From assembly GCF_001570985.1 (NCBI RefSeq), contig NZ_BCSS01000002.1, positions 62,001 to 126,000 of the forward strand: a stretch of 64,000 nucleotides of DNA, in the 5' to 3' direction. The position numbers and the translations under genes were made by a program. Below, piece after piece: positions 1 through 64,000 of the stretch (positions within the stretch are counted from its first letter, which is position 1; every line of letters begins with the position of its first letter). Source of the DNA: Janibacter limosus NBRC 16128 (GTDB taxonomy: Bacteria; Actinomycetota; Actinomycetes; Actinomycetales; Dermatophilaceae). The notes below the pieces were generated by a model that saw only the letters and a list, made by a program, of their open reading frames with translations, was not told the origin of the DNA and ran no database searches.

Positions 1-343
1 GTCGACGCAGCAGTACGCCATCTCGCGGATCCGGGCCATCGAGCACGGCCGCAGCGTGGCGCACGTCTCCACCGTCGGGGTCTCCGGGTTCATCAACCCC
101 GACGGGTCGAGCACCCCGACCACGGAGCTCTTCACCGCGGCCCAGCCCGTCGATGACGTCGTCCTGCGCAGTGGTCTGACGATCTCGGACCGTCTCGGAC
201 CGTGGGTCGAGTGGGGGAGCGGCCTCGTGCTGCTCCTGGCCGTGGCGTGGCGACTGCGCCGATCCCGGACGGGTAGGGTCGAGTCCCGGTCGACCGACGA
301 CCGCTCCACCGTCCAGATCGAGGAAGCCTCCACCGGTGCCTGA
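1..343 (+). CDS. lnt: Apolipoprotein N-acyltransferase, C-terminal part
   Basis: This is the last 113 residues of a gene whose start lies left of the window; the reading frame is open from base 2. It matches the end of the nitrilase-like domain of Lnt, including the stretch RAIEHGRSVAHVSTVGVSG and FINPDG, followed by one hydrophobic C-terminal helix (GLVLLLAVAW) and a charged tail. Lnt transfers the third acyl chain onto the N-terminal cysteine of lipoproteins at the membrane. The gene directly downstream, a polyprenol-phosphate mannosyltransferase, overlaps its end by 8 nt; in mycobacteria the two activities are fused in Ppm1, which supports the assignment. The catalytic Glu-Lys-Cys residues lie outside the window and cannot be checked. 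Confidence 0.85.
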   Translation, partial: STQQYAISRIRAIEHGRSVAHVSTVGVSGFINPDGSSTPTTELFTAAQPVDDVVLRSGLTISDRLGPWVEWGSGLVLLLAVAWRLRRSRTGRVESRSTDDRSTVQIEEASTGA

Positions 344-1121
344 CTCCCTCCAGCCGCGTCCGCCGATCGAGCGGGTCGCCGTGCTCATCCCCACCTACAA
401 CGAACGCGACAACCTGCCGCTCGTCGTCGAGCGGGTGCGGGCCGCGGTGCCGACCGCCGATGTCGTGGTCCTCGACGACAACTCTCCTGACGGCACCGGC
501 GAGGTCGCCGATGCATTGGCGGCCGGCGACGATCACGTCAAGGTCCTCCACCGCCAGGGCAAGGAGGGCTTGGGTGCTGCCTACCTCGCCGGCTTCGCGT
601 GGGCGCTCGAGCGGGGGTACGACGCCGTCGTCGAGATGGACGCTGACGGGTCCCACCGCCCGGAGCACCTGCCCACCATGCTCGAGGTCGCGGCAGACGC
701 CGACCTGGTCATCGGCTCGCGCTATGTGCGCGGAGGCAAGATCGTCAACTGGCCGCTGGATCGCAAGGCGATCAGCATGGCCGGCAACATCTACATCAAG
801 GCCATCCTCGGGATGCCGGTCAACGACGCGACGGCCGGTTATCGCGTCTACCGCGCCGAGACGCTGCGCACGATCGGTCTGGACAAGGTCGAGAGCGCGG
901 GCTATGTCTTCCAGACCGATCTGACGGTGCGGACCGTGCGTGCCGGACTCACGGTCGTCGAGGTCCCGATCACCTTCATCGAGCGTGAGATCGGCGACTC
1001 CAAGATGGACGGGGACGTGGTCCGCGAGTCGATGGCGCGCATCACGCGCTGGGGCCTGGCCCATCGCCGAGGACAGCTGCTGCGACTCCTCGACCGAGAG
1101 CCGACCTGGCACCGACTGTGA
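336..1121 (+). CDS. ppm: Polyprenol monophosphomannose synthase (GT2)
   Basis: The 261-residue protein is a family-2 glycosyltransferase that would transfer mannose from GDP-mannose to polyprenyl phosphate at the inner membrane face, supplying mannose for lipoglycans and protein O-mannosylation. The nucleotide-binding motif PTYNERDN is at residues 19-26, DDNSPDGT at 47-54 and the metal-binding MDADGSH with Asp102/Asp104. No C-terminal membrane domain is present, as in soluble Dpm1-type enzymes. The GTG start at 336 overlaps the lnt stop by 8 nt, and its own TGA overlaps the GTG of fxsA, so lnt-ppm-fxsA is very probably one operon. The start agrees with the expected N-terminus a short distance before the first beta strand. 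Confidence 0.92.
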   Translation: MPDSLQPRPPIERVAVLIPTYNERDNLPLVVERVRAAVPTADVVVLDDNSPDGTGEVADALAAGDDHVKVLHRQGKEGLGAAYLAGFAWALERGYDAVVEMDADGSHRPEHLPTMLEVAADADLVIGSRYVRGGKIVNWPLDRKAISMAGNIYIKAILGMPVNDATAGYRVYRAETLRTIGLDKVESAGYVFQTDLTVRTVRAGLTVVEVPITFIEREIGDSKMDGDVVRESMARITRWGLAHRRGQLLRLLDREPTWHRL

Positions 1122-1621
1122 TCCACGGACCTGCACCGACACGGCGCCGCCGCCGACTGGCGCTGGTGCCCCTTGCCCTGGTGCTCTGGGTGATCCTCGA
1201 GGTGGCCGTCCTCATCGCGGTCGGTCGCTGGATCGGCTTCTGGCCGACGCTGCTCCTCGTCATCGTGCTCTCCGCGCTCGGCGCCTGGCTCCTGCGTCGC
1301 GAGGGCCGCAAGACCTGGCAGTCGCTGCGGACGGCACTGCGCAGCGGCCAGATGCCCAGTCGAGAGATCGCGGACGCCGTGCTCGTCTTCGTCGGCGGCG
1401 TGCTGCTCACCCTGCCCGGCTTCGTCTCCGGCATCGTCGGCCTGGTCTTCGTGCTGCCGTTCACCCGCCCGGTCGCCCGCATCGGGCTCGAGACACTCGT
1501 CGCCCGACGGTTGCTGGCCGCGGGGATGTCGGTGGCTCCCGGGGAGGCGCGGGTGCGTCGCACACGTGACCGTGACGAGGGTGACGGCGACGTCGTGGAG
1601 GGCGAGATCGTCGACGAGTGA
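1118..1621 (+). CDS. fxsA: FxsA family membrane protein
   Basis: A 167-residue integral membrane protein of the FxsA (suppressor of F exclusion of phage T7) family; its biochemical role is not known. After a basic N-terminus (TRRRRRLA) there are hydrophobic segments at roughly residues 14-36 and 38-56, then a cytosolic loop RREGRKTWQSLRTALRSGQM typical of the family, a third hydrophobic stretch (about 85-112) with LTLPGFVSG, and an acidic C-terminal tail. The GTG start overlaps the TGA of the mannosyltransferase gene, indicating translational coupling. FxsA next to ppm and rbpA is a conserved actinobacterial neighbourhood (Rv2050-Rv2053c in M. tuberculosis, from memory). Confidence 0.85.
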   Translation: MIHGPAPTRRRRRLALVPLALVLWVILEVAVLIAVGRWIGFWPTLLLVIVLSALGAWLLRREGRKTWQSLRTALRSGQMPSREIADAVLVFVGGVLLTLPGFVSGIVGLVFVLPFTRPVARIGLETLVARRLLAAGMSVAPGEARVRRTRDRDEGDGDVVEGEIVDE

Positions 1622-1681
1622 CCCTTTGAGGCGGTTGCTTCGCGACCTCCTCAGGGAGCAAAAGGTGCGATGAGTGCGCAC

Positions 1682-1720
1682 GAAGAAACCCGCACGACCA
1701 TCCGGTCGTGCGGGTTCTTC
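1682..1720. terminator. Bidirectional intrinsic terminator between fxsA and rbpA
   Basis: The arms CCCGCACGACC and GGTCGTGCGGG pair perfectly around a 4-nt loop, flanked by GAAGAA on the left and TTCTTC on the right, which extend the stem. It sits between two convergent genes and can serve both directions. There is no long U-tract, as is usual in high-GC actinobacteria. Confidence 0.8.
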
Positions 1721-1736
1721 GATGCCTACGTGATGA

Positions 1737-2093
1737 TCAGGCGGTGCGCTTGCGCGGCTTCTCGCCACGCTTGGCGCGCAGCAGCGCCAGACGCTCCTCG
1801 AGGAGCTCCTCGAGCTCGGGGATGGAGCGACGCTCGAGCAGCATGTCCCAGTGGGTACGCACGTGCTTGGCGGGCTTGAGCTCCGGCTCCGGACCGTCGA
1901 TCAACTTGCCGAGCTTGCCGCAGCGGCACTCCCAGGTGCTGGGGATGTCGGCCTCGACGGAGAAGGGCAACTCGGTCTTGTGGCCGTCGTCGCAGACATA
2001 GCCCGTGATCTGACGGTCGCTGGGGACGACATTGTCCGTCGTCTCCATGCTGAAACTGACCATGCGCGTCCCGCGCAGTGTGCGCTCTGCCAT
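1737..2093 (-). CDS. rbpA: RNA polymerase-binding protein RbpA
   Basis: RbpA binds the beta subunit and principal sigma factor in actinobacteria, stabilises the open complex and affects rifampicin tolerance. The 118-residue product starts MAERTLRGTRMVSFSMET, the canonical N-terminus; an upstream in-frame ATG at 2159 is rejected because the added 22 residues are unlike the family. Visible features are the RbpA core with a zinc-ribbon-like fold (CDDGHKTELPF then ECRCGKLG; Cys-His/Cys-Cys pairs) and the C-terminal sigma-interaction region HVRTHWDMLLERRSIPELEE ending in a basic tail. It is monocistronic and converges on fxsA. A GGAAC-N18-GTT element upstream suggests SigR/SigH-type thiol-stress control, as known for rbpA in Streptomyces. 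Confidence 0.95.
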   Translation of the reverse strand: MAERTLRGTRMVSFSMETTDNVVPSDRQITGYVCDDGHKTELPFSVEADIPSTWECRCGKLGKLIDGPEPELKPAKHVRTHWDMLLERRSIPELEELLEERLALLRAKRGEKPRKRTA

Positions 2094-2119
2094 GTTGCGT
2101 GTCTCCTGGTGCTCTCGCG

Positions 2120-2147
2120 ACGTCTGCGCCCCTGCGTGCGCAGACGT
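2120..2147 (-). promoter_or_regulatory. Inverted repeat in the predicted rbpA leader
   Basis: ACGTCTGCGC and GCGCAGACGT form a perfect 10-bp inverted repeat with an 8-nt spacer. On the minus strand it falls just downstream of the predicted SigR-type promoter and about 27 nt before the rbpA start codon, so it could be an RNA hairpin at the 5' end of the leader or a DNA operator. The sequence is seen; the role is inferred. Confidence 0.5.
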
Positions 2148-2159
2148 CTCATGTCCCAT

Positions 2160-2185
2160 AACGCTGTGGATGCGTTGGATGTTCC
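2160..2185 (-). promoter_or_regulatory. Putative SigR/SigH-type promoter of rbpA
   Basis: Read on the minus strand the sequence is GGAAC (2185-2181), exactly 18 nt, then GTT (2162-2160). This matches the GGAAT/C-N18-19-GTT consensus of the group IV sigma factors SigR (Streptomyces) and SigH (mycobacteria). rbpA of Streptomyces coelicolor is an established SigR target, so both position and spacing support the call. The predicted leader is about 60 nt. Confidence 0.65.
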
Positions 2186-2343
2186 TGCTGCTCGCGTCAT
2201 TGCGTCGCAGCGCCCCTGCCAGACCTGCGTGTGAGCGGACGAACCGCGATCCTCACGGGTCAACGGGTGGGGCGACCCCACAGGATAGCGCGTCTTGGTC
2301 GTGTCGCGCACCTTGTGCCGGATCGGGGCGATAGCCTCGCCTC

Positions 2344-3699
2344 GTGACCGACGCGACGAGGCCTGCGGAGCCGACCACCGCCCTGCGTGCCGAGCCCAAG
2401 GGAGGCCGCGGCCGCATCTTCGGCTGGGCCATGTGGGACTGGGGCGCCCAGCCCTTCAACACGGTGATCACCACCTTCGTCTTCGCGGTCTACCTGACGA
2501 GTGAGAGCTTCGGCTCCACCAACACGACCTCGACAGCGCTGGCGATCGCGACCGCCATCTCGGGGCTGCTCGTCGCTCTGCTGGCACCGGTGCTGGGACA
2601 GAACTCGGACCGCTCGGGCAAGGGCGTGCGCAACCTGCGCGTCCAGACGTGGGTCCTGGCCGCACTGTCGGCGGCCCTGTTCTTCATCAAGCCCGAGCCT
2701 GGCTTCCTCGTCCTGGGCCTGGTCCTGCTCGGCGCTGGCTCGATCATCTCCGAGATCGCCAGCGTCAACTACAACGCGTCGATCGAGCAGGTCGCCTCGC
2801 CGCGCAACATCGGCCGTGTCTCCGGCTTCGGCTGGGGCATGGGCTATCTCGGCGGCATCCTCGTCCTGCTGCTCATCTACTTCCTGTTCATCCAGCCCGA
2901 CGTGGGCCTCTTCGGGGTCACTGACGCCGACGGACTCGACATCCGTGTGTCCATGCTCGTGTGCGGTCTGTGGATCCTGCTCTTCACCTTGCCGGCCTTC
3001 GCGGTGCTCAAGGACACCCCCAAGGAGGCGGCGCCGCGCGTCGGCATCGTCGACTCCTACAAGCTCGTGTGGGACTCGCTGCGTCGCCTGTGGGGACAGT
3101 CGCGCCACACCGTCTACTTCCTCGGCGCCTCAGCCCTCTTCCGTGACGGACTGGCCGGCGTCTTCGCCTTCGGCGCGATCCTGGCTGCCGGGACCTTCGG
3201 CATGTCGGCCGGCGAGGTCGTCATCTTCGGCGCGGTCGCCAACATCGTCGCAGGCATCGCGACCATGCTCTTCGGTCTGCTCGACGACGTGTTGGGGCCC
3301 AAGCGCGTCATCCTCATCTCACTCGTCGCCCTGACGGTCCTCGGCCTCGGCATCTTCATCTTCCACGACGGTGGCAAGACCGTCTTCTGGACGATGGGGC
3401 TCGCGATGACCGCCTTCGTGGGGCCTGCGCAGGCCTCTGCACGCAGCTTCCTCGCGCGCGTCATCCCGGAGGGGCAGGGGGGCGAGATCTTCGGCCTCTA
3501 CGCGACGACAGGCCGGGTCGTGTCGTTCTTGTCGCCTGCAGCTTTCGCCTTCTTCATCTGGGTGGGCTCGGTCGTGACCGACGACGACAACACGCAGTAC
3601 TGGGGGATCCTCGGGATCGCCCTCGTCCTCGTCGCCGGGCTGGCCGTCCTCATCCCCGTCAAGACCCCGCAGGAGCAGGTGGGTCCGCAGGCCGGCTGA
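2344..3699 (+). CDS. MFS transporter, UMF1 family
   Basis: A 451-residue polytopic membrane protein with about 12 hydrophobic segments. The N-terminal motif GWAMWDWGAQPFNTVITTFV and the following YLTS are typical of the UMF1/Atg22-like branch of the major facilitator superfamily, a family without a settled substrate in bacteria. After the first four helices comes a basic loop containing SDRSGKGVRNLR; the middle cytosolic loop spans about residues 225-255 and begins with DTPKEAAP. The C-terminus reads PVKTPQEQVG. The GTG start is the first plausible one before the Ala/Pro-rich cytosolic head. The gene stands alone and converges on the VanY-like gene with 1 nt between stop codons. Substrate unknown. 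Confidence 0.82.
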   Translation: MTDATRPAEPTTALRAEPKGGRGRIFGWAMWDWGAQPFNTVITTFVFAVYLTSESFGSTNTTSTALAIATAISGLLVALLAPVLGQNSDRSGKGVRNLRVQTWVLAALSAALFFIKPEPGFLVLGLVLLGAGSIISEIASVNYNASIEQVASPRNIGRVSGFGWGMGYLGGILVLLLIYFLFIQPDVGLFGVTDADGLDIRVSMLVCGLWILLFTLPAFAVLKDTPKEAAPRVGIVDSYKLVWDSLRRLWGQSRHTVYFLGASALFRDGLAGVFAFGAILAAGTFGMSAGEVVIFGAVANIVAGIATMLFGLLDDVLGPKRVILISLVALTVLGLGIFIFHDGGKTVFWTMGLAMTAFVGPAQASARSFLARVIPEGQGGEIFGLYATTGRVVSFLSPAAFAFFIWVGSVVTDDDNTQYWGILGIALVLVAGLAVLIPVKTPQEQVGPQAG

Positions 3700-3700
3700 C

Positions 3701-5059
3701 TCAGCCCGAGTACTCCCAGTGCCACGGCTCCGGCAGTGTGCCGCCCGCCGCTGCCCACGAGGGGTGGAACCAGCCGTACAGGGGCGCGTTCTGCTGCATC
3801 CAGGCGTGCGCAGGGTGACCGAAGTTGTTGATGCCACCGCACAGGTCGAGGGCCTTGCCCAGGCCGTGGTTGCTCGTGCCGGGTGCCGCGGCCCAGCCGC
3901 CCCTGTTTTGCTTGGTCACGACCTGCTCTGCGTAGGAGCGGTAGCTGTCGGTGACGCAGATCAGGTTGCCGGTGTCGCGTTGGTAGGCCTTGCTCATCGC
4001 GTTGAAGGCGGCCGCAGCCTGCGGCCGCAGGGACTCACCCGGTCCGCCCAGGAGGGGACACATGGCGCTCGGCGGGATCTGACCGTTGGGGAAGGTGTCG
4101 CTGTTGGTCGAGCATGGCTTGGCGTCCTCGAACTGGGTGACGTCCTGCCCCAGCTCCTTGAGCGCAGAGGTCAGCCGGTCGCTCGCGCCCTGGGCCTTGT
4201 CGTCGGGGCTGCCGATGAGCGCGTTGACGACGGGTCCGGCCTTTTGCAGCTCCTCGGAGTGCTTGCGACGCAATGTCTCCAGCTCGCTCTTGCGCTCCTT
4301 GAGCACCTTGTCCGCGCGCGACTTGGCCGTGTCGGCGCGCTTCTTGGCCTTGGCGGCCTTGGCCAGCGCCGTGTTCTTCTTCTTGGTCAGCGAGGCCTGG
4401 GTGACGGTGTCCTCGCGTACGAGGTCGACCGAACGGATCCGCTCGTCCGTCAGGTAGCTGAGGTCGCCGGCGGAGTTGCCCGAGGTCTGTGAACCGCTGG
4501 TGATCGTCCCCAGCATGGTGACCGTGTCGGAGTAGCCGCCCTGCGTGTAGGTGTTGAAGGCCCAGTCACGCAGGTCCTGACGCCCCTCCGAGAGGCGACT
4601 CTTGTAGGTGTCGAGCTCGGTCTGAGCCGTGTCCGCCTCGTCCTTGGCGGTGTTGTACTCGTCGCGAGCCTCCGCCTTCTTCTGGAGGAGCTTGTTGGCC
4701 TTCTTGGAGTAGGACTTCAAGGACTTCACCGCTGCCGCGATGTCCTTGTTGTCCTTGACGAGGTCGGCCGTGAGCCGATCGGCCTCGGCGATCTGCGCGT
4801 CGAGGTCATCACCGCCCAGAGGCGTGTCGTTGGTGTCACCGACGGGTGACGTGGCATCGGGTGTCCACGCGACGCTGGGGTCATCAGTCGTGTCGGCGGT
4901 GGGCTCAGTCGTGGTGTCCGAGGTGGGTTCAGTCGTCGTGTCCGTCGGGGGAATGGTGGGCTCGGCGCCAGCCGATGGCGAGAGTGCGATCCCGCTCGCG
5001 AGGCAGAGCGCGAGCACAGCCCGAGTGGTGCCGTTGGGACGGCGGATGCCACGACGCAT
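3701..5059 (-). CDS. Secreted VanY-like D-Ala-D-Ala carboxypeptidase with coiled coil
   Basis: The 452-residue protein begins with a basic stretch and a hydrophobic signal peptide (cleavage likely after SAGA, near residue 32), then a Thr/Asp/Pro-rich spacer (TTEPTSDTTTEPTADTT repeats). A long alpha-helical coiled coil rich in Lys, Ala, Asp and Arg covers about residues 85-285. The C-terminal domain is an M15B (VanY) metallopeptidase: SNHGLGKALDLC provides the His and Asp zinc ligands and EPWHWEYSG the final His, with Tyr/Ser of DSYRSYAEQ also conserved. It probably trims peptidoglycan stem peptides outside the membrane. The coiled coil resembles the N-terminal regulatory helices of NlpC/P60 and FtsEX-linked hydrolases. 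The lone ATG at 5059 gives an ideal signal peptide. Confidence 0.85.
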   Translation of the reverse strand: MRRGIRRPNGTTRAVLALCLASGIALSPSAGAEPTIPPTDTTTEPTSDTTTEPTADTTDDPSVAWTPDATSPVGDTNDTPLGGDDLDAQIAEADRLTADLVKDNKDIAAAVKSLKSYSKKANKLLQKKAEARDEYNTAKDEADTAQTELDTYKSRLSEGRQDLRDWAFNTYTQGGYSDTVTMLGTITSGSQTSGNSAGDLSYLTDERIRSVDLVREDTVTQASLTKKKNTALAKAAKAKKRADTAKSRADKVLKERKSELETLRRKHSEELQKAGPVVNALIGSPDDKAQGASDRLTSALKELGQDVTQFEDAKPCSTNSDTFPNGQIPPSAMCPLLGGPGESLRPQAAAAFNAMSKAYQRDTGNLICVTDSYRSYAEQVVTKQNRGGWAAAPGTSNHGLGKALDLCGGINNFGHPAHAWMQQNAPLYGWFHPSWAAAGGTLPEPWHWEYSG

Positions 5060-5165
5060 TGATGTTCTCCTGAAAGCAGACCGGGGTCATCTTAGGCCCG
5101 ATGGGGGACTGGCGTACATGCCCTGTGATCAGGACCGCGTGCACGCAGCCCACGGCCACGGAGGA

Positions 5166-6020
5166 TCAGCCCCCTCGGGTGCCGCTCGTTGCCTTCTTCG
5201 ACGTGGCCTTCTTGGTCGCGGACTTCTGGGTCGCTCGGGTGGTGGAGGAGTCGGTCGACCGAGCGGCCACCTTGCGGGCCTTGGTCCGCAACCGCACCTG
5301 GCGCAGGGAGCCCTCGGCGCGGGTCTCGAGGTAGGGCTGCTCCTCGACCAGCGTGGAGAGCTTTTGGTGGCCGAAGGCCCGTGGGTCGAAGTCTGCCTGG
5401 GCGCGACTCAGGTGCTGTCCGACGGTGCCGAGCGTGCTCCAGCCGTCATCCCCGGAGGTCGCGTTGATCGCCTTGGTCAACGCGGACTGCAGGTTGACCG
5501 TGGCCTCGGGAGCCTCCACCGACTCCTCGGCGCGACCCCCTTCGTCCTTGCTGTCGTCCTCGTCTCGGGCCTGCTCCTGGAGCAGCTCGAGGAAGATGAA
5601 CTGGTCGACCGCGCGACGCAGCGACTCCGGCGTCTTGCGCAGACCCAGCCCGTAGACACGCTTGCCCGACTCACGCAGCCGGGTGGCCAGCCGAGTGAAG
5701 TCGGAGTCGGAGGAGACAAGGGCGAAGGCCTCGACATTGCCCTGCCAGAGCAGGTCCATCGCGTCGATGATCAGGGCAGAGTCGGTGGAGTTCTTGCCGA
5801 CGGTGTAGGCGAACTGCTGCACGGGCTGGATGGCATTGCGGTGCAGCTCGGGCTTCCAGCCGCCCAACTGGGTGGTCGTCCAGTCGCCGTAGGCCCGCTT
5901 GACCGTCGGCGTGCCGTACTTGGCGAGCTCCTCGAGGACTGCCGCCGTGTGCTTGGCCGAGACGTTGTCGCAGTCGATGAGCACGGCGATGCGGGTGGAG
6001 GTGCTGGTGAGGGCGTCCAT
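5166..6020 (-). CDS. NYN-domain protein with C-terminal LOTUS/OST-HTH domain
   Basis: The 284-residue protein has an N-terminal NYN (PIN-like, LabA/DUF88) domain over about residues 8-150: ALIDCDN-type first acidic motif (Asp16, Asp18), DSALIIDAMDLLW, and SSDSDFTRLATRLRE with the second acidic cluster. Residues about 185-255 (LTKAINATSGDDGWSTLG to QVRLRTKAR) fit an OST-HTH/LOTUS RNA-binding domain, followed by a Lys/Ala/Thr-rich basic tail. Such proteins are predicted Mg2+-dependent RNases with an RNA-reading module. ATG at 6020 is chosen over a TTG at 6029 because GGTAGG lies about 9 nt ahead of it. It is read towards the VanY-like gene. The biological target is unknown. Confidence 0.82.
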   Translation of the reverse strand: MDALTSTSTRIAVLIDCDNVSAKHTAAVLEELAKYGTPTVKRAYGDWTTTQLGGWKPELHRNAIQPVQQFAYTVGKNSTDSALIIDAMDLLWQGNVEAFALVSSDSDFTRLATRLRESGKRVYGLGLRKTPESLRRAVDQFIFLELLQEQARDEDDSKDEGGRAEESVEAPEATVNLQSALTKAINATSGDDGWSTLGTVGQHLSRAQADFDPRAFGHQKLSTLVEEQPYLETRAEGSLRQVRLRTKARKVAARSTDSSTTRATQKSATKKATSKKATSGTRGG

Positions 6021-6050
6021 GGTCGGCAACCTACCTGTCGGTGGAGCACA

Positions 6051-6794
6051 TCACGCCTGCTCCTCCGCGAGCCACTGGTCGTGGGTCACCCCACCGATGT
6101 GGCTGTCGGCTCGAGCGAGCAGCAGATCCCCTCGCAGTCCGCGTCCGAAGGCGCCGGGCATCGGGAACTCGATGACGCGGACCCGCTCGCGCCGCACTGC
6201 CAGGACCAGGCGAGCCATCTCGGCGACGGTCATCACCTCGGGTCCGGCGATGGAAGGCCCCTCGCCCCGGGGCTCGCCCTCGGCGACGTCGAGGAGCAGC
6301 TGCGCCACTTCGGACGTCGAGACGGGCTGGGACCGGATCCTCGGGACCATGGCGATGGGGCCGAGGCGGGTGCGCTCCAGCGTCTGGAGACCGAACTCGT
6401 GGAACTGTGCGGCTCGCACCACCGTGCCGGTGGGGTCCGCGAGCACGACCAGCTCCTGGGCCCGCTTGCCGCCGTAGTACCCCGAGTCGATCTCGGGTGC
6501 GCCGATGATCGACAGCGCGACGTGGTGGCGCACTCCTGCTGCGCGGCCGGCCGACAGCAGGTTGCCTGTCACGCGCTCGAAGAAGGCGACCGACTTCGGA
6601 CCTGACATCGTGAGCACGGAGGTCACATCGATGACCGCATCGACCCCGGCGAGGTGCTGCTCCAACCCGGACGACGAGGTGAGGTCCACCCCCTTCGCAC
6701 GGGAGAGGACGACGACCTCGTGACCGCGCCGCTCGGCGGCCGCGACGATGGTCCGACCCACGACGCCGGTGCCACCGGCGACGGCAAGGCGCAC
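6051..6794 (-). CDS. NAD(P)H-binding atypical SDR-family protein
   Basis: A 247-residue Rossmann-fold protein. The nucleotide-binding motif VAGGTGVVGRTIV occurs at residues 4-16, followed by SRAKGVDLTSSSGLEQHLAG and DAVIDVTSV as in the atypical SDR5/NmrA-like group, which often lack the full catalytic triad. Residues YYGGKRAQELV could supply Tyr and Lys. The GTG start at 6794 directly precedes the VRLAVAGG strand and is only 1 nt past the TGA of the universal stress protein gene, so the gene ends a three-gene operon (permease, stress protein, this protein). Substrate not predictable; it may be a redox sensor or a small-molecule reductase. Confidence 0.8.
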   Translation of the reverse strand: MRLAVAGGTGVVGRTIVAAAERRGHEVVVLSRAKGVDLTSSSGLEQHLAGVDAVIDVTSVLTMSGPKSVAFFERVTGNLLSAGRAAGVRHHVALSIIGAPEIDSGYYGGKRAQELVVLADPTGTVVRAAQFHEFGLQTLERTRLGPIAMVPRIRSQPVSTSEVAQLLLDVAEGEPRGEGPSIAGPEVMTVAEMARLVLAVRRERVRVIEFPMPGAFGRGLRGDLLLARADSHIGGVTHDQWLAEEQA

Positions 6795-6795
6795 C

Positions 6796-7275
6796 TCAGG
6801 ACGTCTTCTTGCCGCGTCGGGCTCGCGGGACGGGCCGGACGACGAGCACGGGACATGGTGCCGTCGCCTGCACACGCTGCGCGGTGCTGCCGATGAGGAC
6901 GGTGTCGGTGAGGCCGCGGCTGCCGCTCGCGAGCACGATCAGCTCGATGTTGGACACCTTGGCCGCCCGGTTGATCTCGCTCGAGGGCGTGCCACTGCGG
7001 ACCCGCGTGCGCACCGTGGTCTCCGACCAGTCGTCGAACTCGGCAGCGATGACGGCAACGGCCGCCTCGGCCTCTGCCTTGAAGGAGCTGCTGAGCAAGG
7101 GCTTGGGCGCCTTGGCGTCGGCGGAGATCTCGTCGACGAAGGAGACGCTGGCCAGCGGCCGCGTCACGGCGAGCACGAGGATCCCCGTGACCTTGCTCGG
7201 ATCGGCGAAGGACTTGAAGTGGCGGGCGGCGCGCAAGGACTGGCGCGAACCGTCGGTGGCGATGAGGACGTGCAT
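6796..7275 (-). CDS. Universal stress protein, UspA family
   Basis: The 159-residue protein is a single Usp domain. The N-terminus MHVLIATDGSRQSLRAARH matches the first beta strand and the adenine-contacting Asp, and the ATP-binding signature G-x2-G-x9-G-S is present as SGSRGLTDTVLIGSTAQRV near the C-terminus, so it is predicted to bind ATP. The tail PVPRARRGKKTS is basic. It lies between an APC permease (1-nt gap) and an NAD(P)-binding protein (1-nt gap). Usp genes directly after amino-acid permeases are common, and the protein may regulate the transporter, which is inference. Confidence 0.9.
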   Translation of the reverse strand: MHVLIATDGSRQSLRAARHFKSFADPSKVTGILVLAVTRPLASVSFVDEISADAKAPKPLLSSSFKAEAEAAVAVIAAEFDDWSETTVRTRVRSGTPSSEINRAAKVSNIELIVLASGSRGLTDTVLIGSTAQRVQATAPCPVLVVRPVPRARRGKKTS

Positions 7276-7276
7276 G

Positions 7277-8653
7277 TCAGCTCTCCAGGTTGGTCGAGGG
7301 GCGTCGACCGCCGACGAGGCGTTCGACGATGAAGAGGACGACGCCGACGGCCAGCAGGGCGGCGCAGTAGATGAGCGACCCCGGGTCGTCGTAGATGACG
7401 TAGCCGAGGATGAGGAAGTTGGCGACCACCCCGATGGCGAGCAAGGGACGTGATGCGCGGAAGGCCTCCTCGGTCCGGTCGTGCTGGTCCAGCTTGACCG
7501 CGGAGATGATGACCAGGGCGTAGATCAGGAGGGTGAAGACGACCGTGACATTGGCCAGCTGGGCCAGGTCCGCGCCCGAGACGAGCAGCCCCGCGATGAC
7601 CAGGACGGAGAAGAGGATCGCCAGCCACGGCACCTGACGACTGCTCACCTTGGCGAAGGGAGCGGGGACGACGTCCTCGCGGGCCATGCCGTACAGGATG
7701 CGCGACTCGGTCACGAGGCAGACGAGACAGGTGTTGGTGATGGCGACCATGGCGATGATGGCGAAGATGATCGTCAGGACGGCCACGGACAAGGGTAGGA
7801 TGCCCACCTTGACGACCTCGAGCAGCGCGGCGTCGGACTGGGCCAGCTGCTCGATCGGGACGGTGATCGCCGCCGTGACCGCGATGAGGACGTAGAGGAC
7901 CCCGGCGGTGGCCATGCCACCGATGAGGGCTCGCGGGAAGTCGCGACGCGGGTTCTGCGTCTCTTCGGCCAAGTTGGCCGCATTCTCGAAGCCGGTCATG
8001 GCGAAGAAGGCCAGGGCGACACCGGCGAGCAACCCGAGCGCGGGGTTGCTCTCGGTGGAGAACTCGGTGATCCGGGAGAAGTCGACCTTGCCCTGGACGG
8101 TGGCCACGACACCGATGATGAGCACGATGACCAGACCAGTGATCTCGATGAAGGTCATGATCATGTTGGCCACGACCGACTCGGTGATGCCGACGAAGTT
8201 GATGATCGCCAGTCCGACGATGAAGGCCAGGGCCACCACGAGGGCCGGCGCTGCCGCCCACACCTCGCCGAAGTACTGCGCGAATCCCGTGGCGAGAGAC
8301 CCGGCCGCGGCATAGCTCGCGGAGAGCATGCAGAAGGTGATGAAGAAGGTGAGCGTCTTGTTCTTGAAGGCCTTGTTGACGTAGAGCGCGGCGCCCGCAG
8401 CCTGGGGGTACTTGGTCACGAGCTCCGCGTAGGCCAGGCCGGTGATCGTCGCGACCGTGACACCCACGGCGAAGGCCGCCCAGAAGGCGCCCCCGACGGC
8501 GCCGGCGACCAGACCGATGAGGACATAGATACCGGACCCGAGGACGTCGCCCAGGACGTAGAAGTAGAGCAGGCGGCCGGTGACACCTTGCTTGAGCTCG
8601 GAGTCCTCGTTGACATGGGCGCCACCCCCGGGGCTGGCTGTGTCGACCGACAT
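7277..8653 (-). CDS. APC family amino acid permease
   Basis: The 458-residue protein has about 12 transmembrane helices plus a short C-terminal tail. The first helix LGSGIYVLIGLVAGAVGG contains the unwound G-S-G-I-Y motif that holds the substrate backbone in APC-superfamily carriers, and PQAAGAALYVNKAF and GFENAANLAEETQNPRRDFP match family motifs. It probably imports amino acids or a related amine by proton symport. ATG at 8653 is preferred to an upstream GTG-type start because GGAGGAAGG lies ahead of it. It is the first gene of an operon with the stress protein and the NAD(P)-binding protein. A CRP/GlxR-like palindrome lies about 50 nt upstream. Confidence 0.88.
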   Translation of the reverse strand: MSVDTASPGGGAHVNEDSELKQGVTGRLLYFYVLGDVLGSGIYVLIGLVAGAVGGAFWAAFAVGVTVATITGLAYAELVTKYPQAAGAALYVNKAFKNKTLTFFITFCMLSASYAAAGSLATGFAQYFGEVWAAAPALVVALAFIVGLAIINFVGITESVVANMIMTFIEITGLVIVLIIGVVATVQGKVDFSRITEFSTESNPALGLLAGVALAFFAMTGFENAANLAEETQNPRRDFPRALIGGMATAGVLYVLIAVTAAITVPIEQLAQSDAALLEVVKVGILPLSVAVLTIIFAIIAMVAITNTCLVCLVTESRILYGMAREDVVPAPFAKVSSRQVPWLAILFSVLVIAGLLVSGADLAQLANVTVVFTLLIYALVIISAVKLDQHDRTEEAFRASRPLLAIGVVANFLILGYVIYDDPGSLIYCAALLAVGVVLFIVERLVGGRRPSTNLES

Positions 8654-8701
8654 GAGCGGGCCTTCCTCCCGGGTGCGCCACCGTTGTGGCGCCGTGGTTC
8701 C

Positions 8702-8717
8702 CGTGACCCAGATCACA
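8702..8717. promoter_or_regulatory. CRP/GlxR-like palindrome upstream of the permease operon
   Basis: The sequence CGTGACCCAGATCACA has the GTGA-N6-TCAC core of cAMP-receptor-protein family sites and lies 49 nt before the permease ATG. No CRP gene is in the window, so the assignment rests on the motif only. Confidence 0.4.
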
Positions 8718-8783
8718 ACGGATGCGCGCCGCTGTCAACTGGAAGCGGGCGCCGGCGTGTCGTCGGACGCGTCCTGCGCCGGA

Positions 8784-9233
8784 CTAGGCGTCGTCCGCCG
8801 GACGCGTGCGGCCACGCTTGATCTGGCCACGCTGGGACTTGGCCTCGAGCCGCCGACGCTGCGAACCACGGGTGCGCTTGGTGGCGCGCCGGGGTGGGGG
8901 AGGAGGTGAGAGTGCTTCGCGCAGAAGGGAGGCCATCCGCTCACGCGCAGCGCTACGGTTGCGTCGCTGGGACCTGAACTCGGACGCGTCGACGGTCAGG
9001 ATCGTGCCCACGAGCCTCGGGGTTAGGCGCTCGAGAGCGCGCTCCCGCTGCCGGTCGGTGAGCGCTGTGGTCGTGGCGAGGTCGAGGGAGAGCTGTACGC
9101 GCGAGTCGGTCGTGTTGACGCCCTGGCCGCCGGGACCGCTGGAGCGGCTGAACTGCTCGGACAACTCCGGTCCGGGGATCAACAGTCCATCTGGGATCCC
9201 CGGACCGGGAGGGACGCGCAGCTCGTTCACCAC
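8784..9233 (-). CDS. arfB: ArfB-type peptidyl-tRNA hydrolase (ribosome rescue)
   Basis: The 149-residue protein is a class I release-factor-like hydrolase that rescues ribosomes stalled on mRNAs lacking a stop codon. The catalytic GGQ is at residues 35-37 within SSGPGGQGVNTTDSRVQL, the exact family signature. The protein lacks the codon-recognition domain of RF1/RF2 and ends in a long Arg/Lys-rich tail (RATKRTRGSQRRRLEAKSQR) that in ArfB enters the empty mRNA channel. Length agrees with E. coli ArfB (140). The start is GTG at 9233 or the adjacent GTG at 9230; no strong ribosome-binding site separates them. It is divergent from the small membrane protein gene downstream on the other strand. 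Confidence 0.92.
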   Translation of the reverse strand: MVNELRVPPGPGIPDGLLIPGPELSEQFSRSSGPGGQGVNTTDSRVQLSLDLATTTALTDRQRERALERLTPRLVGTILTVDASEFRSQRRNRSAARERMASLLREALSPPPPPRRATKRTRGSQRRRLEAKSQRGQIKRGRTRPADDA

Positions 9234-9310
9234 CTCAGGATGTCAGGCGTGGAGGAAGGTCGTCTCGCCACGTGGGCATGGCGGATCACGCAGTGCGCCA
9301 TGCTGAGGAC

Positions 9311-9703
9311 ATGACTCTCAACCGATCCGAACGAGGGACAGCCGGACTGCTGCTGGGGGTCGGCGCCTTCCAGATGGCGCTCGTGGCGGGTGCGCCCTGG
9401 GGCAGGGCGGCCTTCGGGGGAGCCCGCCATGGTCGGCTCCCGACACATCTACGCAGGGTGAGCGCGGTGGCCTGTGTCGGGTACACCGGCGCTGCCGCGC
9501 TCGTCCTCAGCGAGGTCGGTTCACCGCGGACCCGGGCCGCCGGGTTCACCGGACTGACGGCGCTCATGTGCATGGGCACTCTGGCAAACGGCGCCTCCCG
9601 CTCGCCGGTCGAGCGCGCCATCTGGACGCCGGTGGCCGGCCTGACCGCGGCGCTGTCCTGGCGTGCGCGTCAGGACAAGATCCAGGACATCGTCTGGTTG
9701 TAG
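9311..9703 (+). CDS. Small membrane protein of unknown function
   Basis: A 130-residue hydrophobic protein that I do not recognise. There are about four potential membrane segments: GLLLGVGAFQMALVAGA, SAVACVGYTGAAALVL, GFTGLTALMCMGTLAN and TPVAGLTAALSW, with basic residues on the connecting loops. ATG at 9311 is chosen because TGAGGA lies just upstream; an in-frame ATG at 9272 would add a charged, family-unlike extension. Its 3' end overlaps the convergent ketopantoate reductase gene by 34 nt. It might be a DoxX- or DUF-type small integral membrane protein, but nothing in the sequence decides this. Confidence 0.65.
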   Translation: MTLNRSERGTAGLLLGVGAFQMALVAGAPWGRAAFGGARHGRLPTHLRRVSAVACVGYTGAAALVLSEVGSPRTRAAGFTGLTALMCMGTLANGASRSPVERAIWTPVAGLTAALSWRARQDKIQDIVWL

Positions 9704-10575
9704 GGGGTCTCGAGGCCATGGCGCTCGCCGAGCGCGACGACCCGGTCTGCGAAGAGCGCCACCTCGGTCGGCCGCCCGGCCAGGACGTCCTGGAGCATCG
9801 AGGTCTGGCCACTGCCTGGGAGTCCCAGCAGAACCCGGTCCCAGCGCTCGCGGTCGTCGTCCCCGAGGGCGACCCCTTCGGCGTTGGCGACGTCGATGAC
9901 CTCTTCGCGCAGGGCGACCATCAGGGAGCGGGGGGCGCCATCGTGGGTGAATTCCTCGTAGGGCAGTCGCAGCACTGCTGACGCTTGGTTGATGCAGGTG
10001 TTGACCATGAACTTCCACCACATCTCGTGCTGCATGTCCTCGGGTGCGTCCCAGGCGAGCCCGGCCCGGCCGAGGGCGGCTCCCACGGCATCGACGGCGG
10101 ACCCGGGCGCCAGCCCGTCTGAGGTGCCGATGACGAGTCGGCCGGGTGAGAGGTAGGTGACCGCGTTGCCCTCACGCCCCGCGGCCATGCCGAGCGCGAT
10201 GCACAGCAGGACCTGGCCGGCTCCGAAGCGGGCAGCGATGACCTCCTCGCTGTCGAGACCGTTGAGCACGGAGACGAAGAGGGTGTCAGGACCGACGAAG
10301 GGGGTGAGATCGGCCAGCGCATCGGCAAGGTCGTGGTGCTTGACGGCCACGATGGCCAGGTCGACGGGCGGCAGCTCATCACGTGCCGGGTCGGCAACCT
10401 CCGCGGACAGGGCAGTCCCGTTGACGGTCAAGCCGTTGCGCCGCAACCGATCTGCACGCTCACCAGATGCGACGAGGACTGTCTCCACGCCCCCTTCGAC
10501 GAAGTGCGCCGCGTACATGGCCCCCATGGCCCCGGCACCGACGACGGCCACTGACTGGATCTCTCTCGTGCTCAC
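9670..10575 (-). CDS. panE: 2-dehydropantoate 2-reductase family protein
   Basis: The protein of about 301 residues has an N-terminal Rossmann domain (VAVVGAGAMGAMYAAHF, NADPH-binding) and a C-terminal ketopantoate-reductase dimer domain. Family residues are visible: AVKHHD with the Lys of the cofactor site, NGLDSEE with Asn, and WWKFMVNTCINQASAV with the catalytic Lys and Asn. The reaction would be NADPH-dependent reduction of ketopantoate to pantoate in coenzyme A synthesis, although many such proteins are paralogues acting on other 2-oxo acids. GTG at 10575 is preferred to TTG at 10584; neither has a clear ribosome-binding site. The stop region overlaps the convergent small membrane protein by 34 nt. 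Confidence 0.82.
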   Translation of the reverse strand: MSTREIQSVAVVGAGAMGAMYAAHFVEGGVETVLVASGERADRLRRNGLTVNGTALSAEVADPARDELPPVDLAIVAVKHHDLADALADLTPFVGPDTLFVSVLNGLDSEEVIAARFGAGQVLLCIALGMAAGREGNAVTYLSPGRLVIGTSDGLAPGSAVDAVGAALGRAGLAWDAPEDMQHEMWWKFMVNTCINQASAVLRLPYEEFTHDGAPRSLMVALREEVIDVANAEGVALGDDDRERWDRVLLGLPGSGQTSMLQDVLAGRPTEVALFADRVVALGERHGLETPYNQTMSWILS

Positions 10576-10760
10576 ACGGCCCAAGGTATGTCACGGAAGG
10601 CACCCCGCCGATGGGCGTTCCTCGCGCTGCGGCCCGCGGTCACGGCGACCGACGAGCCCGACCACCGACAAGCAGCCGATGGTCGAGGCCACGGAGGCCG
10701 GACTCACCAGCACCTGACCGGCACCGCCGCGATGTCGCTCTCGCGCCCTACGGTAGGTCC

Positions 10761-11804
10761 ATGCCTCTGACCGGAGCCGTGCGCGCCACGAATCGCGACC
10801 CCCTTCTCCAGATGGTCAAGACGGCCCTCGCCACGATCCTTGCCTGGGTCGTGTCCGATCTGATCATCCCCGATGGTCCGCCGCCGGTCTTCGCCGCGAT
10901 CGCCGCCATGCTCGTCGTCCAGCCGAGCCTCAACCAGTCGTTGACGAAGGGAGTGGAGCGCAGCGCCGGCGTCATCGCAGGTGTCATGCTCGCCACGGGT
11001 CTCGGGATGGCCTTCGGCAGCGCGTCGTGGGTGGTCCTCGTCGCCGTGTCGGCGGCCCTGGCGATCTCGTGGGCGCTGCGACTGACGAGCGGGTCTGCCA
11101 ACCAGGTCGCGATCAGCGCACTCCTCGTGCTCGCCATCGGGGCATCGACCCCGGACTACGCCTTCGTGCGTGTCATCGAGACGATCATCGGCGCCGTGAT
11201 CGGCGTCGTCATCCATCTGGCTCTCGTCCCGCCCGTGGCGCTCGAGCCGGCTCGAGCGGCGCTCGACGAGCTGGGGGAGGAGACAGCCCAATCGCTCGAG
11301 CGGCTGGCCGACGCGCTCGTGGCACGCAAGACGCGGCCGGGGAGGCTCCTGCTGCTCCACGATGCCCGACGGTTGCACCCGCTGCTCGACGAGGCGCTGG
11401 AGGCCCTGGACGATGCGGATGACTCCTTGCACCTCAACCCCAGGGCCCGTCGTTATCGCGGTGAGCTCGCCCTCATGCGAGAGAGTCTCGACCTCCTGAC
11501 CAAGATCGGCACCCAGGTGCGGGGGATGACCCGTGCCTATGTCGACCACTACGACGACGAGGTGCGTGAGGAGCCGGTCGTCGCCGGTATCGCCGAGGAG
11601 CTCCTGCGAGCCGCGCACGACACCCGGCTGCACCTGCGCCTGGCGGTGCCAGCGCTACGGGCCGAGCACCTCGACGACACGGCTCCGGCCCTCACAGCGC
11701 CCCTGGACGTCAGCGCACCCCACGGAATGCGTTGGATCCTCATCGGGTCCCTCATGGAGGACCTCCGTCGGATCCGGCACGAGCTCGGGGCACAAAGCAC
11801 CTGA
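10761..11804 (+). CDS. FUSC-family membrane protein (aromatic acid exporter-like)
   Basis: The 347-residue protein starts with a FUSC/ArAE-type membrane domain of about five to six helices (residues 18-165), beginning DPLLQMVKTALATILAWVV and including VVQPSLNQSLTKGVERSAG, the conserved loop of the family. A long helical cytosolic region (about 170-347) rich in Glu, Arg, Leu and Asp follows, as in YgaE/ArAE relatives. Proteins of this kind are proposed efflux carriers for aromatic or hydroxylated acids; no partner protein is encoded nearby. ATG at 10761 is preceded by GGTAGG. It is divergent from panE across 185 nt. Substrate unknown. Confidence 0.8.
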   Translation: MPLTGAVRATNRDPLLQMVKTALATILAWVVSDLIIPDGPPPVFAAIAAMLVVQPSLNQSLTKGVERSAGVIAGVMLATGLGMAFGSASWVVLVAVSAALAISWALRLTSGSANQVAISALLVLAIGASTPDYAFVRVIETIIGAVIGVVIHLALVPPVALEPARAALDELGEETAQSLERLADALVARKTRPGRLLLLHDARRLHPLLDEALEALDDADDSLHLNPRARRYRGELALMRESLDLLTKIGTQVRGMTRAYVDHYDDEVREEPVVAGIAEELLRAAHDTRLHLRLAVPALRAEHLDDTAPALTAPLDVSAPHGMRWILIGSLMEDLRRIRHELGAQST

Positions 11805-11834
11805 GGGCGTGGCTCGGCGCTAGCCTCGAGTGTC

Positions 11835-12539
11835 ATGGACGCACTCATGGGGGAGCAGATCGCCCGCGCCGGCCTGACCGACTGGCGCAAGCTGGCGCAG
11901 GGCCTGCACGCCCGATATCTGGCAGATGACTTCACAACGAGCGCGAGATTCGTTGCGGCAGTGGGGGAGGGGGGCGACTCGATCGGTCACCATCCCAGGG
12001 TGTCGATGGGGCCCGGGTTCGTGGACCTGAGGCTCATCTCCGCGGACGCCGTGTACCGCGATGACGACGGCAACGAGCTCGTCTTCGAGTGGGTGACCCA
12101 GCAGGACGTCGACCTCGCGCGGCGGATCACGCAGCTCGCGGCTGAGCAGGGACTGGCAGCCGACCCAGCGTCGGTCAGCCATGTCGAGCTCGGTCTGGAC
12201 ACGTCCGACTCCGCCGCGGTCGCGCCCGTGTGGGCGGCTCTGCTGACCGGTGACGCCGATGCCCAAGGGCACGGTTCGCCGAGCGACGAGATTCGCGACG
12301 TGACGGGACGGGTACCCAACCTGTGGTTCGGCGAGGCTGACGAAGGGGGCAGCGCGCCACGGTCCTTCCACGTCGAGGTCTACGTGGCACCCGAGGTGGT
12401 CGAGCAGCGGGTCGCCGCAGCCGTCGCAGCAGGCGGCATCGTCGTCGACGACAGCCAGTCCCCGGGCCTGACCGTGATCGCCGACCAGGACGGCAACCGA
12501 GGCATTGTCTGCGCCGACACCTCGTCGGCACAGGGTTGA
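11835..12539 (+). CDS. Pterin-4a-carbinolamine dehydratase-like/VOC fusion protein
   Basis: A 234-residue two-domain protein. Residues about 10-105 resemble 4a-hydroxytetrahydrobiopterin dehydratase: GLTDWRKLAQGLHARY, then GDSIGHHPRVSMG with the conserved His-His-Pro and VDLRLIS, ending in the helix DVDLARRITQLA. Residues about 115-230 look like a glyoxalase/VOC-type half domain (VSHVELGLDTSD, FHVEVYVAPEVVEQRVAA, GIVVDDSQSPGLTVIADQDGN). The N-terminal domain suggests a pterin dehydratase or a coactivator relative; the fusion implies a joint role on one small molecule, which is inference. A fresh VOC-gene remnant follows directly. ATG at 11835 is the only sensible start, although no strong ribosome-binding site is visible. 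Confidence 0.78.
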   Translation: MDALMGEQIARAGLTDWRKLAQGLHARYLADDFTTSARFVAAVGEGGDSIGHHPRVSMGPGFVDLRLISADAVYRDDDGNELVFEWVTQQDVDLARRITQLAAEQGLAADPASVSHVELGLDTSDSAAVAPVWAALLTGDADAQGHGSPSDEIRDVTGRVPNLWFGEADEGGSAPRSFHVEVYVAPEVVEQRVAAAVAAGGIVVDDSQSPGLTVIADQDGNRGIVCADTSSAQG

Positions 12540-12610
12540 GGCGCGCATCAGCAGCGCTGATGCCGCTCGTCGGGTGCCATGGTCTCGACGCCTAGGTCGG
12601 TGCTGCCGCG

Positions 12611-12774
12611 ATGAGTCTTGTGTTTTGGGTAGACGACCTCGACATGACCTTCGAGTCGCTGGTCCGGCGGGACACTCCCGCACACACGCCCACCTCAGGA
12701 CACCGGGAATGACGCTCGCCATGGCGCGCGACCCGGACGGCACACTCGTCGAGCTCGTCGCCAAGCGTGTGTGA
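12611..12774 (+). pseudogene. Remnant of a glyoxalase/VOC-family gene
   Basis: Two short conceptual pieces in different frames look like one VOC domain. The first (12611-12712) encodes MSLVFWVDDLDMTFESLVRR and ends in a premature TGA; the second, from about 12690 to the TGA at 12774, encodes GMTLAMARDPDGTLVELVAK, the usual last strand of such domains with its metal-binding Glu. The middle of the domain is missing and the frame is shifted, so this is a deleted and frameshifted gene. It follows an intact protein with a VOC half domain, and may come from an old duplication. Confidence 0.6.
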
Positions 12775-12812
12775 ATCGTGCGGCAGGGGACAGGTCCCGG
12801 CCGCTCTGCAGG

Positions 12813-12837
12813 TGTCACTTCACGACGTGAAGTGACA
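12813..12837. repeat. Perfect inverted repeat abutting dif
   Basis: TGTCACTTCACG and CGTGAAGTGACA are exact reverse complements separated by a single A. The right arm overlaps the outer part of the predicted XerD arm of dif (12830-12837), so the XerD-side sequence GTCACTT is present twice in opposite orientation. This could bind another recombinase protomer or another terminus protein; the role is unknown. Confidence 0.75.
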
Positions 12838-12857
12838 TAATGTGGATTATCGGCGAT
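12830..12857 (-). other. dif: dif site (XerC/XerD chromosome dimer resolution)
   Basis: Read on the minus strand, the 28 bases consist of an 11-nt XerC arm ATCGCCGATAA, a 6-nt centre TCCACA and an 11-nt XerD arm TTATGTCACTT. This agrees at all but three positions with the actinobacterial dif consensus as I remember it (CCGATAAT then two variable bases then ACATTATGTCA), and the XerD-side TTATGT is the most conserved part of all bacterial dif sites. It is intergenic, as expected. dif marks the region where replication ends and chromosome dimers are resolved by FtsK-activated XerCD. Confidence 0.85.
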
Positions 12858-13145
12858 GTGAGGAGATGTGCGTCTGGCCCCCTCCTTGGGCCCCGCGGCC
12901 GCACTCATGGTTGCCTCTGAGAGCCGTTGCCGACGATTGCACTCCACGCGCAGGCCGCTGGTGAATGACGCGCATCAGCGACGCAGGTGTGTCCGGGCAA
13001 AATGGTGCCGCCCGTCCCGCGACCTGGACCTGGCCTCGCCTCCCTGCTCAGGTCTCTTGTGCTTCCACTAGACGGACGAGCACACAACCTGACATAACGC
13101 ACGAGCGCAGTTGCCGCGACGAGCAGGGCTGAGCATGCTGACCGC

Positions 13146-13607
13146 ATGGCTCACACCGTCGACTTCAAGGATGTCTCCACCTCAGGCCTCGAGAGCTCGC
13201 CGGTGGCTGACGCGCTCGCTGGTCTGCGCGCCAACGAGGCTCGCTACTTCAAGAACAAGTACGACCACGCCTTCACGGTCGAGTCCGCAGCACAGGCCAC
13301 GGAGATCGTCGAATGGGTGACCCGGATCCTGCGCGAGGAGCGTGACATCGTCATCTCCTCCCCCGCCCTCGAGGCCAGCCTGGCCGAGGTCGACGGGATC
13401 CGGTGGGCGCACGTCTTCTACGAGTGCGGCCTGGCGGTCAATGTCCTCTACACGCTCGCCGAGGGCGGCAAGCGTGCTGTCGGCTTCAAGCTCTCGGAGG
13501 GCATGGACGCGCCCGAGGAGCTCGCGGCCTTCAAGTGGGCCCGCCAGAAGTCGAAGCTGGCCGGCACGATCCGCGGCACCTATTTCGTCATCAAGGGCGA
13601 TTACTGA
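13146..13607 (+). CDS. Conserved-looking hypothetical protein
   Basis: A 153-residue soluble protein that I cannot place in a family. It is acidic to neutral and mixed alpha/beta: the helix VADALAGLRANEARYFK, a strand-turn region RDIVISSPALEASLAEVDG, then IRWAHVFYECGLAVNVLYTL, and a C-terminal strand IRGTYFVIKGDY. There is no signal peptide or membrane segment. Codon use and G+C content look native. It begins with ATG about 290 nt right of the dif site and ends 12 nt before a convergent pseudogene. Nothing nearby suggests a role. Confidence 0.7.
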   Translation: MAHTVDFKDVSTSGLESSPVADALAGLRANEARYFKNKYDHAFTVESAAQATEIVEWVTRILREERDIVISSPALEASLAEVDGIRWAHVFYECGLAVNVLYTLAEGGKRAVGFKLSEGMDAPEELAAFKWARQKSKLAGTIRGTYFVIKGDY

Positions 13608-13619
13608 CCGTGAGCCGCT

Positions 13620-14185
13620 TCAGTCGACGAGCGGGTCGACGGGCTGGGCGGCGCCCCGTCCTAGATCGAAGCGCCGCTCCATGGTCCAGTCGCCCGACGG
13701 TCGCTCGGCCAGCAGCGAGATCGACGTGGTGACCACGCAGATCGGCAGCCGTGGGCCCACCTCGGCCGCTGCGAAGCGCATGGCATCGAGTGGTGCGTGG
13801 TCCGCGATCGTCAGGTGCGGCACGACCTCTGCGTGCTCACCACCGTAGGGCTGACACGCGGGGAACTCGACAACGACGAGGTCGGTGAGGCCGCGCAGCT
13901 ACACGTCCGCATCGGAGGCGAGCCACAGGACCTCGTCGCCACACCATCGGGTCCCGACAAAGCAGTGCTCGAAGGGTGCTGCCTGCCGGAAGACGGACTC
14001 GAGCCGGGCCACGATCGTGGTATCGAGCTCGTCGAGCGGGACGAACGGAAGAGCACCGTCACGTGGGGCGGCACTCCCCTGCCCGCCATCGGGTCCAGAT
14101 CGCGTCGGATGTCGCCCACGGCCGGCTCGACCTCGGGCACCTCCACGACGAGCGCTGTCCGCAGACCACTCCCCTGTCGAGTCAT
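13620..14185 (-). pseudogene. 2'-5' RNA ligase (LigT)-family pseudogene
   Basis: The N-terminal frame (ATG at 14185) encodes a LigT-like start with the first HxT motif, VPPHVTVLF. Directly after it, near 14046-14050, one base appears to be missing: in the next frame the text continues FVPLDELDTTIVARLESVF, as expected for this family. That second frame is then broken by a TAG at 13901-13899 before it runs on through EVVPHLTIADHAPLD, which holds the second HxT motif, to a stop at 13620. Two independent lesions in a recognisable two-motif phosphoesterase make a true pseudogene likely rather than one sequencing error. Confidence 0.75.
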
Positions 14186-14206
14186 CCGCCCATCATGGTC
14201 CTTCGC

Positions 14207-14602
14207 TCAGGCCGGCGGCGCGAAGAGCTCCAGGGCGATGTTGTCCGGGTCACGGAAGGAGATGCCCGACCCGTAGGACGCGTCCCTGACCCCGCTGTGG
14301 GCGATGCCCAGGCGGTCGAGCGTGGACACCCAGGTCTCGAGCTCGCTGCGCTCGATCGCGAAGGCGATGTGGTCCAGCCCGGTCTGCTTCTCGTCGAAAG
14401 AGCCCGTGGCGGTAGAACCGGTGTGGGTGTGGATCCCGAAGAGAGTGCCGCCACCAAGAGCGAAGACCGCATGGTGGAAGGCGCCCGACTCCTCGTCCTC
14501 GTCGAGGACGGGATCGGCGCCGAAGAGCTGGCTGTACCAGCTGGTGCTGGCCTCCAGGTCCGTGACGGTGATGGCGACGTGGGTCAGGGCAGGGAACGGC
14601 AT
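14207..14602 (-). CDS. VOC family (glyoxalase/bleomycin-resistance-like) protein
   Basis: The 131-residue protein is a complete two-module VOC domain: LTHVAITVTDLEASTSWYSQ at the N-terminus with the first metal His, GLDHIAFAIERSELETWV for the second module, and ISFRDPDNIALELFAP with the terminal Glu ligand. Such proteins are metal-dependent isomerases, dioxygenases or drug-binding proteins; substrate cannot be told. ATG at 14602 is chosen because it precedes the first beta strand (MPFPALTHVAI); the upstream open frame is low-complexity. It stands alone between a pseudogene and a lone antitoxin-like gene. Confidence 0.85.
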   Translation of the reverse strand: MPFPALTHVAITVTDLEASTSWYSQLFGADPVLDEDEESGAFHHAVFALGGGTLFGIHTHTGSTATGSFDEKQTGLDHIAFAIERSELETWVSTLDRLGIAHSGVRDASYGSGISFRDPDNIALELFAPPA

Positions 14603-14762
14603 GGCGACCTCCGTGAGCACCAGGTCGGGTCCGTGATGCGAGGGGATCGGGCAGGCGGACGCCGGCGACGACTGGTGGGCCAAGCATTCTCCTCGGGCCC
14701 AGCGGACGCAAGGGCCTGCGGACAACGCGCGTGCTCACGACACACGCGCAGAACGGACGGCC

Positions 14763-14999
14763 TCAGAACCCGTCAGGGCAGAAGTCGACCTGCGTCGGCG
14801 GGGCCAGGGCCTCCTTGGAGACGACGCGCCGGGCCGAGACGTAGAGCCCCATGACGGCACTGCTGTCCGGGGCATCCCCTCGGGTCGCAGCGGTGAGGAT
14901 CTCGGCTGCCTCGGCCTCCATCGTGCGGCCATGGCTGGTCGCGAGCTCCGTCAGCCGGGTCTCGACACCGGAGTCGAGGTTGCGGATGGTGAATGTCAT
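14763..14999 (-). CDS. FitA-like ribbon-helix-helix antitoxin, orphan
   Basis: The 78-residue protein begins MTFTIRNLDSGVETRLTELA and continues SHGRTMEAEAAEILTAAT, the N-terminal ribbon-helix-helix DNA-binding domain of FitA/VapB-type antitoxins (strand TIRNLD followed by two helices). The C-terminal part would normally hold the toxin-binding peptide. No PIN-domain toxin is adjacent: the next gene downstream is a VOC protein and upstream a GNAT acetyltransferase. It is therefore an orphan antitoxin or a stand-alone regulator. The ATG at 14999 is the only start that fits the fold. Confidence 0.75.
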   Translation of the reverse strand: MTFTIRNLDSGVETRLTELATSHGRTMEAEAAEILTAATRGDAPDSSAVMGLYVSARRVVSKEALAPPTQVDFCPDGF

Positions 15000-15051
15000 C
15001 TGGATCACACCCCTTCGCCACCCAAGGTACTCGAGCCGGTGGGCGGTGTCT

Positions 15052-15915
15052 CTACGCGCGCCGCAGGTCGTCGACGGTTGCCCACGCCTCGAAGCCGGCA
15101 GCCACATAGGTGGCCACCGCCGCCGTGTTGGTCGATGGCGTCCCGACCCGCGCGCTGGAGCACCCCATGTCCCGGAGGGCAGCAGCACCGGCCAGGGTGA
15201 TGGCGACTCCGTGGCCGTGCCCGCGCTGTGCCGGGTTCACGCCCATCGGCTCGATGATCCCCGGGCGCCCCTCTCCCGCCGACCAGACCGTGATCGCGGT
15301 GGCCGGCACTTCCCCGACGAGTCCGACGAGACACCGCGCGCTGCGGTAGGCGGGTGTGGCGGCGACGGAACGCCACCGCTCGTCGGTGAAGGCCTCGCTG
15401 ACGAAGGCTGCGCGATGGACGTCCGTGCGGAGGTGCGCATTTCGCGCGTCGACGGCCTCGATCCGCAGGTCGGTGGGCACGGTGATCGGCCTCGAGAGAT
15501 CCCGACGAAGGTGGGTCCACTCGTCACCCGATGTCCAGCCGCGGGTGACGAGTGCATCCCGGAGGGTGGCACCGGACGGAGCCTCCACGTCGGCCTCGCC
15601 GGCGGGTAGTGCCCGACCGTCCTCATGGACGATGTCACTCGCCACGGCGTCGGCCACGTACGGGTCCGTCATGGCAGCCGGCGCCACGGCCAGCCGGAGC
15701 AACCCCGGTCCGTCGAGCAGCCCAGCTGCGACCAGCCGCCCGTCACGCCACCAGGTCCGCAGGGCCGCGGCGGTCACCTCGTCCCCACGCCAACCGAACC
15801 ACCCGATGTCGCCGGGGTGCAGCTGGAAGGGGGTTGAGTCGGTGTGCCACTCCCCCACCTCTTCGGTGATCGCGGCGAGCTCGCCGGCCGAGGGGGTGCG
15901 CAGGAGGATGCTCAT
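15052..15915 (-). CDS. GNAT family N-acetyltransferase
   Basis: The 287-residue protein has a poorly conserved N-terminal half (about 1-130) and a C-terminal GNAT domain (about 140-285). The acetyl-CoA binding motif A is visible as MGVNPAQRGHGHGVAITLAG (R-G-H-G-H-G), followed by GTPSTNTAAVATYVAAGFEA, the typical motif B with Asn and the Tyr-x-x-x-G-F turn. The double-length arrangement resembles tandem GNAT proteins whose N-terminal copy is degenerate. It would transfer an acetyl group to an amine; substrate unknown. ATG at 15915 starts a plausible protein; the frame upstream runs open through unrelated sequence. Confidence 0.8.
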   Translation of the reverse strand: MSILLRTPSAGELAAITEEVGEWHTDSTPFQLHPGDIGWFGWRGDEVTAAALRTWWRDGRLVAAGLLDGPGLLRLAVAPAAMTDPYVADAVASDIVHEDGRALPAGEADVEAPSGATLRDALVTRGWTSGDEWTHLRRDLSRPITVPTDLRIEAVDARNAHLRTDVHRAAFVSEAFTDERWRSVAATPAYRSARCLVGLVGEVPATAITVWSAGEGRPGIIEPMGVNPAQRGHGHGVAITLAGAAALRDMGCSSARVGTPSTNTAAVATYVAAGFEAWATVDDLRRA

Positions 15916-15970
15916 GCAGCGAGTCCAGCAGTGGCGCGTGATCGTCGCCACCCATTTTCGAGAGCGTCGG

Positions 15971-16489
15971 TCAGGTGACGTCGAAGACGGACCAGCAGAT
16001 GTCGTTGCGTCGGCGCTGGTCCTCGAGGACCAGGTCTCGCACGGCCTCGGGGAGCCTGGCCCGCTGCCAGGCGTTCTCGTCGAGGCGGACGGACTCCCCT
16101 TCGCCGTGCGGGGCGGCTGCGACGGCGGCCTTGATGGCGTACGCGGCAGCGCCGAGATCGTGCTCGGCGACGTGGCCGACGCAGGCTGCCTGACCGGCTG
16201 CGTAGGCAGCGAATCGTGCTGGCCCGGACAGGTCCCGGGCGGCTCCCATGGCGTGCCCACCAACGGCCCGTGCCTGCATCATCGGCAGACCACCTGCGGC
16301 CCAGGCACGCGTGGCGGCAACGGCCTCCCGAAGGCGAGAGTCGTCCGGCCGGTCCTGCTCGAAGAGCGCGAGCACGTGCTCGGCGCAGTCGGCGGCCCAC
16401 CGAGCCAGCAGCTGGTGGTCGGTGTCGGTGAGCGTCCCGCCGCGCCGAATGGTGACGAGCCGTGTGTCCCGGAGCGTGGGCAGGATCAT
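15971..16489 (-). CDS. Imm5-like putative immunity protein
   Basis: The 172-residue, mostly alpha-helical protein resembles the Imm5 group of predicted immunity proteins of polymorphic toxin systems: it opens MILPTLRDTRLVTIRRGGTL, followed by a DHQLLARWAADCAEHVLALF helix and several Ala/Gly-rich helices, ending in DENAWQRARLPEAVRDLVL. The family assignment is from recollection of typical sequences. No toxin with a polymorphic N-terminus is encoded next to it, so any immunity role here would be orphan. It is divergent from the P450 gene across 84 nt. ATG at 16489 starts the recognisable part. Confidence 0.6.
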   Translation of the reverse strand: MILPTLRDTRLVTIRRGGTLTDTDHQLLARWAADCAEHVLALFEQDRPDDSRLREAVAATRAWAAGGLPMMQARAVGGHAMGAARDLSGPARFAAYAAGQAACVGHVAEHDLGAAAYAIKAAVAAAPHGEGESVRLDENAWQRARLPEAVRDLVLEDQRRRNDICWSVFDVT

Positions 16490-16573
16490 GCTCTCCACAC
16501 TAGGTTCACCGGCAACTGCTGCGGAAGCACGAGCCCCGCGTTTTGGGTTTGTGGTGGGGGGTAGGCACAGCAG

Positions 16574-17749
16574 ATGACGCCGGAGATCTCGTGGCAGCTG
16601 CTCACCCGTGGGTACTTGGCCGAACCCCTCATGGCTGAGAGCTCCGAACGTCCTGCGGCGCGCAGGGTGCGGGTCCTCGGTCGTCCCGCGCTGCTCGTGG
16701 CCGGGGACGAGGGTGCGCGGTTGTTCTACGACACGGAGCTCATGAGCAGGCAGGGAGCTGTCCCTGCGACGTTGTCGGACGAGATCTTCGGCGTCGGCAC
16801 CATCCACGGCCTGGACGGTTCGGCCCACCGGCACCGCAAGGCGATCCACCTGCAGTCGCTGGACGATGCCGGTGTGGTGGCGGTCCGGGAGCAGGTCGTC
16901 CGGTCGTGGCGCGAGCGGATAGACCGGGACGGCGAGCAGGTTCCGGAGCAACTCTTCGGCAGCTTGTCCGAGGTGCTCGGCGTGGCGGCTCTGCGATGGG
17001 CTGGTCTGGGTGATGTTGAGGCCATCCGTCGCAGCCGTGACCTGACGGCCATCGTGGAAGGGCTGGGCAGCCCGACTCGGTACCTGAGGGGCCGGCTGGC
17101 CCGTCGACGGTGCGAGGCGTGGGCGGCGGACGCGGTGCGAGCCGCGCGTCGCGGAGTCGAGGGCTCGGCTCCGGTGGACGTCGTCGCCTCGGCCGTCGAT
17201 GATCAGGGTTGCCTCCTGCCGGTCGAGGTGGCGGCCGTCGAGCTGCTCAACCTGATCCGACCGCAGGTTGCGGTGGCGTACTTCGGTGCCTTCGTGCCCT
17301 TGGCCCTGCGGACACGTCCCGACTGGGTGGAGCGTGTGGGGTCGGGCGGGGACGCGCTGTCGTGCCGCGCCTTCGGCCACGAGATCCGTCGCCACTACCC
17401 CTTTGTCCCGATGCTTGCCGCCCGGGCTCGCGAGGACCTCTCCTGGCACGGCCACCACGTCCGCAGGGGCCAGCGGGTGCTCCTGCACGTCGTGGCGACC
17501 AACCATGACCCCGCCCGGTGGGACCACCCGTGGTCGTTCCGACCCGAGCGGTTCCTTGGCTATGAGCCGGCACCCTACGAGTTCGTGCCACAGGGTGGCG
17601 GCAACGTCGAGCGCGGTCACCGGTGCCCCGGCGAGCCGGCCGTCGTGGAGGTCCTTGACGTCCTCGTGCGAGAGCTGGCCGATCTACCGCACCGCAGAGG
17701 TCCACTGCGCTTCGATGCCTCCCGCATCCCGGCGCGTCCGTCGGCCTGA
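16574..17749 (+). CDS. CYP152-type cytochrome P450 (fatty-acid peroxygenase)
   Basis: A 391-residue P450. The heme-binding motif is FVPQGGGNVERGHRCPGE, with Cys351 as the thiolate ligand; the GHRCPGE form is typical of CYP152. In the I helix the usual acid-Thr pair is replaced by Arg229-Pro230 (NLIRPQVAVAYFGAF), the hallmark of H2O2-dependent peroxygenases such as P450 BSbeta, CLA and OleT. The K-helix motif is degenerate and a redox-partner gene is absent, in keeping with peroxide use. The expected reaction is hydroxylation or decarboxylation of fatty acids. GGGGGGTAGG precedes the ATG. The gene stands alone, divergent from the Imm5-like gene. Confidence 0.85.
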   Translation: MTPEISWQLLTRGYLAEPLMAESSERPAARRVRVLGRPALLVAGDEGARLFYDTELMSRQGAVPATLSDEIFGVGTIHGLDGSAHRHRKAIHLQSLDDAGVVAVREQVVRSWRERIDRDGEQVPEQLFGSLSEVLGVAALRWAGLGDVEAIRRSRDLTAIVEGLGSPTRYLRGRLARRRCEAWAADAVRAARRGVEGSAPVDVVASAVDDQGCLLPVEVAAVELLNLIRPQVAVAYFGAFVPLALRTRPDWVERVGSGGDALSCRAFGHEIRRHYPFVPMLAARAREDLSWHGHHVRRGQRVLLHVVATNHDPARWDHPWSFRPERFLGYEPAPYEFVPQGGGNVERGHRCPGEPAVVEVLDVLVRELADLPHRRGPLRFDASRIPARPSA

Positions 17750-17764
17750 GCCCGGGTCGCGTCG

Positions 17765-18097
17765 TCACCGTCGATCCCGCACCAGCCGCGCGACCTCGAC
17801 CTCGTAGCGGCTGGCGGCCCCGCCGGGTGTGCGGAAGAAGCGGCGACGCAAGCTCCCTTCGACCCTCACGCGCGTGCCGTCGACCTGGCGGAGCGCGGCA
17901 CGTCTGGCACCGGCACTCCAGCAGGCGCAGTCGATGGTGTCGACCGGCTGGCCCTCTCCCCTGCTCACCACCACGCGCAGCGTGACCAGCTCGTCACCGC
18001 TGGGCAACTCCCGCACGGTCGGGTCGCCGCTCACCCGCCCGGTGATCTCGACCTGGTTGGTCTCGAGCACCGGCTCGTCCGTGGTCGTGTCAGCCAC
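17765..18097 (-). CDS. Short single-stranded DNA-binding protein paralogue
   Basis: The 110-residue product is an OB-fold SSB: NQVEITGRVSGDPTVRELPS matches the N-terminal strands, ELVTLRVVVSR the third, and GTRVRVEGSLRRRFFRTPGG the L45-like region. It ends VARLVRDRR, without the glycine-rich linker and acidic DDDxPF-like tip that housekeeping SSB uses to recruit partners. It is thus probably a second, accessory SSB. The GTG at 18097 follows AAGGGGGACGAC; the ATG at 18190 would add an Arg/Pro-rich extension and is rejected. It converges on the P450 gene. Confidence 0.8.
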   Translation of the reverse strand: MADTTTDEPVLETNQVEITGRVSGDPTVRELPSGDELVTLRVVVSRGEGQPVDTIDCACWSAGARRAALRQVDGTRVRVEGSLRRRFFRTPGGAASRYEVEVARLVRDRR

Positions 18098-18269
18098 GTC
18101 GTCCCCCTTCGTCGTCGTGGTCCCAGACTGGACGCGACAACGAGGCTGCGCGGGGTGCGGCTCCTGCCTGTGGGTGGCTGTCGCCAGCATCCCGAGGGTG
18201 TGGACACGGTGGAGGTCACGACTGAGTCACGGTCCCAACCATGTGCACCCTGCAGACGTCTGACTCCGC

Positions 18270-19685
18270 ATGGACATCTCCCGCCGAGCCGTCATCGGCG
18301 CCGGGGCAGCGCTGCCCCTGGCCGCCGCCAGCAGTGCCTTCGCGGCACCCACGGTCACCGGCCCCAGCCCCGGGGACTGGGCCGACCTCGACCGCACCCT
18401 GGCCGGGAGCGCGTCGCTCCCTGGATCGACGCGGTACGAGAGCCGGGTCCCCCTCTTCGACCCGAGATGGGACTACCGCCGGCCCGCAGCGCTGGCCCGG
18501 ATCCTCTCCCGACAGGACATCTCCACCTGCATCGCCTTCGCCCGTGACCACGGCCTGACGATCACCGGCCGCTCCGGCGGCCACTCGTACATCGGGGCCT
18601 CGAGGATGGCGGGCGCGCTGGTCATCGACACCCGGTCGTACACCAAGGTCTACGCCACTGCGGACCGGTCGCAGGTCACCGTGCAGTCCGGAGCAGATCT
18701 GTACTCCGTGCACGACAGCATCTCCCGCTACGGACGGTCCATCCCGACAGGTACCTGCCCGACAGTGGGGTCCTCTGGGCTCACCCTCGTCGGAGGACTG
18801 GGCGTCGACAGCCGCCGGTACGGCCTGACCGTCGACCGACTGGTGTCCGCCACCGTCATCGACGGGCGAGGCGTCATCCGCAAGGTCGACGCCAACCGCG
18901 ACCCCGACCTCTTCTGGGCGCTGCGTGGCGGCGGGTCCGGAGCCGCGATGGTCGCCGACTTCACCTACCGCACGATCCCCGCCACGTCGATGGGCTTCTT
19001 CAACGTCACCTTCCCGGCAAGCTCCACCGCGACGGTCCTGCGCCAATGGGCCGCCTGGATGGCCGACCAGCCGAGGGACACCTGGGCCAACGCGCACGTC
19101 GACACCGCAGGGTCGTCGATCTCGGTGCGCGTCTTCGGCGTCACCCCCGTCGGGCTCGAGGCGACCCGCGCGGCCTCTTTGCGTCGAGCCGTCGGCGTCA
19201 CCCCGCTGAGCACGAGCACCACGACACGGACGCACATGGCTGGCATCAGGTACCTGGGCGGCGGGTCGACCACGCCGCGCACGCGGTTCTCCGCGGGGTC
19301 GGACATCGTGCGCACCATGACCTCGGATGCTGCGCAGACCGTGGAGGGCGCGGTGCGATCGGCAGCATCCCGGGGGCTGGCCGCGTCGGCGATCCTCGAC
19401 CCTCTCGACGGTGCCATGGCCGCACCGGCATTGGCCGCCACCGCCTTCCCCTGGCGCAACCACGTCGCGAGCGTCCAATGGTACGTGGGCGTCGCCTCGT
19501 CCAGCGGGTACACCCCCGCCGAGGAGTGGATCGCCCACGCGCACGACCTCGTCAGCAGCCACAGCAGGGGCGGGTACTACGGCTACGTCGAGTCGGGCCA
19601 GTCGCAGAGGCGGTACTTCGCCGGCAACTACGACAAGCTCGCTGCAGCTCGTCGCCGCTACGACCCGGACTCGATCCTGCACTGA
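18270..19685 (+). CDS. Tat-exported FAD oxidase, berberine-bridge-enzyme family
   Basis: The 471-residue protein starts with a twin-arginine signal (MDISRRAVIGAGAALPLAAA, cleavage likely near FAA). The FAD-binding domain carries TGRSGGHSY with His105, the site of 8-alpha-histidyl flavin attachment, and GTCPTVGSSG with Cys163, which aligns with the second (6-S-cysteinyl) attachment site of berberine-bridge enzymes. ALRGGGSGAAMVADF is the conserved loop. The C-terminal BBE motif is YFAGNYDKLAAARRRYDPDS. It is probably an exported, bicovalently flavinylated oxidase using O2. The substrate is unknown. An AraC-type regulator follows on the same strand, about 43 nt away. Confidence 0.88.
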   Translation: MDISRRAVIGAGAALPLAAASSAFAAPTVTGPSPGDWADLDRTLAGSASLPGSTRYESRVPLFDPRWDYRRPAALARILSRQDISTCIAFARDHGLTITGRSGGHSYIGASRMAGALVIDTRSYTKVYATADRSQVTVQSGADLYSVHDSISRYGRSIPTGTCPTVGSSGLTLVGGLGVDSRRYGLTVDRLVSATVIDGRGVIRKVDANRDPDLFWALRGGGSGAAMVADFTYRTIPATSMGFFNVTFPASSTATVLRQWAAWMADQPRDTWANAHVDTAGSSISVRVFGVTPVGLEATRAASLRRAVGVTPLSTSTTTRTHMAGIRYLGGGSTTPRTRFSAGSDIVRTMTSDAAQTVEGAVRSAASRGLAASAILDPLDGAMAAPALAATAFPWRNHVASVQWYVGVASSSGYTPAEEWIAHAHDLVSSHSRGGYYGYVESGQSQRRYFAGNYDKLAAARRRYDPDSILH

Positions 19686-19728
19686 GACTCGATCCTCCAC
19701 GGACCAGGGTCTGGGCCAGACTGGGCGG

Positions 19729-20781
19729 ATGCAGCGGTCGGCCCCCAGTGATGTCTCCGTCATCCGGGCGGCCAGCCTGCGAGGATTTGGCCCCTTGGTC
19801 CGGGGCCTGGGTGGTGACCCTGACGCGCTCCTGCGACGCTTCGGGCTCGACCCGCAGGTCCTGCACGACGATGACGGACTCATCCCCATCACGGCGCACG
19901 ACCTCATGCTCGACGCCGCGGGAAGGGAGCTGGGCTGCCCCGACCTCGGGCTGCGGCTCTCAGGGGCGCAGGACCTGAGCATCCTCGGCCCGCTGGCGCT
20001 CGCCATCGAGTCCTCCCCCACTGTCAGCGCCGCCCTGGAGTGCGCCAGCCGGTTCCTCTTCGTGCACAGCCCGGCCCTGCGGATCGCGGTCGAGGACGAC
20101 CCGAGCGGTGTCCGGGGCGTCGTCGCCATCACCTATCGCAAGGAGCTGCAGGAGTCGCCCTACTCCCCGCAGGCGATGGAGCTCGGGATGGGGCTGCTCT
20201 TGCGCATCGCCACGACTCTCGTCGGCACGGACGTCGGACTGAGGTCGATCGACCTGCCCCACGCGCCGATGTCGCCCATCGACAGGTACGACGAGGTCTT
20301 CGGCACGCCGGTGCGCTTCCACACCAAGGTCGCCGCACTGCGGATGGACCGGCACGCGATGGATCTGCGCTTCGAGGGTGCCGACAGCGCCATCCGCGGG
20401 CTGGCCATCGCCCACCTCGCCCGGCACCACCGCGACCCGGCCGAGATGGTCTCCGTCCGGACGCGACGCCTCCTCACCGAGCTCGTGGGGACGACCGGCC
20501 ATGCCCTGCACGACGTCGCTCGCCTCATGGGGACCCATCCTCGGACCCTGCAACGAGCGCTCGCTGCCGAGGGGACCTCCTACGAGCTCGTGCTCGACGA
20601 CGTCCGGCGCGTCACCGCCCTTCGCCTCATCACCACGACCGACCTGCGACTGACGCAGATCGCGACCGTGGTCGGCTTCTCCGCCCAGAGCACGCTGAGT
20701 CGGGCGGTGCGGCGCTGGACCGGCAGGTCCCCTCGCGAGCTGCGAGCCACCGATGAGATCCCCGCCACGATGTCGCGCTGA
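19729..20781 (+). CDS. AraC-family regulator with Arabinose_bd-like sensor domain
   Basis: The 350-residue protein has an N-terminal ligand-sensing domain (about 10-200) of the OruR/ArgR type, with PDLGLRLSGAQDLSILGPLA as the conserved stretch, and a C-terminal AraC double helix-turn-helix (about 250-340): HDVARLMGTHPRTLQRALAA and LTQIATVVGFSAQSTLSRAV, then RWTGRSPRELR. Regulators of this type usually control catabolic genes next to them; here the MBL-fold/SDR pair starts 75 nt downstream on the same strand and the FAD oxidase lies just upstream, so either may be the target. ATG at 19729 is the only start close to the predicted domain boundary. Confidence 0.85.
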   Translation: MQRSAPSDVSVIRAASLRGFGPLVRGLGGDPDALLRRFGLDPQVLHDDDGLIPITAHDLMLDAAGRELGCPDLGLRLSGAQDLSILGPLALAIESSPTVSAALECASRFLFVHSPALRIAVEDDPSGVRGVVAITYRKELQESPYSPQAMELGMGLLLRIATTLVGTDVGLRSIDLPHAPMSPIDRYDEVFGTPVRFHTKVAALRMDRHAMDLRFEGADSAIRGLAIAHLARHHRDPAEMVSVRTRRLLTELVGTTGHALHDVARLMGTHPRTLQRALAAEGTSYELVLDDVRRVTALRLITTTDLRLTQIATVVGFSAQSTLSRAVRRWTGRSPRELRATDEIPATMSR

Positions 20782-20855
20782 GTCAAGTTGTCGGGGCGGT
20801 CATCAAGGGATGCTGGACCCAGCCCAACCATTCACCGAGATCAAGGAGGCTCAAC

Positions 20856-21989
20856 GTGACGACGACCAGCACGAGCACCACACCCGTCGAGACGATCGGC
20901 GCCCGCACCATCCCCGAGTTCGAGGGCGTGCACGACGTCTGGCCGCGGGGAGACCGGCTCGCTGCTGTGCGTGAGGCGGCGCTCGCCTACAAGGCGCGGT
21001 TCAAGGCCGAGGGCCAGGTCAAGGCCGTGAAGTCGGTCGACATCGCCTCGGCCCCCTACCCGGTCAAGTACGGCTTCAACACCGCGGTCATCGGGCCCCA
21101 CAGCCCCCTCATCCCGATCCTCAACCGGATGGTCGTCGTCCAGTACGACGACTGGGACGGGAACGCCCGCACCCTCGTCTTCGAACCCACCGTGCCAGAG
21201 GGGTCGGCCCAGGCGCCCTTCTTCGCCAAGCTGCAGAAGCTGACCAACAAGATCCCCTACGCCAACCGGGCCGAGAAGTTCATCGTCAACTACTACAACG
21301 AGCCCGACGACGTGCTGCGCCAGCTCGGGCTGACGGCGCAGGACATCGACTACTGCGCCTTCGACCACCTGCACGTGCAGGACCCGAGGATGATCCTGGG
21401 CTCCTCGGCGACCATCCCCGGCGAGCGCGCTCCGCGCCAGCCGATCTTCGGCGACGCGAAGATGCTCGTGAACTCCCGCGAGCTCGCGACCCTGCAGTCG
21501 CTGCACCCGATGCAATGGGCTTGGTACGTCGAGGGCAGCCTCGAGGGCGTCGACCTGTCGAAGTTCGCGACCTTCGAGGGTGACATCGAGCTGGGCCCCG
21601 GCGTCGCGCTGCTGTGGACCCCGGGCCACACCGACGGCAACCACTCCCTCGTGGTCAACACCCCTGATGGCGTGTGGGTCTCCTCCGAGAACGGCATCGC
21701 CCTGGACAACTGGCAGCCCGAGCAGTCGAAGATCCCCGGCGTGAAGATCTACCACCAGCAGTACGGTCGCGAGATCTGCCCCAACGGCAACACCCTCGAG
21801 GACTCGCTCGACCAGTACGACTCGATGATCAAGGAGAAGACCTTGGCCGACCCGTGCAAGGACGACCCCCGCTGGCTGCAGATCCTCCCTTCCAGCGAGC
21901 TCGCCCCCTGGAAGCGCTTCTGGCCCGTCGTGCCCACCTACAACCACGGCGGCATCGACTACGGCACGATCACAGGCGGCCGTCGATGA
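20856..21989 (+). CDS. MBL-fold metallo-hydrolase, divergent metal motif
   Basis: A 377-residue protein resembling metallo-beta-lactamase-fold hydrolases. The first motif, normally HxHxDH, reads FDHLHVQDPRM here, so the Asp is displaced by one and the second His is missing; the third motif is regular, LLWTPGHTDGNHSLVV. Residues about 60-110 (NTAVIGPHSPLIPILNRM) form an atypical N-terminal part. Metal binding may therefore be altered. AAGGAGG lies 7 nt ahead of the GTG start. The stop overlaps the ATG of the SDR gene (ATGA), so the two are co-translated and probably act in one pathway, under the AraC-type regulator upstream. Substrate unknown. Confidence 0.72.
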   Translation: MTTTSTSTTPVETIGARTIPEFEGVHDVWPRGDRLAAVREAALAYKARFKAEGQVKAVKSVDIASAPYPVKYGFNTAVIGPHSPLIPILNRMVVVQYDDWDGNARTLVFEPTVPEGSAQAPFFAKLQKLTNKIPYANRAEKFIVNYYNEPDDVLRQLGLTAQDIDYCAFDHLHVQDPRMILGSSATIPGERAPRQPIFGDAKMLVNSRELATLQSLHPMQWAWYVEGSLEGVDLSKFATFEGDIELGPGVALLWTPGHTDGNHSLVVNTPDGVWVSSENGIALDNWQPEQSKIPGVKIYHQQYGREICPNGNTLEDSLDQYDSMIKEKTLADPCKDDPRWLQILPSSELAPWKRFWPVVPTYNHGGIDYGTITGGRR

Positions 21990-22817
21990 GCGCGCCGGAG
22001 CACCGTTGGCCTGCAGGCGCGGTCGTCACCGGGGCAGGTCGTGGCCTTGGCCGGCAGATCGCCGAGCTGCTCGTGAAGCGCCAGTACCAGGTCCTGGTCA
22101 CCGACGTCGACGGGGACGCCGCTGAGACGGCAGCCGCCGAGCTCGGCGAGCGCGCGCAGGCCATGGTGGTCGACGTCCGTGACGAGGCCGCCGTGCTCGC
22201 CGCCCGGGACCGCGTCGTGGAGTGGGCCGGTCGCCTCGACGTCTGGGTCAACAACGCCGGTGTCCTCTTCACCGGACCCGTCTGGGAGCACGACGAGCAG
22301 CAGCGACGACTGACCCTCGAGGTCAACGCGCTCGGCACCATGAACGGCACGCTCGCGGCCGTGGACGCCATGCGGTCCTCCGGAGGCGGCCACGTCGTCA
22401 ACATCGCCTCGCTCGCCGGCATCTCGGCGGTGCCGGGTGAGAGTGTGTACGCGGCCTCCAAGCACGCCGTCATGGGGTTCAGCCTCAGCACCATCGCCGA
22501 CCTGCGGGCGGCCAAGGTCAAGGACATCGACATCTCCTGCATCTGCCCGGACGGGATCTGGACACCGATGCTGCACGACAAGCTCGACGACCCCGGAGCC
22601 GCCCTGTCCTTCTCCGGGAAGCTGCTCCAGCCCGAGGACGTCGTGGAGGCCGTCGCCAAGGTGCTCGACAACCCGCGACTGGTCACCGCCGTTCCCGGCT
22701 GGCGGGGCGCTGTGTGCCGGCTGGGCGACGTCTTCCCGTCCGTGGGGATGGCCGCACTCCCACTCGTCACGGCCCAGGGCCGGCGGGTGCAGAAGAAGAT
22801 GCTCAAGAAGCGAGCTG

Positions 22818-25175
<2,358 letters not shown>

Positions 25176-25243
25176 CGGCGCTCCTGTGGGTGGTCGGGAG
25201 GGACCTGACGATCCAAGCAGATCCTCGGCACAGGACGCACCGT

Positions 25244-25828
25244 TCACTCCCCCACCAGGGAGGCGACGAGGGTCCGCGCCACGAGCTCGCCACGGGCGAT
25301 GGCGATCTCCTGGTCCCCCCGCAGCATCCCGGCGAGGGTCCCGAGATAGGCGACGGCCACCTGGTCGGCCAGGTCTGCAGCGCGCTCCGGCCCGGCGACC
25401 TCGGCTGCGAACTCGAGCAACCTCGAGTGCAGGAGCTCGTCCTCGGCGGCCAACATGCGCGCGATCGCCGGCGCAGGGTCGCCCATCGCGGCGGCCGTCC
25501 CGCTGAAGGCGCACCACCGTTCCTGCAGCCGCTCGCGCTGGTAGTCACGCAGGGCCGGGAAGATCGCGAAGAGGCGTCCGGTCGGAGAGTCCGCGGCGGC
25601 GATGGCCGCGTCCCACGCCTGCGTCCAGTCCTCGAGCCGGCGCTCGAGGGCGGCCGCGATGAGACCGTCCTTGTTGCCGAAGTTGGAGTAGAGGGTCGCC
25701 GGCGACGCACCGGCTCGGCGCAGGATCACGTCGACCGGCGTGAGGACGACACCGTCGACGAACATCAGCTCGTCGGCTGCGGCAAGGAGCCGCTCCCTGG
25801 CGGGGCGCTTGCGGGGTGCGGTCGTCAT
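25244..25828 (-). CDS. TetR/AcrR-family repressor of the choline genes
   Basis: The 194-residue protein has an N-terminal TetR helix-turn-helix (ARERLLAAADELMFVDGV, ILRRAGASPATLYSNFGNKD) and a C-terminal ligand-binding domain with TetR_C-type helices. It is divergent from betB; the 88-nt interval holds a large inverted repeat, its probable operator. By position it functions as a BetI-like regulator of choline oxidation, although BetI itself differs in sequence. The ATG at 25828 precedes the usual short Arg/Lys-rich arm (TTAPRKRPARER). Confidence 0.85.
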   Translation of the reverse strand: MTTAPRKRPARERLLAAADELMFVDGVVLTPVDVILRRAGASPATLYSNFGNKDGLIAAALERRLEDWTQAWDAAIAAADSPTGRLFAIFPALRDYQRERLQERWCAFSGTAAAMGDPAPAIARMLAAEDELLHSRLLEFAAEVAGPERAADLADQVAVAYLGTLAGMLRGDQEIAIARGELVARTLVASLVGE

Positions 25829-25840
25829 GGGGTCAGCCTA

Positions 25841-25884
25841 ACCGTAACGCTCGTTTCACATAAGGGTGAAACGTGCGTTACGGT
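25841..25884. promoter_or_regulatory. TetR-type operator in the bet divergent region
   Basis: The arms ACCGTAACGCTCGTTTCAC and GTGAAACGTGCGTTACGGT are 19 bases each and are reverse complements except one position, separated by ATAAGG. The repeat lies between the TetR gene (start 25828) and betB (start 25917), where both promoters must be. It is a very likely binding site for two repressor dimers or one extended site. Confidence 0.75.
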
Positions 25885-25916
25885 CGGTGGCACCCCGCCC
25901 CCAGCCAAGGAGCCCC

Positions 25917-27410
25917 ATGACAACGCTGCACATCGCCGGAGAATGGCGAGCCGCCGCCTCCGGAGAGACGCGAGAGATCACCTGTCCAGCGGACCGGTCC
26001 GTGGTCGTGACCGTGGACGAAGGGGGCGTCGCCGATGCCCTCGAGGCGGTCCGTGCCGCACGCCGGGCCTTCGACGAGGGCCCGTGGCCGAGCACCCCCA
26101 CCCCCGAACGCGCCGCCCTGCTCACCCGCATCGCAGACCGTCTCGAGCGTGAGCTCGAGGACGTCGCGCGTCTCGAGGCGCTCGACACCGGCAAGCGGAT
26201 GGTCGAGGCGCGTCTGGACATGCAGGACATCGTTGCCGTCTTCCGGCACTTCGCCTCCCTGGCCCAGGCAGAGGCGGGCCGGGTCATCGACGCGGGGATG
26301 CCCGACATCTCCTCGCGGGTCGTCACGGAGCCGGTTGGTGTCTGCGCACTCATCACCCCGTGGAACTTCCCCCTCCTGCAGACCGCGTGGAAGGTGGCGC
26401 CGGCCCTGGCTGCCGGCAACACCTTCGTCCTCAAGCCGAGCGAGCTGACCCCGCAGACGGCGATCTGGCTCGTGCGCGCCCTCACCGAGGAAGGGCTGCC
26501 GGCGGGCGTCGCCAACCTGGTGCTCGGCCCCGGAGCCACGGTCGGAGCGGCGATGACGAGCGCCCCCGAGGTGGACCTCGTCTCGTTCACCGGTGGTCTC
26601 GAGACCGGCCGGACGATCATGGCTGCCGCCGCTGGCACCGTGAAGAAGATCGCCCTCGAGCTCGGCGGCAAGAACCCCAACATCATCTTCGCCGACGCCG
26701 ACCTCGACGCAGCGATCGACAACGCCCTGACGGCGATCTTCCTCGACTCCGGACAGGTGTGCTCCGCCGGCTCGCGCCTGGTCGTCGAGGAGTCCATCCA
26801 CGACCAGGTCGTCGACGAGCTGGTCCGTCGCGCCCCGGCGATCCGGATGGGCGGCCCCTTCGACGAGAGCGCCGAGACCGGCCCGCTCATCAGCGACGGC
26901 CATCGCGACAAGGTCGAGGCCCATGTGGCGGCCGCGGTCGCCGAGGGTGCCGTCCTGCGGTGCGGCGGCGAGCGCCCCGGCGGTGCCCTGTCCAAGGGCA
27001 GCTACTACCCGCCGACGATCCTCGACGGCTGCACGAGTGACATGACGTGCGTGCAGGAGGAGTCCTTCGGTCCGGTGCTCACCGTCGAGACCTTCTCCGG
27101 TGAGACCCGCGACGCTGCCGAGGACGCGGCCATCGCCATCGCCAACGACACGATCTACGGGTTGACCGGTGCCGTCTGGACCCAGGACGCCGGCCGGGCC
27201 GAGCGGATGGCCCGACGACTGCGTCACGGCACGGTGTGGATCAACGACTTCCACCCCTACGTGCCCGCCGCCGAGTGGGGTGGGATGAAGCAGTCGGGCA
27301 TCGGCCGCGAGCTGGGCACTGCCGGCCTGCACGAGTACCAGGAGACCAAGCACATCTGGCACAACACGCGGCCCGCCCGGGCGGGATGGTTCCACGACCC
27401 GCAGGGCTGA
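25917..27410 (+). CDS. betB: Betaine-aldehyde dehydrogenase
   Basis: The 497-residue aldehyde dehydrogenase oxidises betaine aldehyde to glycine betaine with NAD(P)+. Catalytic residues are in place: Asn150 ([12 protein letters not shown]), Glu248 (LELGGKNPN) and the nucleophile Cys282 ([12 protein letters not shown]), with the usual GxxxxG replaced by [12 protein letters not shown]. Family identity is supported by the neighbouring choline dehydrogenase and BCCT carrier. AAGGAG precedes the ATG by 4-9 nt. The gene starts downstream of the TetR operator and begins the betB-betA-betT operon. Confidence 0.9.
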
Positions 27411-27457
27411 GCGCCATCCAGCGCACATACACACACAACGGGGAGAGAGACACCACC

Positions 27458-29218
27458 ATGACAAAGCGCTACGACTACGTCATCGTCGGCGGAGGATCTG
27501 CCGGCTCGGCGCTGGCCAACCGACTCAGCAGCGACGCGAGCACGACCGTGCTCGTCCTCGAGGCCGGTCGGGCCGACTTCATCGCCGATCCCTTGATCCA
27601 CATGCCCGCCGCGCTGATGTTTCCGGCGGGCAACCCCCTCTACGACTGGGCCTACGAGAGCGAGCCGGAGCCCTACCTGGACGGCCGCCGCGTCAAGCAC
27701 GCGCGAGGCAAGGTCCTCGGGGGCAGCTCGAGCATCAACGGCATGATCTTCCAGCGGGGCAATCCCGGTGACTACGACGCCTGGGCCTCCTTCGACGGGA
27801 TGGACCAGTGGGACTACGCGCACTGCCTTCCCTACTTCAAGCGCATGGAGACCACGACGGCAGGCGCGGATGCATGGCGTGGTGGGGCCGGTCCCCTCAA
27901 GCTCGAGCGTGGCCCCGCCGAGAGCCCGCTCTTCCAGGCCTTCTTCGAGGCCACCACCCAGGCGGGCTTCGCGCGCACGGACGACGTCAACGGCTATCGA
28001 CAAGAGGGCTTCGCCCCCTTCGACCGCAATGTCTACAAGGGCAGCCGGATGTCCGCCTCACGGGCGTACCTGCGTCCCATCCGAGACCGCAAGAACCTGC
28101 ACATCACCACACTGGCGACCGTGACCGGTCTGCGGTGGCAGGGCAACCGCGTGACGGGCGTCGACTACGTCCGCGCCAACAAGCGCAAGCACTCCGTCGA
28201 TGCCGGCGAGGTCATCCTCTGTGGTGGAGCCTTCAACTCCCCGCAGCTGCTCCAGCTCGCTGGTGTCGGCGACCCGGAGACGCTGCGCACCGCCGGGGTC
28301 ACGCCGCACATCGAGCTGCCGGGCGTCGGCGAGAACCTGCAGGACCACCTGGAGGTCTACCTGCAGCACGTCAGCCTGCAGCCCGTGTCCATCGCTCCGT
28401 GGCTGAAGAAGTGGAAGGCGCCGTACATCGGGGCCGAGTGGCTCTTCCTCAACCGTGGTGTCGGTGCCTCCAACCACTTCGAGGGCGGTGGCTTCATCCG
28501 CACCAACGACGAGGTCGCCTACCCCAACCTGATGTTCCACTTCCTCCCGATCGCCGTGCGCTACGACGGCACCCCGTCTGAGGGCAAGCACGGCTACCAG
28601 GTGCACATCGGGCCGATGAACTCCGATGTGCGCGGCAGCCTGAGGATCAAGGATGCCGATCCCTTCAACAAGCCAGCGATCCGCTTCAACTACCTGTCCA
28701 CCGAGAGGGATCGCCGCGAGTGGATCGAGGTCGTGCGCGCAGCGCGACACATCCTCGACCAGCCGGCCTTCGCCCCCTTCGACGGTGGTGAGACCTCGCC
28801 CGGTCCGAGCGTCCAGACCGACCAGGAGATCCTCGACTGGGTCGCCAAGGACGCCGAGACGGCCCTGCACCCCTCCTGCTCGGCCAAGATGGGCACCGAC
28901 GCGATGTCGGTCGTCGATCCCGCCTCCATGCGGGTCCACGGGACAGAGGGTCTACGGGTCGTCGATGCGTCCGTCTTCCCGACCATCACCAACGGCAACA
29001 TCTACGCGCCCGTGATGATGGTGGCGGAGAAGGCCGCCGATCTCATCGCCGGCAACACTCCGCTGGCCCCCGAGAGCCCGCCCCTGTACCGCGCTGGTCA
29101 GGGCATGCCGCTCTACCCGGAGGGTGACCCACGCAATGCTGCGTGGGACGCGCGGACCGACCTGCCGAGCGCGTCGCGCGTCCTGCGGGACGCCGAGGCG
29201 AAGGGGGCCGGCCGGTGA
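27458..29218 (+). CDS. betA: Choline dehydrogenase (GMC oxidoreductase)
   Basis: The 586-residue FAD-dependent GMC oxidoreductase oxidises choline to betaine aldehyde. The N-terminus has the dinucleotide motif [18 protein letters not shown], then VLEAGRAD and the GMC signature [18 protein letters not shown]. The C-terminal active-site His lies in [12 protein letters not shown] and Asn in [11 protein letters not shown]. Length is slightly above the 556-residue E. coli BetA because of a C-terminal extension (about 30 residues, ending EAKGAGR). It follows betB by 47 nt with GGGGAGAGAG ahead of the ATG, and its stop overlaps the start of the transporter gene (GTGA). Confidence 0.92.
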
Positions 29219-31230
29219 GCACCGACATCGACCCCCGCCAGGTCGACGAGCGTCCGGCGAGGCCGCGCGTCAAGGTCTCCGTCCTGCTCGTCTCCGGTGC
29301 TGTGACGATGATCGTCGCGGCGTGGGCCCTGATCGCGCCGGCGAGGGCCGAGGCGACTCTCGCTGACCTCGTCGGCTGGATCTCCAACTGGTTCGGGTGG
29401 TTCTACATCGCCCTCGCCACGATCGTCCTCGTCTTCGTCATCTACGTGGGGGTCCGGTACGCCAGAGTGCGCCTCGGGGACGACGAGGACCGGCCGGAGT
29501 TCTCCACCTTCGCCTGGGCGTCGATGCTCTTCGCAGCAGGCATCGGCACCGATGTGATGTTCTTCGCCGTCGCCGAGCCGGCGAGCCAGTACCTGGCTCC
29601 GCCGCAGGGACAGGGCGGGTCCGTCGAGGCAGCCCGCGAGGCCACCGTCTGGACGCTCTTCCACTACGGGATCACCGGCTGGGGCATGTACGCCCTCATG
29701 GGCGTTGCCCTGGGCTACTTCGCCCACCGCAAGAAGTTGCCGCTGGCCGTCCGCTCCGCGCTCTACCCGATCTTCGGCAAGCGCATCCGAGGTCCGATCG
29801 GTGACGCCGTCGACATCGCGACTGTGCTCGGCACGATCTTCGGTGTCGCGACGTCACTCGGCATCGGCGTCGTCATGCTCAACGTCGGTTTGGGCGTCAT
29901 GTTCGATGTCCCGCAGGGCATCCCGGCCCAGGTCGCTCTCGTGGTCCTCGCGGTCGCGGTCGCTGCCACCTCGGCCACGACCGGTGTGGACCGGGGCATC
30001 CGCCTGCTCAGCCAGCTCAACGTGCTCCTCGCGATCCTCCTCGCGCTGTGGGTCCTCGTCACCGGAGACACGGCCTTCCTCCTGCGCGCCATCACGATGA
30101 ATGTCGGTGACTTCGTCTCGATGTTCCCCGGGATGACCCTCGACACGATGGCCTTCGACCACCCGACGGAGTGGATGAGCCTGTGGACGCTCTTCTTCTG
30201 GGCGTGGTGGATCGCGTGGGCATCCTTCGTGGGCATGTTCCTCGCGCGCATCTCCAAGGGGCGCACCATCGGCCAGTTCATGCTCGGCACCCTGACGATC
30301 CCCTTCACCTACATCGTCATGTGGGTCTCGATCTTCGGCAACTCCGCGGTCAAGCAGATCGCCGACGGGGACAAGGCCTTCGGCGAGCTCGCGACCAGCG
30401 CCCCGGAGCAGGGCTTCTACAGCCTGCTCCAGCAGTACCCGGGTGCGTGGTTCCTGGTTGGTCTGGCGACCTTCGTCGGACTGCTCTTCTACGTGACGTC
30501 AGCCGACTCGGGTGCGCTCGTCATGGCCAACCTCAGCTCCGACCTGCCCGACAGCGAGACCGACGCCAGTCCTTGGCTGCGCATCGGGTGGGCTGCCGCG
30601 ACAGGGGTGCTCACCATCGCGATGCTTCTGGTCGGGGGGATCGTGGCACTGCAGTACGCGACGATCGTCATGGGTCTCCCCTTCGCCGTCGTCATGGTCC
30701 TGGTCATGATCGGGCTGTACAAGGCACTCGAGGCCGAACGCACCCAGGTCAGTGCCGCACGCCTCTCGCTGACGAGCCATCTCGCTGGCCGGGAGAGCGG
30801 TCACCAGGGGTCGTGGCGCCGCCGCGTGGCCACCACCTTCGGGACCGTCAGCCTCAAGCGGGCCAACGAGCGACTCACCTCCGTGGTCGTACCGGCGCTC
30901 CACGAGGTGGCCGAGGCCATGGAGAGCGAGGGCCGTACGGCTCGCGTCGAGGTGGGCGACGGCGGTGCCACGGTGCCTGGTTCAGCCCGTCTCGTCGTGG
31001 GTAAGGGTCCGGCGCCCTTCACCTGGTCGGTGCGGGCCCACCGGGTGGCCGCACCCAGCTACGGCACCCGGATGATCGAAGCCGACGACCGCACGACCAG
31101 GCTCGAGGTGGCCCTGCCGACCGGCGGCGGCTACGACGTCTTCGGCTACAGCGCTGAAGAGGTCTGTCACGACGTCCTCGACCACTTCGAGAGGTGGTCC
31201 AGCGCAGAGGTGCTTGCTGAGCACCCCTGA
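29215..31230 (+). CDS. betT: BCCT family choline/betaine transporter
   Basis: The 671-residue carrier belongs to the betaine/choline/carnitine transporter family (12 transmembrane segments, about 40-530). The characteristic motif is seen in segment 8 as [20 protein letters not shown], and [20 protein letters not shown] is the conserved segment 3. A C-terminal cytosolic domain of about 140 residues follows, as in osmoregulated BetT/BetP-type carriers. Its task is uptake of choline for the two dehydrogenases. The GTG start overlaps the betA stop (GTGA), and the frame continues open upstream but the added residues are Arg-rich and unlike the family. Confidence 0.9.
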
Positions 31231-31269
31231 GCGGTCAACGGGGTCGACTCCCGTCGAGCCGATGGCGCA

Positions 31270-31295
31270 GGCCCGTCCACTCACGTGGGCGGGCC
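31270..31295 (+). terminator. Probable terminator of the bet operon
   Basis: GGCCCGTCCAC and GTGGGCGGGCC pair around a 4-nt loop with one mismatch (T opposite G). The hairpin lies 40 nt after the betT stop. There is no U-tract, so it is rated as likely only. Confidence 0.45.
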
Positions 31296-31374
31296 CGTCC
31301 CCAGCCGGTGTCCGATCGCCAGAGTCGTGGCATCGTGGAGACCTCGCAATGAGGCGATCTCCAGGAGGACCCGA

Positions 31375-33003
31375 ATGACCGCAGCCACTCTCCCTTCGTA
31401 CACGTCAGGAACCTCCGAGCTACCCCTGCTGGGAGACACGATCGGGGCCAACCTCGAGCGCACCGTGGCGCTCCACGGCCAGCGTGAAGCTCTCGTTGAT
31501 GTACCGAGCGGACGCCGGTGGACCTACAGCGAGCTGCTCGCTGACGTGGACTCCGTGGCCAAGGCACTGATGGCGAAGGGGGTGGCCGCTGGCGACCGCA
31601 TCGGCATCTGGGCGCCCAACTGCCCCGAGTGGACGATCCTGCAGTACGCCACCGCGCGGATCGGCGCGATCCTCGTCAACGTCAACCCGGCCTACCGCAC
31701 GCACGAGCTGACCTATGTGGTCAACCAGTCGGGGATGCGGATGCTCGTGAGCGCGGTGTCGCACAAGACCTCCGACTACCGCGCGATGGTGGAGGAAGCC
31801 CGCTCGGAGACTCCCGGCCTGAGCGAGGTCGTCTACGTCGGGGACCCGACGTGGGACGCGCTCGCCGCGGGCGACGCCTCCGTGACCGACGAGCAGCTCG
31901 CCGAGCGCGGCGCCTCCCTGACGCCCGACGACCCGATCAACATCCAGTACACGTCCGGCACCACGGGGTTCCCCAAGGGGGCGACGCTCAGCCACCACAA
32001 CATCCTCAACAACGGCTACTTCGTCGGCGAGATGATCGACTACACCGAGGCGGACCGCATCTGCATCCCGGTGCCCTTCTACCACTGCTTCGGCATGGTC
32101 ATGGGCAATCTCGCGGCCACCTCGCACGGGGCCTGCATGGTCATCCCGGCGCCGTCCTTCGACCCGGGTGCCACGCTGCGAGCGGTCGCGCAGGAGCGCT
32201 GCACTTCGCTCTACGGCGTCCCGACGATGTTCATCGCCGAGCTCGACCTTCCCGACTTCGCCGACCACGACCTGAGCACGCTGCGCACCGGCATCATGGC
32301 CGGCTCCATCTGCCCGGTCGAGGTGATGAAGCGCGTGGTGGCGCAGATGAACATGACCGAGGTCGCCATCAGCTATGGCATGACCGAGACCTCACCGGTG
32401 TCGACGATGACCCGCACCGATGACGACCTGGCCCGGCGCACCGAGACCGTCGGGCGCTCGATGCCGCACATCGAGTCCAAGGTCGTCGATCCGCTTTCGG
32501 GCGTCCCCCTCCCCCGCGGCGAGACCGGCGAGCTGTGCACCCGCGGCTACAGCGTGATGCTGGGTTACTGGGACCAGCCGGACAAGACCACGGAGGCGAT
32601 CGATGCTGCCCGCTGGATGCACACCGGTGACCTGGCGACGATGGACGAGGACGGGTACGTCAACATCGTCGGTCGGATCAAGGACCTCGTCATCCGTGGC
32701 GGCGAAAACATCTACCCGCGCGAGGTCGAGGAGTTCCTCTACAGCCACCCCGACATCGCGGACGTCCAGGTCATCGGCGTCCCGGACGACAAGTACGGCG
32801 AAGAGCTCATGGCCTGGGTCGTGCTCCGCGAGGGCGCTGCGGCGCTGACCGCCGACGACGTGCGGGAGTTCGCGTCCGGCAAGCTCGCCCACTACAAGAT
32901 CCCGAAGTACGTGCACGTCACGGACGCCTTCCCGATGACCGTCACCGGCAAGGTGCGCAAGATCGAGATGCGAGAGCAGGCCCAGCAGCTGCTCGGTTCG
33001 TGA
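31375..33003 (+). CDS. Fatty-acyl-CoA synthetase-like AMP-binding enzyme
   Basis: The 542-residue protein is a member of the acyl-adenylate-forming family. It shows the P-loop-like motif QYTSGTTGFPKGATLSHHN, YGMTETSPVST, the hinge GDLATMDEDGYVNIVGRIKD and the C-terminal catalytic Lys in TVTGKVRKIEMR. These features fit medium/long-chain fatty-acyl-CoA ligases (FadD3/35-like). The reaction is ATP + fatty acid + CoA to acyl-CoA. ATG at 31375 follows AGGAGG and is preferred to GTG/ATG further upstream. It ends in a large palindromic terminator and has no co-oriented partner. Confidence 0.9.
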   Translation: MTAATLPSYTSGTSELPLLGDTIGANLERTVALHGQREALVDVPSGRRWTYSELLADVDSVAKALMAKGVAAGDRIGIWAPNCPEWTILQYATARIGAILVNVNPAYRTHELTYVVNQSGMRMLVSAVSHKTSDYRAMVEEARSETPGLSEVVYVGDPTWDALAAGDASVTDEQLAERGASLTPDDPINIQYTSGTTGFPKGATLSHHNILNNGYFVGEMIDYTEADRICIPVPFYHCFGMVMGNLAATSHGACMVIPAPSFDPGATLRAVAQERCTSLYGVPTMFIAELDLPDFADHDLSTLRTGIMAGSICPVEVMKRVVAQMNMTEVAISYGMTETSPVSTMTRTDDDLARRTETVGRSMPHIESKVVDPLSGVPLPRGETGELCTRGYSVMLGYWDQPDKTTEAIDAARWMHTGDLATMDEDGYVNIVGRIKDLVIRGGENIYPREVEEFLYSHPDIADVQVIGVPDDKYGEELMAWVVLREGAAALTADDVREFASGKLAHYKIPKYVHVTDAFPMTVTGKVRKIEMREQAQQLLGS

Positions 33004-33059
33004 CCACATGACGAAGGGTGGTACCCCCGATCGGGAGTACCACCCTTCGTCATGTGGTC
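33002..33059. terminator. Large perfect bidirectional terminator
   Basis: The arms run 33002-33024 and 33037-33059; each is 23 bases (beginning GACCACATGACGAAGGGTGG) and they are exact reverse complements. The 12-nt centre CCCCGATCGGGA is itself partly palindromic. It overlaps the acyl-CoA ligase stop codon and ends 11 nt before the stop of the convergent membrane protein gene. Confidence 0.85.
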
Positions 33060-33069
33060 CAGCGGCTGG

Positions 33070-34401
33070 TCAGAGCTGCTGGGTGTCACCCTGCTGCGGA
33101 GCCTGTGTGGGCTGCGCCTCGGCCTTGGCCGAGAGGCGGTCCAGCTGACGGGCGGCCGCGTCGCGACCACCGAGGCCGAAGGCGAGGGCGGCTGCTGCCG
33201 CGCCACCGACGACGAGGGCACCGAAGCCGAGCTCGATGATCGAGTCCGCGATGCCCATGTACTTCAGGCCCATCGCGACGAAGAGCACGATCGTGGCGTA
33301 CTTGACGATCGTCGCCCCGACACCGGACAGCATCTTCGCCAGCAGGTTGGCGACGAAGAAGCCGGCAGCGATGATCGCTGCACCGAAGATGACCTTGCCA
33401 CCGAGGCTGAGGACCTCGCTGAGGAACCTCGTGATCTGCGGGAAGTTCAGCAACTGCGCTGCCATGACCGCGAAGAAGAGCACGATCGCGATCTGCGCCA
33501 CCTTGGCGATGACCGGGACCACCTTGGTGCCGGCGGGCAGCACGTCCAGCTCGGCGAGCTGACGATCCACCCCGACACCGTCGAGGATCTGCTCGATGAT
33601 GTCACCGGCGAACTTGGCGATGAAGATGCCCAGCGCCAGCATGAGGCCGGCCGCGATGATCAGCGGGATCGCGTCGAAGATCGACTGGAGCATCTGCTCC
33701 GCCGGACGGGAGATCGACTCGATGCCCAGGATCTGCAGGGCGGCGATGGTCACGACGATCATGATGAGCGCGTAGATGACGGTGGCGACCGTCTTGGGGA
33801 TCGACGTGCCAGCACCCTGAGCACCGGCAGGCACGGCGCCGTAACCGGCGGGCGGCTGCGGCTGGCCCTGGTGCTGCGCGTGCGGCGCGGCGGGCTGGCC
33901 CGGGGGCGGCGGGGGCGGTCCGGCAGGGGCTGTTGCCGGAGCACCGGGGATCGAGCCGGCCTTGGAGCCAGCCGTCTTGAGCCACTTGTCGAAGGGCAGT
34001 GCGGCCAGGGCCGTCTGGACGAGCTGACGGACCACCTTGGCCAGCAGTGCACCGACGAAGAAGACGATGCCCGCGCCGATGAGGTTGGGCAGGAAGCCGA
34101 GGACCCCGTCGACCATGCCCTGGATGGGCGCGAGGACCTGGTTGAGACCCAGGACCTGGAGGATCGCGACGAGTCCGAGCATCCAGACGATGAGCGACCC
34201 GATGGAGCCGAGCGTCGTGCCGACGCTGGCACCGTCCGAGCCGGCCCGCTGGAGGGCGGGAACCTTGCTGGAGAGCTTGGTGAACAGCGACTTGACGATC
34301 ATCGCCACCAACCACGTGACGACAAGGATGGCCAGGGCAGACAGGGCCTTGCCCAGCAACCCCGCCCACTCGATGTCGTTGAGGAAGTTCTGCGCTTGCA
34401 T
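33070..34401 (-). CDS. Mechanosensitive-channel-like TM-helix-repeat protein (CmpX-like)
   Basis: The 443-residue membrane protein contains repeated conserved-TM-helix units: an N-terminal set (about 12-140; LPNLIGAGIVFFVGALLAKV), a Pro/Gly/Gln-rich linker (about 150-205), and a second set (about 205-400; IPLIIAAGLMLALGIFIAKF and VIFGAAIIAAGFFVANLLAK). The unit P-x-x-x-x-[AG]-[AG]-hydrophobic-x-x-x-[AG]-x-x-x-[AG]-[KR] is that of the TM_helix family found in CmpX and mechanosensitive-channel relatives. A hydrophilic tail ends TQAPQQGDTQQL. Likely an osmotic-stress-related membrane protein, but channel activity is inferred. It converges on the acyl-CoA ligase. Confidence 0.78.
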   Translation of the reverse strand: MQAQNFLNDIEWAGLLGKALSALAILVVTWLVAMIVKSLFTKLSSKVPALQRAGSDGASVGTTLGSIGSLIVWMLGLVAILQVLGLNQVLAPIQGMVDGVLGFLPNLIGAGIVFFVGALLAKVVRQLVQTALAALPFDKWLKTAGSKAGSIPGAPATAPAGPPPPPPGQPAAPHAQHQGQPQPPAGYGAVPAGAQGAGTSIPKTVATVIYALIMIVVTIAALQILGIESISRPAEQMLQSIFDAIPLIIAAGLMLALGIFIAKFAGDIIEQILDGVGVDRQLAELDVLPAGTKVVPVIAKVAQIAIVLFFAVMAAQLLNFPQITRFLSEVLSLGGKVIFGAAIIAAGFFVANLLAKMLSGVGATIVKYATIVLFVAMGLKYMGIADSIIELGFGALVVGGAAAAALAFGLGGRDAAARQLDRLSAKAEAQPTQAPQQGDTQQL

Positions 34402-34548
34402 GATGTCCTCCCATTGACGTTCTGAAGTACTTCCTACCCTGCGACCGTAACGACCTTCGGCGCCGTGCGCCGGGTGAGGAAGTCACCGTTTCCCGATGGT
34501 TAGGGTGATCACATGCACTGGGACACAGGCGGAGGGAGTGGCTGAGCG

Positions 34549-35673
34549 GTGAACTGCCCACACTTCGACGCCGGCGAGTGCGGCTCATGCACCCTCATGG
34601 GAGTCCCCTATGCGACCCAGGTCGACGAGCTGGCCGCTGAGGTCGCTGACCGGTTGGCCGACCACGTGACCCACGAGCAGTGGTCCACTCCCCTGGTCGG
34701 TCCGGCGTCCGGCTTCCGCAACAAGGCCAAGCTCGCGGTCGGCGGGACGAAGGAGGCGCCGACCTTCGGCATCCTCGACGCCGACCTGAGGGGAGTACCC
34801 CTCCCCGAGTGCGGGCTGTACACACCGGCGCTCGCGGACGCGCTGGACAGCTTGCTGCCGGTAGTCGCGGAGTTGGGCCTGGCCCCCTTCGACGTCCCGG
34901 CTCGGCAGGGTGAGCTCAAGCACCTGATCGTCACCGGGTCACCCGACGGCGAGGTCATGGTGCGCTTCGTGCTGCGCTCGCCCGGCCAGCTGCCCCGTGT
35001 TCGGCGGGGGCTCGACGACCTGCATGCTGCCGTCCCCGGTCTGCGCGTGGTCTCGGTCAACATCCAGCCCGAGCACAAGGCGGTCCTGGAGGGTGAGGAG
35101 GAGATCGTCCTCACCGAGCACGAGACGCTGCCCATGCGGCTGGACGACATCACCCTGCACCTGCGTCCACGCAGCTTCTTCCAGACCAACACCTTCGTCG
35201 CCACCGGTCTGTACCGGCAGGCCCGCGGCTGGATCACCGAGATCGACCCGGCGAGCGTCCTCGACCTGTACTGCGGGGTGGGCGGGTTCGCACTCACCGC
35301 AGCACTGGCGCCCGGGCGCGACCGACGGGTCCACGGGGTGGAGGTGTCCGCCGACGCCGTCGCCAGCGCCCGACGCTCCGCGAGCGAGCTCGGCGTGGAC
35401 GTCGACTTCGAGGCGGCAGACGCGAGAGGGCTGAGCGCCCTCGACCACGAGCTGGTGGTGCTCAACCCACCCCGGCGGGGCGTCGGCAGTGACCTGTGCG
35501 CGGCCATCGAGTCCGCCGCACCCGACCACCTCGTCTACTCCAGCTGCAATGCGGTGAGCCTCGCGCGCGACCTGTCCGAGCTCCCCGGCTACCGGGTGAC
35601 CCGAGCCCGCTTCTTCGACATGTTTCCGCAGACGCGACACCACGAGGTCATGGTGCTGCTCGAGAGGACCTAG
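34549..35673 (+). CDS. rlmC: 23S rRNA (uracil-5-)-methyltransferase, RlmC-type
   Basis: The 374-residue enzyme transfers a methyl group from S-adenosylmethionine to C5 of a uridine in 23S rRNA. An iron-sulfur cluster is predicted from Cys3, Cys11, Cys14 (CPHFDAGECGSCTLM) and a fourth Cys at PECGLYTP. The SAM-binding motif LDLYCGVGGFALTAA, the acidic LNPPRRGVG and the catalytic nucleophile Cys333 in YSSCNAVSLARDL are all present, as is the C-terminal DMFPQTRHHEVM. No TRAM domain precedes it, distinguishing it from RlmD. GTG at 34549 gives the expected N-terminus, MNCPHFDAG. Its stop overlaps the convergent gdpd stop in the tetramer CTAG. Confidence 0.92.
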   Translation: MNCPHFDAGECGSCTLMGVPYATQVDELAAEVADRLADHVTHEQWSTPLVGPASGFRNKAKLAVGGTKEAPTFGILDADLRGVPLPECGLYTPALADALDSLLPVVAELGLAPFDVPARQGELKHLIVTGSPDGEVMVRFVLRSPGQLPRVRRGLDDLHAAVPGLRVVSVNIQPEHKAVLEGEEEIVLTEHETLPMRLDDITLHLRPRSFFQTNTFVATGLYRQARGWITEIDPASVLDLYCGVGGFALTAALAPGRDRRVHGVEVSADAVASARRSASELGVDVDFEAADARGLSALDHELVVLNPPRRGVGSDLCAAIESAAPDHLVYSSCNAVSLARDLSELPGYRVTRARFFDMFPQTRHHEVMVLLERT

Positions 35674-36842
35674 AGCACCCATCCATCGGTCTGCACGATC
35701 GCGGGGCGCTCCGGCTCCTGCGGTGCAACCGTCGAGGGGGTGTCGTCGCCGGGATCCGTGGCGGGCGGCGGCGTGGATGTCGGTGTCGTGGGCGACGGTG
35801 AGCTCGGCTCGGGGGTGGTTGGCTCAGGATCCGTGGGCTCGGGATCCGTGTCCGGTGCGCACTCTGCTCGAGGCGCCGTGCCACCCGGTGCCGGGCGCTC
35901 CGTCCCCAGGTCGTTGAAGACCTCCTCGAGCACGGACGGTCGGGCCGGCATGAGGGCGTCGACGCAGGTGCCGATCACCTGCGCGTAGGTCGCGGCATCA
36001 TCCGGCGCGCTGCCGCTGAACCATGCGTGGACGGCGTAGCCGTCGCGGTGGGCGCGATCGACGAAGTCACGGTTGACCACCCGGATGCCGGAGTAGGTGA
36101 TGGGCACCTGCAGCGCGACGACGCCCTCGGGCAGCGGAGTGCCCGACAGGTAGTAGCCGATCATCGCGTCCTGCCCCGCCGACATGTCGATGGCCGGGGC
36201 CAGCTCGTGGAAGCGCATCAAGGCATCGTCGGAGAAGGAGCCCACGATGAGGTCACGTCGGTCCGTGCCCTGCAGCCGCTCGCCGAGCACCTGCGCCGTG
36301 TCGAGGAAGGACTGCGGAGTCCCCGTGCCTTTGATCTCGATGTTGACCGGTGTGGCGGGGAAGCGCTCGAGGACATCTGAGAGCGAGGCGATGCCGAAGT
36401 CAGCTGGCTCGTGGCCGTCAACGACCACATCGCCGTGTCGCGCGCCGCGCAGGGGGTACGTCGCCGATGGGTCGTCGTGCACGGTGCTGCGGCCGGGGAC
36501 GAACCAGTGGGCTGCGTCCATCGCCCGCTGCTGGTCCATCGTGTAGGAGTCGACGCGCCCCGTGTGGTCCGTCGAGTCATCGACCGTCGCGTCGTGGATG
36601 ACCGCCAGGTCGTCGTCCGCAGTCACCTGCACGTCGAGTTCGAGCATGTCGGCGCCGAGGGACTCGGCTCGCTCGAAGGCGTACATGGTGTTCATCGGTG
36701 CCTCGTCCTCACCACCGGAGTGCGCCATGTCCATGACCCGTTGACCGAGCCACGGGTTGTCCGTGGCGGGCGCGGATGCGGCCGTGGTCGTGCCCACGGC
36801 GAGGAGGAGGGTGGACAACGAGGCGACGATGGCTGTGCGCAC
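35670..36842 (-). CDS. Secreted glycerophosphodiester phosphodiesterase
   Basis: The 390-residue protein has a signal peptide (MRTAIVASLSTLLLAVGTTT, then cleavage after ASA) and a GDPD TIM barrel at about 35-300: AHSGGEDEAPMNTMYAFERA with the first His, ADMLELDVQVTADDDLAVIHD with the conserved E-x-D and second His. The C-terminal 70 residues are a Pro/Thr/Ser/Asp low-complexity tail (EPTDPEPTTPEPSSPSPTTP), a wall-spanning type linker. It would hydrolyse glycerophosphodiesters outside the membrane, for phosphate or glycerol supply. GTG start at 36842. The stop shares CTAG with rlmC. Confidence 0.87.
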   Translation of the reverse strand: MRTAIVASLSTLLLAVGTTTAASAPATDNPWLGQRVMDMAHSGGEDEAPMNTMYAFERAESLGADMLELDVQVTADDDLAVIHDATVDDSTDHTGRVDSYTMDQQRAMDAAHWFVPGRSTVHDDPSATYPLRGARHGDVVVDGHEPADFGIASLSDVLERFPATPVNIEIKGTGTPQSFLDTAQVLGERLQGTDRRDLIVGSFSDDALMRFHELAPAIDMSAGQDAMIGYYLSGTPLPEGVVALQVPITYSGIRVVNRDFVDRAHRDGYAVHAWFSGSAPDDAATYAQVIGTCVDALMPARPSVLEEVFNDLGTERPAPGGTAPRAECAPDTDPEPTDPEPTTPEPSSPSPTTPTSTPPPATDPGDDTPSTVAPQEPERPAIVQTDGWVL

Positions 36843-36893
36843 CCTCGTGACCCTAGCGAGTCAACGGGTTCCGCGACAGGGTGCGGGCCGGGC

Positions 36894-37214
36894 TCAGGAG
36901 GTGGAGGACCAGCCGACCATGGAGATCAGGAATCCGAAGTAGCAGCAGACGAAGAGCACCAGCCCGACGAAGTAGACCGTGCCGACGATCCCGGTGATCT
37001 TGCCGACCTTGGCGTGGTCCCGGTTGGTCCAGCCTGCCTCCGGGTGTGCGTCGATCTCCTCCAGCGCCTTGGCCCCGAGGACCCACGCGACGATGCCGAC
37101 GCCCGGCACGAGCGTCAGGCCGACGATGCCCAGCACCATGGCTGCCGTGGCATTGCCGTGGCTGCGCTGGACGGGGAAGGGCGACGGGGGTGGGAGCTGA
37201 GGAGGCTGCGTCAT
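36894..37214 (-). CDS. DUF4190-type small membrane protein (1)
   Basis: A 106-residue protein with a Pro/Gln-rich cytosolic head and two hydrophobic segments: ATAAMVLGIVGLTLVPGVGI VAWVLG with the family's GNATAAMVLG start, and TGIVGTVYFVGLVLFVCCYF near the end. The segment AHPEAGWTNRDHAKVGKITG between them is the DUF4190 signature. Function unknown; such proteins are common in actinobacteria. It follows a paralogue by 12 nt on the same strand, so the two form an operon. Confidence 0.75.
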   Translation of the reverse strand: MTQPPQLPPPSPFPVQRSHGNATAAMVLGIVGLTLVPGVGIVAWVLGAKALEEIDAHPEAGWTNRDHAKVGKITGIVGTVYFVGLVLFVCCYFGFLISMVGWSSTS

Positions 37215-37226
37215 GATGCGACCACG

Positions 37227-37607
37227 CTAGCTGGCGACGATGCTCAGGATCATCGCGCCCGACCACAGCACGAAGAGGCCGCCAAAGAAGAGGGTCCCGA
37301 CCATCCCGAGGATCTTGCCGATCTTGGCGTGGTCCCGGTTGGCCCAGAACACACCCGGCTGGGCGTCCATGTCCCGCCCTGCCGTGTGGCCCATGTACCA
37401 GGCCACGGGGCAGGTGAAGACGCAGAGCATGAAGCCGATGAGCGCCAGCGTGAACGCGGTCGTGGCTCGGGGATGGCTGATCGGGGGTGTCCATGCATGA
37501 GGGTTCGGCGGTCCCCCGTATGGAGACGGCTGACCCGCGTACGGAGCGTGATACCCAGGAGGCGGAGGCTGGTATCCCGACGACGGAGGGAGGGGCGGCA
37601 TGCTCAT
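37227..37607 (-). CDS. DUF4190-type small membrane protein (2)
   Basis: The 126-residue paralogue has a longer Pro/Tyr/Gly-rich head (GYQPPPPGYHAPYAGQPSPY) and the same two-helix core: TTAFTLALIGFMLCVFTCPV and LGMVGTLFFGGLFVLWSGAM, joined by QPGVFWANRDHAKIGKILG. The NRDHAK-x-GKI motif is shared with the neighbour and shows recent or functional kinship. ATG at 37607 and 37601 are both possible; no clear ribosome-binding site separates them. Divergent from tdh. Confidence 0.72.
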   Translation of the reverse strand: MSMPPLPPSSGYQPPPPGYHAPYAGQPSPYGGPPNPHAWTPPISHPRATTAFTLALIGFMLCVFTCPVAWYMGHTAGRDMDAQPGVFWANRDHAKIGKILGMVGTLFFGGLFVLWSGAMILSIVAS

Positions 37608-37685
37608 GATGCTGCTCAGCGTAGGCGGGCGAGGCAGAGACGCACATGGGGAGGACTGCCCTCCCGGCCACGGGTCGATACTGTC

Positions 37686-37699
37686 GTGACCGCGGTCAC
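37686..37699. promoter_or_regulatory. CRP-like perfect palindrome upstream of tdh
   Basis: GTGACCGCGGTCAC is an exact 14-bp palindrome with the GTGA-N6-TCAC core, 29 nt before the tdh ATG and in the divergent region with the DUF4190 pair. Its position overlaps where a tdh promoter should be, which would suit repression. Assignment by motif only. Confidence 0.4.
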
Positions 37700-37728
37700 C
37701 CCCGCACCCCTCTCGACAGGAGTAGTTG

Positions 37729-38769
37729 ATGCGCGCACTGGTCAAACCCCGACCGGGACCCGGCCTCGAGCTGGTCGATGTCCCCGAGCCACATGCCGGG
37801 GACGGCGAGGTGAGGATCCGGGTCCTCCGGGCAGGTCTCTGTGGCACCGACCTCCACCTGCACGGATGGGACGACTGGGCTGCCGGAGCGGTCCCGAGCA
37901 CTCCACAGGTCATCGGTCACGAGTTCTACGGCGAGGTCGACGAGGCGGGTCCCGGCGTCACCTCCGTCGCCATCGGTGACCGGGTCTCCGGTGAGGGCCA
38001 CCTCGTGTGCAGCAGCTGCCGCAACTGCCGCGCCGGGCGACGCCACCTGTGCATCAACACCATCGGCGTCGGGGTCAACCGCGACGGCGCCTTCGCCGAC
38101 TACGTCGTCATCCCCGCGGACAACACCTGGGTGCATCACGACGACATCGGCCCGGACCTGGGTGCCGTCTTCGACCCGCTGGGCAATGCCGTCCACACGA
38201 CGCTGTCCTTCCCCCTCGCGGGCGAGGACGTGGTCATCACCGGAGCCGGACCGATCGGCGTCATGGCCGCAGCCGTCGCACGCCACGTCGGAGCCCGCTA
38301 CATCGCGGTCACCGACCTGTCCGACACCCGTCTCGAGCTGGCGCAAAGCGCCGGTGCCGACCTGCTCGTCAATGCCGGCCGGTCCAACCTCGGCGAGGCG
38401 ATGCGTGAGCTGGGGATGAAGGAGGGCTTCGACGTCGGGCTCGAGATGTCAGGTGCTCCGCCGGCCGTGGCGGACATGCTCGACCACCTCAACCACGGCG
38501 GCCGCATCGCCATGCTGGGCCTGCCCAAGGACCCCTACTCGATCGACTGGGGCAAGGTCATCACCCACATGATCACCATCAAGGGCATCTACGGACGGGA
38601 GATGTACGACACCTGGTACACGATGAGCTCGATGCTCTCGACCTCGCCGGCGCTGCGCGAGGCGATCTCCGCGGTCATCACCCACCGATTTCCGGCGGAG
38701 CAATGGCAGGACGCCTTCACCACAGCCGCCTCGGGAGAGTGCGGCAAGGTCATCATGGACTGGAGCTGA
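37729..38769 (+). CDS. tdh: L-threonine 3-dehydrogenase
   Basis: The 346-residue zinc alcohol-dehydrogenase family enzyme oxidises L-threonine to 2-amino-3-oxobutyrate with NAD+. Catalytic zinc ligands Cys38 and His64-Glu65 (GLCGTDLH, IGHEFYGEV), the structural zinc Cys94, Cys97, Cys100 and Cys108 (CSSCRNCRAGRRHLC) and the cofactor motif VVITGAGPIGVMAAA are all present. Tdh-specific GVGVNRDGAFADYVVIP is seen. ACAGGAG precedes the ATG at 37729 by about 7 nt. kbl follows by 3 nt, forming the classical threonine-to-glycine operon. Confidence 0.95.
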   Translation: MRALVKPRPGPGLELVDVPEPHAGDGEVRIRVLRAGLCGTDLHLHGWDDWAAGAVPSTPQVIGHEFYGEVDEAGPGVTSVAIGDRVSGEGHLVCSSCRNCRAGRRHLCINTIGVGVNRDGAFADYVVIPADNTWVHHDDIGPDLGAVFDPLGNAVHTTLSFPLAGEDVVITGAGPIGVMAAAVARHVGARYIAVTDLSDTRLELAQSAGADLLVNAGRSNLGEAMRELGMKEGFDVGLEMSGAPPAVADMLDHLNHGGRIAMLGLPKDPYSIDWGKVITHMITIKGIYGREMYDTWYTMSSMLSTSPALREAISAVITHRFPAEQWQDAFTTAASGECGKVIMDWS

Positions 38770-38772
38770 CGC

Positions 38773-39966
38773 ATGTACACGATCAAGGACGACCTCACGG
38801 CCACCCTGCAGGAGATCCGCGACGCGGGCCTGTGGAAGGCCGAGCGAGAGCTCACCAGCCCCCAGCAGGCCCACATCACGACGACCAAGGCGCAGGCCAT
38901 CAACTTCTGCGCCAACAACTACCTCGGGCTCGCCGACCACCCCGACGTCCGGGATGCTGCGTCGGCAGCCTTGCAGGAGTGGGGCTTCGGCATGGCGAGC
39001 GTGCGCTTCATCTGCGGCACCCAAGAGCTGCACACCCGTCTGGAGGCGAGCATCTCCGACTTCCTGCAGAGGGAGGAGACGATCCTCTACTCGAGCTGTT
39101 TCGACGCCAACGGCGGCGTCTTCGAGGTGCTCTTCGGCGAGGGTGACGCGATCATCTCCGACGCGCTCAACCACGCCTCGTTGATCGATGGCATCCGCCT
39201 GTCCAAGGCCTCCCGGTACCGCTACGCCAATGCCGACATGGACGATCTGCGCCTGCAGCTCGAGGCGGCCCAGGGGGCACGCCGCACCGTCATCGTCACC
39301 GACGGCGTCTTCTCGATGGACGGCTACCTCGCCCCCCTGGAGCAGATCTGCGACCTCGCCGAGGAGTACGGCGCCATGGTGCTCGTCGACGACTCGCACG
39401 CCGTGGGCTTCGTCGGCGACGGCGGGCGCGGCACACCCGAGGCGTGTGGCGTCATGGACCGCGTCGACCTCATCACGGGCACCCTCGGCAAGGCCCTGGG
39501 CGGTGCCAGCGGCGGCTACGTCACCGGTCCCGCCGAGGTGGTGGCACTGCTGCGGCAGCGGTCACGTCCGTACCTCTTCTCCAACGCGGTCGCTCCCGTC
39601 GTGGCAGCAGGCTCGCTCAAGGCGATCGAGATCGCTCGCGATGCCGATGACGGCCGCGCGGCCTTGCGGCGCAACACGTCGATGTTTCGCGAGCTGATGA
39701 CCGAGGCCGGCTTCGACCTCCTGCCGGGCACCCACCCGATCACCCCCGTCATGTTTCCCGGGGAGGACGGTGCCCGTCAGGCCGCGCAGATCGCGGACGT
39801 GATGCTCGAGCACGGCGTCTACGTCATCGCCTTCAGCTATCCGGTGGTCCCCCAGGGCCAGGCCAGGATCCGGGTGCAGCTCTCTGCGGCCCACAGCGAG
39901 GAGGACGTGCGCACGTGTGTGCGGGCCTTCATCGCGGCGCGCTCCGAGGTCCTGGGCACGGACTGA
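38773..39966 (+). CDS. kbl: Glycine C-acetyltransferase
   Basis: The 397-residue PLP enzyme (2-amino-3-ketobutyrate CoA ligase) cleaves the Tdh product with CoA to glycine and acetyl-CoA. The PLP-binding Lys240 lies in [36 protein letters not shown] holds the Asp and His of the alpha-oxoamine synthase family. N-terminal [14 protein letters not shown] and [10 protein letters not shown] match. Length equals E. coli Kbl (398). It is separated from tdh by 3 nt; its product glycine can feed the GcvP/GcvH system encoded 10-15 kb downstream. Confidence 0.95.
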
Positions 39967-39987
39967 CGGCAGCGGTGGTCCGGCTCC

Positions 39988-40608
39988 TCACTCGAAGGGG
40001 GCCGGGTCGCCTGCTCCGTACCGCGCGATGACGGCCTCGCCCGAGGACAGGTCGACGACGGTCGTCGGCTCGGTGCTCACCTCACCGGCGTCGACGACGA
40101 TGTCGACCTGGTGGTCGAGGGCCTCCTTGACGTCCCACCCGAAGGTCGGGGTCTGATCCTCCCCCGGCAGGATCAGGGTGGAGATGAGCATGGGGTCTCC
40201 GAGGCCGTCGAGCAGAGCCCGCGACAGCGGATGGCTGGGGATGCGCACACCCACCGTCTTCTTCTTCGCGTGGAGCAGCCGCTTGGGCACCTCCTTGGTC
40301 GCCGGGAGGATGAAGGTGTACGGCCCGGGAGTCGCGGACTTGATGGCCCGGAAGATCGAGTTGTCGATGAGGACGAGCTGTCCGAGCTGGGCGAAGTCCG
40401 CGCACAGCAGCGTGTAGTGGTGCTTGTCGTCCAGCTGGCGGATGTCGCGGATGCGGTCCTTGATCGCCTGGTCGTCCAGTCGCCCACCGAGGGCATAGCC
40501 GGAGTCGGTCGGGAAGGCGACGAGGTCGCCCTCTCGCACTCGCTCGACGACCTGGCCGACGGTGCGGGGCTGGGGATTGTCGGGGTGGACTTCGACGAAG
40601 GTGGCCAT
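39988..40608 (-). CDS. Sua5/YciO/YrdC-family protein (YciO-like)
   Basis: The 206-residue protein has the YrdC fold: VVERVREGDLVAFPTDSGYA, the basic patch of KDRIRDIRQLDDKHHYTLL, GPYTFILPATKEVPKRLLH and KKKTVGVRIPSHPL. It lacks the C-terminal Sua5 domain and carries K/R-x-R residues in the ATP/threonine pocket. TsaC/Sua5 proteins make threonylcarbamoyl-adenylate for tRNA t6A; the YciO branch, which this resembles in KTVGVRIP and SHPLSRALL, is less characterised, so a housekeeping t6A role is not certain. A downstream flavin oxidoreductase is read on the same strand. Confidence 0.82.
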   Translation of the reverse strand: MATFVEVHPDNPQPRTVGQVVERVREGDLVAFPTDSGYALGGRLDDQAIKDRIRDIRQLDDKHHYTLLCADFAQLGQLVLIDNSIFRAIKSATPGPYTFILPATKEVPKRLLHAKKKTVGVRIPSHPLSRALLDGLGDPMLISTLILPGEDQTPTFGWDVKEALDHQVDIVVDAGEVSTEPTTVVDLSSGEAVIARYGAGDPAPFE

Positions 40609-40626
40609 GGCGCCACCCTAGGACCC

Positions 40627-41679
40627 TCAGGCCGCTGTGCCCAGCTCCTGCGACAACTGTGCCGCCAACCTCTTGGCGGTCCGGCCCACGCCGATGAGGG
40701 TCGCGGACGCTGGACCCGTCCAGTCGCCGTACCCCACGAAGGACACCCGCGGATCCCTCACCGCCCGGTTGTCCACGACCTCCGGGTGGCCGTCGGAGGT
40801 GCGCAGCCGCAGCGACCGCAGGTGGCGCAGCGCCGGGCGGTACCCGGTGCACCAGATGATCGCGTCGAGTTCGAGCAGGTCGCGGCCGATGACGGCTCCG
40901 TCGGGGACGATCCGGTCGAACATCGCCCGGACCCGAAGGGCACCCTGGGCCCGGGCCTCGCGCACCCGGGGCAAGGCGACGATGTTGCCGACGAACTCCG
41001 CCTCCATCGTCTCGGGGTCCACGGCGTGCTGCCGGGCGGTGGCCCGGTCGAAGAGGTGCCTCCCGTCGACGTCGTCAGGGAGGAAACGCAGCCGTCGGGC
41101 CGAGACCAGCGAGACGCGCTCTGCGGTACCAAGGAGGTCTGCGGTGATCTGGACCCCGGAGTTGCCGCCGCCCACGACGGCGACTCGCTGGCCGGCGAAG
41201 TCTGCGGGACCGCGGTAGTGGGCACTGTGCAGCTGGCGACCGGCGAAGCTGGCCTGTCCTTCGACGAGGGGTACGAAGGGTGCCGACCACGTGCCGGTGG
41301 CACTGACCACATGTCTCGCGCGCACGTCGCCACGATCGGTGACCACCGTGAGCCCATCGGGCGCCGCGCGCACATCGCGGACGGTCACGGGACGCTCCAC
41401 CGCCAGGTCGTAGTGCTCCTCGTAGGCGCGCAGGTAGGCGATCACATGATCGACGGGCGGGAAGGTGTCCGGGTGAGGTGGCATGGGCCACCCGTGGAGC
41501 GAGGAGTACGCCGCCGGCGAGAAGAGACGAAGGGAGGGCCAGGTCGCCTGCCAAGCGCCACCCGGCTCGCGCTGCTCGTCGAGGACGACGTGCTCGATGC
41601 CGAGCCGCCGCAGGTGATAGGCAGTCACGAGCCCCGCCTGACCACCCCCGACGATCGCGACGTCGACGTCACGGCGCAT
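40627..41679 (-). CDS. FAD/NAD(P)-dependent flavin monooxygenase-like oxidoreductase
   Basis: The 350-residue protein has an N-terminal FAD motif VAIVGGGQAGLVTAYHLRRL and an internal NAD(P) motif VAVVGGGNSGVQITADLL, plus TGTWSAPFVP and the C-terminal GYGDWTGPASATLIGVGRTA. This pattern is that of the small flavin-containing monooxygenase/ArsO/CzcO group. Such enzymes hydroxylate organic or inorganic heteroatoms; substrate cannot be told. It is followed upstream in transcript order by the OsmC-family gene with 6 nt between them, so the two are probably co-transcribed (OsmC first). Confidence 0.83.
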   Translation of the reverse strand: MRRDVDVAIVGGGQAGLVTAYHLRRLGIEHVVLDEQREPGGAWQATWPSLRLFSPAAYSSLHGWPMPPHPDTFPPVDHVIAYLRAYEEHYDLAVERPVTVRDVRAAPDGLTVVTDRGDVRARHVVSATGTWSAPFVPLVEGQASFAGRQLHSAHYRGPADFAGQRVAVVGGGNSGVQITADLLGTAERVSLVSARRLRFLPDDVDGRHLFDRATARQHAVDPETMEAEFVGNIVALPRVREARAQGALRVRAMFDRIVPDGAVIGRDLLELDAIIWCTGYRPALRHLRSLRLRTSDGHPEVVDNRAVRDPRVSFVGYGDWTGPASATLIGVGRTAKRLAAQLSQELGTAA

Positions 41680-41685
41680 ACAGGC

Positions 41686-42141
41686 TCAGGCGTCCTCTGC
41701 GGTCATCTCGACCGGTGTCCCGATCTGCACGGTGCGCGAGACGGTGCACAGGCGATCGCGCGACTGGGCCACCGATCGCGGGAAGGCGGCGCGAGCTGCG
41801 TCGCCCCCTTCGCCCTCGGGGAAGCCGATCCGGAAGGTGACCTCGAGGTCGGTCATGTGGTTGCCGTCCTCCGGCGTCGAGGCCTTGGTCCCCTCGGCGA
41901 CGACGACGAAGGAGTCCGGCTCGGCCCGACGGGAGGTGATGTGGTCCACGTCGACCGAGCTGCACCCGGCCAGCGCCGCGAGCAGGAGCTCGACCGGGGT
42001 GAAGTCGTCGGTCGAGCCGTCGCCGATGGTGATCGTGCCACCGCGCGCATTGCGCAGCTCGTAGCTGCCCAGAGCCAGCCGCGTCAGCTCCACGCTGCGG
42101 TGCCCGGGCCCGGTGCCGCCCGTCGTCTCGTCGCTCGTCAT
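41686..42141 (-). CDS. OsmC family peroxiredoxin-like protein
   Basis: The 151-residue protein is an OsmC/Ohr-fold member: TDDFTPVELLLAALAGCSSV holds the first redox Cys with the usual A-x-C-x(5) context, and a second Cys occurs in SRDRLCTVSRTVQIG. OsmC proteins reduce organic hydroperoxides with two Cys residues. The extended linker EGTKASTPEDGNHMTDLEV is typical. It is the first gene of a two-gene minus-strand unit with a flavin-dependent oxidoreductase; a joint oxidative-stress role is inferred. ATG at 42141. Confidence 0.85.
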   Translation of the reverse strand: MTSDETTGGTGPGHRSVELTRLALGSYELRNARGGTITIGDGSTDDFTPVELLLAALAGCSSVDVDHITSRRAEPDSFVVVAEGTKASTPEDGNHMTDLEVTFRIGFPEGEGGDAARAAFPRSVAQSRDRLCTVSRTVQIGTPVEMTAEDA

Positions 42142-42223
42142 GCCTACCTCCAGATTGGGGTGAGGGTCCCTCTGCGAACACTCGGTCCGATCCTCGCAGA
42201 CCGTGCCCGACTAGTCTCAACGC

Positions 42224-42820
42224 ATGCCTGTGATCCCCTCCGGACGACTCATCCTCCTTCGCCACGGTGAGACGCAGTGGAGCCGCGATGGTCTCCACAC
42301 CGGGCTGACCGACCTGCCGCTGACCGATGTCGGGCGGTCCCAGGCACGGGCATCCGGGCAGCGCCTGGTGGAGCTGGGGATCGACCCGGTGCACGTGCTC
42401 TCCTCGGACCTGCAGCGCGCACGGGACACGGCCGAGCTCGCCGGGCTGAGCGCGCAAGTCGACCCGGAGCTGCACGAGTGGGACTACGGCGGGTACGAAG
42501 GGCGCTCCACCGCGCAGATCCGTGAGTCCACCGGTACCGACTGGGATGTCTTCGGCGACGGCGTCGTCGCCGGGGAGACACCCGGCGAGACCGTCGTGGA
42601 GGTGGCGGCACGAGCCTCACGGGTGCTCATGCGGGTCCGGCCCCATCTCGATCAGGGGGACGTCGTCCTCGTCGGGCACGGGCACACCTCTCGCATCCTC
42701 GCGACGGTGTGGCTGAGGACCTCACCTCGGCTGGCTGCGCAGCTCACCTTCGACGCGGCGCACCTGTCGGTGCTGGGTCACCACCGCGAGGACCCGTGCA
42801 TCATCAGCTGGAACTGCTGA
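42224..42820 (+). CDS. Histidine phosphatase family protein
   Basis: A 198-residue phosphatase of the PGM superfamily. The phospho-acceptor His is in LILLRHGETQWSRDG, SSDLQRARDTAELAG brings the conserved Arg, ELHEWDYGGYEGRSTAQIRE the Glu, and VVLVGHGHTSRILATVW the second His. This is the acid-phosphatase/phosphoglycerate-mutase-like subgroup; actinobacterial members include enzymes that act on sugar phosphates or on lipid-II related intermediates. The GNAT-type genes nearby are unrelated. It ends 6 nt before the convergent glutamate-cysteine ligase stop. Confidence 0.87.
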   Translation: MPVIPSGRLILLRHGETQWSRDGLHTGLTDLPLTDVGRSQARASGQRLVELGIDPVHVLSSDLQRARDTAELAGLSAQVDPELHEWDYGGYEGRSTAQIRESTGTDWDVFGDGVVAGETPGETVVEVAARASRVLMRVRPHLDQGDVVLVGHGHTSRILATVWLRTSPRLAAQLTFDAAHLSVLGHHREDPCIISWNC

Positions 42821-42826
42821 GGCCGC

Positions 42827-44308
42827 TCAAGGCAGCGGCCACGTGTGCACGGGGTCGTTGCGGTGCATGTGCTCCGAATACAGCCGAGTCATCTCGGCCA
42901 GCGCCGCAGAGCGGTCGAGCCCGCCCTCCTCGAGCCGCCGGACACACTCGGTCTGCCACACCGCGCCATTGACACCGCTCGTGCACCGGCCCTCGATGAC
43001 GTTGAGATACCGCGTGATGACTGCGTCCGAGACGCCCCAGTCCTCCAGACCCCGGCGGGCCAGCGGGAGCAGGTGGCGCACGGTCAGCTCATCGGCACCG
43101 AGCTCGCCGAGCCCCGGCCAGTACAAGCGGGCGTTGATGCCGTCGCGGGCGGCCGCCTCGAAGTTGGCCTGCGCCGCGGGGAAGGACATCTGCGTCCAGA
43201 TCGGGCGGTCCTCGTTGGCGAGGGTGCGCACGCAGCCGTAGTAGAAGGCGGCATTGGCCAAGGTGTCGATGATCGTGGGCCCCGCGGGGAGCACCCGATT
43301 TTCAACCCGGACGTGCGGGCGACCGTTGCCCGGGTCGTAGATGGGCCGATTCCAGCGGTACACGGTGCCGTTGTGCAGGTTGAGCTCGCCGAGCTCGGGG
43401 GTGCCACCGGCGCCGAGCACCGCGACGGGGTCCTCCTCGGTGGTCTCTGCAAGGAGTGCCGGGAAGTAGCGCACGTTTTCTTCGAAGAGGTCGAAAATCG
43501 AGGTGATCCACCGCTCGCCGAAGAAGACCCGAGGCCGCACGCCCTGGTTCTTCAGCTCGATCGGGCGCGTGTCGGTCGCCTGGGAGAAGAGTGCGATCCG
43601 CGTCTCGGCGTGCAGCCGCCGCCCGAAGAAGAAGGGCGAGTTGGCGGCGAGCGCGATCTGCGGGGCGGAGATGATCTGTGCGGCATTCCAGTGGTCGGCG
43701 AACTGGCCGGGTCCGACCTGGAGATGGAGCTGGACCGAGGTGCACGCCGACTCGGGTGCGATCGAGTCGGCGAAGGTGTGCAGCCGCTCCCCCGTCGGCC
43801 CCTCGATGTCGATGACGATGTCCTCGCCCCGGGCGACGAAGATCGAGTCGTTGAGTGCCGTGTACCGGTTGTTGGCGCTGATCCACTCCCCTTGGAAGTG
43901 CTCAGGGCGGATCGTCGGCAGGATCCCGATCTGCAGGATGCTCGCGCCCGCTTCGCGCGCCTTGCCCTCGGCGCGGTTGAGGGAGGTGCGCAGACTCTCC
44001 TCGAGCTGGAGCGCGGAGTCGCCCGGCAGCGGACGCGGTGCGACGTTGAGCTCGATGTTGAACTGCGCGAGCTCGGTCTGGTACTCGGCGTCGGCGATGG
44101 CCTCGAGCACCTCGTCGTTGACGAAGGCGGGCTGCTGGTCCTCGTCGATGAGGTTGAGCTCGATCTCCAGACCGGTCAGCGGCACATCGTCGTCGAAGGC
44201 CCTCTCACTGAGCATGCGCTCGAAGACGTCGAGGTTCTGGCGGACCTTTTCGCGGTAGCGCTGGCGTTCCTCGCGCGAGTAGCTCTGCGCAGTGACTTCC
44301 TTGCCCAT
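42827..44308 (-). CDS. Glutamate-cysteine ligase family protein (GCS2-like)
   Basis: The 493-residue protein resembles the GCS2/YbdK family of carboxylate-amine ligases: LTGLEIELNLIDEDQQPAF holds the metal-binding Glu residues near residue 45, FNIELNVAPRPL, SACTSVQLHLQVGPGQFADH and RPHVRVENRVLPAGPT follow in order. Members join glutamate and cysteine with ATP, or act in other amide ligations; actinobacteria rely mainly on mycothiol, so the physiological product is uncertain. ATG at 44308 has GAGGTGGAGAC just upstream and is preferred to ATG 44353. Confidence 0.82.
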   Translation of the reverse strand: MGKEVTAQSYSREERQRYREKVRQNLDVFERMLSERAFDDDVPLTGLEIELNLIDEDQQPAFVNDEVLEAIADAEYQTELAQFNIELNVAPRPLPGDSALQLEESLRTSLNRAEGKAREAGASILQIGILPTIRPEHFQGEWISANNRYTALNDSIFVARGEDIVIDIEGPTGERLHTFADSIAPESACTSVQLHLQVGPGQFADHWNAAQIISAPQIALAANSPFFFGRRLHAETRIALFSQATDTRPIELKNQGVRPRVFFGERWITSIFDLFEENVRYFPALLAETTEEDPVAVLGAGGTPELGELNLHNGTVYRWNRPIYDPGNGRPHVRVENRVLPAGPTIIDTLANAAFYYGCVRTLANEDRPIWTQMSFPAAQANFEAAARDGINARLYWPGLGELGADELTVRHLLPLARRGLEDWGVSDAVITRYLNVIEGRCTSGVNGAVWQTECVRRLEEGGLDRSAALAEMTRLYSEHMHRNDPVHTWPLP

Positions 44309-44698
44309 GTCTCCACCTCTTGCCGAGCGGCTGGTGACGACGAATCTACCCACGGTGCGGGCCCGTGACGAGGATCAGACCACGGTCTGATGCGCGCAGC
44401 GCTGACCCCGACTTCGCCCCCGGCCCCCTTCGCCCGGGTGAAGGGCTGGTTGCGCAGGCACCGAGCTCTCGTCGACGCGGTCCTCGTGCTCGGGCTGTGG
44501 GTGCTCTTCGCTCTCGTCGCGGCGGGCCACGTCCTGCAGCTCCTCGCGACCAGCCGTCCGCTGCCCCCGAATCTCCTCGCCGTGGAGTGTTCGGGTCACG
44601 ATCAGGTGGGACGGTGCGGGGAGCCGTCCCACCCCTTCGTCGTGCGAAGGGGGTGTCGCACCGTCGCGTTGTCAGCGTCCCCTCATAGCGTGGGGTGC
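44309..44698. other. 390-nt interval before sbcD, with hairpins
   Basis: No gene is called here. The first part could hold promoters for both directions. From ATG 44390 a frame stays open and joins sbcD in phase; its start encodes a hydrophobic helix (LVDAVLVLGLWVLFALVAAG) of the kind seen at sensor-kinase N-termini, but there is no stop before sbcD, and two hairpins cut through it, so it is more likely a gene fragment or chance. Confidence 0.5.
44605..44654 (+). terminator. Tandem hairpins upstream of sbcD
   Basis: GGTGGGACGG pairs with CCGTCCCACC (44605-44614 with 44624-44633), and immediately after, CCCCTTCG pairs with CGAAGGGG (44632-44639 with 44645-44652), so the two stems share two bases and are mutually exclusive. 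They lie 45 nt before the sbcD ATG. They may be a terminator or an attenuator-like pair. Confidence 0.5.
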
Positions 44699-45874
44699 AT
44701 GAAGTTGATCCACACCTCCGACTGGCACCTGGGCCGCTCCTTCCACGGGGTGGGGCTGCTGGATGCGCAGGCGGAGTACGTGGATCACCTGGTGCAGACG
44801 GTGCGCGAGGAGGCAGTCGACGCGGTGCTCGTCTCGGGCGATGTCTACGACCGGGCGCTACCTCCTCCCGACGCCGTCCGCCTGCTCTCCGAGGCGGCGA
44901 CACGACTCATCGACGCCGGAGCCCAGGTGATCCTCTCCAGCGGCAACCATGACTCGGCCATCCGGCTGGGCTTCGCGTCGGACCTGCTCTCGCGTGCCGG
45001 GCTGCACATCAGGTCCGACGCCCGGACCATCGGCCAGCCCGTCGTCATCGACGACACGGCGATCTACCCGATCCCCTACCTCGAGCCGGCCTCGACCTCG
45101 GTCACCGACGCCCTGGACGTCACCGAGCGCTCCCACACGGCCGTCCTCGGTGCGGCGATGGAGCGTGTCCGGGTCGACGCGGCTGGACGGGGTCCGCGCA
45201 CCGTGGTCATGGCCCACTGCTTCGCCAGCGGGAGCACCGCCAGCGACTCCGAGCGAGACATCACGACCGGCGGAGTGGCGATGGTTCCGGCCAGCACCTT
45301 CGACGGCGTGGCCTACACGGCGCTGGGTCATCTGCACCGTCCTCAGCGGGTGAGCGGGACCGTGCGCTACAGCGGCTCCCCCGTGGCGATGTCCTTCAGC
45401 GAGACGGCCCACACCAAGGGCTCCTTGCTGCTGACCCTCGAGCCCGACGGCAGGGTCCACACCGAGCAGGTGGCCGCTCCGGTCCACCGCGAGCTGGCCG
45501 TCCTGCGGGGCGACCTCGACGACGTCCTCGGCGGCCGCGAGCACGCCGGCGCCGAGTCGAGCTGGGTCCAGATCACGCTGACCGACCCTGTCAGGCCCAT
45601 CGGTGCGCTCGAGCGACTCCGTGCCCGTTTCCCCCACCTGCTCCAGCTGCGGTTCGAGCCGACCGGCATGGTGCGGCCGGTGCGCAGCTACGCCTCACGG
45701 GTCGACCGACGTGAGCCGCTCGAGGTCTGCTGCGACTTCGTCAGCGATGTGCGCCACGGCGCCGAGGTCGACGAGGCCGAGCACGAGCTGCTGCGCAGCG
45801 CGCTCGAGGCCGGTCGGCGGGAGCAGGACCGCGCCGAGGACCGCGGGCGCACCCGGCGCCGGGGTGCTGCATGA
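44699..45874 (+). CDS. sbcD: Exonuclease subunit SbcD (Mre11 homologue)
   Basis: The 391-residue metallophosphoesterase nuclease processes DNA hairpins and protein-blocked ends with SbcC. Metal-binding motifs are in order: HTSDWHLGRSF (Asp8, His10), VSGDVYDR, SSGNHDSA, HCFASG and LGHLHRPQ. The C-terminal capping region and an Arg-rich tail follow. ATG at 44699 is chosen because MKLIHTSDWHLGR is the canonical N-terminus; an in-frame ATG at 44390 is not credible. The stop overlaps the sbcC start (ATGA), so the subunits are translationally coupled. Confidence 0.95.
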   Translation: MKLIHTSDWHLGRSFHGVGLLDAQAEYVDHLVQTVREEAVDAVLVSGDVYDRALPPPDAVRLLSEAATRLIDAGAQVILSSGNHDSAIRLGFASDLLSRAGLHIRSDARTIGQPVVIDDTAIYPIPYLEPASTSVTDALDVTERSHTAVLGAAMERVRVDAAGRGPRTVVMAHCFASGSTASDSERDITTGGVAMVPASTFDGVAYTALGHLHRPQRVSGTVRYSGSPVAMSFSETAHTKGSLLLTLEPDGRVHTEQVAAPVHRELAVLRGDLDDVLGGREHAGAESSWVQITLTDPVRPIGALERLRARFPHLLQLRFEPTGMVRPVRSYASRVDRREPLEVCCDFVSDVRHGAEVDEAEHELLRSALEAGRREQDRAEDRGRTRRRGAA

Positions 45875-48800
45875 GGCTGCACCGGCTGACGGCCACCGCC
45901 TTCGGCCCCTTCGGGGGGACCATAGACCTCGATCTGGAGGAGATCAGCTCCGCAGGTCTCTTCCTCATCCACGGCGCGACGGGTTCGGGCAAGACGAGCC
46001 TGCTCGACGCGATCTGCTTCGCCCTCTATGCCAATGTCCCAGGAGAGCGCCTGTCCACCAGCCTGCGCAGCCAGCACGCCGCGGAGTCGGCACCGACCCG
46101 CGTCGAGCTCGAGCTGACCCTGGCAGCCCGTCGACTGCGCATCCGCCGTCACCCGGCACACGACCGCCCCAAGAAGCGAGGCACGGGGACCACGACGGAG
46201 CCCGCGGGCGTCCAGCTCGAGGAGCTCATCGGGCACTCCTGGACCACGGTGAGTACCCGCATCGACGAGAGCGCGCAGATCCTGGACGACCTCCTGGGCA
46301 TGGGACTGGACCAGTTCAGGCGGGTCGTGATGCTCCCCCAGGGTGACTTCTCGGCCTTCCTCCGGGCCAGCGACGAGGAGCGCCGTGAGGTCCTCGAGCG
46401 ACTCTTCGACATCACGGAGTACACCGGCATCGAGGCGCACCTGGTCGAGCGTCGACAGCGGATCGAGAGCTCGCTCAAGGAGTCGCGGACCCGCTTGGGC
46501 AGCCACGTGGCCCATCTCGTCGAGCTGCTCTCCTCGGTGGACCTCGCGCTGCCGGAGCCGGACCTCCAGTGGTCGCAGCTCGCCCCCGCGCCCCTCATCC
46601 TCGCCCTGGAGGGCATCGCCGCCGTCTTCGACGCCCATGCGACCGAGGTGATGACCCGGGTCGACGAGGCCCAGCAGGCCGATGGCCGAGCGGCCTCCGC
46701 ACTGACGCAGGCCCGTCGCGTCATCGACCTGCGCACCCGCGGGACGGTGGCGCGCCAAGCACTGGCGACGCTCGAGGAGGCGACGCCACAGCACGAGGCG
46801 CGACGGGCGACCCTGGGGCGGGCTCAGTCCGCGGCAGAGGTCCTCCCCCTGATCGAGGCCCACACCCGGTCAGCGACTGCCCACGCTGCTGCCGTCGCCG
46901 AGCGGGCCGACATCCTCGCCGCGCTGCCTGCGCCGCTGCGTGAGATCGAGCCCGACGAGTGGGTGGCGACGGCTCGGGAGCACGATGTACTGCTCACCCG
47001 GTCCCAGCACGACGCTGAGGCCCTGACCCGGCTGGGATCCGAGTCTCGTGGAGTCGCCCAGCAGATCACCGAGCAGGTCGAGCTCCTCGAGGGTGCGCAG
47101 CACGCCGCCCTCTCCGCTGGTCAGCAGGCGCAGCAGGCAGCCCTGCAGCAGATCGAGATCGACCGTTCCCGAGCCCGGCTGGACGAGCTGACGCCCAGAC
47201 TGCGCACCCTCACCCAGGTCATCGAGTCGCGTACCCGACTGCGTCATGCCGCCATCGAGGTGCACGAGGCGACCGACTCCGCACAGTCGCTGCGCGAGCG
47301 CGTCCAGGATCTGCGCGCGGCAGTCCAGGATCTCGTGACAGCGCGTCTGGACAACATGGCCGGTGAGCTTGCCGCACAGCTGCACGACGGTGACGCCTGC
47401 GCGGTGTGCGGGTCCACGGAGCACCCCCAACCGGCACGAGCCGCCCGTGTGGTCACGCCCGAGGAGATCGGCGCGGCCGAGCAGGCGGCATCGGCAATGG
47501 CCTCGGAGTACGAGCGTGCCGCACAGGCGCGTGCAGAGGCCACCTCCCGGCTCGACGTCGTGCGTGCTGAGATCGCCCAGCTGCTCGACGAGCACATGAC
47601 CGAGGACCCCGAGGGACCAGCCGCGCCCGACGCTGCCGCGGCGGTCGACGACGAGACGGTGTCCGCGCGCGAGGTGGTGCAGCACGCGGCTCTCACGCAG
47701 GAGCAGGCGGATCTCTCCCGGGTGACGGCTCGAGCCGATGAGGTCGCCCGTCACGTCACGGCACGCGCCGCAGCCGTCGAGCAGACCGAGGAGGCTGTCC
47801 GCGCCATCGAGGCGAGACTCACCGCCCTGCGCGCCCGTGACGAGCAGCTCGGCGACCATCGGGCCACCACCCTCGAGCGGCTCCGTGGGCTGCTGGGTGA
47901 GCACGCAGCCGGCTGTCCATGCATGGAGCTCCTCGGCTCCCCTGACGAGGCGCTGTCCCAGAGCGGGCTGACCGATCCGGATGCTGACGATGCCTCCGAC
48001 ACGGTGTCCCGTGCGCTGACGGCCACCACGCGTCACCACCATGAGGTTGTCGCGCTCGTCGAGCGACTTGTCACCGCCACGAGTCAGGTGACCCGCGCGA
48101 CCTCGACTCGTGACGAGGCGGCGTCCCTGCTCGAGACGGCATTGTGCGGGCACGACTTCGCCGACGTCGAGTCCGTCCTGGCCGCCGCACGGACCCGACG
48201 CGAGGTCACCGATCTCCAGGCGCAGGTCGAGGACCACCAACGTCGTCTGAGCGCCGCCACGGCCGTCCTCGAGGAGGACGATGTCGTCACGGCCCTCACC
48301 GAAGAAGCCCCGGATGTCGAGGCCTTGACCGCAGCGGCCCGGTCGGCGCGGACCCGGGCCGACGAGGCGGGGCAGCGGCAGGCGACGGCTGCGGCCACCC
48401 AGCGACAGTTCGCTGGCATCGCCGGTCACATCCGGGTCGAGTGCGCCACTCTCGGACCGGCGGCCGAGGAGGCCGCAGTGGTGCGACGGATGGCCGACCT
48501 GGTCACCGGCACGAGTAGCGACAACGACAAGCGGATGCGGCTGTCGACCTATGTCCTCGCTGCTCGCCTGGAGCGGATCGTCGAGCTGGCCAATGACCGG
48601 CTGGCCGTCATGGCCGATGGACGCTACGAGCTCGCCCACGATGACTCGTCAGCACGCGGACAACGCCGCGGCGGCCTCGGCCTCTTGGTGCAGGACCTGT
48701 GGACCGGTCGATGTCGCCCCACGACCACGCTCTCGGGTGGAGAGTCCTTCACCGCCTCGCTCGCGCTGGCGCTCGGCCTGGCAGACGCGATCCGAGAGGA

Positions 48801-49047
48801 GTCCGGAGGCCAGGAGTTCGGCACGCTCTTCGTCGACGAGGGCTTCGGCAGCCTGGACCAGGACAGCCTCGAGCAGGTGCTCGATGTGCTCGACCGGTTG
48901 CGTGATGGCGGCCGAGCAGTCGGTGTCGTCAGCCACGTCGCCGAGATGCGCACCCGGATCACCACGCGGGTGCGCATCGACAAGAGCCAGCACGGGTCGA
49001 CGGTCCATGTCGAAGGCGCCGCCGGCCCTGAGACCGACGTGGCCTGA
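45871..49047 (+). CDS. sbcC: Exonuclease subunit SbcC (Rad50-type SMC ATPase)
   Basis: The 1058-residue ATPase has the Walker A motif HGATGSGKTSLLD near residue 33, two long coiled-coil arms meeting at a zinc hook (CAVC, Cys510 and Cys513), and the C-terminal ABC half with signature TTLSGGESFTASLALAL and Walker B FVDEGFGSLDQD. It forms the (SbcC-SbcD)2 complex that opens DNA hairpins and trims ends. The coiled-coil arms are unusually Ala/Glu/Arg-rich. It follows sbcD by a 4-nt overlap. A palindromic terminator lies 30 nt after its stop. Confidence 0.95.
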   Translation: MRLHRLTATAFGPFGGTIDLDLEEISSAGLFLIHGATGSGKTSLLDAICFALYANVPGERLSTSLRSQHAAESAPTRVELELTLAARRLRIRRHPAHDRPKKRGTGTTTEPAGVQLEELIGHSWTTVSTRIDESAQILDDLLGMGLDQFRRVVMLPQGDFSAFLRASDEERREVLERLFDITEYTGIEAHLVERRQRIESSLKESRTRLGSHVAHLVELLSSVDLALPEPDLQWSQLAPAPLILALEGIAAVFDAHATEVMTRVDEAQQADGRAASALTQARRVIDLRTRGTVARQALATLEEATPQHEARRATLGRAQSAAEVLPLIEAHTRSATAHAAAVAERADILAALPAPLREIEPDEWVATAREHDVLLTRSQHDAEALTRLGSESRGVAQQITEQVELLEGAQHAALSAGQQAQQAALQQIEIDRSRARLDELTPRLRTLTQVIESRTRLRHAAIEVHEATDSAQSLRERVQDLRAAVQDLVTARLDNMAGELAAQLHDGDACAVCGSTEHPQPARAARVVTPEEIGAAEQAASAMASEYERAAQARAEATSRLDVVRAEIAQLLDEHMTEDPEGPAAPDAAAAVDDETVSAREVVQHAALTQEQADLSRVTARADEVARHVTARAAAVEQTEEAVRAIEARLTALRARDEQLGDHRATTLERLRGLLGEHAAGCPCMELLGSPDEALSQSGLTDPDADDASDTVSRALTATTRHHHEVVALVERLVTATSQVTRATSTRDEAASLLETALCGHDFADVESVLAAARTRREVTDLQAQVEDHQRRLSAATAVLEEDDVVTALTEEAPDVEALTAAARSARTRADEAGQRQATAAATQRQFAGIAGHIRVECATLGPAAEEAAVVRRMADLVTGTSSDNDKRMRLSTYVLAARLERIVELANDRLAVMADGRYELAHDDSSARGQRRGGLGLLVQDLWTGRCRPTTTLSGGESFTASLALALGLADAIREESGGQEFGTLFVDEGFGSLDQDSLEQVLDVLDRLRDGGRAVGVVSHVAEMRTRITTRVRIDKSQHGSTVHVEGAAGPETDVA

Positions 49048-49076
49048 GCTCCGCCCTTCTCCGCTCGACAAGAGAT

Positions 49077-49116
49077 CCGCCCCTCCGCACGAGGATGAAC
49101 TCGTGCGAAGGGGCGG
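49077..49116. terminator. Bidirectional terminator between sbcC and gcvP
   Basis: CCGCCCCTCCGCACGAG and CTCGTGCGAAGGGGCGG form a 17-bp stem with one mismatch and a 6-nt loop. The two flanking genes converge here. Confidence 0.8.
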
Positions 49117-49162
49117 TCCATCGGGTGACCCGAGAGAACGGGAGCCACCTGACGGTGGACGG

Positions 49163-52051
<2,889 letters not shown>

Positions 52052-52259
52052 GAGGCTCCCTTGGGCGTGGGTGGACACACAGTCAGCCTCCCCTTCTGTC
52101 ACGGTCAACGCTTCAGAGGTGCCTGATCCACGAGGTCCTGGCGCCTGAGAGGTTCCGGGGAGATTTGCCCCTTCGGCGCCCCGCGCCGAGCGCGAGGACT
52201 CTCCCCCATGGGGTGAGCAGCGTGCTCAAGGCTATCAGCGCGCGATGCCTGTCAGAGCG

Positions 52260-52835
52260 TCAGGCGAGCTTGGCGCGGCGGCGCGCAGACAGCTCATCAC
52301 CGGGCAGCTCGGTGGGGGCGCTGTCCTCGCTGGCCATGCGCTCGCTCGGGATCTCCAGGAGCGATCCCTCGACCTCACGCCAGACGCGGCCGACCGCGAT
52401 GCCGAAGACACCCTGACCGCCCTGGACGAGGTCGATGACCTCGTCCGCGGACGTGCACTCGTAGACGCTGGCCCCATCGCTCATGAGGGTGATCTGGGCG
52501 AGGTCCTCGACGCCGCGCTCCCGCAGGTGGTTGATCGCCACCCGGATCTGCTGGAGGGAGACCCCGGTGTCCAGCAGTCGCTTCACGACCTTGAGGACGA
52601 GGATGTCGCGGAACCCGTAGAGGCGCTGGCTGCCCGATCCGGCGGCTCCACGCACGGACGGCTCGACCAGTCCGGTACGAGCCCAGTAGTCGAGCTGTCG
52701 GTAGGTGATGCCGGCAGCGGTGCACGCGGCGGGGCCTCGATAGCCGATGTCCTCGGACAGCTCGGGGAGGTCGTCGTCGAAGAGCACGCCCTGAGTACGG
52801 ACCGGAGTCCTGCCCTCGTCGTTCGTGGCGTCCAC
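52260..52835 (-). CDS. MerR-family transcriptional regulator (Rv1830-like)
   Basis: The 191-residue protein has an N-terminal MerR winged helix: ACTAAGITYRQLDYWARTGL and then QRLYGFRDILVLKVVKRL, and a coiled dimerisation part, LLDTGVSLQQIRVAINHL. The C-terminal half (GVEDLAQITLMSDGASVYEC, GQGVFGIAVGRVWREVEGSL) is as in M. tuberculosis Rv1830 and its relatives, which occur in the same gene order. The target is unknown; a near-palindrome upstream might be autoregulatory. It lies 164 nt after bfn and 208 nt before gcvP. Confidence 0.88.
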   Translation of the reverse strand: MDATNDEGRTPVRTQGVLFDDDLPELSEDIGYRGPAACTAAGITYRQLDYWARTGLVEPSVRGAAGSGSQRLYGFRDILVLKVVKRLLDTGVSLQQIRVAINHLRERGVEDLAQITLMSDGASVYECTSADEVIDLVQGGQGVFGIAVGRVWREVEGSLLEIPSERMASEDSAPTELPGDELSARRRAKLA

Positions 52836-52883
52836 TGCGCCCTCCCCACTTCACCGTCGGTCCCAGCCGAACCGGATGGGAAT

Positions 52884-52906
52884 CACACCGATGTCGTACC
52901 GGTGTG
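52884..52906. promoter_or_regulatory. Inverted repeat upstream of merR
   Basis: CACACCG (52884-52890) and CGGTGTG (52900-52906) form a 7-bp inverted repeat with 9 nt between, about 50 nt before the merR ATG. It could be the operator of this or another regulator; the evidence is symmetry and position. Confidence 0.4.
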
Positions 52907-52999
52907 TCTTCGACGCTACGGCGCGCCGAGGGGGCCGTCAAACATCCGCGCCGAACGGTCGACTGCGTGTCGGTAACGATCGGGTCGCGGAGAGGTGCG

Positions 53000-53488
53000 T
53001 CAGCTCGCCGGCGGGTCCTGGTCGGGGGCCTCGAAGTCCTCTGGTGAGACCTCGTCGAGGAACTCCTTGAACTTCGCCACCTCGTCCTCCTCATCATCGG
53101 AGGACTCGATGCCGACCTCGTCCAGCACCTCGTCCGTTGCGACGATCTCGGCGCCGGTCCGCAGTGCGAGGGCGACACCGTCGGAGGTGCGGGCGGAGAT
53201 CTCGGTGTCATCGTCGAGGACGAGGGTCGCGTGGAAGACGCCCTCGAGCACGGCGTCGATGCGCACCGTGACGAGCTCGCGTCCGACGGCGGCGATCACG
53301 TCGACGAGCAGGTCGTGGGTGAGCGGTCGAGGGGGGACCACGCCCTCCTGCGCATAGGCGATGGCCGTTGCCTCCGCGGCACCGATCCAGATCGGGACAT
53401 GCCGACCTCCGTCGCGCTCACGCAGGAGCACGATCGGTTGGGAGGTGGGCATCTCCACCCGGACACCGAGGACGTCGAGCGGCTTCAC
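53000..53488 (-). CDS. Bifunctional nuclease-domain (BFN/DUF151) protein
   Basis: The 162-residue protein is the actinobacterial DUF151 member of the Rv1829 type. Typical motifs are MKPLDVLGVRVEMPTSQPIV, GRHVPIWIGAAEATAIAYAQ, PLTHDLLVDVIAAVGREL and ISARTSDGVALALRTGA; an acidic tail (SSDDEEDEVAKF) follows. Plant BFN-like members cut single-stranded RNA and DNA; the bacterial role is not established. It lies 21 nt after ftsR in the block and is probably co-transcribed with it. Confidence 0.85.
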   Translation of the reverse strand: MKPLDVLGVRVEMPTSQPIVLLRERDGGRHVPIWIGAAEATAIAYAQEGVVPPRPLTHDLLVDVIAAVGRELVTVRIDAVLEGVFHATLVLDDDTEISARTSDGVALALRTGAEIVATDEVLDEVGIESSDDEEDEVAKFKEFLDEVSPEDFEAPDQDPPAS

Positions 53489-53509
53489 CTGACTACCGTA
53501 TCCCGCTCG

Positions 53510-54208
53510 TCACCTCTGGCGGTCAAGGCCTCGTCGGACAAGCGCGACATGCAGGTCGAGACAGTCCTCGAGGACCTGCTGCCGGACCGACTCGTCATCC
53601 AGACCGGCCGCATCAGCGCGCCGTCCACGGAGGGCCTGCTGGCCCAGGACGTGGTCGGCCAGGTCGAGCTCTCGTTCGGCCGCGCTCTTGAAGGGACGCA
53701 GGTGACGCACATCGATGCCCGCCGAGACCAGTGAGCCGCAGACCCTGGCGACGTCGAGGTCGTCTGCGTCGAAGTGCTCGCGGTTCTTGGGCAGCAAGCC
53801 GTAGGAGACGAGCTCTCGGAAGGTCCCGGTGTCGATGTCAGCCGCGTGCTGCAACTCGATCGCCGTGATCCGCAGAGGACGGGCGGTCGCCGAGAGCCGC
53901 CCCTGGCCGGACGGCACGTCGCGGGGTGGCGTGACCACGCCGTCGTCAGCCACCGCCAAGCCGCGGTCCACGGCGTCGAGGCGTTCGCGGATGACCTTCA
54001 ACGGCCAGAAGCGATCCCGTTGGGCACTGAGCACGAACCGCAGACGGTCGACGTCTGCGGCAGAGTACTTGCGGTACCCCGACGCCGTGCGTGCCGGCTC
54101 GACGAGCCCCTCGCTCTCGAGGAAGCGGATCTTGCTGATGGTCACGTCCGGAAAGTCGCCCTCGAGCTGACGGATGAGGGCGCCGATGCCGAGGCGGTCG
54201 TCAGCCAA
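53510..54208 (-). CDS. ftsR: MerR-family regulator, FtsR homologue
   Basis: The 232-residue protein opens with the MerR-type winged helix LGIGALIRQLEGDFPDVTIS, KIRFLESEGLVEPARTASGY and SAADVDRLRFVLSAQ, followed by a C-terminal region (RLSATARPLRITAIELQHA, GTFRELVSYGLLP, EHFDADDLDVARVCGSLVS) that looks like a second MerR-like domain. This is the layout of Rv1828 and Corynebacterium FtsR, which activates ftsZ transcription. It begins 2 nt after the garA stop, so the two are translated together, tying metabolic signalling to cell-division control. Confidence 0.9.
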   Translation of the reverse strand: MADDRLGIGALIRQLEGDFPDVTISKIRFLESEGLVEPARTASGYRKYSAADVDRLRFVLSAQRDRFWPLKVIRERLDAVDRGLAVADDGVVTPPRDVPSGQGRLSATARPLRITAIELQHAADIDTGTFRELVSYGLLPKNREHFDADDLDVARVCGSLVSAGIDVRHLRPFKSAAERELDLADHVLGQQALRGRRADAAGLDDESVRQQVLEDCLDLHVALVRRGLDRQR

Positions 54209-54210
54209 GG

Positions 54211-54663
54211 TCAGCTGGCAGTGGAGCTGGCGTAGTACACGAGGCGGAACTTGCCGATCTGGACCTCGTCACCAGTGCGCAGCCCCGACTGGTCGATGCG
54301 CTCCTTGTTGACGTAGGTGCCGTTGAGCGAGCCGACGTCGCGCACCCCGAAGCCCTGGTCCTCGCGGGAGAACACCGCGTGCTTGCGAGAGACCGTGACG
54401 TCGTCGAGGAAGATGTCGCTCTCAGGTCCCCGTCCCGTGGTCACCTCGGTGTCGTCGAGGAGGAAGCGCGCGCCCGTGTTGGGGCCGCGCAGCACGATGA
54501 GCAGCGCCGTCCCCGGGCGCAGGGCATCGACCGTCGCCTGCTCCTCGCGAGTCAGGTGATAGTCCGAGTCCGGCAGATCGGCCGGCTGACGGCCCTCGAT
54601 CCCCGTGAACTGCTGCGTCGCCGGGTCCTGTCGTGCGGGCCGGGCGTTTTCGTTGCCGCTCAT
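54211..54663 (-). CDS. garA: FHA-domain protein, GarA/OdhI homologue
   Basis: The 150-residue protein carries one C-terminal FHA domain: VTTGRGPESDIFLDDVTV and SRKHAVFSREDQ hold the phosphothreonine-binding Arg, Ser, Arg and His, and VGSLNGTYVNKERI the Asn. In GarA/OdhI the FHA domain inhibits 2-oxoglutarate dehydrogenase and glutamate dehydrogenase until an N-terminal Thr is phosphorylated by PknB/PknG. Here the N-terminal part reads RPARQDPATQQFTGIEGRQP; a clear ETTS phosphorylation motif is not seen. ATG at 54663 follows GGAGGAGCG. It is 78 nt from gcvH. Confidence 0.9.
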   Translation of the reverse strand: MSGNENARPARQDPATQQFTGIEGRQPADLPDSDYHLTREEQATVDALRPGTALLIVLRGPNTGARFLLDDTEVTTGRGPESDIFLDDVTVSRKHAVFSREDQGFGVRDVGSLNGTYVNKERIDQSGLRTGDEVQIGKFRLVYYASSTAS

Positions 54664-54741
54664 CCAGCGCTCCTCCTGTCGTGTGTGATCCAGCCTACGT
54701 GACCGGCCCGCGGGCGGGCCGGTCACGGTCGTTCAGCGCGC

Positions 54742-55131
54742 TCAGCCGAGGGTGGCCTGGTAGTCCGCGGCGTCGAGCAGGCTGGAGGTGTCGCTGCCGT
54801 CAGCCAGCTTGACCTCGTACATCCAACCCTGCTCGTAGGGGTCGGAGTTGACCAGCTCCGGAGAGGCTTCGAGCGCGTCGTTGACGGCGGTCACGGTCCC
54901 TCCCAGCGGGGCGTAGAGGTCGTTGACCGTCTTGGTCGACTCCACCTCGCCGCAGGCGTCCCCCGGCTCGATGGTGTCGCCGACGGCCGGCAGGCTCACG
55001 TAGACGACGTCACCGAGCGCCTCCTGGGCGTAGTGGGTGATGCCGACGCGGACCGTGCCCTCGCCCGCCTCGCTCACCCACTCGTGATCGGTGCTGTACC
55101 GAAGGTTCTCGGGGTAGGTGGCGTCGCTCAT
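54742..55131 (-). CDS. gcvH: Glycine cleavage system H protein
   Basis: The 129-residue lipoyl carrier shuttles the aminomethyl group between GcvP and GcvT. The lipoylated Lys67 sits in ACGEVESTKTVNDLYAPLG, and LRYSTDHEWVSEAGEGTVRV and VGITHYAQEALGDVVYVSLP are the family start. ATG 55131 is preceded by CAGATG-like weak context but is the only start fitting the conserved N-terminus. It lies in the same unit as garA and the DUF881 genes, and 2.7 kb upstream of gcvP in the reading direction. Confidence 0.95.
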   Translation of the reverse strand: MSDATYPENLRYSTDHEWVSEAGEGTVRVGITHYAQEALGDVVYVSLPAVGDTIEPGDACGEVESTKTVNDLYAPLGGTVTAVNDALEASPELVNSDPYEQGWMYEVKLADGSDTSSLLDAADYQATLG

Positions 55132-55151
55132 CTGTCTCCTCAACGATCCGT

Positions 55152-55949
55152 TCACTTCGAGCCGTCGGTCGGCTCCGGGACGGGCCGAGCGTAACGAGGC
55201 GATGAATCGGTGTGCAATGCCTCCACGTTGATCGACGTGAACTCGGTGACCGTCACCTCGCCGCCCTTGCTCCGGACGGACTCTGAAACCCCACCCGGGA
55301 TCTCCATCGCGGAGCTCATCGTCTGGGGATCGCCGATGACGATGAGCTCGTACGGGGCCTCGAGTCGGGCACCGTCCACCTCGACCCCGGTGTCGGTGTC
55401 CCGGAACCAGGTGCTGGCCACCACGCGGACGTCGCCGATCTGCATCGCCTCGGCTCCGGCGTCCCGCAGCTCCTGCACGGCATCGAGCAGGGCTGCTGCC
55501 GTGATCTCGTCGTCGTGGTCGACGATGCGCAGCCGGATCCCCGGCCCGGTGGCGCGCTCCGTGCCGGCCAGGATGCCGAGCGTGTCCGCTCGCTCCTGAG
55601 CGGCCGCGATGGCCTCCGGGGAGCTGGCATCGCTGTCGACGAGGCCATCACGCGTGGACTGCAGCTCGGTGATCTCATCGTCGAGCCGGGCGCCGTTCTG
55701 CGTCACGTCGTCGAGGATGCGCACGAGCTCGTCCTGACGCAGGTCCTCCAGACCCTGGGCCTGTGTCTGCCGGACCTGGGTCGCGATGGCGAAACCGAGC
55801 AGCGCAGCGAGGAGGAGTGCAAAGGCATTGGCGCGCGTCGCCCTGGGTCGGGCCATGAGGTAGACGCGGCGCCACGGGCTGGGCGTGCTGCGCGCGTCCT
55901 CTGGCTCCACGGTCTCGGGCCGGGGGTCGCCCTCGGGTGTGTCCGTCAT
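55152..55949 (-). CDS. DUF881 protein (Rv1825-like)
   Basis: A 265-residue protein with one N-terminal membrane helix (RANAFALLLAALLGFAIATQ) and a periplasmic DUF881 domain: a coiled stretch (LEDLRQDELVRILDDVTQNG), then AGTERATGPGIRLRIVDHDD, ELRDAGAEAMQIGDVRVVAS and ELIVIGDPQTMSSAMEIPGG. DUF881 proteins are associated with cell-wall or sporulation membrane processes, but the activity is unknown. The ATG at 55949 overlaps the stop of the small basic protein gene (ATGA). It ends 20 nt before gcvH. Confidence 0.85.
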   Translation of the reverse strand: MTDTPEGDPRPETVEPEDARSTPSPWRRVYLMARPRATRANAFALLLAALLGFAIATQVRQTQAQGLEDLRQDELVRILDDVTQNGARLDDEITELQSTRDGLVDSDASSPEAIAAAQERADTLGILAGTERATGPGIRLRIVDHDDEITAAALLDAVQELRDAGAEAMQIGDVRVVASTWFRDTDTGVEVDGARLEAPYELIVIGDPQTMSSAMEIPGGVSESVRSKGGEVTVTEFTSINVEALHTDSSPRYARPVPEPTDGSK

Positions 55950-56278
55950 GCCTTGAAGAGGTGTCGACGGATCGAGGCGACATTGGAGAAGATGCGCACC
56001 CCAAGGACCACCACGACGCCGGTGGACAGCTGCGAACCCACACCCAGCTGGTCACCGAGGAAGACGATGAAGGCAGCCACGACGACATTGGACAGGAAGC
56101 TCACGACGAATACCTTGTCGTCGAAGATGCCGTCGAGCGTCGCCCGGACTGCCCCGAAGACCGCGTCGAGGGCGGCGACGACCGCGATCGGCAGATAGGG
56201 CTGCATCCAGATCGGCACGTCAGGCTGCAGCACAAGACCGAGCACGATCCCGGCCACGAGTCCGAGGGCGGGGATCAC
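55946..56278 (-). CDS. sbp: Small basic family membrane protein (DUF1290)
   Basis: The 110-residue protein has three hydrophobic helices: PALGLVAGIVLGLVLQPDVP, PYLPIAVVAALDAVFGAVRA and VVVAAFIVFLGDQL, with the signature AVFGAVRATLDGIFDDKVFV. It is the DUF1290 small basic protein, located between the two DUF881 genes with 4-nt overlaps on both sides, as in M. tuberculosis Rv1823-Rv1825. Function unknown; the tight coupling suggests one membrane complex. Confidence 0.9.
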   Translation of the reverse strand: MIPALGLVAGIVLGLVLQPDVPIWMQPYLPIAVVAALDAVFGAVRATLDGIFDDKVFVVSFLSNVVVAAFIVFLGDQLGVGSQLSTGVVVVLGVRIFSNVASIRRHLFKA

Positions 56279-57255
56279 GAGGTCTCCTTCTTCAACGGGG
56301 TCACCCGGGGGGGCTTGGCGCCGGCAGGGACCACCGTCGCCTCCCGGGTGCTGACGTTGACTGCGCTCGGGAGCCGGAGCTCGTCCTGCGAGGTCAACGA
56401 GGTCTGGATGCCGTAATTGTTGCGCAGACCGGTGAGGTACGAGCCGGCCGCGCTCTCGGCAAAGGTGGTCTGCATCTGGGACGCATCCCCGATGGCTTCA
56501 ATCGTGTACGGCCGCGTCAGCGGACGGAAGTTGACCAGGATGGCCTCACCGGCGAACCGGATGGCCGTGCGGGAGGTCAGTCGCTGTCCGTTGATGGAGA
56601 TCGCCTCCGCTCCGGAGGCCCACAGTCCGTTGGTGATCAGCTGCATGTCCCGGGACTGCACTCGACCCTCGTCCTTGGCCCCCGTCCGCGGGTCACCGTC
56701 GGCGTCGGTCCCCGTACCCGGGGCATCGTCGAGGGTCAGGCGCACCCCGGGGCCCGTGACGGCCGCGAGCCCGCTGGTCACCCGGCGGTCCTCGAGCACC
56801 TTGCGTTGGGTCGGGTCGAGCTGGGCCGTGGCCACATCGACCTCCTGCTGCAACCCACGGACCTCGGTGCCGCGTTCGTCGACGACCGTCTGGCGATCCT
56901 GGATCTGACGGATCAGGTCCGCGCGTGCGGTGGCACGTGTCCCGTCACGGTCGCGCAGCTCAGCGGTGCTCACACCGATCATCAGGCCGATGAGCAGGAG
57001 TGCGACCAACAGCCTGGTCCGGCGGGTTCCGGTGCTGGCGGGCAGCCCCTGTGCCAGTCGGTCATCGGCCGCAGCCTGGTACCCGGGATCGAGCGGACGC
57101 TCCAGCATCGAGGTGAGCAAGGTCATCGAGGCGTCCGGGCGGGGCCCTGGGTGAACCACTCCTCGAGCGTCTGCGTAGTCCTCCTCCCCCTCGCCGAGCT
57201 CGTCGGCGGGGATCTCGTCAGGAGCAGGGGCATCGTCGGGCAGGTCTGACCGCAC
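56275..57255 (-). CDS. DUF881 protein (Rv1823-like)
   Basis: A 326-residue paralogue with a longer acidic N-terminus (DDAPAPDEIPADELGEGEED), one membrane helix (TRLLVALLLIGLMIGVSTAE), a coiled-coil part (IQDRQTVVDERGTEVRGLQQ) and the DUF881 domain (AAVTGPGVRLTLDDAPGTGT, LWASGAEAISINGQRLTSRT, YTIEAIGDASQMQTTFAES). It is the first gene of the nine-gene block; GTG start at 57255. The 87 nt before it must carry the promoter, and run divergently to the PLP lyase gene. Function unknown. Confidence 0.87.
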   Translation of the reverse strand: MRSDLPDDAPAPDEIPADELGEGEEDYADARGVVHPGPRPDASMTLLTSMLERPLDPGYQAAADDRLAQGLPASTGTRRTRLLVALLLIGLMIGVSTAELRDRDGTRATARADLIRQIQDRQTVVDERGTEVRGLQQEVDVATAQLDPTQRKVLEDRRVTSGLAAVTGPGVRLTLDDAPGTGTDADGDPRTGAKDEGRVQSRDMQLITNGLWASGAEAISINGQRLTSRTAIRFAGEAILVNFRPLTRPYTIEAIGDASQMQTTFAESAAGSYLTGLRNNYGIQTSLTSQDELRLPSAVNVSTREATVVPAGAKPPRVTPLKKETS

Positions 57256-57342
57256 GCATCGCTCCTTCCGTCACGGGACCTTCGTGACCTCGTGGGTCAC
57301 CCGCACCAGCGTAGGCGGTCGATCCCCTGTCAGAGTGGAGGC

Positions 57343-58482
57343 ATGGAACGACGCGTCCTCACCCTCGACGAGGCGGCCCTGCGGCGCCGCACGAGCATCA
57401 AGTGGCAGCTCCACGACTCAGACGTCCTTCCCCTGTGGGTCGCAGAGATGGATGTCGCGCCGGCGCCGGCAGTGGTCGAGGAGATGGCCCGGATCGCCCG
57501 CGAGGGCGACTTCGGGTACCCGGTGACGGGGCCGTACACGGAGGAAGTCGCAGCCCTCTACGACGAGTGGGGCGCCCAGGTCACCCCAGCGCGCGCTCGC
57601 CCGGTGGCCGACGTCATGGCTGGGGTCCGCGCCGGCCTCATGGCGATCACCGGGCCGGACGACCCGGTCTACATCACCGTGCCCGTCTACCCGCCCTTCC
57701 ACGCGGCCGTGCACGAGATCGGCCGTCGGCTCGTCCCGGTGCCCCTCACGTCCACCGGCCGACTCGACCCCGCCGCTCTCGACGCGGCCTTCGCCGAGCA
57801 CGGCCGCGGGGCCCTGCTCCTGGCCAACCCGCACAATCCGACGGGCACCGTCCCGACGCGCGGCGAGCTCTCGCACGTCGCCGTCACCGCCGAACGCCAT
57901 GGAGTGAGGATCGTCAGCGACGAGATCCACGCCCCGCTGGTCCTCCCCGGGGCCGGCTTCACCCCCCTTCTCTCCCTGCCGGAGGCCCAGTCCGGCGTGA
58001 CGGTCTTCTCCGCCGCCAAGGGGTGGAACCTCGCGGGGGCCAAGTCCGGGGTCATCTTCGGGGGGTCGGAGGCGTCCGACGCGATCCGTGCGCTGCCGCC
58101 CGGCCTCGAGTTCTCCACGAGCCACCTGGGGGTGCGGCTCCACACCGCTGCCCTGCGCGGTGGTCGCGACTGGCTCGCGGACCTCGTGCACGACCTGGAC
58201 GCCAACCGGACGCTGCTCGCGCAGCTGCTGACCGAGCACCTCCCGGAGATCGTCTGGCAACCCGTGGAGGCCACCTACCTCGCCTGGCTCGACTGTCGAC
58301 GGCTGGAGCTGGGGAGTGACCCTGCGGTCCACTTCCGCGATGTCGCGCGGGTGGCCCTCACGCCCGGACCCCCCTTCGGCGCCGGAGGGGGTTTCGCGCG
58401 GCTCAACTTCGCCACCTCCCCCGCCCTCCTGACCGAGGCGATCGAGCGGATGGCGCGCTCCATACCGGCACGAAGGGAGTGA
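57343..58482 (+). CDS. MalY/PatB-type PLP C-S lyase (aminotransferase fold)
   Basis: The 379-residue fold-type I PLP enzyme carries the PLP Lys226 in VFSAAKGWNLAGAK, LANPHNPTGTVP with the cofactor Asn, VSDEIHAPLV with the Asp and RLNFATSP with the substrate-carboxylate Arg. The subgroup motif LPLWVAEMDVAPAPAVVEEM is that of MalY/PatB cystathionine beta-lyases. The reaction would be beta-elimination of cystathionine or related thioethers; some members are also regulators. ATG 57343 follows GTGGAGGC. It lies alone, divergent from the DUF881 gene and before ectA. Confidence 0.87.
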   Translation: MERRVLTLDEAALRRRTSIKWQLHDSDVLPLWVAEMDVAPAPAVVEEMARIAREGDFGYPVTGPYTEEVAALYDEWGAQVTPARARPVADVMAGVRAGLMAITGPDDPVYITVPVYPPFHAAVHEIGRRLVPVPLTSTGRLDPAALDAAFAEHGRGALLLANPHNPTGTVPTRGELSHVAVTAERHGVRIVSDEIHAPLVLPGAGFTPLLSLPEAQSGVTVFSAAKGWNLAGAKSGVIFGGSEASDAIRALPPGLEFSTSHLGVRLHTAALRGGRDWLADLVHDLDANRTLLAQLLTEHLPEIVWQPVEATYLAWLDCRRLELGSDPAVHFRDVARVALTPGPPFGAGGGFARLNFATSPALLTEAIERMARSIPARRE

Positions 58483-58585
58483 CCCGCGCCTCTTCGGCCG
58501 GCCGCGCCCGCGAAGTGTCCCGGATCATGTCCACGCCAATAGCATTGCCACACAAGGGATTCCGTGGATCTGGCGGGGTGCGGAT

Positions 58586-58613
58586 TTGATCTCTGCGCAG
58601 GTCACGTTAGGTT
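58586..58613 (+). promoter_or_regulatory. Putative promoter of ectABC, leaderless
   Basis: TTGATC (58586-58591) and TAGGTT (58608-58613) are separated by 16 nt and match the -35 TTGACA and -10 TAnnnT pattern. The expected transcription start would fall at or 1 nt before the GTG codon at 58621, so the ectA transcript is probably leaderless, a common actinobacterial arrangement. No ribosome-binding site is visible before the GTG. Confidence 0.45.
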
Positions 58614-58620
58614 GAAACAG

Positions 58621-59136
58621 GTGACCAAGGACGAAGAGACATCCCGCCAGAGCTCCCAGTCGACCCCGTTCATCCTGCGCCCACCGTCCATCGAGGACGG
58701 CGGCGCGATGTGGCGCGTGGCCAGGGACTCGCAGACACTCGACCTCAATTCCTCCTATGCCTACCTGCTGTGGGCACGGGACTTCGCCGCGACCAGTGTG
58801 GTCGCCGAGCGCGAGGGCAGGGTCGTCGGATTCGTCAGCGGCTACGTCCGCCCGGACGCTCCCCAGACCCTCATGGTGTGGCAGGTCGCTGTCGACGCGG
58901 ACCAGCGCGGTCACGGACTGGCCGGGCGCATGCTCGACCACCTCGCCGCACATGTCCCCGGGGTCAGCGTCCTGGAGACGACGATCACCGACGACAATGC
59001 CGCCTCCCGAGCCCTCTTCGCAGGCTTCGCCCGCACCCACGACGCACAGCACGAGGAGATCGACCTCTTCGTGAAGGCCCACTTCCCAGACGAAGGCCAC
59101 GACCCGGAGGTGCTGCACCGCATCGGACCGTTCTGA
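58621..59136 (+). CDS. ectA: L-2,4-diaminobutyrate N4-acetyltransferase
   Basis: The 171-residue GNAT-type enzyme acetylates diaminobutyrate from acetyl-CoA in ectoine synthesis. Motifs are ILRPPSIEDGGAMWRVARDS, LNSSYAYLLWARDF (EctA signature with the substrate Tyr), VWQVAVDADQRGHGLAGRML for CoA binding and VSVLETTITDDNAASRALFA. GTG at 58621 is chosen because the next ATG/GTG would cut the conserved start; a longer GTG at 58564 has no supporting similarity. It is the first gene of ectABC. Confidence 0.93.
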   Translation: MTKDEETSRQSSQSTPFILRPPSIEDGGAMWRVARDSQTLDLNSSYAYLLWARDFAATSVVAEREGRVVGFVSGYVRPDAPQTLMVWQVAVDADQRGHGLAGRMLDHLAAHVPGVSVLETTITDDNAASRALFAGFARTHDAQHEEIDLFVKAHFPDEGHDPEVLHRIGPF

Positions 59137-59192
59137 TCCCTGCCGCATCGACAGCACCCACCCCTGACGATCCCTCCCCGGAAGGACACCCC

Positions 59193-60473
59193 ATGAGCAA
59201 CCCCGCCACAGCCATTTTCACCGAGCGCGAGTCCGAGGTGCGCAGCTACTGCCGCAACTGGCCCGTCGTCTTCGACACCTCCAAGGGTCCCTACCAGACC
59301 ACCGAGGACGGCGAGCGGTACACGGACTTCTTCTCCGGCGCCGGCGCCCTCAACTACGGCCACAACAACGACATCCTCAAGGAGGCGCTCATCGAGTACA
59401 TCTCGCGCGACGGCGTCACCCACTCGATGGACATGCACACCAAGGCCAAGCGGGACTTCCTCGAGGCCTTCACCGAGCTGATCCTCGAGCCGCGTGGGAT
59501 GACCCACAAGATCCAGTTCCCCGGCCCGACCGGGACCAACGCCGTCGAGACCGCCCTCAAGACCGCCCGCAAGGCGACCGGTCGCGAGGATGTCGTGCAC
59601 TTCACCAATGCCTTCCACGGCATGACCCTCGGTTCGCTGGCCGTCACCGGCAACGCCTTCAAGCGTGCCGGGGCCGGAACGCCGCTCTACCACGCGACGG
59701 CGGCTCCCTACGACGACTACATCATCGGCGAGACCTCGGACTTCGCCTGGCTCAAGCGCATCTGGGCCGACAGCGGCTCGGGCACCAGTCTCCCCGCCGC
59801 AGTGATCGTCGAGACGGTCCAGGGCGAGGGTGGCCTCAAGGCCGCTCGCGGCGAATGGCTCAAGGAGCTGCAGGACCTGTGCCGCGAGTACGGCGTGCTG
59901 ATGATCGTCGACGACGTCCAGGCCGGTTGCGGCCGTACCGGGACCTTCTTCTCCTTCGAGGAGTTCGGCCTGGACCCGGACATCATCACCTTGAGCAAGT
60001 CCATCTCCGGCTATGGCCTGCCGATGGCCCTGACCCTGATGAAGCCTGAGATCGACGACTGGGAGCCCGGCGAGCACAACGGCACCTTCCGCGGTCACAA
60101 CCCCGCCTTCGTCACCGGGGCCAAGGCCCTGCGCACCTACTGGGCCGACGACGCCCTCGAGAAGAACATCGCGGCTCGCGCCCAGCAGCTCACCGAGCGC
60201 CTGGAGGTCCTCGCCGGCCTCGCCGAGGGCAGCGAGCTGCGCGGTCGTGGACTGCTGTCCGGTGTCGCCTTCAAGGATGTCGAGGTCGCGGAGAAGATCG
60301 CCAAGGCCGCCTTCGCCCGCAAGCTGCTCGTCGAGACCTCCGGCCCATCCAGCGAGGTCGTCAAGATCATGCCGCCGCTGACCATCACGCAGGAGGAGCT
60401 GGCCGCAGGCCTGGACCAGCTCGAGGACGCCGCCCGCGAGGTCCTCGGAGCGCCCGCGCGCGCGACGGCCTGA
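59193..60473 (+). CDS. ectB: Diaminobutyrate-2-oxoglutarate transaminase
   Basis: The 426-residue class III aminotransferase turns aspartate semialdehyde and glutamate into L-2,4-diaminobutyrate. PLP Lys269 lies in IITLSKSISGYGLPMA, and FPGPTGTNAVETALKTAR and VDDVQAGCGRTG hold the PLP-contacting residues. The N-terminus (SEVRSYCRNWPVVFDTSKG) is typical of EctB. GGAAGGA precedes the ATG by 6 nt. It follows ectA by 56 nt and precedes ectC by 45 nt. Confidence 0.96.
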   Translation: MSNPATAIFTERESEVRSYCRNWPVVFDTSKGPYQTTEDGERYTDFFSGAGALNYGHNNDILKEALIEYISRDGVTHSMDMHTKAKRDFLEAFTELILEPRGMTHKIQFPGPTGTNAVETALKTARKATGREDVVHFTNAFHGMTLGSLAVTGNAFKRAGAGTPLYHATAAPYDDYIIGETSDFAWLKRIWADSGSGTSLPAAVIVETVQGEGGLKAARGEWLKELQDLCREYGVLMIVDDVQAGCGRTGTFFSFEEFGLDPDIITLSKSISGYGLPMALTLMKPEIDDWEPGEHNGTFRGHNPAFVTGAKALRTYWADDALEKNIAARAQQLTERLEVLAGLAEGSELRGRGLLSGVAFKDVEVAEKIAKAAFARKLLVETSGPSSEVVKIMPPLTITQEELAAGLDQLEDAAREVLGAPARATA

Positions 60474-60518
60474 CACCTGCTCCCCACAACCCCGACAGAC
60501 CACGACAAGGAGATCCAC

Positions 60519-60908
60519 ATGAAGGTTCTGAACGTCAACGACCTTGACGGGACCGAGTACGACGTCACGCACGGCAACTGGCAGAGCCGGCGCATGGTCC
60601 TCGCCAAGGACAAGGTCGGCTTCAGCTTCCACATCACCATCCTCAAGGCCGGGACCTCTTCGGAGTTCTGGTACGCCAACCACGTCGAGGCGGTCTACGT
60701 CTACCAGGGCAAGGGCACGCTCCTCGACCGCGACACCGGCGAGACCTACCCCCTCGAGCCCGGCGTGATGTACATGCTCGACGACGCGGACAAGCACACC
60801 GTGACCGTCGAGGAAGACATCCACTGCGCGTGCGTCTTCAACCCCCCCGTCACCGGCCGTGAGGTGCACGACGAGAACGGCGTCTACCCGGTCCTCACCG
60901 AGGACTGA
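60519..60908 (+). CDS. ectC: L-ectoine synthase
   Basis: The 129-residue cupin-fold enzyme cyclises N4-acetyl-diaminobutyrate to ectoine. The EctC signatures are present: NWQSRRMVLAKDKVGFSFH, FWYANHVEAVYVYQGKGTLL with the metal-binding His/Glu, and MYMLDDADKHTVTVEEDIHC with the His. Length is the normal 130. AAGGAG lies upstream of the ATG. A palindromic terminator follows, and no ectD hydroxylase gene is found next to it, so the pathway as seen ends at ectoine. Confidence 0.96.
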   Translation: MKVLNVNDLDGTEYDVTHGNWQSRRMVLAKDKVGFSFHITILKAGTSSEFWYANHVEAVYVYQGKGTLLDRDTGETYPLEPGVMYMLDDADKHTVTVEEDIHCACVFNPPVTGREVHDENGVYPVLTED

Positions 60909-60920
60909 TCCACGACGCAG

Positions 60921-60954
60921 CGAAGGGGACGGACCAGGTGGTCCGTCCCCTTCG
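60921..60954. terminator. Bidirectional terminator after ectC
   Basis: CGAAGGGGACGGACC and GGTCCGTCCCCTTCG pair perfectly over 15 bp with a 4-nt loop. It separates the convergent ectC and Rho-N-like genes. Confidence 0.85.
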
Positions 60955-60962
60955 TCATGGCG

Positions 60963-61232
60963 TCAGTGGTTGCGCAGCGCGTCGATCAGCTCGGCCTTGT
61001 CCATCGACGAGCGCCCCTCGATCTCCAGCTCTCGGGCTCGGTCGTGCAGCTCCTCGACGCTCCAGTCGTCGTAGGAGCCCGACTCGCCACCGCGTCGTCC
61101 GACCTCGGAGCGGGAGCTGTTGGCTGCCGCGTTGGCGATGCGGGCTGCCTTTTCCTTGCTGGCGCCGTCATCACGCAGCTCCTCGTAGAGCTCGTCGTCC
61201 TTGACGCTGGGTCCGGGCTTGTCCTTGGGCAT
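60963..61232 (-). CDS. Small Rho-N/SAP-like domain protein
   Basis: The 89-residue, highly charged protein begins MPKDKPGPSVKDDELYEELR, continues SKEKAARIANAAANSSRSEV and ends with a helical module SVEELHDRARELEIEGRSSM then DKAELIDALRNH, which matches the Rho termination factor N-terminal (Rho_N, SAP-like) fold. Such small proteins in actinobacteria are thought to bind nucleic acids; function unknown. ATG at 61232 is used. It is divergent from the isochorismatase-like gene. Confidence 0.75.
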   Translation of the reverse strand: MPKDKPGPSVKDDELYEELRDDGASKEKAARIANAAANSSRSEVGRRGGESGSYDDWSVEELHDRARELEIEGRSSMDKAELIDALRNH

Positions 61233-61332
61233 CTCAACCACGTCCTCACTGTCGGGTCCCCTGTGTCTACCCACCGGCCCGACGGACATGCACCATCGGC
61301 ATGACTGGCGCACAACGGGGTACGAAGGGGCC

Positions 61333-61953
61333 ATGACCGACCCGTCACCCAGGAGCCGCGCACCATGGCGTGCGCCGTTGGACCGCACCGCCCTCCTCGT
61401 CGTCGACCTGCAGGAGGCCTTCTTCGAGGACCAGGCTCTCGCGGCCCATCGCGAGGAGATCGTGGCCCGTGCCCGGCAGGTCATCCGGTGGGCCGAGCGG
61501 GAACACCTGCCGATCGTCAACGTGCGCACCGTGCACCAGCGCGACCGGTCGACATGGACGATCACGATGCTCGAGGACGACCAGGGCTTCCTCTTCGAGG
61601 GGGACGAGCACACCGCCAACGTCTCCGAGCTCGACCTGTCAGCGGCGATCGAGATCACCAAGACGCGTGACGACGCCTTCGTGGGGACCGACCTGGAGTC
61701 AACCCTGCTGGACCTCGACATCGAGGCGGTGGTCGTCATCGGCGTCTCCACGCACACCTGCGTCATGCTCACCGCAGCGCATGCCTTCGCCCTCGACATC
61801 GAGGTCGCGCTGGTGCGCGACGCCATTGCCTCGCACCGGCCCGAGCTGCACGAGCTGACCCTCGACACGCTCAGGGACGAGTACCGCTTCCCCGTCCTGA
61901 GCCCCGACGCGCTGTGCCGCGTCACCGCGACCGCGGACAGGGCACCTGCGTGA
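61333..61953 (+). CDS. Isochorismatase-family cysteine hydrolase
   Basis: A 206-residue protein with the isochorismatase/nicotinamidase fold: ALLVVDLQEAFFEDQALA holds the catalytic Asp, EITKTRDDAFVGTDLE the Lys, and VVIGVSTHTCVMLTAAHAF the nucleophilic Cys. Members hydrolyse amides, ureas or isochorismate; the substrate is not predictable. GAAGGGG lies just ahead of the ATG at 61333. It converges on the PfpI-like gene. Confidence 0.85.
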   Translation: MTDPSPRSRAPWRAPLDRTALLVVDLQEAFFEDQALAAHREEIVARARQVIRWAEREHLPIVNVRTVHQRDRSTWTITMLEDDQGFLFEGDEHTANVSELDLSAAIEITKTRDDAFVGTDLESTLLDLDIEAVVVIGVSTHTCVMLTAAHAFALDIEVALVRDAIASHRPELHELTLDTLRDEYRFPVLSPDALCRVTATADRAPA

Positions 61954-61986
61954 GGTCCCCGTCCGCCCGGGTGTGCCCCCATCGGG

Positions 61987-62535
61987 TCAGGTCGAGAGCA
62001 CGTCCAGAAGAGCCGCGTTGAAGGCCGGAAGGTCGTCCGGATTGCGGCTGGTCACGAGCCGACCGTCACGGACGACCTCCTCGTCCACCCAGGTGCCGCC
62101 GGCGTTGCGCACGTCGGTCTGCAGGCTGGGCCACGAGGTGACCCGGCGACCACTGAGGACGTCGGCCTCGACGAGCATCCAGATCGCATGGCAGATCGCG
62201 GCCACCGGCCGGTCTGCGCTGATCGCATCGCGCACGAAGGCCACCGCCACCGCGTCGAGGCGGAGGGCGTCAGGGTTCGCCACGCCTCCGGGCAGCACCA
62301 GACCGGCGAAGTCGTCCATCGAGGCATCGGCCACCGTGGTGTCGACGGGGAAGGTGTCGGCCCGATCAAGGTGCTCGAAGGCTTGTACCTCCCCGGCCTC
62401 GGGCGCCACGAGCACCGGCTCCCACCCGGCCTCTTCCAAGGCCTTCCACGGTCCGGTGAGCTCCACCTGCTCGATGCCCTCCATCGCCACGAGGACGGCC
62501 ACCCGGCGCGTGCCTCCCTGGTCGTGGTTGTTCAT
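61987..62535 (-). CDS. DJ-1/PfpI-family protein
   Basis: The 182-residue protein of the class I glutamine-amidotransferase-like superfamily opens RRVAVLVAMEGIEQVELTGP, has FAGLVLPGGVANPDALR and the nucleophile Cys in VAAICHAIWMLVEADVL, with LSGRRVTSWPSLQTDVRNAG and the final SRNPDDLPAFNAALL. Members are deglycases or proteases that handle protein and nucleotide damage (PfpI, YhbO-like). ATG at 62535 with GGGAGAACAGC ahead of it. Divergent from the next membrane protein gene. Confidence 0.87.
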   Translation of the reverse strand: MNNHDQGGTRRVAVLVAMEGIEQVELTGPWKALEEAGWEPVLVAPEAGEVQAFEHLDRADTFPVDTTVADASMDDFAGLVLPGGVANPDALRLDAVAVAFVRDAISADRPVAAICHAIWMLVEADVLSGRRVTSWPSLQTDVRNAGGTWVDEEVVRDGRLVTSRNPDDLPAFNAALLDVLST

Positions 62536-62628
62536 GCTGTTCTCCCTTTGTCGAGGTGCTGTCGACTGCGGGCCTACCCGCTGGGCTTCTCGACATGCGT
62601 TCGCCGCGCGCCCGGGCAGGATGGACCC

Positions 62629-63126
62629 ATGAGTGACCACGACAGCCCGGACGAGGGCACGCCCGGCCGGCGAGAGACGGCGGACGAGCGTGCGGACCGC
62701 AACTGGAACGACCTGCTGCAGGAGTTCCGCGTGCTGCAGACCGGCGTCCAGATCCTCGCCGGGTTCCTGCTCACGCTCCCCTTCCAGTCCGCCTTCGGCG
62801 ACCTCGACAGCACCCAACGGGGCCTCTACCTCGCCCTGGTCCTGCTGGCCTTCCTGACGACCACCCTGCTCATCCTGCCGATCGCGGTGCACCGCCGCCT
62901 GTTTCGGATGCAGCGCAAGGACCAGCTGGTCAGGGTGGGGCACATCGTCGCCCGCTGCGTGCTCGTGGCAGTCAGCCTGCTCATCGTGGGTCTGGCGTCC
63001 TTCGTCGTGGACGTCGTCGTTGGTCGTCCCGCCGCGGCGATGGTCGCCCTCTGCATGGCGGTGGCCGTCATCACCGCCACCCTCGTGGTCCCGGCGCTCG
63101 CCGAAAGGCGAGTCTCCTCACACTGA
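62629..63126 (+). CDS. DUF6328-type membrane protein
   Basis: The 165-residue protein has an acidic N-terminal cytosolic part (SPDEGTPGRRETADERADRN), then NWNDLLQEFRVLQTGVQILA and about four hydrophobic helices (FLLTLPFQSAFGDLDSTQRG through LALVLLAFLTTTLLILPIAV, VARCVLVAVSLLIVGLASFV, AAMVALCMAVAVITATLVVP), the layout of DUF6328. Its function is unknown. The conserved F/Y-R-V-x-Q-T-G motif next to the first helix is visible. ATG at 62629. Confidence 0.75.
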   Translation: MSDHDSPDEGTPGRRETADERADRNWNDLLQEFRVLQTGVQILAGFLLTLPFQSAFGDLDSTQRGLYLALVLLAFLTTTLLILPIAVHRRLFRMQRKDQLVRVGHIVARCVLVAVSLLIVGLASFVVDVVVGRPAAAMVALCMAVAVITATLVVPALAERRVSSH

Positions 63127-63235
63127 GGAAGCCACAAAAGCGCGCGTTTCGGCATGCATCGCGGCGTCCTTCTCCGTACCTTGGAGCGGGTGCAAAGCCG
63201 CCACCGTGCGGAAATGATCAACCACAAGGAGATCC

Positions 63236-64000
63236 ATGAGCACGCCTGGCACCTCTGGTGAACCCCTCCCTGAAGCAGGGGCGGGCGGCACGGCCTTCGA
63301 GGACCTGCCGCCCCGCAAGACCATCCGCAAGGCCGTCGCTGCCTCGGCGATGGGCAATGCGACCGAGTGGTACGACTACGGCGCCTACGCCGTCGTCGCG
63401 ACCTACATCGGTCATCACTTCTTCCCCGGCGAGCACGAGACACTGCTGACCCTGGCGACCCTCGCGGTCTCCTTCATCGCGCGTCCCTTCGGTGGCTTCT
63501 TCTGGGGCCCCCTCGGCGACCGACTGGGACGCAAGGGCGTCCTGGCGATGACGATCATCATGATGTCCGCGGCGACCTTCTGCATCGGCCTGCTGCCGAC
63601 CGCCGAGACCATCGGGATCGGCGCCCCGATCCTGCTCATCATCCTGCGCCTGATCCAAGGCTTCTCGACCGGCGGCGAGTACGGCGGTGCCGCGACCTTC
63701 ATGGCGGAGTACGCGCCGGACAAGCGCCGAGGCCTCTACGGCAGCTTTCTCGAGTTCGGCACCCTGGGTGGATTCGCTCTCGGTGCCGGCATCGTCCTGA
63801 TCCTGCAGATCGTCCTTGGCGAGGACGCGATGAGCGACTGGGGCTGGCGCCTGCCCTTCTTCGTCGCCGGACCCTTGGGTGGTATCGGCCTCTACCTGCG
63901 TTCCAAGCTCGACGAGACCCCGGTCTACGAGGACCTCGAGGACGCCGGCGAGAGCGAGGATTCGGCCAGCCATGGTCTGCGTGACCTCATGGTCGAGTAC
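63236..64000 (+). CDS. MHS-family MFS transporter (ProP-like), 5' part
   Basis: The gene starts at ATG 63236 (AAGGAG 5 nt ahead) and runs off the right end; 255 codons are visible. It shows the MHS signature AMGNATEWYDYGAYAVVATY, the cytosolic loop GDRLGRKGVLAMTI (MFS motif A), and FSTGGEYGGAATFMAEYAPD, which is typical of ProP/KgtP/ShiA-like carriers. Substrates of the group are proline, glycine betaine, ectoine or dicarboxylates. Its position soon after the ectABC cluster would suit an osmolyte carrier, but this is inference. Confidence 0.87.
   Translation, partial: MSTPGTSGEPLPEAGAGGTAFEDLPPRKTIRKAVAASAMGNATEWYDYGAYAVVATYIGHHFFPGEHETLLTLATLAVSFIARPFGGFFWGPLGDRLGRKGVLAMTIIMMSAATFCIGLLPTAETIGIGAPILLIILRLIQGFSTGGEYGGAATFMAEYAPDKRRGLYGSFLEFGTLGGFALGAGIVLILQIVLGEDAMSDWGWRLPFFVAGPLGGIGLYLRSKLDETPVYEDLEDAGESEDSASHGLRDLMVEY

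Follow-up and report, generated by a model that had tools for sequence, protein, structure and literature searches.

In E. coli, XerCD recombination at dif is coupled to FtsK, and polar G-rich motifs, the KOPS (GGGNAGGG), converge on the site (PMC5357621, PMC13342612). The position of dif may differ from the exact meeting place of the replication forks (PMC13342612). For actinobacteria, dif was placed in Corynebacterium with the help of the octamers G(A/T/C)GGGGGA and (T/C)GGGGGAG, termed architecture-imparting sequences (PMC2830990, PMC3350403), and the former paper cites Hendrickson and Lawrence 2006. According to the passage of PMC3025954 on the subject, no actinobacterial dif had been experimentally confirmed as of 2011. 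A literature search combining Janibacter, dif and terminus retrieved no paper.

The window, that is, the whole stretch of 64,000 nucleotides analysed here, belongs to contig C2 of the Janibacter limosus draft genome. A 28-bp sequence on its minus strand, made up of two arms and a 6-nt centre, had been proposed as dif by an earlier inspection of the DNA letters (the sequence-only reading), and its coordinates were found to be exact. The site was composed as follows.

Positions 12830-12857, minus strand: dif site of 28 bp, 5'-ATCGCCGATAA TCCACA TTATGTCACTT-3'.
Positions 12847-12857, minus strand: predicted XerC-binding arm, deduced from the published dif layout.
Positions 12841-12846, minus strand: central region TCCACA, 6 nt, identical in 14 of 17 Janibacter sites (the present one included).
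Positions 12830-12840, minus strand: predicted XerD-binding arm, deduced from the published dif layout.

The two-arm layout of 28 bp fitted the consensus of the phylum. Agreement with the actinobacterial pattern had been put at 25 of 28 positions; this exact figure was not reproduced; it lies between the values obtained here, which varied with the reference used. The site shared 23 of its 28 positions with the dif that PMC3025954 quotes for Frankia alni, and 26 of 28 with the consensus of the 17 Janibacter sites (own included). Against a consensus built from 119 named actinobacterial loci among the matches listed, the value was 23 of 28, which was informative at seven positions only, because the pattern that retrieved these loci (at least 119) fixed the other 21 and left positions 1, 2, 13, 14 and 26-28 free.

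With up to three mismatches allowed, the dif pattern matched the window once and was absent from 100 shuffles of the window. A single match was likewise obtained in the draft genome (3,378,259 bases), where the reversed control pattern gave none at the same threshold. The site was therefore single-copy within the draft; since the genome consists of 101 contigs, there is room for a second dif in the unassembled part. A better match elsewhere, which the sequence-only reading had itself set against its assignment, was not present in the draft within three mismatches. When up to two mismatches were allowed, all 16 genus genomes (own included) carried the pattern, and so did 139 of the 149 family genomes; among the 130 of good quality the count was 128. 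No match was obtained at this threshold in 10 of the 149, including two of the 130, and the reversed-pattern control was represented by none of the matches listed in the genus and family scans. A pattern without mismatches was tried and dropped: it recovered dif in only 6 of 39 relatives, because the outer bases, which vary, had been fixed.

The chromosomal position of dif was assessed relative to dnaA. The search for this gene covered 8 of the 16 genus genomes, namely the own one and those 7 of the 15 relatives that carried dif on contig C1. All seven were single-contig genomes, and four of them were also among the genomes checked for synteny or polarity. The distance from dnaA to dif amounted to 0.482, 0.495, 0.500, 0.492, 0.454, 0.485 and 0.492 of the chromosome in the seven relatives. 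In the own genome dnaA was located on contig C6 and dif on C2, and its dif-to-origin distance was therefore deduced from the relatives. The genes flanking dif on both sides in the window had a corresponding order beside dif in all four relatives checked (G009, G012, G014 and G001). Synteny near dif was less close in G001, which showed a local rearrangement at dif. With G009 as the reference, the dif of G001 (G001:C1:2690578-2690604) was inverted relative to its far flanking genes, and a gene close to it was found on the opposite side; a small inversion around the terminus has probably taken place there.

The immediate surroundings of dif contained the following features.

Positions 10467-11804, plus strand: gene similar to FUSC/aromatic-acid exporters, whose ortholog is close to dif in G009 and G012 and, in G006, on the far side of the island.
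Positions 12575-12774, plus strand: remnant of a decayed VOC/glyoxalase-type gene, recognized by search for 12575-12688 and by eye for 12721-12774.
Positions 12813-12837: perfect palindrome of 25 bases, TGTCACTTCACG-A-CGTGAAGTGACA, which extends into the XerD arm.
Positions 13146-13607, plus strand: gene for a protein of 153 aa without a Pfam family, whose ortholog is 0.3 kb away from dif in G009 and 0.5 kb away in G012.

The site had been described as intergenic and set in a region of gene decay, and both descriptions proved correct. It was located between an ORF ending at 12539 and an ORF starting at 13146, and a mechanically called antisense ORF overlapped it. The segment 12575-12688 matched VOC-type ORFs of G006 and G009, but held a stop in the window. 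VOC-type ORFs without this stop were observed near dif in both of these relatives. Nine flanking proteins were scanned against Pfam and eight had a match, the families including pterin dehydratase/glyoxalase, FUSC-like exporter, ketopantoate reductase and amino acid permease. The palindrome included an inverted copy of the outer part of the XerD arm and, with up to three mismatches, was present in the own genome only out of the 16 of the genus. It could represent a duplication of half an arm or an operator.

The GC skew of the contig was nearly flat, with values of +0.013 to the left of dif and -0.008 to the right, and the samples of G009 gave +0.007 and -0.003. A weak cumulative maximum was recorded in the 70-80 kb bin of the contig, which contains dif. 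The use of GC skew as a terminus marker was abandoned, as the signal was weak and irregular in the window, in the contig and in 28 sampled stretches of G009. The skew check suggested by the sequence-only reading showed no clear inflection in the window, the contig or the G009 samples, and the weak maximum did fall in the bin of dif. A skew change far from 12.8 kb, named there as contrary evidence, was not observed; what was found was a switch of strand polarity within 1.4 kb containing dif.

Because the GC skew was nearly flat, 560 kb of sequence from G009, divided at the dif of that genome, were searched for strand-polar octamers, and CGGGGGAG reached 141:6. G009 served as the discovery genome, and contig C2 (151,647 bases) was left out of motif discovery. 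The heptamer GGGGGAG was considered as a possibly new motif, and this claim was dropped because the motif has been published as an actinobacterial architecture-imparting sequence. In contig C2 it occurred 61 times, with 37 plus and 0 minus copies to the left of dif and 0 plus and 24 minus copies to the right, that is, with 61 of 61 copies oriented toward dif. Its distribution in the window was as follows.

Positions 213, 8896, 9416, 11273, 11849 and 11963 (213-11969), plus strand: six copies of GGGGGAG to the left of dif.
Positions 11963-13358 (C2:73963-75358): switch of GGGGGAG polarity, from the last plus to the first minus copy, 1.4 kb.
Positions 13358-58422, minus strand: 16 copies of GGGGGAG to the right of dif.

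Of 3222 heptamers present 12 times or more, GGGGGAG ranked first at the dif split (61:0), the next one, an overlapping heptamer, reaching 32:2. The split at 75 kb was the best for GGGGGAG out of 14 splits of the contig in 10-kb steps, and the best change point, located without using the position of dif, was found between C2:73963 and C2:75358. GGGGGAG thus displayed the strand bias with a switch at dif that defines an architecture-imparting sequence. The switch settles the placement of dif, GC skew being nearly flat, and the convergence point of the polar motifs of the chromosome was pinned to 1.4 kb in spite of that flatness. Hence, a published heptamer can locate dif in a draft actinobacterial genome.

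These results also bear on the possibility that the site is a chance look-alike and that the true dif is elsewhere. The consensus of the sequence-only reading was applied without a database search and the genome is divided into 101 contigs, both of which leave some room for such an error. However, the pattern was never met in the window shuffles and was unique in the draft, the switch of polarity took place inside the same 1.4 kb, and the position was orthologous to that of dif in the relatives, which makes a look-alike exceedingly improbable. The assignment as dif was borne out by uniqueness, by the switch of polarity, by the position opposite dnaA in the relatives and by synteny.

The polarity of GGGGGAG was shared by the relatives. 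The plus/minus counts to the left and to the right of dif were 41/1 and 1/51 in G009, 31/0 and 1/40 in G012, 28/2 and 1/30 in G014, and 24/0 and 1/29 in G001. Within 80 kb of dif in G009, 92 copies pointed toward dif and 2 away (8 stretches of 20 kb, 17% of the genome having been sampled); elsewhere, 168 pointed toward dif and 19 away (20 stretches), and 8 of these 19 came from the 20 kb next to dnaA. An apparent increase of the motif toward the terminus was modest in this one genome sampled at 17%. In the stretch beside dnaA (G009:C1:1-20000) GGGGGAG was reversed, with 1 copy toward dif and 8 away, and the switch on the origin side therefore seems to be offset from dnaA.

Over the 119 named loci listed (up to 8 kb each), 524 copies were directed toward dif and 7 away, and GGGGGAG was the most polar heptamer when these loci were pooled. 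At least one of the loci, from Prescottella, had no copy. When 13 genera were taken singly, GGGGGAG was outranked in Nocardia, Frankia, Jiangella and several others, and it was outside the top eight heptamers for Frankia, Kribbella and Rhodococcus, with few copies in the latter two.

The cause of the polarity was considered next to these data. About half of the coding sequence of contig C2 (50.6%) was on the leading strand, and 26 copies of GGGGGAG were sense, 23 antisense and 12 unassigned, all according to a crude gene caller; gene orientation does not account for the polarity. The motif may still owe its polarity to something other than FtsK, such as mutation bias or another polar process, and would then mark a replication boundary rather than an FtsK function. 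The passages of PMC2830990 and PMC3350403 on the motif term it an architecture-imparting sequence without assigning FtsK to it, the binding of FtsK to GGGGGAG is putative, the heptamer resembles a Shine-Dalgarno sequence, and CNCC-type heptamers outranked it near dif in Nocardia and Frankia. On the other hand, the motif had no gene-strand preference in the own contig, its ratio of 61:0 far exceeded the overall skew, and in E. coli it is a G-rich motif, likewise polar, that directs FtsK at dif (PMC5357621). A cause other than FtsK was thus regarded as unlikely, and guidance of FtsK by GGGGGAG is preferred.

The genes for the recombination machinery were searched for in the own genome. A XerD gene (339 aa, 331.7 bits against a cut-off of 329.6) was located on the same contig, 75 kb from dif, and adjoins what we take to be a ParA-like gene. 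A XerC gene (314 aa) had XerC as its best model at 326.0 bits, 9 bits below the cut-off of 335.15, and presumably adjoins a DprA-like gene. Two more tyrosine recombinases were encoded on contigs C39 and C57, and an FtsK gamma domain on contig C9 scored 83.4 bits against a cut-off of 30.6. The host thus carries genes for XerC, with its score under the cut-off, XerD and the FtsK gamma domain.

We propose that FtsK at the division septum would travel along both chromosome arms and be steered to dif by the polar GGGGGAG copies, where it would encounter XerCD on two copies of dif. FtsK would activate XerD first and XerC second, and the two recombinases would swap strands between the dif copies, by which a chromosome dimer would be split into monomers. 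The sequence of dif, its uniqueness in the draft, its conservation and place, the polarity of GGGGGAG and the genes for XerC, XerD and FtsK were observed directly. We infer protein binding, activation and the order of strand exchange at dif, and likewise, by analogy with the E. coli KOPS, that actinobacterial FtsK may read GGGGGAG. The sequence at 12830-12857 is very probably the place where joined chromosome copies separate before division. The explanation as the single chromosomal dif of a Janibacter-like actinobacterium, with GGGGGAG-guided FtsK and dimer resolution by XerCD as the proposed mechanism, is held with great confidence.

Additional dif-like sites were observed in some relatives. 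In G006, two sites bounded an interval of 35.8 kb (G006:C7:75180-110970); the first is a dif whose centre is the one common in the genus, and the other has the centre CATAGA. In G017 (contig C29) and G111 (contig C1), a stretch of about 61 kb each held three dif-like sites of mixed orientation and with differing centres; perhaps islands are stacked at the terminus there.

Such sites raise the question of whether the site in the window is an attL/attR half or a relic of an element integrated at dif, and not a plain chromosomal site. Apart from the relatives with two (G006), three (G017 and G111) or, over three contigs, five sites (G108), this would agree with a comparison by eye of the window with G012, in which the flanks were alike on the XerC side and differed on the XerD side, and with the palindrome abutting the XerD arm, which no other genus genome shared. 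Several results nevertheless speak against it: the presence of one dif only in the draft, where an IMEX would have two flanking sites, the common genus form of the centre TCCACA (14 of 17), the orthologs that G009 and G012 have near dif on either side, and the flip of GGGGGAG polarity right at the site. Such an origin was judged very improbable, and the site is treated here as the plain chromosomal dif.

The G006 interval contained 12 copies of GGGGGAG, 10 minus followed by 2 plus, oriented outward to both boundary sites. It was at one point taken for misplaced core chromosome (GlnE, NAD synthase), and this was dropped, its glnE being a truncated copy, 55% identical to a longer glnE elsewhere in G006; the interval was therefore read as a foreign island. 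No mobility families were detected in 10 ORFs scanned of 39 crude calls, which counts against a foreign island. Contig C1 of G128 (63,892 bases) had its first 18.6 kb repeated at the end with 99.9% identity and was therefore read as circular and plasmid-like, with a unit of about 45.3 kb. Ten of its 30 listed ORFs were scanned, and the matches included a relaxase, a TraG/D-type coupling protein and a primase; a ParB-like protein scored 0.7 bits under the cut-off, and four of the ten had no family. All 14 copies of GGGGGAG in one unit of the circle were oriented toward its own dif.

It was tentatively considered that GGGGGAG serves to load FtsK in a large part of Actinomycetota and that small dif-bearing elements obey it as well. 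We regard this combined reading as less likely than not, because the outward pattern was absent between the extra sites of G017 (18 plus and 5 minus over 50 kb) and of G111 (1 plus and 14 minus over 50 kb). In a stretch of 21 kb beside one dif-like site of G111 the motif was unpolarised (2 plus, 2 minus). The supporting cases G006 and G128 were chosen post hoc, and the comparison covered these two, G017 and G111 out of a larger set of genomes that includes the multi-site genomes G108 and G018. For Enterobacteriaceae, PMC11724359 describes control of the FtsK type as becoming the rule once a size of 250 kb is exceeded, and reports that Xer sites tend to be lacking on plasmids of 30-100 kb. If the idea were true, chromosome-style FtsK/Xer control would operate in elements far smaller than this threshold. 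The islands and the small plasmid of the relatives may share the dif/FtsK/Xer machinery.

The locus was finally compared with the described systems. The G006 interval is situated between two dif-like sites, as are the IMEX at dif exemplified by CTX phage and the gonococcal genetic island in PMC5357621; the own draft genome differs from these in that no second site was found in it. The E. coli system (PMC5357621, PMC13342612) follows the same logic of polar G-rich motifs, but the KOPS sequence differs from GGGGGAG, whose recognition by FtsK is putative. Corynebacterium aurimucosum and C. resistens, as described in PMC2830990 and PMC3350403, have the same motif family with a strand switch at the same kind of site. 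For the octamer set of C. aurimucosum, 856 copies on the leading and 61 on the lagging strand were reported chromosome-wide, compared with 61:0 for GGGGGAG in one contig of Janibacter. The Frankia alni dif of PMC3025954 likewise has 28 bp in an 11-6-11 layout, and the positions at which it differs from the present site (1, 2, 13, 26 and 27) also vary among the 119 loci listed. The site itself is a further example of the known kind of dif and no new kind.
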